The notes under the pieces are model-generated. The model did no database searches, was not told the DNA's origin, and saw nothing but the letters and a program-made list of their open reading frames with translations. From positions 124,001 to 188,000 of the forward strand of contig NW_023501081.1 in the NCBI RefSeq assembly GCF_014066305.1: 64,000 bases of DNA, given 5' to 3'. A program made the position numbers and the translations under genes. Below are positions 1-64,000 of the stretch, one piece after another. The DNA comes from Letharia columbiana. Lineage: Eukaryota > Ascomycota > Lecanoromycetes > Lecanorales > Parmeliaceae. How positions within the stretch are numbered: the first letter of the stretch is position 1; every line of letters starts with the position of its first letter.

Positions 1-226
1 CTTATATTCACTCATTTGCCTTCTTCCCTTAGTCACACTCTCAACGGCAAGGCCAAAGGCCGAGCCACCCAGTGGATACTTTTCAATCCCTAAACCACCA
101 CAATTGCAAGACGTACGGGACCCTCGCAACCATGGACGGGATACACGAGCGCTCTTCTCAAGAGCCAGAGCAAGCCTATTCGAGAAGCGCACACCTCCTA
201 GTTTCACCACTCCATTCAATATTAAG

Positions 227-619
227 ATGAGACTGATGACCTTCACAACCGTTGGTCTTATAACGCCAGTCGCCAGCGCCGCCAGAGCCCTCGAGGACTT
301 TTACAGCTCCATCGCTATCAAAGCTGCCGGAGCTTGGCAAGCAGAACCTCGAACGGACAATTTCGCCATCCAAGAAGGAAATTTTTACTTGGGGTTCTCC
401 TCCATTGGCGACTCAATCCCCTGGAGTTTCGTCCACAGCTTCGCGGAGAGGCTGTGGGAGTGCGCTTGCTTGGGAATGGCAGATTTGTTCGATGTGATTT
501 ACATGGATGATTCCAGACAGATTGCAGTGGTCATTTCATTGAGACTCGTAGACGGCGGTTCATCAAGTTCCAGCACAGATTTCAGAGAGGGTAGCGTGCC
601 GAGCGTGACATCGCCGTAA
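227..619 (+). CDS. small secreted-type protein, unknown function
   Basis: The open frame begins at 104, but the ATG at 227 is a better start. It gives a 130-residue protein that opens with a short hydrophobic stretch (MRLMTFTTVGLITPVASA) resembling a signal peptide with an Ala-X-Ala-type end. The rest is mixed, with only two cysteines (ECAC) and a Ser-rich tail near the C-terminus. I recognise no family. Neighbours give no clue. The signal peptide is inferred by eye; the frame could also be chance. Confidence 0.4.
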   Translation: MRLMTFTTVGLITPVASAARALEDFYSSIAIKAAGAWQAEPRTDNFAIQEGNFYLGFSSIGDSIPWSFVHSFAERLWECACLGMADLFDVIYMDDSRQIAVVISLRLVDGGSSSSSTDFREGSVPSVTSP

Positions 620-2698
620 GACTATGTTTGACTTGGGGCGCGGAGGTGTGACGGATGTCTTTCAGTGTGGCAGCTGTTTAGGCTAAAAAAGTGTATGAGA
701 ATCGAAGCTTTGCTTGAGGGTATCTCGGCGTTGCCTCCGCGATGACTGCGAAAGTTCTGTAATGAGGCGGGTTCTATTCTTCGTTCGCATTCATAGGAAC
801 TCTAATGATTGGACCTCAAGGTCTTGGGCTTTATCGTAGACGTTCGTGATGTGTAGTGAGAAAAATGACATCGATCTGCCAGCCAAGCCAAGCCTATCAG
901 CTTATCGCAGTTCTCCGTTCCTGCATGCAGCGCTTTGACCACCTGCATGCCACAACGAAGCGGGAAAATTAGCCTGCCGAGGGTTTGAGCGGCCGTTTGT
1001 GATAATCTTCTTGCCTTCATCGGCCACCACTGAAACCGGGACCAAAAGTAGAACACGTAACTCTTAGCCGGTGAGTGGTGGGGCACGGCAAAAGAGCTGC
1101 ATGGCCTGCATGTTTCAGTGGTCAGGGTCACGCCTCGCATGCTGCTAGCGCTGCAGGACCCGTGCCAGTGATTCTGCGATCTCCTCTTGTGAGACCTTGT
1201 AGATATGCCCAACAATCATCCACTGTCCCGCAAGACGCCAGCAAATGTTCCAGGACCACCTCTTACTCTTCATCATGACGCCCACACATTTGGTCCTATG
1301 GGTTCACATGTACTCCACAGTCTCCGTATCCCACCAGCCCTCTGTCAGTTTCATGAACGAGCTCGGATTGCATGTGAAAAGCAGTGTATAATCCGAAGGG
1401 AGGGTTGGATCTGAAAGTTCCGCGTCACCCCACGCGGTAACGATATCGGGATAGATGGTGGTGTCGAACTGATTGGTCAGCTGGAAAGTCCCCGATTTAC
1501 TTCATTAATGGTCAGCGTCACTATTGGGGTCGAGTGATAAACGGAGGGCAACACTGACGGTGCGTTCAAAACCAAAGATCAGAATTGCGTGGGAGTAGTG
1601 GAGAAAGCACGAACGGATCAGAGCAGTCACTGCTTCGGTGTCCTCGCCACCTTCAGATAGAATCCCAGGGAATAGAATTGGAAGCAGGCCAAACCAACTT
1701 ACCGTTCGACCATTTTGGCGGGACAAAGAGCGACGAGAACACCCGGCTGTTGGAATTATCGGAGTTAGCATTGGATCTGGATCGTGAGCCTAGAGACAGG
1801 AGACCACGTGCTCACTGTGAGACAAGACTTAGAGCATGCCTAACAGCATAGATGGCGTCTCCCAATGCCACGCTGATATCTTCCTCATATGGATCACAGG
1901 CGGGACTTAAGACGAACGCATAAAAGCAGCGTATCAGAGTCGTCATGGCCGCAACAATGATTGTCCATTGCCCTGGATACTTCATCATGGTAGTATAAAT
2001 GTTGAGATATATGATTAAGACCTAGCTCAGAGGAAGATCAAGATTCAAGACCCACGAAGCCTTTTTTGTTGTTCTCTGACGTAGCTCTGGGTGTACCCGG
2101 TTGGCTTTTCCCACGCCAACAAATTCTCCAATTATCTCCTATACATGGAACATGGTGGAACTCTGAAACCTACTTTGAGGCTCCGCTTCACTGCCAAATG
2201 GTAAAGCAGAAGCAGCCGGTAGATAAACCAGAATAGGCGGTGTCGAATAGAATCGGTTCTTTTCACGTGCTAAGGGTACTGAAGAATATTGTCCAACGGC
2301 TATTGCTGTGATCATGGATTCCATTGGTGCACCAAATCTGTCTGTCCCTCTATCCTTCCCTAGTAGTGTACGTCTTTGGATGTAATATATTCCAGCCCCA
2401 CAGAGCCATGTCATGCTCCAATTAATACCTTCCTGCTTGAGTGCAAGGACCTTTGCTCTCATTTGACCATAAGGTCAAGTATCTTAACGTCCAACACTGC
2501 TGTCTTTAGAGGGCATGACAGTAGGGGCATGCGTTCAATCTTGCTTCAATTCATCTGTGGTCTTGGGCCCGACGGAGGAGGAATAGGTGTCGAGATTATG
2601 GAAGCCCCGACACCGAAACCGCCCAAAGGGTCGTCGGAAGGTGAACCGGACCAGGATCAACACCCGAGTAACACAGCCTCAACCCCATCAAATCCGAA
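620..2698. other. no confident gene; possible minus-strand gene remnant
   Basis: No convincing intact gene is seen. On the minus strand, about 1990-1815 reads openly from an ATG (MMKYPGQWTIIVAAMTT...) into a GTGAGC donor-like site. A second open stretch near 1780-1690 (NSNSRVFSSLFVPPKW) precedes a GTAAGT site. These could be exons of a decayed membrane protein, but I cannot join them into a full protein. Confidence 0.2.
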
Positions 2699-3944
2699 TT
2701 GCCTTTCCGAATCTACAACCACTCACTCTCCATCGCGGACCTCCACTCTCTCATCGTCTCCGCAACAATGTCCGGCGCTTGTTGCACAAGTTCAACCGTC
2801 ATCAAGATACCATCAATCGGAGCCAGCACAGTCTGCAACATGGTTCTCAATACTCTCGTTGACGAAATGAAGGCAATTGGGACCAGCTTCCCTACCCCAC
2901 CACCCTCCGCAAGCCAGTTATCATTTCCCAAAAACCCACCACAATGGCAAACGCGTCTAGAGACAGCTTTTTCTCATCCGTCGCTACCCAGATATTCTCA
3001 TATATCGACAACGTGCATCTTGCGGCTTCGTCCATGACTAGTCGGCCTAAACCGTCCGCTCCAATGAACTCGACGTGTGTCTTGACGAGGTAAGCTGCCG
3101 CCATTAGTGAAACGAGTACCATATAACCAAAGACCTCCACAGCTACAGCACCGAAATACTGCACCTGCGGCACACTGATAGCGGGTTTTTCAACGACCAT
3201 ACTCGCCCCAGGCACCACAAGCTACTGGTGTCCAACATTCGCAGCACCAATCACCCCCATTACCCCGGTCGTCGCCTCGCCAGCACATTCAACACCAACC
3301 AGCTCCTTATCAGCAACATCCACGCCATCCCCACCCTCCTGTACCCAAGTTTCTTCTCCGCCACCGACCCCAACTCCTTCGTCTGCTAATGTTCCGACAA
3401 AACCTGGAACCACCGCAAAGCTCAGAAATCCTACTCGGACTGCCCCAACCAGGTAGCCTCCACAACCCTCACCACCCTTCCCCCAAAAGCAACAGCACCC
3501 ACAACCGACATAAAATGCACCCTCATCATCTTCACCCCGGGCTCCCCAACCTGGGGCCCACCATTCTGCGAATGCTCCCACAACCTGCTCTTCCTCGGCT
3601 CCTGCCCGGCGTCGCTGTCTGCAACCGCGACGGCAACCCTCACCCTCTCCGAGCCCGTCACCGTCGGAACCGCGACCCTTCCGACCTTCACCGCCGATCT
3701 CACCGCACCCATATACACCGAAGCGCCGAGTCTGAGCATCAAGTGCGTTGCGCCACCCGCGCCTCCAGTCCCGTCTCCCACAACGAGTGCATGCGTGCCT
3801 CAACGTATCCAGCTCCCCGGCGAGCTGTTGCCACAGATTGAGCATGGACCTCCACAATGCTACTGCAATCTAGCTTGTGGGGGAGATATACGCCCGGCTT
3901 CGAACAGTGATGGGATGTGCCCGAATCAAGTAGCTGTAACCTAG
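2699..3944 (+). CDS. candidate Cys/Pro/Thr-rich secreted protein, exons unresolved
   Basis: Several plus-strand frames in turn have protein-like composition. 2699-2930 reads with ACCTSSTVIKIPSIGAS-like text. 2944-3089 (MANASRDSFFSS...) ends at a GTAAGC donor, with an acceptor CCTCCACAG before 3143. 3147-3436 contains YCTCGT...SYWCP and then a Pro/Thr/Ser-rich tail. 3424-3944 contains SDCPNQVA, FCECS, QCYCNLACGG and MCPNQVAVT and then stops. Paired Cys motifs and TPTPSS-type linkers are common in fungal extracellular modular proteins. The frames do not join cleanly by obvious introns, so this is either a multi-exon gene with non-standard splice sites or a decaying copy. A minus-strand frame at 2892-3218 is also open. 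Confidence 0.35.
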
Positions 3945-4481
3945 ACTGTTGCCGGTATCGCTTGAGCGATAGATTACATTGACTACAGATTGACTTCAGC
4001 TGAAGCGCCCTGTCCTCTACCACCGCCTTTTTCTTCTCAAAGACGACAAAAGAAAAGGCTTTGAACTTTAAATTTCATTTGGCTATTATCTCGAGCGCGT
4101 TACATGTTCGCTCTTCATGTTCAGATTCTGTTAATCTTGAAATCTGCAACTATTCCGTGCTCTGAGAGAACAGGGAAGTATGAAAGTTCAACGATCAGGA
4201 AGACAGTGATGAGGACGTCGGCTGTTGCTGTCCCAGCGGATACAAACAGAGCCCGGGCCCGAGTACGCTTTTGAATCAAGCTTGATGACCCGCGTCTCTG
4301 TAGCTCCTGCTTCTCTTACTTATTGATGTCCCGGAACATCTGTTAGTTGCATGTCACGGGTAGCTATCTGACGTGGGAATTCAAACCAATCAAGTCTGCC
4401 TGTCTCACCCTCCCGTAGCAGTCTCGATTGCACCAATTTTCCTCCAACTTGAGACTGTTAATTCTTTACATATCTCTAAGA

Positions 4482-4814
4482 ATGAATCAGATCAATATCG
4501 CCGTTGTATTAGCTCTCCCCCTCCTTGCGGTAATATCGATCAGCCGTGTTCCTATCCTGCTGCGTCCACAAAGAAAGTTCATTACCTACGCAACCATAGG
4601 GGCCACCGCAAAGGACTGCGGAGCCGTGATGAATAATTGTGAGGCGGCTCGACGCTTCGAAGAGCCTGCAATGCTTACACGGAGCCTTACAGTGTTCAAC
4701 ACCTCCTGGTTCGACCTTGTTCTTTTGAGCACGACCGGCACAGATGATATAGTCGGGGTGAGCCGAATGCAGTTCAGAGGAAGATGTGCGCTAGTGCTGA
4801 GTTGGTTGCCTTGA
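4482..4814 (+). CDS. short hydrophobic-start ORF, doubtful
   Basis: The frame opens at 4428; the ATG at 4482 gives a 110-residue product starting MNQINIAVVLALPLLAVIS, which could be a signal peptide or membrane anchor. No family is recognised. The rest of 3945-5746 shows no gene apart from the inverted repeat at 5341-5444. Low confidence: length and one hydrophobic run only. Confidence 0.2.
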   Translation: MNQINIAVVLALPLLAVISISRVPILLRPQRKFITYATIGATAKDCGAVMNNCEAARRFEEPAMLTRSLTVFNTSWFDLVLLSTTGTDDIVGVSRMQFRGRCALVLSWLP

Positions 4815-5340
4815 TCATGAAGAGTACCGTGAGGTTTTAAGTCCTGTAATCCGATCTCGATTTCACTGATGCATTTATGAATATTTCTCGATTCGCCACG
4901 ATGGGACTGGGGGTTAGTGGGTCACATGATATGCCCCTGTTTCAGGGCAATGGGTCGGAGACAGGTGTCCAGTACGAGCTAGGTAGCCACCTGTTTTGCA
5001 CCTGTCAATTGCTCTTCATTCGATATCGTCTCTTTCAGAGCCATTACATATGTTTTGTCCCAACCGCCCACACCTGTACATAGCTAGCTATTCTTTCACT
5101 CCAGGTCTATGCCATAGATATGGGAGTTTTCTTGCGCTGGGGTATGAGAAATATGCCTGTTCGGGCCTCTATTTAGGCCTATTCAGGCTTACTATCCCCG
5201 GCGTGAAACGGCCCAACCACTATCTACACTCTATGTGGGCCCCTATGTGTGCATGTGATGCGTGTTTTTCATGAATGGGACAACTAACGAAGGAATAGAA
5301 GCGATGTTATGTAAAGTGAGACAACTGGTAGCCTAATGTG

Positions 5341-5444
5341 TCACCTCGTGAGGTAGTAATTCACACTTGCCCCCGGACTGCCCCGATAATGCACCCAGAG
5401 GGTATGTTTCAGGAAGGGGTATGAATTACTACCTCACGAGGTGA
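5341..5444. repeat. perfect 23-bp inverted repeat, 58-bp spacer
   Basis: Arm 5341-5363 starts TCACCTCGTGAGGTAG and arm 5422-5444 is its exact reverse complement over 23 bp. The ends stop sharply on both sides and I see no target-site duplication. It may be a tiny MITE remnant or a transcribed hairpin; it lies about 390 bp upstream of the F-box gene start. Confidence 0.85.
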
Positions 5445-5830
5445 TATCCGAGTTTTTAACGACCCTTGTAGGCTGAATTCATGATATATCTTGATACTTC
5501 TAGACAAAATGCAAGTTCCTAAGACTTCTGGGGTGTATAGTCTCGTGAAAACGACATCTCGAGAGTTAAAGAGTGTCTCATAGAGTGATTGGCTGTAATA
5601 CGGAGATGTCAACAAAGCTGACTAAGCCAGCCGGGTAAAAGTCAGGTGTTAAACGCGATCCGCTAGCCGTACTGAGTGTTATTGAATTGATCTACTGTCC
5701 CACGTTCAAACTTTCATCGGTCTGAGTCAACCTTCGTTAAAACACCATGGAGTTCCAGGCATCAGGACATTTGGGCCCGTTCAATGAACCAGTCGGACAC
5801 ACTACCAGCCTCCTTTCACACACACGTACT

Positions 5831-7222
5831 ATGAACGACCTTCCAATAGAGGTCAAGTGTATGATCGCGTTCAACCTCCGCAATTGCGACGCAAACCCTC
5901 ATGGACCTCGCGACATCAAGCAGCTGCGTCTCATCAACAAAGCCTTTTCTGATGCAGGAGCCGAGCATCTCCTGCCAGAGATCCACCTCACGTTCCAGAG
6001 TCAAAGCTTCAAGCGACTGCGGACCATTTCCGAACACCCTATCTACAGCCAACACGTCAAGAGTCTCCAATATGATCCCAATACCTTTGGGGAGTACCAT
6101 GAGAGCTACGAGGGATGCTACGAGGGATGGGTGAAAGGTACTGACGAGATGTCTTTCATAGGGGATTGCAGGCCATTTGGTGAAGTAGGGAAAGAAGATG
6201 AAGGCGACTGTCCACAGCTCGTCGGCGGCAGTGAGCTGGAGGGAATCAAAGCGGAAACGTTAGAGAGGTACAAATCCTACCAGGCAGTCTGTTCGGATCA
6301 AATGTCGATTCGTTCGCAGGAAGATAGGTACAACTTCGGCCTGGTGGTGCAAGCTGTGGCTCGGCTGCCGAAGCTGGCAGAAGTCACGTTGAACTTCGAA
6401 CACGGAGCAGGCACGCGATCAAATGCCTTCAAGCGCGCGTATGCAGAGACTCTTTATATACCAAGAGGAGATGACGGCCACAGATGTCCTTATGGCTTGA
6501 TGCAGCTTTGCTCAGTACTTGTCGGTGTCGCCTCCGCAGGAACCAAGCTCAAGTCCCTCGATTGTGGCAAGATAAGCTGGGAGTTCTTGGAACTACTAGA
6601 GGGGATATACATGAGGAGAATAGAACCCGCATTCAAGCACCTCGACTCCTTCCGCATCACACTCCACACGGGTCAGGGGTATCTCGATTACCGCGCTTTC
6701 CTATTTCAAGTTTATGACTGCTACCAAGTCTCACGAAAGCATCAGATGTGTGAGCTGCTCTCGGCTGCGAAGGATCTCAAGACCTTGAGTTTCTGTACGG
6801 AAGAAACCGACAGTATAGACCTTGACTTCATAGTTGGGACCACTACCTGGGCATCTCTGAGGATAGTTGAACTTGACACAATCACTACTGGCGAGGATCA
6901 ATTGATCGAGTTCTTGAAGAGACATGGAGGGACACTGAAGGAGCTTGGACTGAACAACATTAAGCTCGCACCTGGCGACTGGACTTTGGCGCTGCCTCGG
7001 ATACGGGACGCTGCGAAACTCGATGAGTTCCGCGCCGTTGGCTCTTGGTGGGCTGGCTCTTTCTTTTCAGCCCTTATTTATCAATGCTGGGCTGTCGACA
7101 CGTCCTGGGATTCAGCGAGATCCAATGAAACGACATTGTCGCAAGCTCACAAACTGGGCATAGCCGTCAACAGATATGTACTCAAAGGAGGGGATTGCCC
7201 ACTGCCGGACACTACCACCTAG
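5831..7222 (+). CDS. F-box-like protein
   Basis: An intronless frame is open from 5747; I prefer the ATG at 5831 (463 residues), because it sits directly before the F-box core (NDLPIEVKCMIAFNL, then LRLINKAFSDAGAEHLLPEIHLTF). This is the common fungal N-terminal F-box layout, in which the motif binds Skp1 and the long C-terminal part recognises a substrate for SCF ubiquitination. The body has leucine-spaced stretches (LKSLDCGKISW, LKTLSFC, LKELGLNNIKL) that may form irregular leucine-rich repeats. Substrate unknown. Such genes form large fast-evolving families in ascomycetes. Confidence 0.72.
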   Translation: MNDLPIEVKCMIAFNLRNCDANPHGPRDIKQLRLINKAFSDAGAEHLLPEIHLTFQSQSFKRLRTISEHPIYSQHVKSLQYDPNTFGEYHESYEGCYEGWVKGTDEMSFIGDCRPFGEVGKEDEGDCPQLVGGSELEGIKAETLERYKSYQAVCSDQMSIRSQEDRYNFGLVVQAVARLPKLAEVTLNFEHGAGTRSNAFKRAYAETLYIPRGDDGHRCPYGLMQLCSVLVGVASAGTKLKSLDCGKISWEFLELLEGIYMRRIEPAFKHLDSFRITLHTGQGYLDYRAFLFQVYDCYQVSRKHQMCELLSAAKDLKTLSFCTEETDSIDLDFIVGTTTWASLRIVELDTITTGEDQLIEFLKRHGGTLKELGLNNIKLAPGDWTLALPRIRDAAKLDEFRAVGSWWAGSFFSALIYQCWAVDTSWDSARSNETTLSQAHKLGIAVNRYVLKGGDCPLPDTTT

Positions 7223-8509
7223 CCATGACGTAACTTACCGTCGGGCGCGCTTCTCGGCCGGTCTTGTGATTGCGGTGCACAGAGAGCAATGCGAAAGGGA
7301 TCGTTGGCGGGGAAGGCATCTGTGAACATCGGAGGCGCTTGAAATGCGACCACGTAAAGACCACACAGACAAGGACACATAAGATGCAGATGCACCGCCA
7401 CTAAAGATATCTGGTCCTCCCTTTCGAATCTCAGCATCTACCATTGAGAAGCATTGCAACTTTGAAGCTGCGAGCGGCAGCTACACATAATGACCGAATG
7501 CTCTTTTTTTCTTGCTGAGGATAGCTCAATAGAAAGGGAGAAGACCAACCACCTGGGCCACAATGTGACCATACCAACCCCCCTGCCACCGCCACCCCGC
7601 CCACCGAGACACTTTTAAGCACCCGCACAACGATCCCCTCTTTCCCTCGCCACATGATACTCCTTTCCTGACTAACCTCAAGCTCCCAGTAGAACCAAAA
7701 GCTCTACCAATTCCTGACTTCGTCGATCCCTATGTACGCGTGCGGTCCCTCCAGCCCATCCTGTTCCCCATTGCCGCTCGACTAGCCCGCCTGGAGTTCC
7801 AAGCCGCCTTGCGCAACCACTCTCTTGCCGTCAGCGAACCGGTTCCTCACTGATCTAGCCATACCTTTCATGCTGAATGTCATAAGACTCACATCATCCA
7901 CCCTGACCTTATCATCCTAATCGTCATGCCGTGTCTGATCGATTCACTTCAGGAGTGGAGAATGCGCATGCGCAGCATCCTTTGCTCGGAAAAAGGTGCA
8001 GAATGCGTCTAACATTAAAAGTCGCGACGTCGAAAGTGTTATTCTGACTCTTGAAATCTTGTTAGCAACTGGAATTCTCATAGGACCTATTCCGCGTACG
8101 TTGCGGTAATGGTAACAAAAAACCAATGATTTGGGCAGCAGTCGCATCGCAGTCCCCTGATTTATCATGTTTATTCAAACCTTGATCATTGTTACGTTCC
8201 TTCTAGCTCCCAATAAAGGATCGAGGAGTCCATAACAGCCATGTTTACAATCTTTCCCACTAATCGTATTGATTGCCAGGTCCTAATCTTCACAGACAAC
8301 ATCGGCATTGTTCTTTTCTTCGCGCCGAGTTCCCTTGTATACTGCGGGAACCTGGTTCTCCACGCGTGGTTCAATTGTAACGAGCGTCTCGGGGCTCAAA
8401 GGTCGCGACCTTGACGATGCAACTGATGATCGCCTTTGGTCTTTGAAAACGCCACATTTTTACAGCTTGTTATCGAGCTCAGGGTTCGAGGATGAGCGCA
8501 GGCTTCAGG
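7223..8509. other. intergenic, no gene recognised
   Basis: Only short overlapping frames without recognisable domains are present. Pyrimidine-rich tracts occur around 7540-7640. Nothing in this stretch is supported as a gene. Confidence 0.4.
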
Positions 8510-8759
8510 ATGAAAGTAATATATGGGGTTATTGCCTTGACAATGCTGGCGATTCTTGGCTTGTATCGCTGGATCATGCGAAATCTATTAATCTCGGGCT
8601 CTTCCCAAGTAAGAAGTGCAGGGTCATGAGTTTGAGACTCGTAATGGCATCAACTATGGGCTCTCGATTGAAAACCTGACCCTTCATGGGGGCAGCATTA
8701 CTGTTACGGGTGGTTGTCGGTCAGGACTGGGGCCGAATCCTATGCATTTGATTGAGTGA
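8510..8759 (+). other. possible gene fragment with membrane-type start
   Basis: An ATG at 8510 opens MKVIYGVIALTMLAILGLYR, a likely signal anchor. Shortly downstream, in another frame, 8605-8759 reads protein-like text (NYGLSIENLTLHGGSITVTGG) to a stop. The only intron between them would be far too short, so this is best read as a broken or mis-sequenced small gene. No family is assigned. Confidence 0.2.
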
Positions 8760-8878
8760 GCCACATCAGTCTCCCATGATCGCGCACTTTATGAACAATC
8801 TCCCAACAAGTACCGCAGCACAGGGTCATGCATCCCCCAGCGATATTGCCGCGTTCCCGTACCACGAATCACACTGAC

Positions 8879-9520
8879 CTACAAAAACCCACACGGAGCA
8901 ACGCAGTCTTCGCACCAGTGGCTCGATCCGGGCGCAACATGCCAGGTTCGCTCGACGTTCAGCCGGAACCCAAGAAGCTTCTTCTGCTCGCCCCAGCTCG
9001 ATACCAACACGACGGCCCAGACAGAAGGGCGGCTGAGCGTGTATTCATACTGTCGATAGGCGCTTTCGCCCAGTTCGTTGTCCGGAATCTGCATCTCAAA
9101 CGTGGTTTCGGCTTCACGGTAGGTGAAAGCGAGCTCCATGATAGTCCCCCTTCTGTTTTCTCGAATTCCGTACTAAGTTGCACTTTCTTTAGCTCTGGTC
9201 AATACTCCGCTGCTGGGTGATAAACACTTACGACTAGGCATTGCGAGAGTTCTGGTTGTCCTGAGAAGGTGCTTACGGTGACTCCGTAGCAGTGGTTGAA
9301 CCTGGCAGCGTATGGCATATCGTCAATGAGGCTGGCTCCTTCGATTATTGTGAGCCTCCCTGTGGAGCTAACGCCTGAAATTCTGCACGGTGAGCCCTCT
9401 AGGCATATGATGTCGCCTTTGAGAACTTCAGATAGGTCTTTGGAGCCGTTGGGGGCTGGGTTGGTGGCGCGGATGTACTCCTCGAGCTGGGCTCCGTCAG
9501 CGTTGACTTCCGTAAGATTT
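8879..9520 (-). CDS. eIF5A/HEX-1-fold protein, paralogue A (5' end unresolved)
   Basis: Exon 9520-9277 (upstream limit uncertain) encodes LEEYIR...LSEVLKGDIICLEGSPCRISGVSS, matching the first beta-barrel of eIF5A and HEX-1 (GD-I-L-GxPCxV). An intron at 9276-9173 (GTAAGC...TTAG, 104 nt) is followed by exon 9172-8879 with YGIRENRRGTIMELAF...FEMQIPDNELGE...VWAVVLVSSWGEQ, matching the second, OB-like domain (eIF5A: LRLPEGELGK...LVTVLSAM). The hypusine loop (TGKHGHAK in eIF5A) is shortened and has no equivalent lysine. The reading frame stays open upstream without an ATG, so a 5' exon or a lost start is likely. It is the most divergent of the four paralogues and lacks the second intron seen in B-D. 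Confidence 0.6.
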
Positions 9521-9609
9521 CTAACGAGAGTACTTTTGTGTACTTTGCCAACAGAGCAGGCGTCAAGCCTGGAAAGGCTGACGTTACGCTGACAGAGGGA
9601 ACTCTCATT

Positions 9610-11470
9610 TTGAAGCTTTCGGCCGACAGCGTGGATCAGAGGGGGAGCAAGGGGACAGAGAGTAGAATAAGCCTTCAGGTTATAACTCGTGTAAAGACGA
9701 AAATGGCAAGGGGACGCTTGCCGGAGGTGATTGGATGCGACGATATTGTACGAAAAAGTATCCTTGTCTTTCCAATTTTAGCTCACCTGCGAGCGTTGCG
9801 AGCATCGGAATCATTTTGCTAAAAGACCCTGCCATTCGACAGATACAGAAATTCACCACACACAGCCGAGGCGTTCAGTACCGGAGTTCCATCCATGTGA
9901 GTCTTTCACACAAGCCCGCGCCTGCGTGTGAAGCTACAGCTATCGGTTCCAGAACTACATTTTGACACCTTTGAGGACTTGGAAGGAACCTGTCGAGAAC
10001 CATTTAGAGACTTTGTAAAGATGGCACAGACCACCCTCCACATCGCCTCTCCACTCTCCATAATCGCAGTCCTCGCATCAGACCCTAACCAGCAAATCGA
10101 GAGTTCTGCCTAATGCCCAGTCAAAACGCGGTAAGCTTCTTCTCGACCCTTCAGCTTCATACCATTTACTTCTGTCACCTGACACCATCAGTCTCCTCAA
10201 ACCCGCGAAATCAAAAACAGTCAGCGACCCACCAGCCGGATTCACCTCAGCGTTGAAATCCCACGCTTGAAGGTCCCCCTCACCATTTGTCTGGAATCCT
10301 CGTGTCGAAAGAATGGTTCCCCGCGACCCCGAGGTTGGCGCTCCTGACCTTCCGGGTTTTCGCCGCTTCTGGATGTAAGACACTGCTTAGCGTGAGTTCA
10401 TGAATGGTTATGTTGAAGGGAGGGAGAGGAAGGACGAAAAACTTGCTACGAAAGATATATCACACTTCTGTACTCCCGTTGAAATCTTTGATCGATGTCT
10501 CATCTATGTGCGAAGAAGCTCTAACCACGGAGGACCTTGTCAGTAGTGCTTGTTTCCTTCACTCGAGTGAAGGGGCAAGAATCCCGAACCCTCTGGTATC
10601 GGGTGATTCATTCGGATATGTGACGTTACCGATAATCGTTGTGTTGAAATCATTCTGCGTCAGTGTAGATAGCCAAGACCTCTAGCGTTAAAGCTGAAAT
10701 GACTGGAGGCGTTGTGCTGGTTTATGAAGCTGTCCTCATTTGTTCTCAATCAATAACAACGCAAGAGGCAGCTCCGATTTTGACGTCTAGTTATTGGAGG
10801 TATAATCACCAATCGCTTTTCCTAGCTCGTTACCATTCCGGGATCTTCGTGCTTTGCCAATGTATCCCCCAAGAAAGGCACATTGGCCACTACCCATCCC
10901 CGAAGCGTGTTATGGGGTATACGTTCAACAAGGGAATAAGACTAGGATGTCAATCAGCTTTATTTGAAGGTGTTGGATTAGTATTAAGACGGATTCGATG
11001 GTCCGAGATCCGTTCCTTGTCTTGCTAAAAGGCCACACATGCTTGCAGAACGCCGGGTCGAAGGACACCGGGGGGTTGAATCAGCAAGTACTGCCCCATA
11101 CTTGCCAATGTCTGATACTGGTTCGATCCAGATGCTTTGCATATCGGCATTTGGACCATGATCTCAATCCTGATTTCTCGGCGGCGTTGCCGACTACGGA
11201 TCTGGAATGGGGGACATTGGGGACGAAGATCTAGTTAAGGGGAGTGAATGGGCGGAGGGCGTGGTTTCTAGTATCTCTCGAGGCTGTGAGTGAACGAGAT
11301 TGGAGGTTTCGAGTGTAGCTAGAGCAGAAAATAGACTCTGAATTGTTGAGCTGTCCTGATTCAACCCCACAGATTCAAAGACGTCCCACGAGTTAAATCC
11401 AAAACCAACAAAGCCACACGGCTGCTTCCGCCGGCCAGCGACGCTTGGTCAGGGAGAGGACCTGCCCCAG
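9610..11470. other. intergenic; protein-like fragments only
   Basis: Minus-strand frames at 10383-10078 and about 10680-10320 read protein-like stretches (NTTIIGNVTYPNESP, FNITIHELTLSSVLHPEAAK, GNHSFDTRIPDKW) interrupted by stops and frame changes. These may be remnants of an unidentified gene between paralogues A and B. Plus-strand frames are no better. I do not call a gene. Confidence 0.3.
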
Positions 11471-12243
11471 CTATGCCAACCGCTCCCAATCACCAATCCC
11501 GAACCCAATGACCTGAAACTTCCCCACAGCCTCCAGAATCAGCAGGGCTTCACCGCCCGTCAGCCATGTAGTTTGAAGTTGGACGAAGCAATAGATTCTC
11601 GACTTACTGATACCGATTCCAAGCCTGCCCTCATCGTCGTCGCACTGGGCGAAGAAAGCAGCCAGGTCCTCGCCGATTTTGCCTCCGGAGATATGGAACT
11701 CGGCCACGGTTCTCCGCGCGGGGCTGAGGTGCTGTTTCTGCAACGTCATAACCTCTCCGTCGAGACCGATCTGCGATTGATTGTCGAGAGGGTCAGTGAA
11801 GATGTCCTTCCCACCACGGCCCAGAGTCATCGGGGTTGAAAGAGGATGCCTACCACGGTATATCTCACGCGGGCGATGGGCACGAGCTTGAGCTTCTCGG
11901 TAGCTTTGACGACTAGCGGGTCCAATGCTCCTTTGTCGAACAACTCGATCATCTCGAGTGCGATTTTGTGTCGCGAGGCTAGGGGACCGGCTTGGGCCAA
12001 GCTGTCGGTTCTGCCTACGATCTCGCAGGGTTGGCCTCGGAAGAGGATGGCTTGGCCTACTGAGAGGTCCCTTGCGGCAGTCTCTGTTGGTGTGGTGGTG
12101 GGAGGTTGATTGTCCACGCGGGTCAAGTAGCCTCCTAGTTCCAATGGTTTGTCCATCTCTTCTTCCTCCGTATCTTCTTCCTCCGTAGCTTGTTCGCCCA
12201 TATCGTGTTTGTCCCTTTCGAGAGAGACCGAGTGCTGAGACAT
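11471..12243 (-). CDS. eIF5A/HEX-1-fold protein, paralogue B
   Basis: Start ATG at 12243. Exons 12243-11854, 11770-11608 and 11547-11471; introns of 83 nt (GTAGGC...CGCAG, phase 0) and 60 nt (GTAAGT...GAAG, phase 1). The product has 209 residues. Residues 1-30 are acidic (EEEDTEEEE), then LELGGYLTR, first domain DLSVGQAILFRGQPCEIVGR...IELFDKG, then RYTV joined by splicing to IGLDGEVMTLQ, EFHISGGKIGEDLAAFF and a tail LLILEAVGKFQVIGFGIGDWERLA. The domain order matches eIF5A and the Woronin-body protein HEX-1. The hypusine-site lysine is not conserved (LASRHK replaces TGKHGHAK), and there is no terminal SRL. Role unknown; most likely a structural or non-translation paralogue. Confidence 0.72.
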
Positions 12244-12606
12244 CTGGGTGTGGGTTTCGAAGTGTGTTGTACAACCGCGGTTCTGAGCAACACCTGTTGA
12301 TGTGAAGAGGTCGGAGAACGATGCAGGGTTTTGGGGGATGCGAAGGAGCAGAAAGAGAAGCCTAGGGTTATGGAAGTTCTTGCAGTCACACAGCGTTCCC
12401 TGGTCTACATATCGTGAAGCAGCAACGAAAAGCAGCGCCGGCGACAATAGCAAATGGAGGACGGGCACGCGGAACAGTGACGATGACAGCTGAATATTTA
12501 ACCAGGAATCACCCGATTGGCCGCATCTCTATCATGCCACCAAGTAAGCTGAGAGGCAAAAGCTTGACCTATTCCTCCCTAGCACAGCATCTTCCCATCC
12601 CCCAAC

Positions 12607-13361
12607 CTACCCAAGCGATTCCCAGTCCCCAACACCGAACGCAACGAGTTTAAATCTGCCCATGACCTCATATATCAACAGAGCTGTGACTCCCATTAGC
12701 TGAAAGGCATACGCTCTGCCACTTTGCAAAACCTACTAATGGGCATACGGCACAATTTTGCAGCGTTGAAGAAGTAAAGAAGCGAAGGGCCCAATCTGCC
12801 CCCAGGAAGCTTGAATACCCTCTCCGGATTGTCTCCGACCCAACCTTCCTGCTTCTGCAGGACCAGAGTGCCAGAGATGACCTCGGCGGGCGGAACATTT
12901 CGCTGCGGGGCCAGCTCGTTAGCATCAGACCAGCAGCCTTCCACGGCAGTCCACGCTGAGAGCGAAAATCGTACCACGGAGTATCTAGTTTGCCAGGTCG
13001 CGACTATCGTAATCTCTTCGGTGTCGTCTGTAATGCAATCGGTCACCTCATCGGCGAAGATATCATAGGCATGTATTGAAATCTCGCCGTCAGCATCTGG
13101 TAGACCCGGAGCGTTCAAGACTCTGTAGGGATTGCCATCATTGAGGATGACATCGCCCTCCTTGATGTCCTTTGCCCGTTTGGTCTTCGGCTCGAAGCAG
13201 AGTATGGCGGTCCGAGGAGGGCCATCTCCTTGGTAGAGAGTAAGCCAGGATCCGATGTCCAGTGGCTCTTCCTCCTCTTCGGCGAAGGACGGCTCAGCCT
13301 TGGTGAGAAAAATGGTCGAGGAGCAAGGATCCATACGTCCGATGACGAAGCGCTCGGACAT
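12607..13361 (-). CDS. eIF5A/HEX-1-fold protein, paralogue C
   Basis: Start ATG at 13361. Exons 13361-12975, 12902-12737 and 12683-12607; introns of 72 nt (GTACGA...CGCAG, phase 0) and 53 nt (GTAGGT...CACAG, phase 1). The unspliced frame runs to 12696, but the third exon, found by matching paralogue B, reads LLIYEVMGRFKLVAFGVGDWESLG. The product has 209 residues, like B, and exon 3 is 77 nt in both. First domain: IKEGDVILNDGNPYRVL...ISIHAYDIFAD, very close to eIF5A in pattern. Second: GTLVLQKQEG...VFKLPGGRLGPSLLYFF. No hypusine motif (APGLPDADGE in its place) and no SRL. It starts about 360 bp upstream of the B start on the same strand. Confidence 0.74.
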
Positions 13362-13826
13362 GGTGAAGGTGCGGTCTACAGTGCAGATAATGGGTACTCA
13401 AACGGGCTAAGGGGTAGGCGCGATGGTACATCAGCGAGGCAGATCTCTCAACAGCTCAGCAGTGATGATAGGAGGCATAGTGATCTATGGAGGGCACCAT
13501 GAAATATATAACTCCAAGCTAAACAAATGCCTAGACTCAAAACGGGTGTTTGCATAGGAAGAGAGCGAGAGAGAATGAGGTAGGATGGGTCAGGAAAAGC
13601 TGTCTCTCGGAGGAGCGAAGTTGCCTCGAAGCTTACCGACCTCCGCAGAACGCAGTACGAAAACGGTGCGGGCGGCGAAGGGATGCAACCGTCAATGGAA
13701 AACATGCGAAGATAGGGCTATCAGATCATGCAAGTGATGGCGCCTTCATATGCAACTTGTCAAATGATATTCAAACGGGAAAGTGCTGCGAGCGGTCATA
13801 ACATGGCGTCCATTTCAATGCGAATA

Positions 13827-14474
13827 TCACCAGTCGCCGACGGAGCAACCTACGATTTGATATTTACCCAGAGCCTCGAATATCTTTAGAACTAAAACTC
13901 ATTTTCAGCGTTGATCTTAACCGCATTGGCACGTAGTCGTGGGGTCAAACAGGAGTACTTCGCCGGGCTAAGTACGTACTGATTGGGTACCCCTGTCTTT
14001 CCGCAAGTCCAAAGAATGGGCCGAGTGTAACGCCCATCCCGACTCCAATAACCTTGAACCTCACCTCCATACCGTCACTGGTAGTGCCTGAGGCGGTTCT
14101 ATTTGTTTCGCGCTGCAGAACGCCGTGCTCAATATTAGCATGCAATCGATACCTAGTAGAACAGTTGACGAATTGAAGCGTACCACAAGATACTCCCAGT
14201 GCCTGGTCCCTACAAGGTCCACTATTTGTGCGGGCTCGAGGATCTTAAACTGTACAGTGGCGTTGCGCGAGATATCACGAGCGGTGACAGTGACCATGGG
14301 ACTAGAGATATTGGTGCATCAGAATTCTAAAACCTTGTGAGGCCGCAATTCGTATACAATGACTTCGTCTTTTTCGATGCACAGTGCTAGTTTTCCACTT
14401 CGTGGATTTCTTGCCGTGCGTGGCGGACAGATTTCGTTGTCGAGTTCGATGAACCCTCCAAGTTCGAGGACCAT
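13827..14474 (-). pseudogene. eIF5A/HEX-1-fold protein, paralogue D, with in-frame TGA
   Basis: Exons 14474-14184, 14127-13980 and 13891-13827 are placed by comparison with B and C. Introns are 56 nt (GTACGC...TTGAG, phase 0) and 88 nt (GTACGT...TTTTAG, phase 1), at the same positions as in B and C. The text reads MVLELGGFIELDNE, KDEVIVYELRPHKVLEF, then an in-frame TGA at 14321-14319, then MVTVTARDISRN, WEYLV, HGVLQRETNR, FKVIGVGMGVTLGPFFGLA and IFEALGKYQIVGCSVGDW before the final stop. No intron of plausible size removes the TGA while keeping frame. It is therefore a recent pseudogene, a recoded stop or a sequence error. The rest of the frame is well preserved, which argues for recent damage. 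Confidence 0.6.
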
Positions 14475-15073
14475 AACGGAGTCCGAGATGGTGGTTAGAT
14501 GGACAAGCAGGTAAAATATGGAGAAATGTACCAGGGAGTGTCAAGAGGCACCCAAACGAAGTAAAAAAAGATAGTCCAGGAATCAGTAACCGTCCCAGCT
14601 CTGGCCAATGAAGCAACAAAAAGGACTTGAGCGTGTGATGGTCTATGAAAAGGAACTTCTGGAGAATCATCCTTGGGATCTTGCATCGCTTGATTCCGCC
14701 CTTGATTGCTCCATTTCGGGCAAGTACCGGACAACAGCATCGACGAAAATCGCAACTGGTAATAGTGGTAGAACAAGGTAAACACGGAGAACGCGAATGA
14801 GACGAAAAGCAATTACCAGGAGCAATCTCAACCATGGCGTCTCAGTTGTGCACCTGAAATGATGCGGAGCTATGCCAACTCTTTGGTAATGCAATATCTA
14901 GCACTTCATAAGCCTACGGCCTTGGTAAAAGGTCATGCCATGTATCACAATCAGGCGCCTGCTTTGCATGAAGACGCGCGTCAAATGGGTATCTCAAGGC
15001 TTCAACAGGGAACCTGCTCAACTACGAATGTCGCCGGAGAAATATTTGTGTCAGCATGAGTGCGCTACGAATC

Positions 15074-16426
15074 TCACTGGAGGAAGGTCAGCAAGTGCGC
15101 AAGGCGACTGAGCCAAAGTACGCACCAGGAAGTAGTCAGCCACCGGCTTTTTTGCCGGCATTCCCCTTGGATCCTGCGGAGCAGCTTCGAAGACTCTATA
15201 CCTTCTTCCAGGACCTGACCTAGGTGCTAGATTGGGCATGAACGCCTGAGCACTCCTTCCGGCGTCACCATTACTCCTCGCAATGACTCCGCCGTTGCTG
15301 GTATCCTCGCCCAGCTCCAGGATTGCCGCAACATTGCCACAACGATAGCAGTAATTTGGTGCTGACCAGACTGTAACTATACTTGAATCAAACATCTCTT
15401 TGAATCCTTCCATTACGAGTTGATGTGCTCTTGCTATCAAGGAGAGGTCGTTTAGATGGTTGAAGCGCTTGACGATTTCTGGTCCGAAGAGAAAGCCTGC
15501 CCCTCGTGGCGAGAGGCCCCAACTATCGATCTCATCCGGATCACTCCATAAAAGATCGCACATGGCACCTTCATGGGGGACTTCTTGCTTTCGATCCAAA
15601 AGCCTTATCTTGTCGACGCTATCGATCAATGGGCTGAGCCCCCCGTGCACGCAAAGCACTGCTCCTCCACTATGATGCGAGCCTCCACTGTCACTTGTAG
15701 CTCCAGTACCTGAAGGGCCAGTCTTCGAAGGCGTTCCAGGAGGAGAGGAGTTGAGACCGTCACTTTCGAACAAGCGTCGTCTGCTCCTGGGGAATCTTGC
15801 CGTCACCTCGTTCCTGGAGTTCATGATCTCAATCTCCACATCATCGTCCACCGGCTCAATTGCTTGTGACTTGTCCGTAAATGATGGCTCCAGTGTTGAA
15901 CTCGTACCTAGTACCAGCGCCCCTAAAGCCAGATAATCGAACACCTCACAGCAATATCTCCATACATTCGCACTCCCATACTTCCGTAGACATTCATCAT
16001 AGAATCCATATACAGTCGTGATCTGCCGTGATTCGTGATTCCCTCTTATCAGCGTTATCCGATCCGGATATCTGACCTTGAGACATAGTAATAGCAGAAA
16101 ACTCTCGAGCGAGTAGAAGCCCCGGTCCACGAAGTCCCCCATGAAAAGGTAGTTGGTGTCTGGCACATCTCCTCCTACCCTGAACAGTTCCATCAGGTCA
16201 TGAAACTGTCCGTGTATATCTCCGCATATCGTGACAGGTGCGTCGACCTGGACAACGTTGGCTTCTTCGATCAGCAGCTCGCGTGCTTTGTGGCAAATCT
16301 CGCGGACTTGGGGTTCGGGGATGATTTTGCAGGCGCGGAGTTCCGAAATGGCCCTGTATGCATCTATCAATAAGAGCGCCTGTGGACTAGTAGGATGGGT
16401 GATCAGTACTTGTCTAGGTCACTCAT
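15074..16426 (-). CDS. PPG1: PP2A-like Ser/Thr phosphatase catalytic subunit, Ppg1 type
   Basis: Exons 16426-16410, 16353-15126 and 15076-15074; introns of 56 nt (GTACTG...ATACAG) and 49 nt (GTGCGT...CTCCAG). Splicing of exon 1 gives [14 protein letters not shown]. The metallophosphatase signatures are complete: GDIHGQF, GDFVDRG, RGNHESR, then HGGLSP, LLWSDP and [11 protein letters not shown]. After VLGT there is an insert of about 75 residues rich in Ser/Gly/Pro, and another insert follows LELGEDT; both go with Ppg1-like enzymes rather than PP2A proper. The last intron places the stop right after DYFL, the C-terminal tail that is carboxymethylated in PP2A. Known family role: cytoplasmic phosphatase, linked in yeast to glycogen and Far/STRIPAK-type complexes. 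Confidence 0.88.
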
Positions 16427-17011
16427 CGTCGCCCTTCTTGCCCGTGGCTAGTCGGGACTGCGAGGTCTCTCTCTCGTCAGCTGCTTAGATGGATGGAGGC
16501 GCTTTGCTGACAAATACTAAGACTGCTCCTCGGTTTGTATGACTAGTACACGGGATCCAGTCCAGACTCGCAAGGCGTTCGAGGTAGGGTAAGAGTGAGG
16601 AAATATCGACGGGGAAGAGTGGAGGGGGCTGGCACGCGGTGAGAGAGCTTGTTGATTCCGGCCGACCTTATCCAACTGTCAATTGGACATGATCGAAACA
16701 AAATAGATGTATAGGCAATGTTAGACCAGTCAAGAGGTCATTGGTGCAGGAAGCACAATAGATGGAGCAGAGGTCCGCTAGCGCAATATATTGCCACATC
16801 CCTGTCGGTCTTGGCTCCAACGGAAGTCAAGGAAGCTTTCATTCCCTCAATCTCCATCAACACCTCCAAACCTGTGACAACTGGATCACAGACAGAGCCT
16901 ATGCAAATTTATCACTTCCTCCTTTGTAAAGATCTAGTGGCCGGCTTCTCACAATGGCAACAGCATGAGCTCTCAGTCTCCGCTTTGAAACCCTTTTCCA
17001 CTCCCTTAGCC

Positions 17012-17431
17012 ATGACACCCCACCTCCACCCTCGATCCCGCCTCACAACTTCCCTCTTCGGCACTACCCTCCTCATTTCCTTCCTAGTTGTCGGCATGCC
17101 ACACATTATACCATGCCCGGCGCCCCGCGTCAAGTTTGCAGATTCGGAATTCGAGGTTATGGAAGATGGGAGGCGGAGAAGGCGGCGGCGGACTACAGAT
17201 GCTCCAATCGACGGGAGCGCTGGGGCAGACAGAGAAAAGCAGATGCCTCTATACATTTCAGAAGAGGAGAAGGCCATAATGAGGAAGAAGGCACATGAAT
17301 GTCCTGTTCCAAAGCCCCCTGGGATCATTGGAAGGGTTTTTGGCTATAACGGTGAAGATAGCGGAGAAGAACAGTCTAGGCCGCGAGTAGTGACGCAAAA
17401 GACATCTGAAGTGCGAGAGGACGAACCGTGA
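17012..17431 (+). CDS. small conserved-type membrane protein, Arg-rich centre
   Basis: The frame is open from 16718; the ATG at 17012 is preferred because it puts basic residues (MTPHLHPRSR) directly before a hydrophobic segment (LFGTTLLISFLVVGMPHIIPCPAP), a typical single-pass or mitochondrial-type N-terminus. It gives 139 residues. A run of Arg (DGRRRRRRRTT) and a polar C-terminus with YISEEEKAIMRKKAHECPVPKPPG follow. I believe small proteins of this shape are widespread in filamentous ascomycetes, but I cannot give a function. It lies about 590 bp from the divergently transcribed phosphatase gene. Confidence 0.55.
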   Translation: MTPHLHPRSRLTTSLFGTTLLISFLVVGMPHIIPCPAPRVKFADSEFEVMEDGRRRRRRRTTDAPIDGSAGADREKQMPLYISEEEKAIMRKKAHECPVPKPPGIIGRVFGYNGEDSGEEQSRPRVVTQKTSEVREDEP

Positions 17432-17620
17432 AACACTTCCAGAACAATCAAGCCGAGGGTACGCCAACGGCGATGGTCTGGGGGGTATGGACTAGGGTGT
17501 GCATTACGAATTCGCAAGGACCAGAAGTTCAAGTAAGGACTTTATGTTCTACAAGCCTGGGGACACCGTGTCCTTAGCTTATTCAATGCTACAATTACCC
17601 TCGCCGGCCCTATATCAGGG

Positions 17621-18961
17621 TCACCAGGTCCACGTCCATAAGCCTTTGCCTGAGAGTCCTTGCAGCAGACTCACCGGCACCGGATGATAGTGCCAGTAAC
17701 CCAGCTCCCGGAATGGGACAGCCATAAGCGGTAGAGTCAGACACAGCCATGCAGCCGTCCAGGCTATCACTAGCGCCCTCGTCATTGACCAGTCCAATGC
17801 TTGCGGGATGAAGCGAGCAACGAGCTTCGACACCGCGAGCTCCAAGCCAAAGGCTGGTATCTGAGCCCAAAAGAAGCCCGCAATATGCAATCTCATCCAG
17901 CGCGGAGACACCAGACTCGTTTCCGGCTCTGGTGGAATCAGCCCCATATGCATGACACCGGAAAAGAAAAACGCCGATATCATTAACAGCGCAAACCCCG
18001 TTATCGACTTCGTTGGGATACCCAATGCCTGAGCCAACGATCGTCCTGGAGGCGCAGTAAACTGCCGATTTACACCATGCCACCAGTCACCCCATAAACC
18101 GCGAAGTCCCCTTTCCGGTATAGCTGAAAATCGGCCGAAGGGCAGTGGCCATGTGTGCGGACTCCACTCGTATGGCAGAATACCAACAGCATTCAGTCCT
18201 ACCATTGGGATTAGGGGGACATAGAACATGCCGGTCACCATGGCATAGATTTGTCCTGCAAGAACACAGGATCTGAGAAACCGTGGAGGCAGCAGTCTTA
18301 ACGTGACGAGCCAGGTTGCCATTTGCGCGTTTGGGGGAGGAAACGGCTGGTCGACTTCCATGCCAGACGTGGTGAAGTAAGGATCCGTCCAAGCGTAGAA
18401 AGCTGCGGCGTCTAGGATGAGATAGCTCTGGACAACGGTTTTTACTGCGTGCCTCAGAAAGGCTGATCTGCTGAGTCTTGCTGGTGGCTGGGTTTTATCA
18501 TGAGAAGGATCACCAATCTTCCATCCCGTTAGTCGCAGAGATACTAGCAGTGTGAAGACCCAAGGAATCCGCTGTGCCATTTTTTCGGGATACGCTTCTT
18601 CGACAACGATATCTTCTACCGTTTCGCTCGGGCGTTTCTCATCGGAAACCGAAGGTGTGGAAATCCATATGCGCCGGTGTGTCTTGCGCGGATCTCGACA
18701 TACCAGGAGGACGAAGCTCCAGAGGGCCAGGTCCACGGAGATGACATCGATGCCGGCGGCGTACCAGGAATGGATTTGGCAGGCAAATATGGCAGGCAGA
18801 AACAGGAAAGCCAGTTGACTCCGGGACAACACAGATGGCGGTGTGAGTAAAGCGAGTGGGAGAAGCAGGAAGGGAACGAAGTAGCTGTAGCTGTTGGGCC
18901 CTGGGACGATATGATGGGTTAGGTGCTCATAGAACTCGGCGACCTCCACGAAGGATTTCAT
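17621..18961 (-). CDS. wax-synthase-like membrane acyltransferase (MBOAT-2 type)
   Basis: The frame is open from 19036; I take the ATG at 18961 (446 residues), as the first 25 residues look like leader sequence. There are many hydrophobic segments: an N-terminal pair (YFVPFLLLPLALL, LAFLFLPAIFACQ), a central loop with GWKIG, then the wax-synthase core LWGDWWHGVNRQFTAPPGRSLA and FFFSGVMHMGL with the likely catalytic His. The arrangement matches fungal wax-synthase-domain proteins, which include acetyltransferases of terpenoid pathways. Substrate unknown. No biosynthetic cluster genes are seen nearby, so a lipid or sterol role is equally possible. Intronless. Confidence 0.75.
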   Translation of the reverse strand: MKSFVEVAEFYEHLTHHIVPGPNSYSYFVPFLLLPLALLTPPSVLSRSQLAFLFLPAIFACQIHSWYAAGIDVISVDLALWSFVLLVCRDPRKTHRRIWISTPSVSDEKRPSETVEDIVVEEAYPEKMAQRIPWVFTLLVSLRLTGWKIGDPSHDKTQPPARLSRSAFLRHAVKTVVQSYLILDAAAFYAWTDPYFTTSGMEVDQPFPPPNAQMATWLVTLRLLPPRFLRSCVLAGQIYAMVTGMFYVPLIPMVGLNAVGILPYEWSPHTWPLPFGRFSAIPERGLRGLWGDWWHGVNRQFTAPPGRSLAQALGIPTKSITGFALLMISAFFFSGVMHMGLIPPEPETSLVSPRWMRLHIAGFFWAQIPAFGLELAVSKLVARFIPQALDWSMTRALVIAWTAAWLCLTLPLMAVPFRELGYWHYHPVPVSLLQGLSGKGLWTWTW

Positions 18962-19221
18962 GCTGGAACTCGAAGCAGGTGCCGCTGTTGGACAGGAAAA
19001 TGCAAACCGAATCCCACGAACCCAACGATCCTCCAAGTATCTAGCTGATGGTCGAAGGAATAGATAAATGAATAAACAAATGAATAGACGGTGTCAGATG
19101 AGATCTCAAGAAACTATCCTGAGGCGTTCATTCATGCATAGTGATGTCATGATGTCAAAAGAACGTACAGTAGGATCGGTCAACCACGGTTCTTGCGCAT
19201 GGCAGCATGCAGGCGTGACCT

Positions 19222-19251
19222 CCGGAGCATAAAGTAAAGTAAAGTAAAGTA
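19222..19251. repeat. AAAGT pentanucleotide microsatellite
   Basis: A short run of about four to five AAAGT units lies in the gap between the acyltransferase and LEA-like genes. The rest of 19037-19445 holds no recognised gene. Confidence 0.7.
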
Positions 19252-19445
19252 GCCATGATAATGAGTCCTCCAGATTCTTCCTCGAGCGGGATGGTTTCGA
19301 CGATTGTATTGTACGCCATCTAAGTTACTGCAATTCCTGTGCACAGATAGATCATGCCATGAGCGAAATATCATTCTAATGGTACTATAAGGTACCTAGG
19401 TCATTGCTCATCTCCTATCAACATCCTCAGCCGTGTTCTTCCGCC

Positions 19446-20686
19446 TCACTGGCCCCCCAACCCCGTCATCCCTCCCAACGCACCACCGGCGCTCTTCGCC
19501 CCGCTCCCCAGCGCCCCGACGCCCCCTTTGACCGTGTCGGTCCCCCCGCTCGCGACCCCCTTGGCCCCCTCCCCTACACTCCCTACGGTCCCCGTCACTC
19601 CATCCTTCACCCCCCCCGCCGCATCTGTCGCCCCCTCCGTATTCGCCTTTCCCACTCCTCCGACGACCTTGCCGCCGGTCTCGGACGCCGCGTCTTCCAC
19701 CCCCCTCGCCGTCCCCTTCGTAGCGCCCACTGTGTCTTCAAGCCCTTTATTCGCATCTTCCGTTGCGTCCGTCGTGCCGGTGGCGTTTCGGACTTGGCCC
19801 ACCGCGTCCTTGGCGCCGGATTCGACATTGTCTTCCACGCCTCTATGTCCTTCTTTGACCTTGTCGGTGGTATCTGAAGCGGTTTGGCCCAGGGATCCGG
19901 CGGTCTCCTTGGCGGTGGCCGCGGTGCCGTCGGCTGTTTCCGATGCTTTATCGGCGGTCTCCTGCGTCGCGCCCTCGGCTTTGTTCTTGGCGATGACTTC
20001 CTGGTCTTTTTGCCGGGCTTCGCCTTTGGCTGTGGGGTCGCCTTCTTCCCCCTCGGCTTTGGCGGCGTTTTCGGAGCCGTGCAGGTAGGTGCCGGCCTTC
20101 TCTTCCACGGTTCCAATCTGTGCGCCCAGAAATCAATCAACCTGTTTTGTTGAAAACCAAAGGGGGTGGGGGTGAGGGGGGTTGAGGACTGAAATGCGTA
20201 CCACATTGCCTGCAGCATCATACACTGTCCTCAGCGCACTCCCCGCATAGTCATATGCCGAGCCCAAATATCCCTTTTCTTCTTCCTTCCCTCCTATTTT
20301 CTGAGCGACGGGTGTGTTGCCGACGCCTTCGACAACGCTGCCCACAACTGGGACGTAGCCGGTGACGTCTTTGGTTGCCGAGCTATCAGAGAATCAGGCA
20401 TCAGCTTTTTTTATGAAGAGAGAGTTTGACGTGGTAGGAGGGTGGAGGATGGAGGCGTACCCTGCGGCACCAAGGCCTTCTTGGGCTTTCCCTGCCCCAC
20501 CGGATGCAGCGTCGGAGACTTGGCCCATGCCGGGGATGTAGGATTTAGCGGATGCGAGATAGCCTCTGCGGGAAAGATGTTAGGAACTCGTGGTGAGCTT
20601 TGTCTGTAGAGCATAGAGGATGAGGGGGAAGTAAACAGAAATGCCTACCCCGCGGAGCTTGCTCCTTCTTGTTCTTTGTCGGCCAT
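19446..20686 (-). CDS. LEA-like repetitive hydrophilic stress protein
   Basis: Four exons: 20686-20649, 20565-20461, 20382-20202 and 20117-19446, with GTAGGC, GTACGC and GTACGC donors and CAG/TAG acceptors; phases join correctly. The product has 331 residues. The N-terminus repeats a GY(L/V)xxxx(S/V)(Y/V) pattern (GYLASAKSYIPGMGQ, GYVPVVGSVVEGVG, GYLGSAYDYAG). From residue about 110 it is Lys/Glu/Ala-rich with LEA-type 11-mer repeats (KASETADGTAATAKETAG) and ends in Gly-rich text. LEA proteins protect cells against desiccation and are intrinsically disordered or helical. No cysteine and no membrane segment. The antisense strand of exon 4 is also open, a composition effect. Confidence 0.75.
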
Positions 20687-21496
20687 GTCTTGTGCTCTGT
20701 CTTGTAGAATGATCCCTTATACTATTTTCTGGCCGCTAAGGAGGAAGTGTTGATAGTAGGACGGCAAGTCGTTGATGGATGTGGTCGTTAAGAGTAGAGA
20801 ATTCAGTAGGGTTGTTTACGAAAAACTTGATCCTATCTTCAGCGTTGGTGGGGTTGCTCGATGACGCTGTGCTGCAGGCGCCTAGACCTAAAGTAAGGAG
20901 CCGTTCCAGGGCGCTTTTCTAGGGGGCAGATCTCCCGCGCCGTTGCCCGTGGCGTCACCGGCGTTGTTTGGCTCTACTCTAAAGTACGTATTATTTTCAT
21001 CATCTGCTTCTTTTTGTCAAAAGACAACATCACCCGGAGTTGGCCCATAAAATCACACGCGTACCAATGTCTTCTTTATTATCTATACGATATTGAGTAC
21101 TGTGTTCGGCTACGATGGCCGATACTCCGTGCAGAGGACAGTTGACTACAACATACTAGAGCCCCGACCGCCATTCTGTAATTGATCGTGTCGGCGGTTC
21201 TTCGTCCAAAATGACATCATCTTACGATGTTGGCGATGTGTACCTGATTATTGAGCTGATTCTTGAGCGACACCCCTCGGGTGTATTTCATGAAAGACCG
21301 TTTCTGATCGTATACAGTATGATAGAAGGTTGCAGCAGGATATATTCGCCAGCAAATCCGTCCGAGAAGAACACATAATCGTGCAGGCGAAAACATAAGA
21401 GATTCCACATCGCTTTCCGCATCTTCTTGCCTTCTCAATTTTCACTTCTCCTTTGTACTAGCCCCACATCAGCTTAGGGCTTCTTCTACTCTCAAC
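20687..21496. other. intergenic, nothing recognised
   Basis: This stretch holds the shared upstream region of the LEA-like gene and the secreted-protein pseudogene. I see no RNA gene, repeat or coding frame in it. Confidence 0.4.
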
Positions 21497-22529
21497 ATGA
21501 AAAGCTCCATATTGATTGGCGTTGCTATAACAGGCTGGATGAGAGCCTTACCCTCCGTAGCGGCCCAATGTTCCACCATCGAGGACGTTAGCCTCACGTT
21601 CTACAGCTGGCCAGATAATGGTCCCCCTCCCGGACCGGACAATACGTTCGATTGCGGCCGCGGGAAAGGACTAGAAGATGGCAAACCTATCGCGGGAGGT
21701 AAGTCCGCTGTCATGTTAACCACATCTTCTGAACTCTAATCCATAATCAGTGGATTGGCACGTACGCAGATCCTATTACTTTCGCAACGGCCACCGACAA
21801 CAAGAACCTCCTACAATGTGGCATTGTCTACGTTCCGCTTCTACGCAAGTACTTCCGCAATGAAGACGAGTGCGCAGATTGCAGTAAGTAATAATCATCC
21901 ATCAATGGAACCCCCCAATCCTTTATCACTTACAGCCTCTGCGGCCATGGTACTTCTATAGAGTGCTGGTTACTATGTGGTACTTAGAGACGGATTGGGA
22001 CAATCACAAACTCTATCATATAGATCTATGAACTAGCTTGAACCCAAAGTCCGGAGGAAATCATCAAATCAACTGTGAGAACAACCTTCCTGGAGGATCG
22101 CAGACCATCATCAAGAATCCTCCAGGCAACCTAGCCGTTGATAGTATGCTCTCGCCACCCGCGGAATACTCCATGCTCACTTACGCTGATCCGCTTCACT
22201 AGCAGCGACACCTGTGTACGATGTATCGTCTCATATTTGTCATACGACAGCATACTCCATGCGGATGCGTCCGATTTGTGTTCAGGAGGCGGTGGTGGTG
22301 GTGGTGGAGGGTCCCCACCTTCCTGCACATGGCCCGGGAATTGTCTTAGTATTCGTTCTACTCTTGAGTGCCTTGAGTACAAAGTGACTAATCTTGCTGT
22401 GTACGTGACCCCTGCCAGACGTTCAATGACTGCGACAGAACTAATATCTGTGGTATGAACGGCGTTTGCGTTCCGTCGTCATCAGCCGAAACGTTGGTGC
22501 GCTTTTTGCAGCAAGACTCAGCCCTATGA
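21497..22529 (+). pseudogene. Cys-rich secreted protein, decayed (frameshifts, nonsense)
   Basis: Exon 1 (21497-21698) gives a signal peptide (MKSSILIGVAITG...SVAAQ) and then CSTIEDVSLTFYSWPDN. Later exons give GTYADPITFAT, YVPLLRKYFRNEDECADC, then (21988 onward) DWDNHKLYHIDL, GGNHQINCENNLPGGSQTII, SDLCSGGGG...SCTWPGNC and DPCQTFNDCDRTNICGMNGVC. This order resembles a fungal family of small secreted Cys-rich proteins with WPD, DPxTFAT, DCAQC and DxWTG motifs. Damage: exon 1 and exon 2 phases disagree by one; TGA at 22029-22031 stands where the family is expected to have Trp; a one-base shift follows VYDVSS; and no AG acceptor is found before DPCQ. Several independent lesions favour a pseudogene over a single sequencing error. 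Confidence 0.62.
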
Positions 22530-24004
22530 TTGTCCTACTACAGACAAGACATCGATAAGGCGATGAGATGCACGGAGATGGCTTCCAAATCAGCGCCACG
22601 CCGTCATCGTGGTGTTCCGATCAAGGTATAGTCCGAAAAGATGAATATACCGGCGGTACAAAGCCCTGATGTGGATGGCAATGCTCATCTTGGGCTTGAA
22701 AGCCTTGACCGGCCTTAGCATTGTCATCTTTTAGCATTGCCGTTCGTCCGAGATGTGTGGGTGATCTAAGCATCTAGAACATGCAAGCTGACGAGATCCT
22801 GTCGCACTGGGAAACGGTCGTAGAGTCAAGTTCGAGTCCATCTGGCCTGAGGCGAACTGTCAATCTTGCAAGACCTTACGAGCCTTATGGCTATACCGTA
22901 CAGCTAGCTGAGCTGTCGCTGGTGGGATTTCTGATTTTGTCCAAGCACGAGGTAAGGGTGAACGGCCGTTCTGCCAAAGCTATGATGTTGTGGCGATGCC
23001 AAACACCTATCCTCCGTGCGGGGAACTACACAGATAATCAGGGTTAGCGTGGTGATGACCTGCCAGGGGCGACCTGCTACTTCGCATGTCAAATCTAACG
23101 AATGCCATGATCCCTGCACCCAAAGTAGGTAATGTTGTACATATGTGGAAAAGGTAAATTTCGCAAAGATAAGGTAAAGGGGGGGCCGCCCTCCCGGGGT
23201 TTCACGAGAAGCAGGAACGCGATGCGGGCACACCCATCCAAAACAGAGTGGCAAAAAATCTCCGCAGACCGATAAAGATAGTTGACAGGCAGCCGTAACC
23301 CAATATGGAAGATCGGAGCGACTTTACTAAGAGGATGGGGCCCTTTTGGCGTTCCTTAGGCCATTCGCCTTATCTAAATAGGAAGGTCGCCGGCTCAATT
23401 GATCAAAAGTGGGAAGCGAAAACCCATCGCCGTTTGATATGGAGAGTGTGTGTGGGGGTGGGAAATGCAGCGGAGATGAATGCCGAACCTATCACGAACA
23501 CGGGATTGGCAAAGGTACCGCGGCGCCTCCATGTTGCGATCGCCCCGATCCGAAGTTGATATTTGAACCTTCTCGAATGAGCCTTGGTGGTGAAAAATTA
23601 GCTGACTCCTTGAGGCATAGTGATCTATGCACATTCAGCGGTAGATGAGTCCTTACTCGGAATTAGTCTGTGTAGCGTGTTCGATATCAGTGCCGGCGAC
23701 ACCAGCCTATCTTTCACCCAGGATATCGATCGTATCAGACATGGAGGACTTGATATCCATCCGTCATTTCTCCTCGGGGTTGCAGCAAATGTCTTAAAGT
23801 TTTTTGAAGGAGGGATATTTTTATGTTCTCGGTTAGTAGTCAGAATATGTTGCGTTATCGCCTCGAGACCGTCAGCAAAAGAAAGAATGTCACAGGGAAA
23901 GGCATCAAGTCAGGAGCGATCCCTTCCAATTTGGTGCCTTCGATTTCTTCCAGCCATTCATGCGGGCCTCCTTCGTTGCTACGTCGGGATTTGCTTGGGC
24001 TGCC
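22530..24004. other. intergenic, no gene recognised
   Basis: There are only short frames without domains. A G/C run with gggggggccgccc occurs near 23176. Nothing is called. Confidence 0.4.
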
Positions 24005-24012
24005 TATATAAG
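24005..24012 (+). promoter_or_regulatory. TATA box of the secreted hydrolase gene
   Basis: TATATAAG lies 102-109 bp before the ATG at 24114, the usual spacing for a fungal TATA promoter with a short 5' leader. Confidence 0.55.
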
Positions 24013-24113
24013 ACGGTCGGTCTATCCCCAAGAATCCGTCCGTACGAAGGCCTCGCTTCATCGAAACACAAGTGGAGCTACCGACAATCAAAACCCATCC
24101 TGCTGCAGTCAGA

Positions 24114-25398
24114 ATGTCTCCCTTCTATTCCATTCTGTCCGTCTGGAAGCCTCTCACCACCACCACCCTCCTCATCCTCTCTACCCTCCTCACTGCACCT
24201 CTTGTCACTGCAAACCCAACCTGCACCAACCTCCGCATTCCCCTCACCGCTACCGCCTCCAACGAAGTCTTCCCCATTCCCGTAGGCCTCAACTACAGCA
24301 ACCCCGCCGCCGTCTCGGCCTTTGTTCAAACCGTCCTTGGCGACGCAGGCACAGCATACCCTCTCATCCCAACAACCTTCACCGGCATCGTTGCAGCGCG
24401 CTATTGCGAGCCCGAGGTCACGATTGCGAATCGCAGTGATGTGGTTCAGCTTTTCATGTCTGGCGTTACGGAAAACAATCTTTATTGGTTTGGATTAGGG
24501 TATCCGAACGGATACGATGGTAATGAGTACTCGACAGTGGATTATGCGTCGAAGCAGGGCTATCCGACGCTAGCGATTGATAGAATCGGGGTGGGAAACT
24601 CGACACATCCGGACCCGATTCTGCAGCAGCAGGTTAATCTCGAAGAAGCGGTCTCACACCAGCTCGTCACCATGCTGAAAGCCGGCACAGCGGTACCTGG
24701 TATGTGCCATCATCCTCTACTCCCTCATCCTACCTCTCAAATGCTACAAAATATCTTGTGGACGCGAATCGGACTGACTTCCAAACCTGTCACCAGGCAA
24801 GACATTCAACCGCATCATCTTCGTCGGCCACTCCTACGGCTCCATCCTCGGCAACGCCCAAGCCACCAACCACCCAGGCGACATCTCCGCCTTCATCCTC
24901 ACGGGCTACGGCGTCTCCATCATCCCCGTCGCCGCCGACCTCCCGCAAACGGTCCCCTTCCCCGCCACCCTCTACGCCCCCCGCTTCGCCGGCTTCGCGC
25001 CCGGCTACCTCGTCACCTCGTCCGAAGCCGGCCGCCGCGCCTACCTGTGGGGCAAACCGGGCTCGTACGACGAGGGCATCTTCGAAATGGACTACGACGA
25101 CGAAGACGTCGTGGGGCTGGGCGAGCTGCTGAGCATCGACGGCGGGCTGAAAGAAGCGCCCGCGTCGACGGCGCCGGTGTACATCATCACGGGCGACAGC
25201 GACGACGTCTTCTGCCTGGCCGCGACCTGCGGTGACGGGCCGAGCAGTCCGCAGGCGCAGGCTTGTGCTTTGTTCCCCAAGGCGGAGACCTGTGAGTATT
25301 TCATCCCCGTGGGCACGGGGCACATGATCAGTTTGCATTATTCGGCGCAAACGAGCTTTCAGAAGTATCATGCCTTTTTGGCGTCGGTGGGGTTTTGA
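24114..25398 (+). CDS. secreted alpha/beta-hydrolase
   Basis: Exons 24114-24699 and 24797-25398, intron 97 nt (GTATGT...CACCAG), phase 1. The product has 395 residues and starts with a signal peptide (TTTTLLILSTLLTAPLVTA). Features of the alpha/beta-hydrolase fold: a nucleophile elbow FVGHSYGS (catalytic Ser) right after the intron, an acid candidate in ITGDSDD, and a late His in GTGHMISLHYSA. Upstream text YPTLAIDRIGVGNS is the strand before the elbow and is typical of this fungal family of unknown substrate. Several Cys pairs suit an extracellular protein. A TATA box lies upstream. The second half is very GC-rich, which opens many antisense frames. Confidence 0.8.
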
Positions 25399-25849
25399 GG
25401 TGAGACATTGGGGACGGGACAGGGGGATGATTCTACTGGTATAGCGGGTTGATGTGTTGGAAAGTTGTAAGATTTGATGTCAGTCAATTATGTAGTCATA
25501 GGGTTGGAGGCGAATAATATCGGTGGAATGCGTTTTGCATCATTACTTTCTGACATGGTTCAAGTCGTCATCATCGTCGAGCATGGAGTTGTAAAGTTAC
25601 TTTACTTTGCTTTTCTGCTCGCGTGATCAATGATAACAGCAAGAGTCATAAGAGCGAATACGGCGAAAATGTGTAATCATACATTATACCTCGAAAGGGG
25701 ATAGCGGCAAGTTGGCAGAGTTGGAGTTGGAGATGGAGAACCCTGTCGATCTGATGACGATGACGTGCATCGCATCATCGCATTTGCCTCGGCGATAAAT
25801 TCCATCAGCTGATCTATGAATAGATTTCATCAGATTCGAGTCTGAAGAC
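25399..25849. other. intergenic, nothing recognised
   Basis: Region between the hydrolase stop and the next TATA box. It contains repeated short TCATCG/ATGATG motifs but no gene. Confidence 0.4.
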
Positions 25850-25860
25850 TATATAATATA
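25850..25860 (+). promoter_or_regulatory. TATA box of the glycine-zipper protein gene
   Basis: TATATAATATA lies about 75-85 bp before the ATG at 25935, followed by a CT-rich stretch (catcttttctcaatact) typical of highly expressed fungal genes. Confidence 0.5.
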
Positions 25861-25934
25861 AACCAGCGTTCATCCATCAGCTACATTATACATCTTTTCT
25901 CAATACTATAATCCTACCACTACAAATCTCCAAC

Positions 25935-26692
25935 ATGGCAGCAAACGACTACTACGCCGGAGCGCAGAACTTCCCACCCCACCCTCAAGGCAACCAAGCC
26001 CCACCACCTCCATACAATGCCAACTACGGGCAAGCTCAACAACCTCCGCCACGACCTTCCCCCCAGCCAGAGAGTAAGAGGGATTACTATCCACCAGTAC
26101 CACCACAGCCCGGGGCGCCATGGCAGCAGGCGTACAACAGCCATCATCATCCAAGCCAGCATTACTATGGCAGTTCGCATTCGTACCCACCTCAGGTTTG
26201 TCTCCCGCTCCACTGCAAAGCCTACGAGTACGTACGCAAAGCTGACATGTGTCGCCTGACTGCCAGCAACAACAACAACCCCATTCCCAAAACTACCCCT
26301 ACTCCCAACCACCTCCCCCACAATCCAACGGTTACCACCCTCAACAATCGAACGGCTACCCCCCACCACAAAACGGCTACCCACCCCAACAGCAACCACA
26401 AAGTTCCTACTCCGACGACCACCCCCACAAACACCACCACCACCACCGTCAACACGGGAAGAAAGCATCGCACGAGTCCCGCGACAGCTTCCTCGGCGCC
26501 GGCGCCGGCGGCATCATCGGCGACGTGTTGCTAGGGCCCGGCGTCGGGACGCTGGGCGGCGCGGTCATTGGCGCGCTGAGCGGGAATGCGCATGCGAAGA
26601 AGCAGAAGCAGAAGAGTCGGAGTCGGAGTCGGGATAGCAGGACGAGGAGGAGGAGGAGGAGTCGAAGCGGCAGTCGGGATGATGGGTACTGA
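25935..26692 (+). CDS. Pro/Gln-rich protein with glycine zipper and RS tail
   Basis: Exons 25935-26195 and 26267-26692, intron 71 nt (GTTTGT...TGCCAG), phase 0. The product has 228 residues. Layout: residues 1-150 rich in Pro, Tyr, Gln and His (QAPPPPYNANYG, SNGYHPQQSNGYPPPQNGYPPQQQ), a His run, then LGAGAGGIIGDVLLGPGVGTLGGAVIGAL, a glycine-zipper segment that can form a membrane hairpin or amyloid-like core, then Lys/Arg/Ser repeats (KSRSRSRDSRTRRRRRSRS). Such low-complexity proteins are common in fungi and often stress-induced; function unknown. The non-canonical donor GTTTGT is supported by reading-frame continuity. Confidence 0.68.
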
Positions 26693-28701
26693 GGGAGATT
26701 TCTGTATGGGTATGTGAGTTTGTCGGGAAGGGAGGGAGATTGGTGGGGAGGCGATGGGAGGAATTGACTCCTTGTGGCGCTGGTCGTGAGGGGAGGTGGT
26801 CTACGTGTGTACGACTGGTGTTGAGAGATCCTTTACGTGCGTGTTGGCTCATGCTCTCATGATCATGATCTTGTTCTTGCGTAACCAGTCTCGATACCCA
26901 TTCATTCTCCTCTTCCCACGTACCAATTCATACAACGCATACACCAACTCCCCCCCCCTAATCCCACTCTCATCTACATCACCTACAACACACACACCAC
27001 ACACTCGCTTCAAACACCCCCACCTCAATACATTCCGCCAACCATCCATCCATCCATCCAACAATCCCTCCCCTTCCCAACTCCCGCCCTGGGCCACCCC
27101 ATACAACCCCTCCCCGCTTCCCCCTTCCCACTCCCCACTCCCCCACTGATGGGAGGGGGGGGGGGTGTGGGAGGGAGGAGCGCTTGAAAAGAAAAAGGGG
27201 GGGGGGGGGGCCGCTTATTGGGGACCCACTCGTGGAAAGGGCCGCTCGTGGCACGATGACCCGTGCTTTGCTCCTAGTCTTGCCCTTCGTCACGAATTGG
27301 TCTCCTGATGCATCGCCACCGGTGCCTCCACCAGGACCCGCTACTGGATTCGGTATCCCTGGCCCCTCCACCAGCGGCTTCTTTATTATTATTATTATTT
27401 ATTTCTCACCTGAAGATATCACTACCCGCCGGCATGGACCCCGACGACAGGTCCGATTTCATAATCCGTTGTCCGCAGTGTTTGCGAAGGCGGCGTCCGC
27501 CGCGCCGGCCGCTGGTGCCGAACAATGGGGCGGAGCCACCTGCCGCTCGCTGTGCCGCTCCTGCTCGCCCAGATCCGGAGGTGCTGTGTCGCTCGGCAAA
27601 GGTCCGTTTGGGATCATCTGCGGTAATGGCCAGCTGGTTACCTGCAGTGGTTGAAGGGTTCCAACTCCCTGCACCTGCCGCTGGGGCCGAACGAAGACGA
27701 GGGGGTCGGTACCGGCGACGAACTGCGCGCTTGTCGTTGTTCTGCTCTTGGGCGTCCTGGTTTGATGGTGGTGAGCCGGTTGGGGGAGGATGGTTCGGGT
27801 TATCCGTTGTGTTGATATCTCCTTCATTGTTTGACGCAGTTGATTCGGTGAAGCAACCATCTGCTGCCAGTTTAGCGCTTGTTGTTGACTGCTCTTGAGC
27901 AGCCTGATGCGATGGTGGTGAATCGGGTTGGCAAAGAGCGTTCGTTTGGATCATCGTGGAAGGCCCGACGCATCGACTGCTGCTCCTCCAGCATTCCCAA
28001 TGGCTCTTTCGTCTCGGGAGAGGATACGGGTTATTAGAAGAGTGAAGACCATGAAGGCTACAATGCGGCACTTTAAATCTGAAGTCATTGCTGCTGTGGA
28101 GAAGCGTCAAGAGCTCTGGTGACTTCACGCTGGAGAGTGTAACATGGACTGCAGAGAAATGAGAGGTGGTTATGATTTTGAGCCATACGTAGTTCGCATC
28201 TTTTTTGGGTCCATAATGTAGTCTCGCCAGAATCCTGGAATGAACTGATGGCGTGGGTCTCGTAGTGACGCGTTATATGACAAGTTGACTCTGTGTGCGA
28301 CATGATGATAGAACACCGTCTCGGTATGTTGAAAAGTGAGATATGAGACTTGGGATTTTTTTTCCAGGCCATCACTCATCCATAAAACCGGGTGCGGTTC
28401 TGTCACATAGCTATGACAGATATCGACTTCAACAATGGACTACGTAAACATCAACATTGGATCGGTAATCTCAATATTGTTGAAAGGCATGCTCGTCATT
28501 AACTGTTACCGCTGCCTACTTGAGGGGCCCCACCCCCATCCCAAACCCCCTTAAAATTTTCCAAATCATTTTGGGGACCAGTAGCACCAGCCTGTGTCGT
28601 CCATTTCTTGAATTATTCTCTCCTTTACTTTCAACTCCTTTTCTCCTTAGGCCACCTCGCGCCTCTCTTGATTCCTGGCTACACTAACCTTAACGATAAT
28701 C
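26693..28701. other. low-complexity region, no confident gene
   Basis: It contains C-rich tracts (26949-26957, 26990-27140), (CATC)n near 27045-27060, G runs at 27146-27155 and 27198-27210, and a TTATTA run near 27383-27403. A 240-residue minus-strand frame (28128-27406) contains a diverged internal repeat (PPSHQAAQEQSTT and PPSNQDAQEQNND), but an overlapping plus-strand frame of 196 residues is equally open, so neither is called. Confidence 0.35.
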
Positions 28702-29920
28702 ATGGATGATCCCAAGGTTTCCCCATCGGAAATGATGGACAAAGTCGATGAGGCTGCGGCTGCCATGTCTTCTGCCGAAGGGGAGAAGTGTTCTCTTGGT
28801 GGTGAGGTTTTCGAGGGCGTCGATGCTGCCGGCAACTCCGGGCTTGTGGTATGGCTCCAACCTATCAATTTTCAGTCCGGCTGCATTGACGCGTCTGTTA
28901 GAAACATGCTTTCAAATTTAATGAGGTGCCCAGCCCGGTTTCCCAAGATCAAGGCTCGTCCTCCACTACGAAGTTCAAGGCCAAGGCCAAGGACAAGACC
29001 AATTCCAACGTCATTCCCAAGAAGAATAGGAGGCGGAGAGCGCACAGCACTGAGGACGAGGATACGGATTCTGAGATGCCGTCCGACAAAAACAAGACCA
29101 AGTCCAAGGCCAGCTCGAAGAAGGCTGGGAAGAAGAGAGCAGCCGACACTGAGGACGAGGATACGGATTCTGAGATGCCGTCCGACAAAAACAAGACCAA
29201 GTCCAAGGCCAGCTCGAAGAAGGCTGGGAAGAAGAGAGCACATACCCCTGTGGAGGAGGGGTTAGATACTGAGATGGCGTCCGGGATAGGCTCTGCGAAA
29301 AAGAAGCGCGAGGTAACGGTTGTTGCTGAATCGCCATCCTCTGGCATGATGAAGTACGATATGGCCAACTACCAACTGTACAACCCAGCAATGAAAAATC
29401 GCGGCATCCACGTGGACGAACCGCACTCCACTTTCGCGAAGTACGACTCCTATACCCTGTTCATGGTCCCTGGTAATAAATCCATCGACAAAATCCCTGC
29501 GAAAGGTGTACGCCTGGATGACCTGAATGTTGCTATTGTTATTGAATCTGGAGAGCTGGGCAGGAAGCAACGGAACGAGAATTGGAAGGCGGAATTCGAT
29601 ATAAAGGGGATGGTCCGTGGGTTACGTGTTCCTTTTGGACATGCTGCCAAAGAATTCAGAAGAAGGGAGACGTGGACATCGATGGAAAGGTGCTTAGGGA
29701 TGCTGACGAACGCTGGTACTATCTATGGTACAGAGGCTTGCATCTCCTGTGTGGACAAGAGGGCTCGGTCGGCAAGATTTACTTGAAGCGTCCCTCCTTC
29801 GAAACGGACCACTGTAAGGGATTGACCTTCAAGAAATCCCATAAAGCAATTGTTCAGCTCCCTCGGACAACCCCACCTTCCCTAACCTACCTGCATTTAC
29901 GAAACTACCTCGTGAGTTGA
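28702..29920 (+). CDS. Lys-rich protein with tandem repeat; frame break near 29650
   Basis: Exon 28702-28848 (MDDPKVSPSEMMDKVDEAAAA...) joins exon 28926 onward across a 77-nt intron (GTATGG...ATGAG), phase 0. Then comes a basic/acidic region with two exact copies of a 33-residue unit (99 bp, from 29049 and 29148; DKNKTKSKASSKKAGKKRA), a nuclear-localisation-like stretch, and a globular part (MMKYDMANYQLYNPAMKNRG...YTLFMVPGNKSIDKIP...FDIKGMVRGLRVPFGHAA). Around 29650 the protein-like text moves to another frame (KKGDVDIDGKVLRDADERWYYLWYRGLHLL) and ends at 29920. Without the shift the frame stops at 29786. This is a one-base indel, a missed intron or the start of decay. No family recognised. 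Confidence 0.45.
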
Positions 29921-32741
29921 CGGACTTGACTCAGGCTACATCTTCCAACCCCTCCTCCACTCCCGCCAAGGGCGACCCTGCCGCGTCAAGTCATGATAGG
30001 GACTACGGCCTCTACGTCGGCCTCCAAGCCCACGTCGAGCACCAGAAGTAGAAGATACGCTGACACGACTTGATCGTAGTGTCGTCTTGCACATCTGCGG
30101 GGATATGGTGGAGGTAGCTTTCCATAGCAGGCGGATGTGATGCATCTCAGTAGATAAATGCAATCATCATATCAGCCACAAAACTAATGCTTTTTAAGAA
30201 GAATTAAAGCGTGCTTTAAAGCTTTAAATCTTAGCGGATCTTGATTAGAATAGCCCACTCGTCTTATTCTCGCTATTCTTTACTAAAGAGATATTTAAAA
30301 CTATTACGCGAAATATTAATGTATACGCTATATAGTAGCTTATTATATTACGAGAACGAGACTCTATTAAATCGAAGCTTCCAGAAAATAACATAAATTA
30401 GCGAGCTTGATGGGCTATTAATATAGTCGAAATTAAGATATTTATAGAGTATCTCGTTTATATAGATATTTATTAGAAAGGCGAGATCGTAGACTATTAA
30501 AATAAGGATATATTTTATAATACGTATTCTCTTATTATAGTAAGGTAGTTAATTATACTAATCTATCTCCTAGACTTCGTATATACCTTATAGTTATTTA
30601 TGGCTTAAAATAGATTTACTTAATTATAGCGATTTTTTTATATTAGTTCTTTAAGCGATAATACGCCTACGGAGCTTATAGAAGAAGAGGTGAAAGTAAT
30701 AATCGAGTAAGAATTAAAGTCTTAGAAGCTTTAGTAATAGCATAAAATAGAGCCTCTTTTAACTTCTTTTAGAAATTACTATTAGAAGTATTAAAGGCTT
30801 AATAGTAATATCGCTATCGATAAGATAATAATATAATTTTTCGAACGATTAAAGCATATCGTTAATATAAGAAATAAGCCTATCAAACGAGGGTATAAAT
30901 TCTAGGCTCTCTATAAGGCTGAGTATATATATAACTTTATATACTACTTACGTATTTTGAAGACTAGCGAGCTAAAACCACGTGAAATGCTAATAGCTAT
31001 CGAATCTATAGTATATTAGCTTACGCTTATACTATCTCCTCTATTCTTTAATAAGATATATACTCTTTATCTCGATAACCTCTTCATATCGATTTCATTA
31101 TTTTACGAGTTATGTATTGTGGATATTGAAGTATATAAAACGACTCGTATAAATAATAGCGTCGATTTTCCAGTTATTCTATAGGTTATAAGGGAAAAAT
31201 GAGATTATAAGCTACTCTAAAGAACGCTCGTAGCTATATCGATAGACGACGTATTATATCTAAGCTAAATTAATAATAATACGATACTCTCGCTATCTAC
31301 GATATATATAGTAGATAAAGCGAGTAATATTATTAAGAAATGGCGAAAAAGACTAGATCTTATCTTTATTAATATAAAGGCTATAAGAGAGCTATTTAAT
31401 AAATAGCCTCGGGCGATACTTGAGATTTTTATATTATATTAATGATTATAACTATAATATAGACTTCGTAAATATCGTCGATTAGTATCGCTAGGCGTAT
31501 AAGACTTAGAGAAAGATTATGAGAAATTGGTAATTAATCTTCTATTAAGTACTAAATTATAGCATTATTAATAACTTTAAGATTAAGAGCTATATAGGCT
31601 TTTATTAAAAGAAGAGATAGTATAGAGACTTTAGAATTCGACTGTATAAAGAGTTATTCGCCTTTAAAGAGGATATAGAGATTAATAAGTATACTAATTA
31701 TCTAGATACTAATCGATTTAATAAAATTATTAAATATACACTTATTAAGTTATAGTAGAATCTTATCGTTAAGATAAAGTAGTAAAAGAATTATATTTAA
31801 TATAAGCATAAAAGTAATATGGCCATCGCTCGATCGCGTATATCGAGTCTAAAGAAGCGTATCTTTGATAATTCTTTAAGTTATAATATAAGATCTATTA
31901 ATAGAAAGCGTATATATCGTATCTTATATAATTATATAAACTGTTAAGTCGCTCTATATATAGCGGAAGATAAGAATTATTAAAAGCGATAGTATAGATA
32001 AGTATAGCTATAAAGTAAGCTTATAGTCGTAGTAAGCATATATAATCATATAGAACCACTTATAAAATTAGTATACGGTCCGATTATTCTTCGAATATAG
32101 CTGTTTTCAAGCTTATTTAATAACTATATAATCGTACTTCTTTCATTATTCTTCTTTTATATTTCAACTACCTACCGCCTATTAAGCCATCTTCTTATCT
32201 TTATCTTCTTTCTATCAATTATCGACTATTTCTATCTACTTTCTCTTTCTCTAAAGTATTACTTAGAGTTATTATAGATAGTATAAACTAATAAGAGATA
32301 GTTCTAAAGCTATATGAACCTCCGCCTCATCGTATTTTATTATCTTATTATACTCTACTAAGTTAGTCTCGCGTGCTAAGATCTATCGATAAGTTATATA
32401 ATAAGATATTTCTAATACGATTTAGCCCTTTACGTATATAATGTATAGAGAGTATAGTTATAGAGTACTATTTATCTTATCTTCGTTCTTTATATTTAAT
32501 CTATTAAAGAGTTTTTTTAATAACTTAACATCTAGAGGTTCTACTTAATTTTTAATAACTTTTTAATAAGAAATATACTTATCGTAGATTATATTTAAGC
32601 TAGCATTATTAATCTTTAAAAGTTATTTTATTTCTTAGATTATTATAGCTATATAACTTAAGTCGTAATAATTTTTAATAGAATTAATAGCAATATAGTG
32701 ATATTAGAATCCTACTAGCGTAATTCACCCGAACCCAAAAA
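29921..32741. other. AT-rich, RIP-mutated repeat DNA
   Basis: From about 30180 the base composition changes abruptly to TA-rich DNA that keeps CpG (tcg, gcg, cga are frequent) but has very few CA/TG steps. This is the footprint of repeat-induced point mutation, which converts CpA to TpA on both strands. No intact frame remains. A stretch near 31820-31910 still reads MAIARSRISSLKKRIFDNS, possibly the end of a transposase-like protein, but I cannot assign a family. 29921-30180 is unremarkable. Confidence 0.7.
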
Positions 32742-32812
32742 AAAAAAAAAAAAAAGTCTATTTCCCCCTTTTAACAAAAAAAAAAAAATTAAAAAAAAAA
32801 ACATAAAAAACC

Positions 32813-32846
<34 letters not shown>

Positions 32847-32895
32847 AAAAAAAAGCAAAAAAAAAAATAAACCCCCAAACAAAAAAAAAAAAAAA

Positions 32896-32964
<69 letters not shown>

Positions 32965-32972
32965 ATTTTTTC
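32742..32972. repeat. long adenine homopolymer tract with C/T islands
   Basis: Mostly uninterrupted A runs, the longest over 60 nt, with short CCCCC or TTTT islands. It abuts the left end of the inverted-repeat element at 32987. It looks like consensus noise or a failed gap closure rather than real biology. Confidence 0.6.
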
Positions 32973-34774
32973 TTTTATTTTAATTATAACTCAAAGACGC
33001 ACTAGTCTCAAAGACGCGTTTTTTCGCGATTTGATACTCTATATTATAATTTACTATTATTCTATTATATTATATCTATATCTTATTCTAAATAAAAGAA
33101 ACTCGTTTAAAAGATTATTAATAAATATAAGAATAATTATTTTCGCAGCGCTATAGCGGTTATAGAGTATTATAATCTTAAATCGCGATAAATATAAAGA
33201 TAACTTCGAGAATAAGCTTTTAGAAGTACTTAAATACTTATCTATATACGTCTTATTACGACTTAAAAATAATCGCTATATAATTATATTAATTATTTAA
33301 ATAATATTAAATATTTACTTTAACTAGATTACATTTAAAATATTTTTAAATATATTCTAAAAATTATTTTAAATTCGTATTATTCTCTTAAATTACTCGA
33401 TAAAGATTAAACTATATAATTTATAAAACGATATTTTAAATATTATAAATAAAAGTAAAAATCTCTTAATGTCGAGTATAAGAATATATATAATATTAAA
33501 AGTATACGCGTAATATATAAGAAATTTCGATAGGGCTATAAAGAGAAAGATATATAATATTAAAATATTTAAAATATAGATAAGATTAACTTTCAAATTA
33601 ACTATAAAATCGTTTATTATATTATTACTTTAAATAAAAATAAATCTCTATAATTTATAGATCTAGATAATTATAATTATATTATATTTATAAAATATAT
33701 TAGCGTCGAAGACTAAAGTATATCTCTATTCGTAATTTTAAAAGATATTTATATTCTATATAAATAGAATAAAAACGACTTACCTTCGAATATTATATTA
33801 ATTATTTTATTTATTAAATATTTAAATAATCGACTAATATATAACTAGCTATTATATTTTAATATATTTTTTTATTATTATTAAGTAAAAAATAAAGAAT
33901 CTTAATTCTAAACGACTTCGAATCTTACTATATCTACGAATTTTATATATTTATCTAATAATTAAAAATCGACTTATTTATATTTCTCTTATATTCTATA
34001 TATATTATATAACTATTAAATATAGAATACTTTTAATTATTTAAATACTATTATATAAAGACTATAGATTTAATTATATATTTTAGAAATAACGATTTTA
34101 ATAAACTCGACTTTCTCGTAGTATTTAATTAAATAAGAATCTAAATCTTTACGTCTAGTACTATATATTCGATCTTTTAAAAAATTAATTTTATACTCTA
34201 TAACTCTAAAGTAATACTCGAAAAATTAGAAATCTAATATCTGCGCTATAACTTTAGATAAGTTTATATCTTTTATACTTATTAGAACTCTTTATAAAGC
34301 TAAAAACGTTATTAAATATAATTAATAATTTAAAGAATTATTTACTACTTAGACTTTTATTATTTTAAAAATATATAATAGCTATTAATCTAATTTATAA
34401 AAGAATTTATTAGTATACGAGTAAAGGCCTATGAATTAAATTCATAATCATTTTTTTGATCAGGGCTATCGAGTAAATAGGTGAGCGATCTTTGGTGAGC
34501 GATCTTTGGTGAGCGGGCTGTCCGGCTGTCGAGCGAACTTTGGTGAGCGATATTTGAATTCCTTGCGCTTTAATAATTATAAGACCAAATTTCAAAATTC
34601 TTAAAAATTCGGAAAGCGCAAACAGCGCTTTAAAATTTTAAAAAAAAAAAAAAAATTTTAATAGAAAAAAAAAAGTTATTCTGAAATCAAACAATGTGTA
34701 CCTGTTTTTTGATCAGGGCTGTCCGGCTGTCCTATTTTTTTGATGGTTGCGGACGCTAATTTATTTACCCGCGA

Positions 34775-34937
34775 TGACTCAGCCGGTCTAACCAAAGAGC
34801 GTAGTGACCCTGAATTGATGATTGATTAGTATATATAATAGAATAAGATAGGGCTGAGCTTGAAAACCTTGAATTTGTATGTGCAGCCAATCATCAATTC
34901 GGGTCCTGTACGCTTTTTAGTTAGACCGGCTGAGTCA
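34775..34937. mobile_element. fold-back MITE-like element
   Basis: Arms 34775-34792 (TGACTCAGCCGGTCTAAC) and 34920-34937 are exact reverse complements, and imperfect pairing continues inward for about 50 bp through GAATTGATGATTG. The total is 163 bp without coding capacity. A partial copy in the opposite orientation is at about 44227-44330, next to the right arm of the large inverted repeat. Confidence 0.7.
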
Positions 34938-35209
34938 GCCCGGTAGCCCTCCCGTATCTCCCTCATCAAAAATCTATGTGTAGAAGTCTTACACTCTGAA
35001 ATAACTACCTCCCTAAGGATGCTATTACTTCATAATTTCGTAAATTATAGAGCTCAGTGTGCGCTTTCTAACGCTGTAAAAATAATGAAGTTTGGCCTAC
35101 TATTGGTGGATTAAATGGACATTCAAATATAGTAGTTATAATAGTTACACCAAACGCGTCCGGGATCGGATAATAATCCTTCCACCTGTTTATTATTCTT
35201 CCACCATTC

Positions 35210-35275
35210 TACCAATTCTACCAATTCTACCAATTCTACCAATTCTACCAATTCCACCAATATAAACATAATCGT
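35210..35275. repeat. (ATTCTACCA)n minisatellite
   Basis: About six tandem copies of a 9-bp unit, with shorter runs at 35881-35912 and, inverted, near 43409-43432 and 43908-43932. The units are in frame with NST repeats in the broken reading frame. Confidence 0.75.
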
Positions 35276-35950
35276 CTTCGGTACCCCTCGCCCAATTAGA
35301 GCCCCTTACTGACGCCCCCAAGCCACCCCTCGACGAATCCGCTACTACTGACAATCGAGGCCGCAAGCGAGCCCAACAGCTACCTACTACTGCTCATAAA
35401 CGCGTTGGAAGGCCCTCAAAAAGAGCCCGAACGGATACGTCCTCCCCTACATACTCCTCCCAAGCCAGCGGTAGGTGGGTTAAACTGACATTCAAATATT
35501 GTAGTCACACCAAACGCGTCCGGTTCAGGCACGTACACCCCTTTTACCCGCCTCTTAGAGGCCCTACTGACGCCCCCAGGCCACCCCTCGGCGAATCCGC
35601 TACTGCTGGCAATCGAGGCCGCAAGCGAGCCCAACACGTCCTCCCCTACATACTCCTCTCAAGCCAGCGATGATGCCTTCCAACCCAGCGATGCTACCTC
35701 CCAAGACGCGTCTTCCCCCCTACCCGTTCTTCATCACCCTATTTTGAAGCCTCTCAACGCGTGTTAGATCCTGAACATCGTTAAGAAGAAGCCTCTAAAA
35801 ATATGATAATCACACCGGTGAGACGCGTCCGGGATGGATAATAATCCTTCCACCTATTTGTGTAACCATTCTTCTTCCACCATTCTACCAATTCTACCAA
35901 TTCCACCAATATGAACACATTTACCCTCGATACCCTCGCACTCAGTTGAA

Positions 35951-36530
35951 TAAGAGGAGGATCTACAACAGGCGAATGCGGAGAACACTGCGGAGAAACC
36001 AAGCGGCAACAAGGCCCCCAGCACCAAGAACACGGCTCAGCTCTCCAAGATCCCACGTCATATGCTCTCCACGGTTCCACATCAAATCATCACTCAGCAA
36101 GCGGAGAACACCACTGCAACTTAGCCTGTCATCCCCACTGCATTAAGGAGTAAGAGAAGGAACTACAACAGGCAAATGCGGAGAACACTGCGGAGAAACC
36201 AAGCGGCAACAAGGCCCCCAGCACCAAGAACACGGCTCAGCTCTCCAAGATCCCACGTCATATGCTCTCCACGGTTCCACATCAAATCATCACTCAGCAA
36301 GCGGAGAACACCACGCAACTTAGCCTGTCATCCCCACTACATTAAGGAGTAAGAGGAGGAACTACAACAGGCAAATGCGGAGAACACTGCGGAGAACACT
36401 ATGGAGAACACTGCGGAGAAACCAAGCGGCAACAAGGCCACCATCGTCAAGAACACGGCTCAGCTCTCCAAGATCCCACGTCATATGCTCTCCACGGTTC
36501 CACATCAGATCATCACTCCGGAACGATGCA
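35951..36530. repeat. ~200-bp tandem repeat with nested 12-mers
   Basis: Three units begin near 35951, 36151 and 36350 (AAGAGGAGGAACTACAACAGGC). Each contains GCGGAGAACACT repeats and the TCATATGCTCTCCACGGTTC block. The third unit has extra 12-mers. The inverted copy at 42.36-43.37 kb has a different number and order of units, showing copy-number change after duplication. Confidence 0.75.
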
Positions 36531-36734
36531 TATTTAGACGAATTGAAACCGTCCGTCAATTTCTTTCCGAATTGTATTTTAATTACTTATGCTATTTCAT
36601 TTATTCGTCAAAAATTTCACTAAGCGGCAAGAGATATTGTTGGGTTAAATTAATTCGATTTGACTTAGAAAAATCTAACTCTATGAATTTAATTTCAAAG
36701 GCCTTTTTGTTATTAATAATATTTAAGAAAAAAT

Positions 36735-36872
36735 AAAAAAAAAAAAAATAAAAATATTAAAAAAAGAATATAATAAGGAATATATAAGATACTTTCTAAA
36801 ATAATTATTTAGAAGAAGAATAAATATTAGTAGATTAAATATATAAATCTCTAATTATAATAAAAAAAAAAG

Positions 36873-36906
<34 letters not shown>

Positions 36907-36950
36907 TATTAAAAAAAAAAAAATAAAAAAAAAAAAAACGATAAGACTAT
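36735..36950. repeat. A-rich homopolymer stretch
   Basis: Long A runs with TTA islands inside the RIP-type DNA of the transposon. Sequence reliability here is doubtful. Confidence 0.55.
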
Positions 36951-37324
36951 TAAAACTTATATTTAAAAATTAAATTATAATCTATAAAAGCTAATATATA
37001 TATATTAAGATATATTTATTAAGATTTAAGTTATAGAATAAAATTTATATAGAATTAGAAAAGAAATAATAGATTTTCGCGTCTTTAAGACTAATGCGTC
37101 TTTGAGTTAAGGACTACTATAAGCGAAGCGAATAGTCGGACTACGATTAAGCGATTTGATCTCAATCTTCCCAAAAAAAAATTAACTTGTTGGCTGCAGA
37201 TCTCAGAGAAGCGTTGCATATATCAATCACTGAATCCCCCAAAGATATTCTACATCTCTTTCATTACTTCTGAGCCAGAATCCACTCCTCACCCTTATAT
37301 ACGGAAAATCATTTCAAAGACCCC

Positions 37325-38701
37325 ATGGCATCAGCAACGCCCTTCACGGTAGCTGTGCCGAACGATCGACTGGAGAGATTACGCGCGAAGTTGGAATTGA
37401 CAGAATTCCCGGATGAACTGGATGATGCCGGATGGGACTATGGAGCTCCGCTGGCTGATGTGAAGCGGCTGACTGCATACTGGAAGGATGGATTCGACTG
37501 GAAGCATCAGGAGGCGGAAATCAACAAACTGCCCCAGTTCCAGACCCAGATCAAAGTCGATGGATACGAGGCTCTGAGAATTCATTTCGTTCATCAGAAA
37601 AGCGAGAATTCCAAGGCTATACCACTGCTTTTCGTACACGGATGTATGTCTTTCAACGCGACTAGACTAAGACGCAGGATTATTGACACGGTGCAGGGCC
37701 TGGTAGTTTCTTGGAAGTCGTGAAGCTACTGCCACTACTCGCAAAGCAGGACGGAGGCAAAGGTCCAGCTTTTCATGTCGTTGCGCCATCTTTGCCCAAC
37801 TTTGGCTTCTCCGATGGCGTCAAAAAGCGCGGCTTCGCTTTGAAGCAGTATGCTGAGACTTGCCACAAGCTGATGCTTCAACTTGGCTATGATCAATACG
37901 GTAATCTCGTTTGCAGTATGAGCGAAATTAGACTAACAATCCCTAGTAACTCAAGGAGGTGATTGGGGCAGTCACATTACTCGTGTAATTGGCTTCCGGT
38001 ATCCGCAACACTGCAAAGGTCAGCATTCAAACACTCGATATCCGCGCCTTTGAGAGCACGCTGACAAAAATACAGCCAGCCATATCAATTATGTCAGACC
38101 CACACATGCTCCGACATTCACTAGCTCTCCAGCGCTGGCATTGCAACATGCTGTGACACCCTACAGCGACTATGAAAAGGCAGGCTGGGCACGCACACAG
38201 TGGTTCCAGAAAGAAGGATACGGTTACAATGAAATACAACGTACTAAACCTCAAACCCTTTGCTATGGTTTGGCCGACAGCCCAGTTGCATTACTTGCTT
38301 GGATCTACGAGAAACTCCATGACTGGACCGACCATTACCCTTGGACTGACGATGAGATCCTGACTTGGATCTCGATATACTGGTTCTCGACCGCTGGGCC
38401 AGCTGCTAGCACGAGGATCTACTATGAAGTGGGACATGCGACTGGATCTGATCGCTCTGCGATCGGGGAGTACATTCCGCACGTCAAACTCGGGCTGGCT
38501 TATTATCCGAAGGATCTCGATATCCCTCCGAAAAGCTGGGGTAGGATTCTTGGACCTGTTGTATTTGAGCGCCAACATCCAGACGGTGGACATTTTGCTG
38601 CTCATGAGCGGCCTGAGGCTATGGTGCATGATCTGAATGAGATGTTTGGCAAGGGTGGAGGAGCTTATGGGGTGATCAAGGGCAAAGAGGGCTACAATTG
38701 A
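37325..38701 (+). CDS. epoxide hydrolase (EHN domain, alpha/beta-hydrolase)
   Basis: Exons 37325-37643, 37697-37900, 37947-38018 and 38076-38701; introns of 53, 46 and 57 nt, phases consistent. The product has 406 residues. The N-terminal EHN domain ([23 protein letters not shown]...WDYG, then W...[11 protein letters not shown]) is followed by the oxyanion motif HGWPGS, rebuilt by splicing. The nucleophile Asp is in QGGDWGS, a lid Tyr candidate in IYYEVG, and the His in [11 protein letters not shown]. These match microsomal-type epoxide hydrolases, which open epoxides to diols. Fully open and unmutated although the RIP-mutated transposon ends only 215 bp upstream. No signal peptide. Confidence 0.88.
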
Positions 38702-39079
38702 ACCGCTATTAGAATATAACCTGACGCAAGCATACCAAGTACTACGGGACATCTATATACCGCACAATGGCATAGATTACGCGTAGGCTTTGACTTCCAG
38801 ACACCCAGGCCTAGACCAAATCTGAGGCCAGGTCTCTCGCTTATTACGTCGGGATTAAGGTAGCCAAAGTTGACGATCCTAGTAACTCCTCGGCCTTAAC
38901 CTCGAATTCCATCCTTCCTCTTCAATCTCACTCACCCACCTATCATGATCTTGTCGTGCTGTGGCTTAGAAAAAGCAAAGGATGATTTCTTCCACGTAGA
39001 ACGACATGGCAGACCCAGGGAACGGTGCGGAGCGCAGCCTTCTCGCACATATCCTTTCTGCATCCGCCTTTGTGGATTG

Positions 39080-39211
39080 TGGAGAAGAAGAAGAAGAAGA
39101 AGGAGAAGAAGAAGAAGAAGAAGAGGGAGAAGGAGAAGAAGAAGAAGAAGAAGAAGAAGAAGAAGGAGAAGAAGAAGAAGAAGAAGAAGAAGAAGAAGAA
39201 GAAGAAGAAGA
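39080..39211. repeat. (GAA)n microsatellite
   Basis: About 130 bp of GAA units with GGA interruptions. It opens poly-Glu, poly-Lys and poly-Arg frames on one strand and poly-Ser/Phe on the other, none of which is a gene. Otherwise 38702-39868 shows nothing supported. Confidence 0.85.
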
Positions 39212-39868
39212 AACCCCCCCTTCCCAGAACGGTGGCAAAACTGAGCGCTCTACTACAATATGCCCCACTACGCCTCACACAGCCCAAGCAACCAAACCCC
39301 CCCCTCCATCCGCAATCCGTCAGCTGGAGCGGACGTCCCTCCATCACGGACTGCAATGTGAATACCCGACGAACCGAATCGCACCCTCAAGACTGACCGA
39401 CCGATCCAACCTCGAAGGACATGGCAAATGATCGCCCGACGCGAACTCGCCCTCGAGGATCCGGACCGGGATGAGCAACGCACGACACACCGTTCGGATT
39501 GCGCCTACCGTGTCCGCTGGATGCGGGTTTGCGAAAAAAGAAAAGAAGAAGCCGTTGGATGATCTCAGGCATTATTACACGGAATCACAAGTGCAATTGA
39601 AAGGATGCGGATCTCGCGCGGGAAATGCTTTTTCACTTTTTTTTATATTAATGATGGAGATCTACATAAGGTGAAGAGCCGGGTGTGAAACACCATGGAG
39701 AGAATGTTGTCGTTCCCGTGACCGGCAACGGAAAGCCGAAGATAAAAATACTGTATAATACAGGCATGGCCCGCGCACACCACACAGACCGCGCCCAGCT
39801 CCCGGCAACCCGTCCGCCGCAGATTCCCCAGCGCAGGCCGCACGCATGCATGCTTCGCCCACCGCTCC

Positions 39869-40600
39869 TCAGTAAAAGGTGATGATGAGACAATTGTTGG
39901 ACGAGATGGCCTGATTCGTGCCGGTCCCGCCGAGGAGATACTCGTACGCCTGCGCGAGCTGCTGCTGCTCAAACGCCTGCACGGGGGCCTTTGACGAAAT
40001 GTCCAGCACGTCCGTCGCGCTGGTCAACGCGCCGCCGATGTCCTCGTAGGTCCCCGGGACGTAGTACGCGTCGGCGGGGGCGCACTTGGGGCCGGTGCAG
40101 CGTTGGTTGACGTTGGTCGTGAAGCCCCAGACGGTCTGGTCGTCGCCGGCGCCGGTGGCTTGGACCGTGGCGGCGCCGTCGCATCCGATTTCGAGACTGA
40201 CGTCCCCGTCGGATCCGCCCGGGACCATGTTGAGCTCGACCCAGGTGGCGGGGAGGACGGCGCCGCGTTGGACGTGCCCGACGAAACCGGGCGTGAGTGT
40301 GACGACCTGGGAGCCTTGGGCGCCGAGGGTGATGGTTTTGATGGGATCAGAGACGATGGACCATTTCCCATTGAAGACGGTGAAGGTTTGGGGGTAGGAG
40401 GCTTTGTTCTTGAGGACGAAGCCGGTGCCTCCGCATGGGTTCGTGTCTCGGGGTTCGAAGAGGGATTTGAGGGAGCGGGGCAGCCATGGACTGGAGTGCT
40501 CGGCCGGGGTTGGGACGGCGAGGGCTGGAGCAACGACGGAGGAAAGGGCGAAGCAGAGGGAGAGGAGTGATCGCAGCGTTCCAGACGCTTGGGGGAACAT
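39869..40600 (-). CDS. secreted protein, thaumatin-like fold candidate
   Basis: Intronless, 243 residues, ATG at 40600. The signal peptide is clear (LLSLCFALSSVVAPALA). The mature part has a beta-rich pattern: GFVLKNKASYPQTFTVFNGKW, ITLGAQGSQVVTLTPGFVGHVQRG, ATWVELNMV, then DVSLEIGCDGAATVQAT and CTGPKCAPADAYYVPGTYED. The order of an N-terminal strand with aromatic residues, a glycine-containing basic turn and an acidic D-SLE-G-DG segment recalls fungal thaumatin-like/BYS1-type secreted proteins, but the Cys count is low and the call is tentative. It lies between the two arms of the large inverted repeat. Confidence 0.5.
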   Translation of the reverse strand: MFPQASGTLRSLLSLCFALSSVVAPALAVPTPAEHSSPWLPRSLKSLFEPRDTNPCGGTGFVLKNKASYPQTFTVFNGKWSIVSDPIKTITLGAQGSQVVTLTPGFVGHVQRGAVLPATWVELNMVPGGSDGDVSLEIGCDGAATVQATGAGDDQTVWGFTTNVNQRCTGPKCAPADAYYVPGTYEDIGGALTSATDVLDISSKAPVQAFEQQQLAQAYEYLLGGTGTNQAISSNNCLIITFY

Positions 40601-42184
40601 AATGACGGACGTTCTTTGGCAAGCAAAGATCCAAGAAAGAGCGGATTTTCAAAAAGAAAGACAGTACTAGTATGCAGCGAGTAATGCGAACGGAAAGACT
40701 TGGGGTAGAGACAGTGGTACTTATGAGCGACTGGGGGAGAGGAGCACGGCACGCGCGAACATGATTCTAGGGCCATCGCCCTTCTCAAATCCTTTGTTGG
40801 ACACAAAGGGATTGTGGCACCTCGCAGCGATGCCATATAGGCTGAGTTTCAGAAATATGTTGGATGGGGCGCTAGATCATTTTTTCGAACGTCAAGGCAG
40901 CTGAAAGCAACAAAACGAACCTTGGAGATGCTCTGAAATGTTTGCTGCGCTGGAAATCCGTGATACAACTGTTCATGGCATTATCCTTGCGACACTCACG
41001 ATGAGTCTGTAGATTCTGTTGACAGCTGCATCGCTGCAGATGCGGACTGAAGTGGTGCAGCTGCAGCCATGACTAGCTTACGGGCCCCTGAGGTGAGGGT
41101 TACAACGTCCTCGTGTTGTAAAAAAAATCAAAATCGATGAAGAGTGAAAAGCCAAAGGTCTCTGTGAGACGATGGAGTGTGTCAGGTCTGGTAGCCGAAA
41201 CGCTCGGGAGTTGTCTCGCGCCGCGCGCTAAGCCAGCCAAGTCTGCTCATTGGACCAATCACGGAACACCATACCGAACGCGTGTGTTTGCTGATTTCGT
41301 TTGGAAGATTTTTCCTTTGGGCCACGAGCAGCGAAGCCACTTCCCGGCGTTGCAGCTCCTACTCATGGCGCGATACTACACTCAATCTAGTCGACCTTTT
41401 CTCGGAGACCAGTCCCATCTTGTACCAGCCTTGGTTGTCTGAGTGTTGCAAAAGTCGACGGCCAAGTACCCAACATTTAAAATTGTATTCCCACGGAAGA
41501 GGGCGAGTAGTCCGTCTACTGCCGTAATGTGAAATACCTTATGTGCTGGAGCGCGGGGCTACTCGTACCTAGTAGTGGAAAGCTTGTCGACGCCGTGGGA
41601 AGACCACTCACAACACTGCAGGTATTTGATTCACCCCCAAGATCACTCTGATCCTTCGGGGAATCCCCAAGAGCTCTCGAATAATTAGAGTGAGTTGAGT
41701 TACGTAGTAGTTACTGTGTTGGAGTGATCCGTAGAGGGAGATCCCTAACCCCCCTTCCTCCGGGGGCTCTCCGAGGGCCCTTCGGGAGCTTCCTGCCGGA
41801 GGGGCTCTTCTCGTAAACTCGACAGTGCACATATATCTAAGTCTTTGATATATATCTTTTCGAATACTTTATCAAATTTCATCTACGCTATATTATGTGA
41901 AAGCGTATAACTAACTCTATAACTTTATCGAATTTCTTTATTATTATATTATAGAAGAAAGAAAATAACTTAAAAAAAGTAGATCTCGAGGATTTGATAT
42001 TCTTTTCACAGCTTCGTATTTAAATATAGGTAGTATTTTAATTAAAAAAAAAAAAAAATATTTTTTTAAAAAAAAAAAAATTTTAAAATTTTAATTGCCT
42101 ATAAAAAACAGAGAAAGGCCATGTCCTTATGGCAAGAAGTATCGAAATATCGAAAAGAAATGGAGACAACGTGCCAATTAGTAG
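40601..42184. other. intergenic, possible repeat remnant at the right
   Basis: No gene is recognised. About 41690-41830 is GC-rich with internal complementarity (ccctaaccccccttcctccgg and neighbours) and a minus-strand frame reading RRAPPAGSSRRALGEPPEEGG. It resembles a repeat fragment. From about 41830 the DNA turns AT-rich, as at the other edge of the compartment. Confidence 0.35.
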
Positions 42185-44190
42185 TGTGAATCCCACAATC
42201 TCTCCTACCGCAGTGAAATCTTTCGAATAATGAAATAGCTGTAGACATCGGACGGTTTCAATTCGTCCAAATATGTATCGTCCGATGTTCCTCCTGTAGA
42301 GGCCCAATTGACTGTGATAGTAGATCCTCCTCTTGTGACGTTATTGCAGTGATGTACCATATTAATGCAGTGGGGATGACAGGCCAAGTTGTAGTGGTGT
42401 TCTCCGCTTGCTGAGTGATGATTTGATGTGGAACCGTGGAGAGCATATGACGTGGGATCTTGGAGAGCTGAGCCGTGTTCTTGACGATGGTGGCCTTGTT
42501 GCCGCTTGGTTTCTAGTTTCTCCGCAGTGTTCTCCGCATTTGCCTGTTGTAGTTCCTCCTCTTGCTCCTCAATGTAGTGGGGATGACAGGCCAAGTTGCA
42601 GTGGTGTTCTCCGCTTGCTGAGTGATGATTTGATGTGGAACGGCCAGTTGAGTGGTGTTCTCCGCTTGCTGAGTGATGATTTGATGTGGAACCGTGGAGA
42701 GCATATGACGTGGGATCTTGGAGAGCTGAGCCGTGTTCTTGACGATGGTGGCCTTGTTGCCGCTTGGTTTCTCCGCAGTGTTCTCCGCATTTGCCTGTTG
42801 TAGTTCCTCCTCTTGCTCCTCCTCTTGTAGAGTATCAGACTGAGTGGCTAGCTGAGTGGCTGACTGAGTGGATAACTGATATGACGTGGGATCTTGGAGA
42901 GCTGAGCCGTGTTCTTGACGAAGGTGGCCTTGTTGTCGCTTGGTTTCTCCGCAGTATTCTCCATAGTGTTCTCCGCAGTGTTCTCCGCAGTGTTCTCCGC
43001 AGTGTTCTCCGCATTTGCCTGTTGTAGTTCCTCCTCTTACTCCTTAATGTAGTGGGGATGACAGGCTAAGTTGCAGTGGTGTTCTCCGCTTGCTGAGTGA
43101 TGATTTGATGTGGAACCGTGGAGAGCATATGACGTGGGATCTTGGAGAGCTGAGCCGTGTTCTTGGTGCTGGGGGCCTTGTTGCCGCTTGGTTTCTCCGC
43201 AGTGTTCTCCGCATTCGCCTGCTGTATTGACTTCTCTTGCACTGGCTGAGTGGATTGATGTGAGACCGTGGAGAGTAGGCCTGTTGTGTCACTGCTGCTG
43301 ATGACTGTCTCCGCAATGTTCTCCGCAGTGTTCTCCGCATTCGCCTGTTGTAGATCCTCCTCTTATTCAACTGAGTGCGAGGGTACCGAGGGTAAATGTG
43401 TTCATATTGGTGGAATTGGTAGAATTGGTAGAATGATGGAAGAAGAATGGTTATATAAATAGGTGGAAGGATTATTATCCGATCCCGGACGCGTCTGGTG
43501 TGATTATCATATTTTCAGGAGCTTCTTCTTGACGATGTTCAGGATCTAACACGCGTTGAGAGGCTTTAAAATAGGGTGATAAAGAACGGGTAGGGGAGGA
43601 AGACGCGTCTTGGGGGTATCTCTTGGGAGGTAGCATCGCTGGGTGCACCACCGCTGGCTTGGGAGGAATCTGTAGGGGAGGACGTATCCGTTCGGGCTCT
43701 TTTTGAGGGCCTTCCAACGCGTTTATGAGCAGTAGTAGGTAGCTGTTGGGCTCGCTTGCGGCCTCGATTGCCAGCAGTAGCGGATTCGCCGAGGGGTGGC
43801 CTGGGGGCGTCAGTAGGGGCTCTAAGAGGCGGGCAGAAGGGGTGTACGTGCCTGAAACGTTGAGTAACCTTTGGCGAGGGGTACCGAAGACGATTGTGTT
43901 CATATTGATGGAATTGGTAGAATTGGTAGAATGGTGGAAGGAAGAAGAATGGTTACACAAACAGGTGGAAGGATTATTATCCGATCCCGGACGCGTCTGG
44001 TGTGGCTACCATGACTACCATATTTGAATGTTCATTTAATCCACCAATAGTAGGCCAAACTTCATTATTTTTACAGCGTTAGAAAGCGCACACTGAGCTT
44101 TATAATTTACGAAATTATGAAGTAACAGCATCCGTAGGGAGCTGGTTATTTCAGAGGGGAAGACTTCTGCACATAGATTTTTGTAGATTT
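42185..44190. repeat. right arm of large inverted repeat
   Basis: Reverse-complement partner of 34.96-36.65 kb, with more minisatellite units (blocks with GTTCTCCGCTTGCTGAGTGA recur near 42398, 42607, 42658 and 43080) and the GATCCCGGACGCG block at about 43480 and 43984. It extends on the outer side with a partial fold-back element (44227-44330). Frames read fragments such as LLEPLLTPPGHPSANPLLLA and ATSQDASSSPTRS-like text. No intact protein. Confidence 0.65.
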
Positions 44191-44629
44191 CTAATGGTTA
44201 CGGACGCTAATTTATTTACCCGCGGTGTCTAACCAAAAAGCGTAGACCTGACGAATTGATAATTGGCTGCACATACAAATTCAAGGTTTTCTAGTTCAGC
44301 CCTACCTTATTCTGTTATATATACTGATATAAAGGAAGAAGGTAAATTGTAGCGTCAGGAAGAAAATATATAAAGATCTGATTGGTCGCTAAGGCTTTAG
44401 CGTAGCACCCATTCTCTGAGTTGGTAATGTTTGCATCTACACTCGTGATGCTCAAGCTGTCTTGATCGAACGACCATAGATAGGGCTGCTTGTCACTGAG
44501 CTTCCCGGTGATGATAGAAGAGATGATGTTCTCCATGATGGACGAGGTTATGAGTGCATCCAGGTTTTGGGGAGTCACCTGGAACCCGAGGAACGTCACT
44601 ATCATTGCATCTTGCGCGCTTGATACAAA

Positions 44630-45166
44630 AAAATTTTTGGGGGCCAAAAAAAAGGGGTAGAATATTGGAAAAAAAAAAACCCCCAAAAAAAAAATTTTCC
44701 CGACCGGAAAAAAAAAAAAAGGGCCCCCCCCTTAAAAAATAACACTACCCCCAATTTTAGGATACCGTGGTCTACGGGACCCGTTTGGTCTCCGTCAAGC
44801 TCATAGAGATGCCCAGTCTTTGACGACTTGACAAAGCACACATAGCGGAAGTCCACTTCATCTTTGGCGTTTTCCGGCACGTCAGATTCTCCTTGTAATG
44901 CCGCAGTGCGATAGGCTAATTCAGTCTTTTCCGAATTCTTGATTACCCTTGCTTGGTCGGCCGGTGCGAGAGGTACGCGGGAAGATAGAATCCGTGACAT
45001 CGTGAGTTAGAAGTTGTAGGCGTTTAACTTAGTCGCGTTTATTAAATCGGCGTGTTTTTTATGCTAACACCCATAAATTCCCCTTTCCCCCCTTTTATTT
45101 TATGTTTTTTAAAAAAAACAAAAAATTTTTTTTTTTTTTTTTTAAATATAATTTATTTTTTATCTC

Positions 45167-45210
<44 letters not shown>
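44630..45210. other. two homopolymer-garbled stretches
   Basis: 44630-44735 (aaaaaaatttttgggggcc... and long A, C and G runs) and 45045-45210 (T, A and C runs up to about 30 nt) look like corrupted consensus. They interrupt a recognisable protease gene, which supports a sequence or assembly problem rather than natural DNA. Confidence 0.6.
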
Positions 45211-45390
45211 CCGTCCCAGGTGGGAAAGCCAAGAATCAAAGCCAGTACAGGGTGTGGAAGAAACGCTTACATGTCAGGGTCGAGTGAGAAGACGTCTTGA
45301 AAGTTGAGGATAGGGATGAGCTGAGTAAAGAGATCAGGATTGCATTCGAGTGGTATGTAGTGCTTGGTGTAGCCAATGATGGTATCGATT
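44755..45390 (-). pseudogene. ubiquitin C-terminal hydrolase (UCH, C12), fragmented
   Basis: Two parts are readable. Minus 45390-45271 gives HYIPLECNPDLFTQL...FQDVFSLDPDM before a GTAAGC donor, the N-terminal UCH motif (WxPLExNPE ... DVxGLD). Minus 45000-44755 gives SSRVPLAPADQARVI...ESDVPENAKDEVDFRYVCFV...GHLYELDGDQTGPVDHG, with the catalytic-type His/Asp region of the family. The middle, with the nucleophile Cys, falls in the garbled stretch at 45045-45210, and the C-terminal end meets the second garbled stretch. UCHs remove small adducts from ubiquitin. This is either a real gene hidden by bad sequence or a gene broken at the edge of the repeat. Confidence 0.6.
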
Positions 45391-46535
45391 GGACCATCTT
45401 ATTGACGGCTACGAAGGCAGAGAGGTCCAGTTCTGGTTCCTCCAGGCCTCTTCTACCAAATCTCGCTTGAATGGTAGATTTGAAGGGTACACCAGATCAC
45501 AGAACTGTGTGTTGAGGATGATCTGTCGTTTTGCAACCTGATATTAGCTACATACTGAACTCCGCATTTGCGACTGTTCTATATTTATGACAACAAGTGA
45601 GTCACGAGTAAATATCCTCTATTGATCTTCCCCTAGCGTTCGTTTAGAAGAACTCCGTCTGGTGTTTTCTGTTCCACAGATTCGGAGAGAGTCGCGCTTA
45701 TAATTGCTCCAACACCCAAGGAATTGCTTTGCCATGTTGTCATTTGCACCAGCCAATTTCTCGCTCACATGCCATGTCACCTCGGGTGTTTTGTATATGG
45801 CAATGGCTCTCAAAACAAATCTATCGATCCAATTATCCGCTCGCTGCTTCTCCCATTGACTCTCCAAGAAGTTTGACTAGACAGGATAGCTAATGGTATT
45901 CGACCTATCAGTAATTATATTGCGTTTCCAGTACCCGTCTTTCAGCAAGCTCTTTTAAGTGTGCAGACAGTCAAGGCCAGGACAGTATCTCTGTAGCCTG
46001 TATCTGGGATGACTCTGGTAAGGAGCCGTGCGCGGCCTTTTGCATAATAGGTCCACACACGAATTTTCCCCTTCCCACCAGCCGACCGACTCTGCGAATC
46101 TTGGTTGTCAGCAAGCGACAATCACAAGCTCGCCTCAATAATGCCCCTCAATACTTTACCATTCGCCAGGATTTACTGCAAGATATGTCTGATTTAGGTA
46201 GTACTGACCGGCTGGAGAAGGCCACGATCCTTAACAACACAAACCCCAAAAATCCGCTGGCCCACATATGTGCTTTGTTCCTGCGCAAAAAATGTTACAA
46301 AGATGATGTCTCAAAGTCGTGTTATCGAAAAGTTGAAGTTTCGCAAGTTATTGGTGAACACATCTTGCTCGACACTGAATTTCGGTGACACCACGTTCGT
46401 GCATAAGTACCAGAAATATCGACTCTGACTTTCTTCTACCCTCCTCACCATCACTGCAATCTTCCAACTTCTCAGCCTTCGAAATTATCCACCTGACGAC
46501 CATACCTCGAATCAATCAACGTCAGGCTTTCGAAC
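45391..46535. other. no confident gene; protein-like minus fragment
   Basis: Minus 45867-45619 reads 82 residues (MESQWEKQRADNWIDRFVLRAIAIY...WHVSEKLAGANDNM) with good amino-acid character, possibly one exon of an unknown gene. I found no partners. Nothing else is supported. Confidence 0.3.
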
Positions 46536-47660
46536 ATGTCAGACCGACTGAAAGTCTTTTCCCCACAACAGGTTCCTCAGCCATCAACGTCAGAGGCAGC
46601 GAAGTCTGACTCAGAAAGGTCGTCTCTCGATGAAGCAGTGTACGGATGCACCTGCGGTACGCCTGACGCATCTGTAAACTGGATCTGTTGTGACAATGAC
46701 GACTGCCCGGTGAGATGGTACCACTGGGAATGTGCTGGGGTGACGGAAGAACCTTCTGGTGATTGGCTTTGTTCAATGTGCGGCCTCAGGTCGACCAAAG
46801 GCGCGGAACTGGGGAAACAACGACGGGGAGCAAAGACGCCAATGTTCCCAAAGCTTGGAAAGACGGCGGCGACAGCTTTCAACGGCACTTTGAATCGTGA
46901 AAACAAGAGTGGACGCGGAGTGGCGGATAAGACGCATGTGGGCGCGAAGAAAGGTGTCGCTGTCAGAAAGGCGCCGCCAAAGAAGAAAAAATCCAAGTGG
47001 ATAGGGTGGGTCGAGATGACTTCCGAAGGCGAAGAGGAACACAAGGAAAGCGTGTTTGCAGCTCAGGGAGCGGTTAATGTTGCCGACGGGAGGCGGACGA
47101 AGGCTCGTGCGACTCAGTCGATGGAGAGGCCGACAAGGTCGCGAACGCTCGGAGGGACCTCAAAGCAAGCAGCTAAGGGGGAAAAGGGGGCGAGGAGAGA
47201 GTCAGAAGAGGGAAAACCGGACGAGGAGGACCGCACGCAGACAGCCGAACCCCGAAATCAATACGAATACCTGGAGCCAGTCCCTCGCCTACCGAAACGA
47301 ACACCCACGAATGCCGTCGGCGCGTCAATCCCCCCTCCCGACGTCTTTGCTGAAGCAACGAACCCGACCACACCAGCACTCAGCACTCCGGCCACGCACT
47401 CTCCGGCAAGTGCGCTACCGGATTCAAGCGAGGACAGCACGTTCGCAATCACCGTGCGCCATCCCAGCGAGGTACCTCCGGCGCCTCCTGCGAGCGGGGC
47501 GGCCATGGTCATCGACACGGAGGAGCAAGGATGGACGCCCCTTATCACGTCAGTGGCTCCCGACGGCGGCAGCTCCGTGGACTACTGGTCCTACCGCACG
47601 AACACGTGGTGCACGATCCCGCTCTCTGCGATTCGGAGCACGCTTCCGCGCCTTCTCTGA
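46536..47660 (+). CDS. PHD-finger protein
   Basis: Intronless frame of 374 residues from the ATG at 46536. A PHD zinc finger sits at residues about 36-82: C-T-C, then WICCDNDDCPVRWYHWECAGV and WLCSMC, giving the Cys4-His-Cys3 ligand set. The text is of the ING type, which reads histone H3 lysine-4 methylation in the nucleus. The rest is basic and low complexity (KAPPKKKKSKWIGW, then Pro/Ser/Thr-rich) with a short conserved-looking end (YWSYRTNTWCTIPL). No other catalytic domain is seen, so it may be an accessory reader of a chromatin complex; partner unknown. Confidence 0.78.
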   Translation: MSDRLKVFSPQQVPQPSTSEAAKSDSERSSLDEAVYGCTCGTPDASVNWICCDNDDCPVRWYHWECAGVTEEPSGDWLCSMCGLRSTKGAELGKQRRGAKTPMFPKLGKTAATAFNGTLNRENKSGRGVADKTHVGAKKGVAVRKAPPKKKKSKWIGWVEMTSEGEEEHKESVFAAQGAVNVADGRRTKARATQSMERPTRSRTLGGTSKQAAKGEKGARRESEEGKPDEEDRTQTAEPRNQYEYLEPVPRLPKRTPTNAVGASIPPPDVFAEATNPTTPALSTPATHSPASALPDSSEDSTFAITVRHPSEVPPAPPASGAAMVIDTEEQGWTPLITSVAPDGGSSVDYWSYRTNTWCTIPLSAIRSTLPRLL

Positions 47661-48448
47661 GAGGGGTGGTCGGAGGCGAATTTTCTGGAGCGATGTGCTT
47701 TTTGGTAGGCAGGGTGAGTTGAAACGGTCGGTCATTGGGAGGGGGGTGATCGATGGAGCTAGGGATCGAGTCGTTGTGATTCTTTTTCTCCAGGCTACAT
47801 AGTCTTGGAAATAGCTACTGATATCTCTTCAAGCAAATACGTTGAATTCTTGGACATGTTGGGTAACGAAAAGTGCAAGCTGTGACATTTGAGGGCTTTG
47901 AAAACAAGTCCACGGCGCAATGAATTTTTACCTTGCTGGGCTGTTGCCTCATTTGAGGACTAAATTTCTTCTCTTATACCATCGTCTTCAACCAGCAAGA
48001 CGCACAGCCTTCCCAGAAGTATTGGGTAAGAGAAATAGTCCGATACCTCCATCGGCAGCTCTGGTGGCAGATGTCAAACTCTGTTCGGCAAAATGCTTTG
48101 GCGGGACGTGTGACGCTTGTGTGGGTCCTCTTTCGAAACTCGGAGCTTTGAGATATCTGCAATTGATGTTTGTGATCAAGCGATGATGGCTCTCTGCCTG
48201 AGATTGACCCGCTGGACGCGTTCATCTATTCCTGGTACTCTTGATAAATCGTACATTACAGCTCTATTCAAATTCCGTCGAGCGCTATGTAGCGGAAAGG
48301 CCAACCAAGCTAGTCTTATTAATGTTTTGTTTGCAGCCTTTAGCTTCTACCTTAGACCTGGTCAGCGACAACTTGCTCGTCTGGACTATACATGCTCCGA
48401 GCACAAGATAGCCGAGACTGATCCTCCTCATTCGTTGCTGGGAGAACC
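47661..48448. other. intergenic, nothing recognised
   Basis: The tail-to-tail gap between the PHD gene and the SAT4-family gene. Only short frames without domain character are seen. Confidence 0.4.
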
Positions 48449-49830
48449 TCAGCTGGTCCCATTGACATCATCTCCATCTTCTATAGGAGCATTGCTAAGT
48501 TCACTTGCGGCGGTTGAAGATTTAATATCGCCTGAAGCCTTGAATACATTTTCCACGAATAACCGAAAGGCGCTCTCGATGGGATAAGAATCAGGCGTCC
48601 GATGTGAAGGGTTCAAGTGGTGCTTCGCATTCTGTCGCAGGGTGTACCAACTTCTCTGTGGTTTGCCGTTCCACCTCTGTGTACTGAAGCAGAAAAGAGG
48701 TTTCAGCATGGGGATGCGAGGGGCAATAATTCCTAACGTTTCCTCCATCCTAGCAGACAAAATAGTTAGAATTAGTGAATACTATCGGTGGAACACAGCC
48801 CTTACAAAGAACAGATAGTCAAAATCACACTGCCATCTCAAAAGACTCAATCATTGATCCTTCCAAGCTTCATCGTGGGGTCCAGATAAAAGAACATACA
48901 GGTAAAATCTTGGTCTGCTAGAAATTCAAGCAAGACGGTCCGTAGGAGGGCGCAGACGGCAGTGCTGCGGTGAATGATCAGCGAAAGCTGAAGGGTTGCT
49001 GCCAAAAGAGAGCCTTACAATATGCCCATTCCCTTGATTATACAGATTCCAACTTTGATCCGGAGTCTGACCTGCGCATTCCATAAGAAGACAATAGGCA
49101 GAAGAGCGAGCGTCAAATCGCAAAACACCGAAGTAGCTGAACCAAAATCAGCCCGGCTATGGTGGTAGACGAGCAAGCTTGAAGTTGTACCACTTACCAC
49201 CTTGCCAGTAGCCAATATGAACGAATGTCTGAGGCGGCCAGCATTCGCCGGAGATTGAAGGGTTCCAGACCTTGTCAAGAGGCCGACAAAGGAACAGAAT
49301 ACCAACGACTAAGGGTAGGTTTGATATCCAAATAAATGTTATCATGAAATAGAAAAACAGTCCCCAAGTCTTGTCAATCGCAAAAAAACGTCTCAGAAAG
49401 AAGCAGATAGAGATTCTCGTAAACACAGCCGACAGAACGATTGGAAGCACGTCAAGATGGTTCCATTTCGAAATATGCTCCACCTGCTCAGGCGATACAA
49501 ACTCCTCGTGCATTCCAACGCCTTCATGTACCTCGAAGACGTAACACGTGAACAAGAGTATAGCCAATATCTGGAAACGTTATTTCCTCTGTGTGAGTAA
49601 AGAGTCCGGATCGTATGCAGCCCTTACATTGGCAGCGGCTATGCACATATCATCCCAGCCTAGGTTTTTGACGGTTCTTACCCGGACAAAGATTGGAACG
49701 AAGGTGAAAATGAGGGCGATGCCAGTTGCGATTGCTGAGACAGCCAGAAGTGCTGGACCTCTGTTGCCTTGAACCTTGAACAGAGATGAGGTATCCGGCT
49801 GGTCATTATCTCCTGTTTGGTGTTCACACC
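48449..49830 (-). CDS. SAT4-family integral membrane protein (fungal rhodopsin-like domain)
   Basis: Six exons read on the minus strand: about 49830-49628, 49570-49198, 49136-49019, 48964-48900, 48836-48806 and 48749-48449. All introns have GT...AG ends and compatible phases. The text shows the family pattern: VRTVKNLGWDDMCIAAAN, ILAILLFTCYVFEVHEGVGMH, HLDVLPIVLSAVFTRISICFFLRRF, ATSVFCDLTLALLPIVFLW, KVGICIIKGMGIFTAVCALLRTV, DFTYGSVIL...MEETLGIIAPRIPMLKPLF. Seven or so membrane spans are expected. The start codon is not resolved; a 5' exon beyond 49830 is likely because the first frame reaches a stop upstream. Known relatives include PTH11-like receptors, but no CFEM domain is seen. Confidence 0.72.
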
Positions 49831-50448
49831 AGAACTAGAGAATTCCGTTACTGTATGTCAATTCGATGATTGACGATGACGTAACAGTCTTTAGATATCT
49901 TGAAAGATTGCAAAAAGCATAGAAGAAGTAGAAGGGAAGTGGAGGGCCATCATTGCAGTGATAAAGGCGGAACATTACTGATGATTCAGCGTTGTGCAGG
50001 AACAAGTGTGCACAGAAGTATCTCATATATCTATCATCGTTGGCGCCAACCACTTTCAATGATGATTATTAGTAAGTCTTATATAGGAACAAGATTTTGA
50101 ATCTGCCTAGCCAACACCGCATCATGAAGCGCCGCGGCTTTAGTCTCCTTTTCCAACAATGAATCTAGAATGATAAGCCTAGATCAGTGCGAAATCATGA
50201 GAATCCGAAGTGTATTCATACCTGCTCGATGTCGTTCGAAGCCTAGCATAGGGTCTGAAGAGAGCAAGGGAAGCGATATATAGTACAAGACTTATTCCTC
50301 CTGATGTATAGACGTCTAATCGAGAACGTGCGAAGCTTCTTTTCCGAGATAACAATCATGAAGCTTTAGCATCGCGGGCTTATATATAGCCAACCGTGAT
50401 CGCATTCCAGCGTTAGTCATGATTGACATCATAGAGCAAATTCTAGAG
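49831..50448. other. intergenic, nothing recognised
   Basis: Gap between the SAT4-family gene and the 3' end of the Zn2Cys6 regulator. It may hold the missing first exon of the former. A TATATATAG run lies near 50381. Confidence 0.3.
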
Positions 50449-53205
50449 CTAGTTGTTCACTTGCCCACCGTACCCGTTCATTCCGCTCCCATCCATGCCG
50501 TAGATACTGTTCCCATATCCCATATTTCCAGTGCCATTGTTGAAGCCAGTGTTGCCTTGCATGGCTGCTTCCTGCTCTACCTCATTCCAACTGGCAAACA
50601 TTTGATTCGAATCCCTCAGCCACCATTCCTGATCCTGCATCAGTGAATCTACACCACCGAACAGCCTTGTAGGAGATGTCTGCTGAACCGACGGCGCTTG
50701 CGAAGCTTGACTGTGATTCCATATCTCTTGTTGCGTTTGAGGCATGATGTAGCTGTGCTGCCTTGACTTGTTGAAATCGTTGGTTGATTGAGGTGGCATG
50801 GTAAGGATGCCGTCAAGACGCGGCATGTCTGGCGTAGGCATTGGACTTGCCAGGGGAGCAGTAATCGGGAAGAAGCCATTAGAGACACCGTTCGCGGGGT
50901 TGAGACGGTGGTTCACACTCGGTTCGGTCTTAGGTTTCGCTATAGGTGGAGGCAATGGCTGCATCGGCGTTGGCGGTGGCATTTGATTATCCGCCTTAGG
51001 CGTAACATCACGGTCGGGTGAGTTCAAAAACCCAAACCTCTCCTGCGCACGCTGGAGAGTCTTCTCCGCTTCCTCAGGCAGCTCGATATTCCAACGCCCC
51101 GCCACCGTACGTAATATCCCCAATGTCCTGCGGGCGCACAGCCAGCTTTCTCCAATTTCTTCTAGATGCTTTAGACCGTGAACAAGGTCCCGTGCGGCAT
51201 TTTTGTCTGGGAGGTTGAGAAGGTGTACCGTACATGCTGAGTGAGATATGTAGACGGCAATGTTGCAGATTTGACGGAGGCCGTGGGTTCGTTTGTAAAG
51301 GCGGAGGAGTTTCGAGATCATGGAGGCGGCATGGGTCAAGAACTTCCGTGGGGAAACGTGGGAAGGTAGCGGAGAGGTCGCTTGTTTGTATTTGAGAAAC
51401 GGGCGGAACAGGTGAATGAATAGAAGTTGGAAAAACATGCTATGGCCATGTCAGTTTGTTTCCTTTGCAAGGCGGCATTCGGGCTTACTGCATGACAAGG
51501 ACATGCGGCAGCTGGCCCTCTTTTGGCTCCATCTCCTTCGGTAGGGTTTTCCGCCATGCTTCAAGTCTTGTGTGCAGCTCACTCAATTTCTTGAGCTCTG
51601 CCTGCTTGCCCAGTGGCTTCTCCAGCTGATGAGGATGGTAGAAGTATAGCAGTAGATCGCTACTGATCTCACATAGTTGAGATGTCTGAAGAGCGACAGC
51701 GCGTGTTCGGGACGGTTGGGCATGCGTTTTGCCGATCCCAGTGTCCAGGTAAGGTGACCACTCGTCAGCATCCTCCATTGGGAAGACATCGAATTTCGGG
51801 GCCGCGATGCTAGATAGTGGCAGCTGAGGTTGCCGGCCGAGGTAGTTCGACCAACATCTGGCATGTCAGAATCAACGGAATACAGCGAGGAAGGTAATCT
51901 CACTTGTCAAATAAGAAACAGCCCCATATTGTTATCCTGCGAGCATCAATCTCCGACTCATCAAGGTTGTTAGAGCCGGAGTCAATATTCAGTCCTAGGT
52001 CGTAAGCCATTCGAAAGCTCATCCCACTGTACACCCATCCCCGAGCCTCGCGCCCACATCCAGCTTCACGTACAGACATGAGAGCGAGTGCTTGGACTGT
52101 TGCAAGCCTCGGATTTTCATGCTCATCATTCTCCAATATGAGTCTCTTGGCTTCCCTGAAGAAGTGATCGCCAGCGGTCGCGGAATCTTTGGGATCGGCT
52201 CTAGCTTGAGGCCAAGATGTAAAGTGACAACCCAATGCGAGCATCGCATTGACCAACAGCGGCGTGCAGTATTCAGTCTTTCGTTTGATGTCGCGGGGAG
52301 TTCTGCCCCGCTGAAAGTCACGGTAGAAGAGGCTTTTCGAAAGTGTGGTGAAGTAGGTGTAGTGCCATGCAAAATACATGTTGAGCAGATGGACAACTAA
52401 GTCCGGATCGGAGGTGACCTCTGTCCACGAGGTAATGGCATATTCCTGCTCTTCATATTGCTCGGAATCATCGGTTGAGTTGCTTCCATCTTCCCCATCC
52501 GTCCCAGACCCTACGAAGATCAGGTTTGAAGTTCCTCCAATGATGCTCACGGAGCCATTGTCCAGCCGCAGCTTGCCCATCTTTCCCGACAGCTCCTTTT
52601 CAAATTTGGGGACAACCGAGGGCGTGCCATTGTCGTTCGCGAGCGCTTCGTCAACTCTATCATCCTCTCCGACGCCGTTGTCTCTAGCTAGTATTGATTC
52701 GGCCACATCGTCCAAGCTCTCACATGTCCTTATCTGTTTGACCAAGCCCGGTACCTCGTTCTCCGGGTAGTTGAGGATGGCCTGGATGAGTGTTTGTAAA
52801 GTGGAATTGCGCGTCTTGAGGTTATCGATATCTTTCTTGTAGACGCCCTTGCGGCGATGGTCTGAGTTGGGGTCGTAGACACATTCGGTTCCGTAAACGG
52901 AGGAGCAAGCAGCACAGCTTGGTGTGTTACCATCACACTGATCGTTCCAATCCTTGGTCAGCCATCCACTGACCCCACAGCGTACGGATTGTAGAGCAGG
53001 AAGCTACCTTGGATTTCCTCCTACGACAAGCTATGCAGGCGGTGCTGACGCATCGTCTCTTTGCAGATGCAGAGGCTGGAGAGCCTTTATCTTTGCTGTG
53101 CGACTTGGACTTGCCTGGTTTTGGGCTGGATTCGGCAGCGGTGGGAAAGTCATTCGTAGGTGTTTGGTGGTCAGATTGGTCCTCAATCTTGGTTTCCCCC
53201 GCCAT
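50449..53205 (-). CDS. Zn2Cys6 transcription factor, possibly NIT4/NirA-like
   Basis: Exons 53205-53008, 52937-51904, 51857-51489 and 51439-50449; introns of 70, 46 and 49 nt. The first intron cuts the zinc cluster: CIACRRRKSK is joined to CDGNTPSCAACSSVYGTECVY, giving the six Cys of a binuclear cluster at residues about 57-86. A linker DPNSDHRRKGVYKK and a coiled-coil-like stretch follow. The middle region matches the fungal-specific transcription-factor domain (VHLLNMYFAWHY, RRITIWGCFLFDKCWSNYLGRQP). The C-terminus is rich in Gln, Asn, Pro and Gly, like an activation domain. The cluster and linker resemble proteins often annotated as nitrogen-assimilation regulators; that assignment is from memory and tentative. 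Its start faces tubulin cofactor D across 0.8 kb. Confidence 0.82.
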
Positions 53206-53997
53206 GTCTTCTCCTCGGAGATGCAGTCGGATCCCTGGATGGATCAGCCGCGAAGGAACGTGCGAGGGTGCCTTGGAGGCCCTTTTTCAAGTATTGATTA
53301 AGTAATGGAAATGCCCGATGGGTTGGTACTGGCAAGTGGATGGTTGGAAAGGATGCATCCTCTCCTCATGCTGCTGATATTGAATGCAGTACGACGCAGT
53401 AGAAGCTGCACACGGGAATCCAGGATGGATCATTCGAAGATCCGCGATGGCCTGATAAGCAATGGCATTCCATTCGACCTTTTTCTGTCCTGTCACTATC
53501 GGTCCATCGGATGAAGGACCAGGATCATGCACCAGGTGGACGCGCTAGAGGTGCTATTGGCGGGAATTCTCGGTGGTTGCATTTGAGCCGCACCTCTGGG
53601 CCCAAGATTTTCCCCGAACACCACCATTCCACCACAGGTCCACACTTTCAGGTTGATGGCCTATAGGTACTCTGCTACACTATCATCCTCCTCTGTCATT
53701 GACACATTGCCAGGCATAGCAATTAGCAATACTTACGAGTACCGCGGCAAAGGTCTTGGCTTCGACGTGAATATTGCTTGTACGGGTACCATAGCGAAAG
53801 GGTCCCACCCTACAGGCTGCAGCTTGCAGGTACTCTACAGGATGGAACACGCCGTTTGATTGGGCCCAACGCGCTTCAAAACACGCGCCTACACGCTTGA
53901 CGGGAAACTTGTCCAAAGCCCCTTTTCAGTCAGAAAGCTACTTTCGCGTTGATGTCTATGCTTCCGTGGCCACACCTCTGACCTTTCTCCCATCTTC
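53206..53997. promoter_or_regulatory. shared divergent promoter region
   Basis: It separates the minus-strand Zn2Cys6 gene from the plus-strand cofactor D gene. No clear TATA box; pyrimidine-rich stretches occur on both sides. Short frames inside are not genes. Confidence 0.4.
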
Positions 53998-56900
53998 ATG
54001 GATACTACCGGCGATGAGGACCTCAAGCTACAACGAGCCTCCGCAGATCTCATTGCTGAGCTACACCGTTCTCTTCCTCATTTCCTGTACAATGGCATAC
54101 CCGCCGAATCTGGACATCCGCCTGCAGCCAGTGGCGGTGTTCGAGGCCTGGTCCGAGGGACCAAGACCGACCAGCTCATCAAGCTGGTACGCTCATCTCA
54201 TGACCACATGTGAGTATGTATTGCTAATCTTTATCCTTCCTCCCTTCAGTTAGAGCCGTTTCAGGAATGGCCGCAGTTGCTAGATCCCCACCTAAGTGGT
54301 CTTCTCCAACCTCTGGTTTCTGCTTTCATTGATTATGCATCCAAGTATGCTGCCATTTACCACCAAGAAGGAAAGCCCTGCCCTGGCGTAATCCCACTGC
54401 CGAGGGCAATCTCCAAAATTCTTTACGTATTCTGCAAAATTCGAGGAACAAAGGTGATTTCTCAATTCCTGAACAACGAGCCAAGATATCTCGAAGCGAT
54501 GCTTGACGCACTTGAGTCATGGGCTGGGAATACGTACTCTAGTAAAGAGAACGCTACCTCAAAATATGGTTTTATGGTTTGGGAGGAAAGCTTCATCATG
54601 TTGCTATGGCTATCTCATCTCTTATTGGCACCTTTTGATCTCAGCTCCATGTCCTCTGATAATGCTGGTATACAGCTTCGTGGCTCTCTGTTGTATATTG
54701 ACTTATCTGCAACCATTCCACCCATAGCAAAGCGTCTCGTCCACGTTTCTACTCACCACCTCAGCCTACCCAGCAAAGCGAGAGAGGCAGCTGGAACATT
54801 GCTGGTACGCCTTGCTGTGCGGACAGACATGCGAAAGATTGGCCTTCAGAAGATACTTATTGACTGGGCTCTCTCATCCGTCCGCGCGGAATCCGATGCC
54901 GCTGCCCCTACGTCAATCTATGGCTTTATTGGCATTCTATCTTTCCTCGCTGGATTCATCATCTCTGCCGAGAGTGGAGTCCTCAAGCCGCTCCTCTCGC
55001 GGACATACAATTCTGTCCAGCACGCCAAATCCGACCAATCTCCTTCCTCCGCTGGGACAAATTCCTCAGCTTCTGCACGCAAACTAGTCATCAAGGTTGA
55101 ACGGGCACTGGCTGTAGCCGGGATGAAAATAGACTCCAAGGCCCCCCATGGTCTCAGTCCAAGTCTTGGTGAAGGTGCGCTTGAAGACATTATTGATCAT
55201 TTACTGACGGCGCTGGAGGACAAAGACACATCTGTGAGGCTCGCAGCAAGCAAAGCTCTAAGTGTCATTGCCGTCGAGCTAGAGCCCGACATGGTAGAAC
55301 AGATCATCGAAATGATTGACGAGAGGTTGTATGAGGATACGTTGTGGGAAGACGCGCACACTGGGGCCGATGCATCTGGAAGTTTTGAGTTGAATCTGGG
55401 AACCGTGAGCGCTTTAAGCTGGCACGGTTTAATCCTTGCACTATCCCAGCTGATATTCCGTGGCTCGATGCCACCGAAGTCTGTCATTGGTAAGGTCATG
55501 TTTTCACTCATTGTCGCTCTTCGCTTCGAACAAAGATCGTCATTGGGAAACTCTGTTGGGACCAGCGTCAGAGATGCAGCATGCTTTGGCCTATGGGCGC
55601 TTGCCAGACGATATTCTACAGCGCAAATCAAAAGTTACAAGCCGGTTAGAAAGGAAAATTGTGACGGCGTCATGGAATCAAAGGGCCAGGTTTCAGAAAA
55701 ACCCACTCTCTCTGCTTCGGGTATCACGACTGCAGGCGCCACAGGCTCGAAGTCCACCGAGAATCCCGAATCGACGCTTCAGGTCCTCGCAAATGAATTA
55801 GTCATCGCAGCTACATTGGATGCAGCTGGAAATATCCGTCGTGGCGCTTCCGCCGCTTTGCAGGAAATGATTGGCAGACATCCCGAAGAAATTGAAAACG
55901 GCATAGATCTAGTCCAGGTGATAGATTACCATGGGATTGCCTTAAGATCGAGGGCAATGACCAAGATCGCCATCAGCGTCTCGCAGATCGAGCCTACTTA
56001 TTGGCATTCTACCCTCCGTGGACTCCTAGATTGGAGGGGTGTATGCTCAGGTGACGTGGAATGTCGGCGCAATGCCGCCCATGCAATCGGGCTACTAGCC
56101 CATAGTCGAGGTCCTGAAATGATTGCGTTAACCATCAGCACTTTGCGGCGTCGGTTGCACGCCTGCGAGGTCCCAAAGATCGAGGAGAGACATGGCCTAC
56201 TACTTGCTTTGTCAGAGGTTGTAAGCCGTTGGTCTGATGTGGATCTTAGCAACAGACCACGTCTTCAGGCCAAAATAGAGGGCGAAATAGCCAAACTATG
56301 GCATATTTTCTACCGTGGTAGTGGCCCCAAGACACGGTCATACGAGGGGGAGGTAGCCATGGATACGAAGCTTCTTCGTTCCGCTCTCGCATGTGAAGCC
56401 ATATGTTCGTTGGTTGCAGCCCTCGCCACCTCCTTGATCCACGGGAAATTGCACCATCCGTCTCCTACAGAGTTGCATGAATGCCTTGAAGCACTTGAGA
56501 TGAGCCTACATCAATCAGATGGAATTGTCCTCGCTGCGAGCACAAGCGCCGCGAAGGCCTTGTTCCGGATCCTAGACCTTGACACTCAGGGGAAACTTGT
56601 AACCCAATGGGCTCAAATTCTCCGTGATCCGACTTCCGGTTCTTCAGAAGATAGTGTGGTGGGAGTCGCAGCCGCATTCGGCGCGGTTTTCCAACATGTT
56701 CAAGCTTCGCAATCGCGAAATCTCATCATCGATACATTGACAAGCCTGGTCAACAACGAACATGGCATAAGCCTTAGATGCACTGCGCTGAGAAGTCTGA
56801 CTTCAGGCGTGCTCGAATCGAATGGTAGGAGATCCTTGCATTGGTTCAGTGGCAAGCAGGCTGACTTTCGTAGTAATCTCTGAGAAATCATCTCAGGCGC

Positions 56901-57859
56901 TGCATGCCTGCTTGAATGACTACACCACCGATCAACGAGGTGACGTTGGCTCTTTGATCCGCTTGGAAGCCATTGATGCCACTGCTGTTGTCTTGAAGAA
57001 GGAACTCCTAAGTATGAGCGAGAGACAAGACATAGCAGCGAGGATCTGTGGCCTTGCCGTGGAGAAGCTGGACAAGGTTCGATTCCGAGCTTGGGATTGC
57101 TTGCAAGCCAACTGGGAAGTCTTTAGCTTGGACTCTAAACCACAGACGTACGTAAAGTATTGTCTTGCTACGTAACGTCGTACTAATTGTTGTAAAAGCT
57201 TAATATCTGACATCTCGCAAACATCGACAAGCGAGTACTTTCTGCAACTTTTGTTCTTATGCTCTCACCACTTGACACAAGGTTGGATCAGGAAGCCACT
57301 TCTAGAAGGCTATGTCACATCAGGAGGAGCAGGCTCTGAGTCACTTCTGGGAGCGTCAAGAGCAGCTTTTGTATTCTATACCGAGTCTTCGGATCTGGCA
57401 ACATTAACTGTGCTCTGCACATATCTGACTGACATCATCCGAGAAAACATCTTCAACGACAGACTTGCTATGTCTACTTTGGAGTTCGTTGCCTTCCTCT
57501 TTGAAGCAGGCGTGCTGCAGCGGCTACGAGATCGAGATTTCGCATGGAGAAGACTCTTTACCGAGGTGCGAAAGGCGCATTTCAAATCCGGCAATGTCCA
57601 GAAGATCGAAGCAGCTGTTAAGATATATGCGGGCATGATGGCAGTGCCCAGGGTGAGGACAGAGGTTCAAGAAAAGCTATGCAGTATGCTTTTGCACCCA
57701 TATCCCAAGGTCCGCAATGCGGCTGCTGATGCGCTGCTTATTGTGACTGAGGATGAGAGCTTGATGGGAGTCAATTGGTCGAAACCGCAGGCGGGAATGA
57801 AGGTAGTCGTCCGTTCTTTCCAGGCCAAAGTTGGTGTTCAACCCGCTTTTGCTTCATAG
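53998..57859 (+). CDS. tubulin-specific chaperone D (cofactor D)
   Basis: Exons 53998-54186, 54250-56824, 56874-57147 and 57199-57859; introns of 63, 49 and 51 nt, phases consistent; 1232 residues, the usual size of the family. Text characteristic of cofactor D includes FQEWPQLLDPHL, LVHVSTHHLSLPSKAREAAGTLLVRL, DTSVRLAASKALSVIA, DAACFGLWALARRYS, NIRRGASAALQEMIGRHP and LHACLNDYTTDQRGDVGSLIRLEA. The protein is a solenoid of HEAT/ARM-like helices that binds beta-tubulin during alpha/beta-tubulin assembly and disassembly (Alp1 in fission yeast, Cin1 in budding yeast). Intron 1 was chosen at CTG/GTACGC rather than the stronger-looking GTGAGT downstream because only the former keeps frame. The last 20 codons and stop lie in a tandem duplication. 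Confidence 0.9.
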
Positions 57860-58078
57860 AGAAAGGCATCACTGCGTATCTGTTGGAGTCTTTCGAGGGG
57901 TACAAGCCTTAACAGGCCGGCCATTCGATTCAGAGAATTGAAGATAGTCGTCCGTTCTTTCCAGGCCAAAGTTGGTGTTCAACCCGCTTTTGCTTCATAG
58001 AGAAAGGCATCACTGCGTATCTGTTGGAGTCTTTCGAGGGGTACAAGCCTTAACAGGCCGGCCATTCGATTCAGAGAA
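57800..58078. repeat. 141-bp tandem duplication over the cofactor D stop
   Basis: Two nearly identical copies at about 57800-57940 and 57941-58078 with a 141-bp period (landmark TAGTCGTCCGTTC at 57804 and 57945). Each has the last coding bases, the TAG stop and 3' flank of cofactor D. Only a base or so differs (AAGGTAG and AAGATAG), so the event is recent. The second copy is outside the coding region. Confidence 0.85.
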
Positions 58079-58387
58079 GAGCTCACGGCCCTAGAATTAT
58101 GTATCTGTATGAGCTTGATGCCATTGACAACCGCACTCGTAGTGGGATGAAACCCTCCAATATCGTTACTTCACCTTCATTGCCTTACCAAATCAAGAAC
58201 CATCTGCTCTGGATTCATGACAATGGCTGACGAGAGGCAAGCGCCAAGACTGCCACCTTTCAAAAATTAGTGAAATCATTTGCCGAAGTTTTGGCCGATA
58301 CAACATACAACATACAGCATACAAGAAAGGACTGCGGATGCTCTAGCCGATTCAAGCTTCCACGAATCCCACTCGCCTGCCAACACC

Positions 58388-59131
58388 ATGGCTCCCACCC
58401 CCTCATCCTCCATGGATCAACATCATCCCTTAACAATTGCCTCTGCCTCCAACCCCACCTCCAACCCCGCCCCCTCCGCTGCCCGCATCCGCGAGAACCA
58501 ACGCCGTTCCCGAGCCCGCCGGAAAGAATATCTGCAAGAATTGGAGCATAAGCTTACAAAGTGTGAACAGGCGGGAGTCAGAGCTAGTGTGGATATACAG
58601 CTTGCAGCTAGAGGGGTGGCGGAGGATAATAAGAGGCTCAAGGAGGAGAACAGGAGATTGAAGGAAGAAGGGGAGAAATTGAGGAGGGAGAATGAGAGGA
58701 TGAGGGCGAATCTGGATGGGAACCAGCAAGAACGTGCGGGAGCTTCAAAAGGGGGAAAATCCGTGGCTGGAGCATCATCTCATGGAATCCAAGATGCAGA
58801 AGCCGAGGCTCCTTCTCAGTTGCGAGATTCCACAGACCGTCAGCAGCCGACCACTAGGACCGAGGGCGAAGAGATCTACACACAGCTTACTCCAATCCCG
58901 ACAGAATCATCATCGGAAGTCTCGTGCATCCGCCAAAACGATCAGATGGTACTGGGTGACGATACTTCATCCTGCGAATACGCAGCGCACATCATCACCA
59001 GCATGAGAGCGGATATCAGCACTGATGATGTACGAGCTGATCTAGGTTGTGGTGGCGATATCAGAGAATGGCGAAAGTGCAAGGTGGATAATTCGAAGCT
59101 TTTCGTTGCTGTGGATCGGTATACTGGATGA
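58388..59131 (+). CDS. bZIP transcription factor
   Basis: The frame is open from 58280; the ATG at 58388 (MAPTPSSSMDQ) is preferred and gives 247 residues. The basic region ARIRENQRRSRARRKEYLQELE has the N-x7-R signature and is followed by a short zipper and a long charged helix (EDNKRLKEENRRLKEEGEKLRRENERM). This belongs to a group of short filamentous-fungal bZIP proteins with RENQRRSRARR basic regions, regulators of unknown targets. The C-terminus is polar with a few Cys (SSEVSCIRQ, LGCGGDIREWRKC). Intronless in this model. Confidence 0.78.
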   Translation: MAPTPSSSMDQHHPLTIASASNPTSNPAPSAARIRENQRRSRARRKEYLQELEHKLTKCEQAGVRASVDIQLAARGVAEDNKRLKEENRRLKEEGEKLRRENERMRANLDGNQQERAGASKGGKSVAGASSHGIQDAEAEAPSQLRDSTDRQQPTTRTEGEEIYTQLTPIPTESSSEVSCIRQNDQMVLGDDTSSCEYAAHIITSMRADISTDDVRADLGCGGDIREWRKCKVDNSKLFVAVDRYTG

Positions 59132-59863
59132 GTAGGGGACAAAACAATGTTGCAATCCTCGGCTTCGACGTGCGTGCTGTGCTCGGCGGTACATTGTGAT
59201 GATTGGAATCATTCGCGGCCTGCCCTTGAACGAATTTTATCTCCGACAGACCCCTTCAGCAGGTACGTAATGATAAGACTTGAGGCTGTCTTCTGCAAAA
59301 TCCTTAGCAATGGTCCGATCACGCGGTAATCTGAATGACAGTACATGCAAGCTTTCGGACAGTGATAGCGGAGTCATCGAACGGAGCGGAGCAACTTCAG
59401 TAAACAACCACGGATGTTCCAATGCTATAAATTGGCCTATTGCTGCTGTTTTTAGAAGTTCCCGATGACCTACATTGGGGCTTGCATTCCTCACATGCCT
59501 AAATGCGGAATCTCTTGGCACACACAGAGAGTTTTCTTCAAGGAGCTCGCGCCAAATATTTGGCATTGTCTTCCAAGATCTTACCATGGCCCTAGCCACG
59601 AGAGAAAGAAAACTTACGACCACGATGGGTGCACAAAGGACAATATCTGTGTGCGGCCGCGTAGCGCCCGTGATTGCATGGCTGTTTGCGGCGGATGAAA
59701 TGGGGGGCAAAAGACAATCTTCTTTCAAAGGGGGCTCTCCGACCACGCGGCTACTATCAAACCCGATCCACTTCTCTCCTCTACGAAGTTCTGTTCAGCT
59801 TCAGAAGTACTGTTGTTCGTGCGACACTGGAAGGGGGAAGAGAACAAGCAATATTTGGCAAAA
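59132..59863. other. intergenic, nothing recognised
   Basis: Gap before the Ulp1-like genes. A minus-strand frame (59746-59237) of 169 residues has no recognisable domain and is not called. Confidence 0.35.
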
Positions 59864-60968
59864 ATGACACGTAGTAAAGCAGGGCAGAATCCTCCCACAC
59901 GAGACTCAGCAGACGTACCCGTCCATGAAGCCACACCAGTGATTAGGGATGGGCCAGAAGGATATTCCGAGGACGGGTCAATCAGACGGTCTGAGAAAGA
60001 CAAAATCAAGGAACCGTCTGCAGACTCTGCAAATACGTCGGGCAAAAGTAAAGCTAAGAGTTACAGGGGACAAGACACTGTGACGGGCAGATTTGGATCG
60101 GGCAAAAGGACCAGCCCGGACTCGCCCAGAACGATCAAAGACAATCTCGCCCTCAGCTCATCGCGATTTGGCTCTCCGTTCGCATATCCATCTTACCAGA
60201 ACCAGCATGATTTTTTCAAGGGGCTTCTCCCCGAAAGCACGTGTATTGTATTCGACCAAGTCGTTGCCGAAGCGTCAACCCTAAGAGAGCGCCTATTGGC
60301 AGGTGGTGCTCTCACGAATGATGGTAGCAACGGCCAATTTTGCGTCCTCAAGGAACGCGAGTTCCCTAGCATAAATTCCGACTCTAGCAAAGAAAGCAAA
60401 CACGACGACTCGAAGTTGCAATTCTACTGCTTTGGACCTAGTGGTGATGACGAATTGGAGCTTCCTCTGTTTGTTGACCCTTCAGCTGCAGCCAATCGTC
60501 GGACTTACGTTGTTGGGGATAATTTTGTCGACTCCATCGACTCGAGCGATCCTTCATCCACGACAAGCGAAAGTTCCAAAGCTGGCAAGAGTCTCGAGGC
60601 TCGCCGCGTCAGGAACTCCAAAACCGGCGAGGTTGAATACTTCGTTGTGAACAATGGCTTGGATATTTTCTCCATTAACGGCATAGATGTGGGCCCTACC
60701 ACGAGAGCTGGACCTCTTCCAGACTTTGCGGTACTCGAACATGGACACTTTTCTATCTTTTGGTGGCGCACGGCTGCTGCCTTGGACTATATACCAGTAA
60801 GAGGATCCATGCTATGTCCCCTGGGCGCTTGAAGAAAGCTAATGATTTCTGCAGAGTCACAAACGCAAACGCCAGTCTGAGCACAGCGACGGAGAATCAT
60901 TTAGAAAGGCCTTCAAAGGCGCTACCGGTAAGCCCTGCGACATCAGAAGCCTGCGTAGGCTAGTATAG
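59864..60968 (+). CDS. N-terminal partner of Ulp1-like protease gene, function unknown
   Basis: The frame is open from 59813; the ATG at 59864 (MTRSKAGQ) is preferred. Exon 59864-60796 and exon 60855-60968 across a 58-nt intron (GTAAGA...TCTGCAG), phase 0; 348 residues. The N-terminal third is polar and charged. Then come FFKGLLPESTCIVFDQVVAEAS and LEARRVRNSKTGEVEYFVVNNGLDIFSING, ending with LEHGHFSIFWWRTAAALDYIP and a basic stretch (HKRKRQSEHSD). Only 17 bp separate its stop from the ATG of the protease-like gene, so the two may be one gene whose last intron I could not phase; a GTAAGC at 60928 is a candidate donor. No family named. Confidence 0.5.
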
Positions 60969-60985
60969 GATCTGTAAGCTCATAG

Positions 60986-63511
60986 ATGCCAGACCCTTCG
61001 CACAATTCGCAAGTGTTTCCAGAGTCGAAAAGTTGGCTCGATGAATATCGTCGCCGCGTAGAGTTATGTGAAGAAAGGCCTATTAAGTACACATCTTCAA
61101 TAACAGATCTCCATCCACCGCACCAGCAAAGAGACGACGAAATGCGCGACATCGACGTCATACTTGCCATTGGCGCCGTTTGGCTCGGCCTGATGAATGC
61201 GAATATTGATTTTGCATATGCTAATTCAGATCTATTTTCCTTCGCGCGGAGCATGCGAATGGTCGGGATGCATGCTATCAAAGGGACTAATCCTTTCCTC
61301 ATGCCCTTGATCTTCAGCAAGGAGTTAGAAGCCCTGTCCCCTGAATTAGGCGAAGATACAGCAGAGCCCCTAGAGCCCGTATTCAGCGTGTTTCAACGAG
61401 GCGAAGAGCAGAAGAACCAAGAGAACGTTGTTGCAGCCAAAAAAGCACAGCAGAAAGATCCTGGCAACAAGAATAAGCCCCCGCTCTCACTCGAGGATCA
61501 AAATATGGAGAATAAAAGGTACAAGGGTGACATCGGCCACTTCGTACTAGCCATTGCCGAGAAGGTCAATAGGGATGGGCCCAATACCATCAAGGATATT
61601 CAGATGAAGAAAGCTCTCGTGCGATTGAGATTTATGGATAGCGCCGAAGGACTTTTAGACAAAGGATTGATTCGACGTGTCGCAAGAAATATTGTCAGAA
61701 ATGCAGGGTGGCTTGGCGACATCTGGCCTTCCTTCGATCCGAATGAGGAAGACTGGGTGGACGTACTTGGACAGTCAGTGAACAGGTGCGGGGAGCATAC
61801 CGTTTTGAATGCATGGGCTTACATGCTTGAAATTCCACTGGCTACGACGCGAAAAGGAGCATTAGCAAAAGCGTCTTATGAAGACATAAGACGAATGATT
61901 GGCCTAGCGCTTCGAGGGCAGCTTGACAGCTTGACTATCCGAGCCTGGATGCAGCATTACAAGTTTGCAATCGGTGAGCCTTTGTCTCGGCTTCAGCAAA
62001 CCCAGAAACAGAACCCGGATTTGCCGAACAAACTTCGGTACATGCAGACTGTAGCATTGAATGAAAAGGCTTTCAATGAGATCGTTGATGATATGCACAC
62101 GCAGGAACAGGCTGCTAATCGAGATCATGCAAGGATTTGGGGCGCTGTATCCGTACCACCAGGATGCGCCACGACCCAGCAATCAGGGCATGCTCCTGAG
62201 GTCGCGACCGGACTCACATTGCCACTTCCTGGTCAAGGTTCAGCTGCAGGTTCTTCAGACATCTGCGGTGGTTCAGATAGTTCCTCAGGTTCTTCAGACG
62301 CTTCCGGTGATTCAGGTAGTTCCTCGGGTTCTGCGGACACACCTCCACCACCACCGGCTTCTCTTCAAACCCCAGGAACCTGGAAGGAAAGCTTGGTCCG
62401 AGGTCTCGCTAGTCACAAAGCCTTGAGAGCGAAGAACCCCCGGACTACCAAAGGCGCGCTGAAAGACGCTACAATCATAAGGGACCCCTCAAACATGGCC
62501 GATTACGAGGTAATACTTGGCATAGCGCCCATTTGGGAAAGTCTCAAGCGTCTCAGGCGTGCAGACTTCGATTTCACTTATGCTGGGATGGACATTTTCT
62601 CGCCTGGGGGTAAACAGGAAGAAGTTGGCGCAGTTGGAGGGTGGAGCAGATTCATCATGCCGTTGTTCTTTTCTTCCACAACATCTGAAGCGCTTGAGGA
62701 TCAAGTCAAGGGCCAAGAGAGAATCCACCCTGCTGGCCATCTTCTGCTCTGTGTGGCTGAGTTGGTTGACGCCCGTCCGATGACAGTTCAATTACGAATA
62801 TTTGACAGTAGAAGGGGAACGGTAACAGAGGAACAGATTGCGCTAAGCGCTGAAGAAATCATCAATCATTCTCGCTGGCTTGGTTCGGCTGGACCTGGGA
62901 TTCAGGTCTTATACAGACCCTGCATCTGGAACCGAGTCCCTCAACAGGTGGGTATCAATACCTGTGGACTGCATGTCATCTTCAATGCTTGGGCAACCAT
63001 GCTTGGGATCCCCATACATCCGGAAATTTTGCGCCGGGGGCGATCCCGCGAAGAAGAGAACGATGCCACCGACCAAAATTTTTTAGCACAAGGTCTCGAA
63101 ATCGTCAATCTTGCCCTCGAGGGCTTCATGGATTCGACCACCATACAAGCCTTCTTCAACGTCTACGGCTACTGCGTCGAGCAACGCTTTCGCGATCCTG
63201 CACGTTCCGTCATATCAGTCGATGCAATCGGAATGAACCAGGACAAGTTCGGCCGCACCCTGCGGAAAAGAGTCTGGAGCAGCAAACTTGAGTACGCGGG
63301 GGCTATAAAGGAGACGTTTCCGGATGCAACTATGGCGGGATTGATGGCGCAAGGGTTGAGTAGGGACCAAGCGTGGACGGCTCTGGCGATCGCTGGTGGG
63401 AACTCGGATGGGGCTTTCCACTGGCACTATGCACAGGATGTTGCTGGAGAGCTGCCGAAGCCTGAGGAAGCGTTGTCGCCGAAGACGCCGGATTGGGGGC
63501 GAGAATCTTGA
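60986..63511 (+). CDS. tandem Ulp1-like (C48-type) cysteine protease-like protein
   Basis: Intronless frame of 841 residues with two related domains. Domain 1 (about 45-370): IDVILAIGAVWLGL, then GDIGHFVLAIAE (His), LRFMDSAEG (Asp), and GQSVNRCGEHTVLNAWAYMLEIP (Gln and Cys). Domain 2 (about 500-780): YEVILGIAPIWESL, HPAGHLLLCVAELV, LRIFDSRRG, and PQQVGINTCGLHVIFNAWATMLGIP. The order His-Asp-Gln-Cys is that of Ulp1/SENP peptidases, which process SUMO or related modifiers. The linker has Ser/Gly repeats (SSGSSDASGDSGSSSGS). The match is distant; activity is inferred from motif order only. It may extend into the gene just upstream. Confidence 0.6.
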   Translation: MPDPSHNSQVFPESKSWLDEYRRRVELCEERPIKYTSSITDLHPPHQQRDDEMRDIDVILAIGAVWLGLMNANIDFAYANSDLFSFARSMRMVGMHAIKGTNPFLMPLIFSKELEALSPELGEDTAEPLEPVFSVFQRGEEQKNQENVVAAKKAQQKDPGNKNKPPLSLEDQNMENKRYKGDIGHFVLAIAEKVNRDGPNTIKDIQMKKALVRLRFMDSAEGLLDKGLIRRVARNIVRNAGWLGDIWPSFDPNEEDWVDVLGQSVNRCGEHTVLNAWAYMLEIPLATTRKGALAKASYEDIRRMIGLALRGQLDSLTIRAWMQHYKFAIGEPLSRLQQTQKQNPDLPNKLRYMQTVALNEKAFNEIVDDMHTQEQAANRDHARIWGAVSVPPGCATTQQSGHAPEVATGLTLPLPGQGSAAGSSDICGGSDSSSGSSDASGDSGSSSGSADTPPPPPASLQTPGTWKESLVRGLASHKALRAKNPRTTKGALKDATIIRDPSNMADYEVILGIAPIWESLKRLRRADFDFTYAGMDIFSPGGKQEEVGAVGGWSRFIMPLFFSSTTSEALEDQVKGQERIHPAGHLLLCVAELVDARPMTVQLRIFDSRRGTVTEEQIALSAEEIINHSRWLGSAGPGIQVLYRPCIWNRVPQQVGINTCGLHVIFNAWATMLGIPIHPEILRRGRSREEENDATDQNFLAQGLEIVNLALEGFMDSTTIQAFFNVYGYCVEQRFRDPARSVISVDAIGMNQDKFGRTLRKRVWSSKLEYAGAIKETFPDATMAGLMAQGLSRDQAWTALAIAGGNSDGAFHWHYAQDVAGELPKPEEALSPKTPDWGRES

Positions 63512-63654
63512 CATTGTAACCGGACCACGGCGGGCCGATAGATCACGGACTCTTTTGGCATGGACAAGGAGTGCCACTCATGTACCGTTTATTTAGACGC
63601 AGATGTTTCGCAACTCTTCAGTTTCTCGGCACTGTGTCAATTCATCCTTCAATC

Positions 63655-63780
63655 AATCATTCATCCATCCATCCATCCATCCATCCATCCATCCATCCAT
63701 CCATCCATCCATCCATCCATCCATCCATCCATCCATCCATCCATCCATCCATCCATCCATCCATCCATCCATCCATCCAT
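63655..63780. repeat. (ATCC)n microsatellite
   Basis: About 30 uninterrupted ATCC units; the frames encode poly-(IHPS) on one strand and poly-(DGWM) on the other and are not genes. 63512-64000 otherwise holds no gene; a few short TACC repeats occur near 63957-63972. Confidence 0.9.
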
Positions 63781-64000
63781 TCGTACCCCCCTTCATGCTC
63801 CGCCTTAATACTCTTCACGGTGCAAGTATTCCAAACCCCCCAAAATCCAGCCCATCTACTCACCCAGAGCACTCTAAGGTAACCCTAATGTGTTTTTCCT
63901 TTTTCTTTCCATCTTTGCTTCTCATCATCACAGTCCCCAGCTCCTCCATCCATATACCTACCTACCTACCTAAACCACGACTCATCATCGCGCAGCCTCT

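Follow-up and report, generated by a model that had tools for sequence, protein, structure and literature searches.

The question raised by this locus is whether a cluster of four diverged genes belongs to the fold family of the translation factor eIF5A and the Woronin-body protein HEX-1, and, if so, from which of the two it descends and what its proteins may do. In plant-pathogenic ascomycetes, PMC4838825 reports only one hypusinated eIF5A and names Hex1 as the second eIF5A-like protein. Another family, whose introns point to its parent, would represent a second natural experiment in the conversion of a universal translation factor into something new. The genes described here, found in the window (the whole 64,000-nucleotide stretch of DNA analysed), form a genuine and conserved clustered family derived from eIF5A, set apart from both eIF5A and HEX-1 by the features that define those proteins.

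Layout and gene models of the array

The preliminary description had placed four minus-strand genes at 8879-14474, and this layout held, the order from 14474 down to 8879 being D, C, B and A. The spliced models comprise 202 aa for A and 209 aa each for B and C, all from three exons, and gene D reads as 162 residues with an X at a stop codon (first exon uninterrupted from 14474 to 14184). Splice sites were picked by eye; the database protein P0004 backs those of C, the sequence of P0001 agrees with those of B, and the D sites were set by homology. P0004, which lies on a 1817-base contig of source 'lgn' (presumably the Logan assemblies of read archives), is identical to the spliced C model at 209 of 209 residues; because it matched in the whole genome only exon by exon, a spliced transcript is its likely origin. 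The spliced protein P0001, from a 1164-base contig, is related to B, with 57% identity across 94% of the B sequence. The features are as follows, all on the minus strand, with their basis in brackets.

14184..14474, minus: gene D, first exon, with in-frame TGA at 14319-14321 (read by hand; homology to C)
13980..14112, minus: gene D, second exon, domain 2 (ends from splice model; homology to C; introns in eIF5A columns and phases)
13827..13891, minus: gene D, last exon, SVGDW tail (splice model; homology to C)
12975..13361, minus: gene C, exon 1, acidic N-terminus, conserved LDIGSWLTLYQGDGPPRTAI peptide and SH3/KOW-like domain 1 (splice model; P0004; predicted fold)
12903-12974, minus: gene C, intron, phase 0 (eIF5A column and phase)
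12737..12902, minus: gene C, exon 2, domain 2 with LPGGRLG (splice model; P0004)
12684-12736, minus: gene C, intron, phase 1 (eIF5A column and phase)
12607..12683, minus: gene C, exon 3, last strands and GVGDWESLG tail (splice model; P0004)
11854..12243, minus: gene B, exon 1, acidic N-terminus, LELGGYL and domain 1 with GQPCEIV (splice model; spliced relative P0001)
11771-11853, minus: gene B, intron, phase 0 (eIF5A column and phase)
11608..11770, minus: gene B, exon 2, domain 2 (splice model)
11548-11607, minus: gene B, intron, phase 1 (eIF5A column and phase)
11471..11547, minus: gene B, exon 3, GIGDWERLA tail (splice model; P0001 agrees)
9583..9608, minus: gene A, possible first exon with weak donor GTCAGC, the least certain (similar starts in P0023, P0025 and P0026)
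9232..9520, minus: gene A, exon 2, IF5A-like domain 1 with KGDIICLEGSPCRI (IF5A-like_N matches; hhalign to own HEX-1)
8879..9172, minus: gene A, exon 3, domain with HWCEDC tail (conserved in relatives)

The ORFs at 14319-14540 and 14061-14318 share one frame across the gene D stop, and since homology to C runs on both sides of the TGA, gene D is probably a pseudogene, a sequence error being the less likely alternative. A 32-nt first intron in this gene would break the reading frame. No further member appeared in the gap between A and B among the best 12 tblastn rows per query.

Fold and family membership

Homology among B, C and D is clear from pairwise and profile comparisons. In an all-against-all blastp of six sequences, B and C matched at E 8.7e-20 (28% identical) and C and D at 3.6e-14, and D matched a trimmed B/C profile, built without A or D rows, at E 8.7e-17 (hhalign). 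The motifs claimed earlier were recovered in part: C has GDVILNDGNPYRV and LPGGRLG, and the related C-terminal tails GFGIGDW, AFGVGDW and GCSVGDW occur in B, C and D, respectively, but the GFG-GDW tail is absent in A. Structure prediction for C gave an SH3/KOW-like domain followed by an OB-like domain, the pair whose absence had been named as the case against the fold; B and D acquire the same assignment by homology to C. Residues 47-55 of the C model are under pLDDT 50, such that the N-terminal peptide is not fixed by the model, and two of the five models scored just 60.9 and 55.5. The eIF5A/HEX-1 fold that had been claimed for all four genes thus stands for C by structure prediction, for B and D through their homology with C, for all three by the introns shared with eIF5A, and for A in domain 1 only; B, C and broken D belong solidly to this fold family.

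General searches recovered little of this relationship. The cut-offs of PF21485 and PF01287 were reached by none of the spliced A, B, C and D proteins nor by the unspliced ORFs, the only Pfam matches of B and D were unrelated and at chance level, and genome-wide Pfam searches missed the array. The only weak Pfam match of C was EFP_N (0.0081), a domain of bacterial EF-P, which shares the superfamily fold; EF-P has three domains, whereas C has two and is encoded by a eukaryotic intron-bearing gene. Probabilities in hhalign were low, at 24% for B/C against eIF5A, 11% for B/C against HEX-1 and 31% for the A1 profile, which includes A and D rows, against eIF5A. The A3 profile, from which A and D rows were excluded and in which intron-read, unclean tails were kept, gave 14 PDB matches, including four to eIF5A or EF-P (best 0.12) and seven to ribosomal eL21 (best 0.32). 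A PDB search with profile A2 was set aside as circular, this profile containing eIF5A and HEX-1 themselves.

Gene A is probably a relative of B, C and D that has diverged further, judging from its first domain, the only one to which the support extends. IF5A-like_N matched this domain in all 10 members compared, among them the one in the window (best E 5.2e-4), with the window's copy at 14.4 bits against a cut-off of 27.1. HEX-1 is nearest to it: the domain-1 profile of A matched five HEX-1, two eIF5A and two unrelated PDB entries up to E 10 (best E 0.17), and an hhalign comparison with the genome's own HEX-1 reached E 5.2e-5 and a probability of 67% over 22 residues, a level attained by 0 of 19 shuffles. 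In hhalign, A domain 1 against D was at noise level. The second domain of A (model pLDDT 59.6) gave no convincing family or fold match in sequence and structure searches; it is conserved in relatives and ends in HWCxxC in all 13 sequences, the window's included. At window positions 8879-8900, A ends in GFL, where 10 of 12 relatives extend beyond, mostly with another Cys, and the frame differs over the final codons.

Introns, relatives and parentage

Three introns were placed in the genome's own eIF5A (contig C6): the first lies close to the N-terminus, the second follows EYQL (phase 0) and the third interrupts the codon after EKDT (phase 1). The two introns of each of B, C and D match the last two of these exactly, at columns 171/172 (phase 0) and 231/232 (phase 1) of a protein alignment built without regard to introns, and the coincidence holds at both sites in three of three genes. 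HEX-1 (contig C5), on the other hand, has no intron at either shared site and is read through. These data point to eIF5A rather than HEX-1 as the parent of B-D, and we infer that the three genes derived by DNA duplication of an intron-bearing eIF5A copy. The edge of the first intron is conserved beyond the window in both main groups of relatives: in all 14 unspliced C-type proteins checked, R(Y/C)xV is followed at once in frame by VC, VR, VS or VY, and in 10 of the 11 A-type relatives checked the frame runs into VS, the exception being P0024, which has no pattern match. P0024 is the one protein found with a named source, Letharia lupina, a lichen-forming fungus, and by this single name the host of the array is probably a lichen-former too.

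Database searches returned 41 proteins, which by best blastp are 22 A-type, 16 C-type, 3 B-type and 0 D-type; these are not counts of genomes, as the exons of one gene are counted apart and the window's own fragments P0002 and P0005 are included. Identity to the window's proteins, by best local match and with P0004 and P0005 left out, is 53-85% for C-type and 60-98% for A-type relatives. A longest contig of 18350 is reported alike for P0018 (C-type) and for P0029 and P0030 (A-type), which suggests that A and C are located together in another genome too. Within the genome itself, searches with C, A, a B relative and the C peptide, in which the best candidates were scored, returned only A, B and C pieces at the locus and missed D. 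The prokaryotic genome contigs scanned with P0004 yielded 50 pattern matches and 0 relatives. Among the papers listed from the open-access literature on Woronin bodies, eIF5A paralogs and Letharia or lichen genomes, none was seen to describe the family, and passages of PMC3713238, PMC4838825, PMC6371581 and PMC10023807 give no description of it.

These levels of conservation bear on the view that the array is what remains of an old duplication of eIF5A and consists of decaying duplicates of little function. The in-frame stop in D and the final residues of A, unlike those of its relatives, are in line with decay, but the identities among relatives, the existence of a spliced C product and a peptide conserved at 91% (described below) argue against it, and we regard it as very unlikely.

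Lost features, charge and possible function

The family retains from eIF5A/aIF5A (PF21485 and PF01287) the two-domain fold, a KOW-type GxPC-V core and two intron positions with their phases, but differs in being below the Pfam cut-offs, in the loss of the hypusine lysine and its TGKHGHAK loop, and in an extra acidic N-terminus that carries a conserved peptide, together with a mostly acidic domain 1 in C-type proteins. As had been proposed, the hypusine loop and the SRL signal are both missing: across the 6 local proteins and the 41 retrieved ones, TGKHGHAK occurs only in canonical eIF5A and a PTS1 only in the genome's own HEX-1, with the limit that many found proteins are single-exon fragments, so that each test bears only on those holding the relevant part. 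In alignment A2, the lysine column is occupied by P in A, B and C and by N in D, and the C-terminal ends are GFL (A), RLA (B), SLG (C) and GDW (D). HEX-1 is likewise a non-hypusinated eIF5A-fold paralog in a filamentous ascomycete and the nearest match to A's domain 1; it carries a PTS1, which A, B, C and D lack. That the proteins would be septal-pore or Woronin-body partners, which co-assemble with, cap or compete with HEX-1, is in our assessment quite unlikely.

Charge separates B from C. Domain 1 carries +6 in the genome's own eIF5A, +3 in B (pI 9.4), +1 in the relative P0001 and -9 in C; of 14 C-type proteins, 12 have a domain 1 of net negative charge, the other two not being acidic. RNA binding via domain 1 would be less likely for C-type proteins because of this negative charge, as compared with +6 in eIF5A, an argument that would not extend to B. 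The pairing of a basic B domain 1 with an acidic C domain 1 would suit an association between the two proteins. These values also bear on the proposal that the proteins are unmodified mimics of eIF5A, which would still contact components of translation (the ribosome E site, deoxyhypusine synthase or an eIF5A exporter) and modulate eIF5A. The retained overall fold and the basic, eIF5A-like domain 1 of B fit such a role, whereas the modification loop is replaced in all four proteins and domain 1 of most C-type proteins is acidic; we consider it unlikely. For B, given its basic domain 1 and that of P0001, ribosome or RNA contact would nonetheless be conceivable.

The strongest constraint measured in C falls outside the fold, at residues 34-53 (LDIGSWLTLYQGDGPPRTAI), where 13 relatives are on average 91% identical to C; for three stretches of C domain 1 the figure is 52-69%. 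A docking site may be placed at residues 34-53 because conservation is highest there. The same conservation weighs against a role in self/non-self recognition or in another kind of fast-evolving conflict, for which the tandem arrangement and divergence of the paralogs (as between B and C) would speak; in addition, the window has 22 ORFs of at least 230 aa, and the nine of them that neighbour the array and were scanned contain no effector-type domain. We rate this reading as highly improbable.

Our best explanation, to which we give slightly less than an even chance, is that of an eIF5A-derived family whose members may act as non-ribosomal binding or scaffold proteins through the conserved N-terminal peptide. 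An intron-bearing eIF5A copy would have been duplicated at the DNA level, with intact eIF5A and HEX-1 remaining in the same genome; without the hypusine lysine and with a newly acquired acidic N-terminus bearing an L(E/D)(I/L)G(S/G)(W/Y/F)(L/I) peptide, the copy would have multiplied in tandem to give B, C and broken D, with A as a related, further diverged neighbour. The proteins would no longer serve translation elongation and might work outside the peroxisome as modules for protein binding or scaffolding, with residues 34-53 of C docking a partner on an eIF5A-like two-domain body. From an evolutionary point of view, the locus may reflect a second recruitment of eIF5A in ascomycetes besides HEX-1, as a clustered non-hypusinated family retained across a clade of lichen-forming fungi, its new function centring on a docking peptide at the N-terminus and also, for A, on the Cys-rich tail; we hold this broader proposal as tentative, somewhat below an even chance.

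Elsewhere in the genome, a third PF01287 match (contig C4, 627639-627818; 1.4e-9) ends in VSRA, with just a GHAQV-like fragment and no clean gene upstream of it, and could represent an eIF5A copy that has diverged or is decaying. Upstream of the array, the minus strand carries a calcineurin-like phosphatase (15051-16418) and an MBOAT-type acyltransferase ORF (17621-19093); between them, on the plus strand, lies a COA2-like ORF (16715-17431) that scores below cut-off. An AT-rich block at window positions 30001-38000 (GC 0.19-0.40, the rest of the region being mostly near 0.5) resembles a mutated repeat island.
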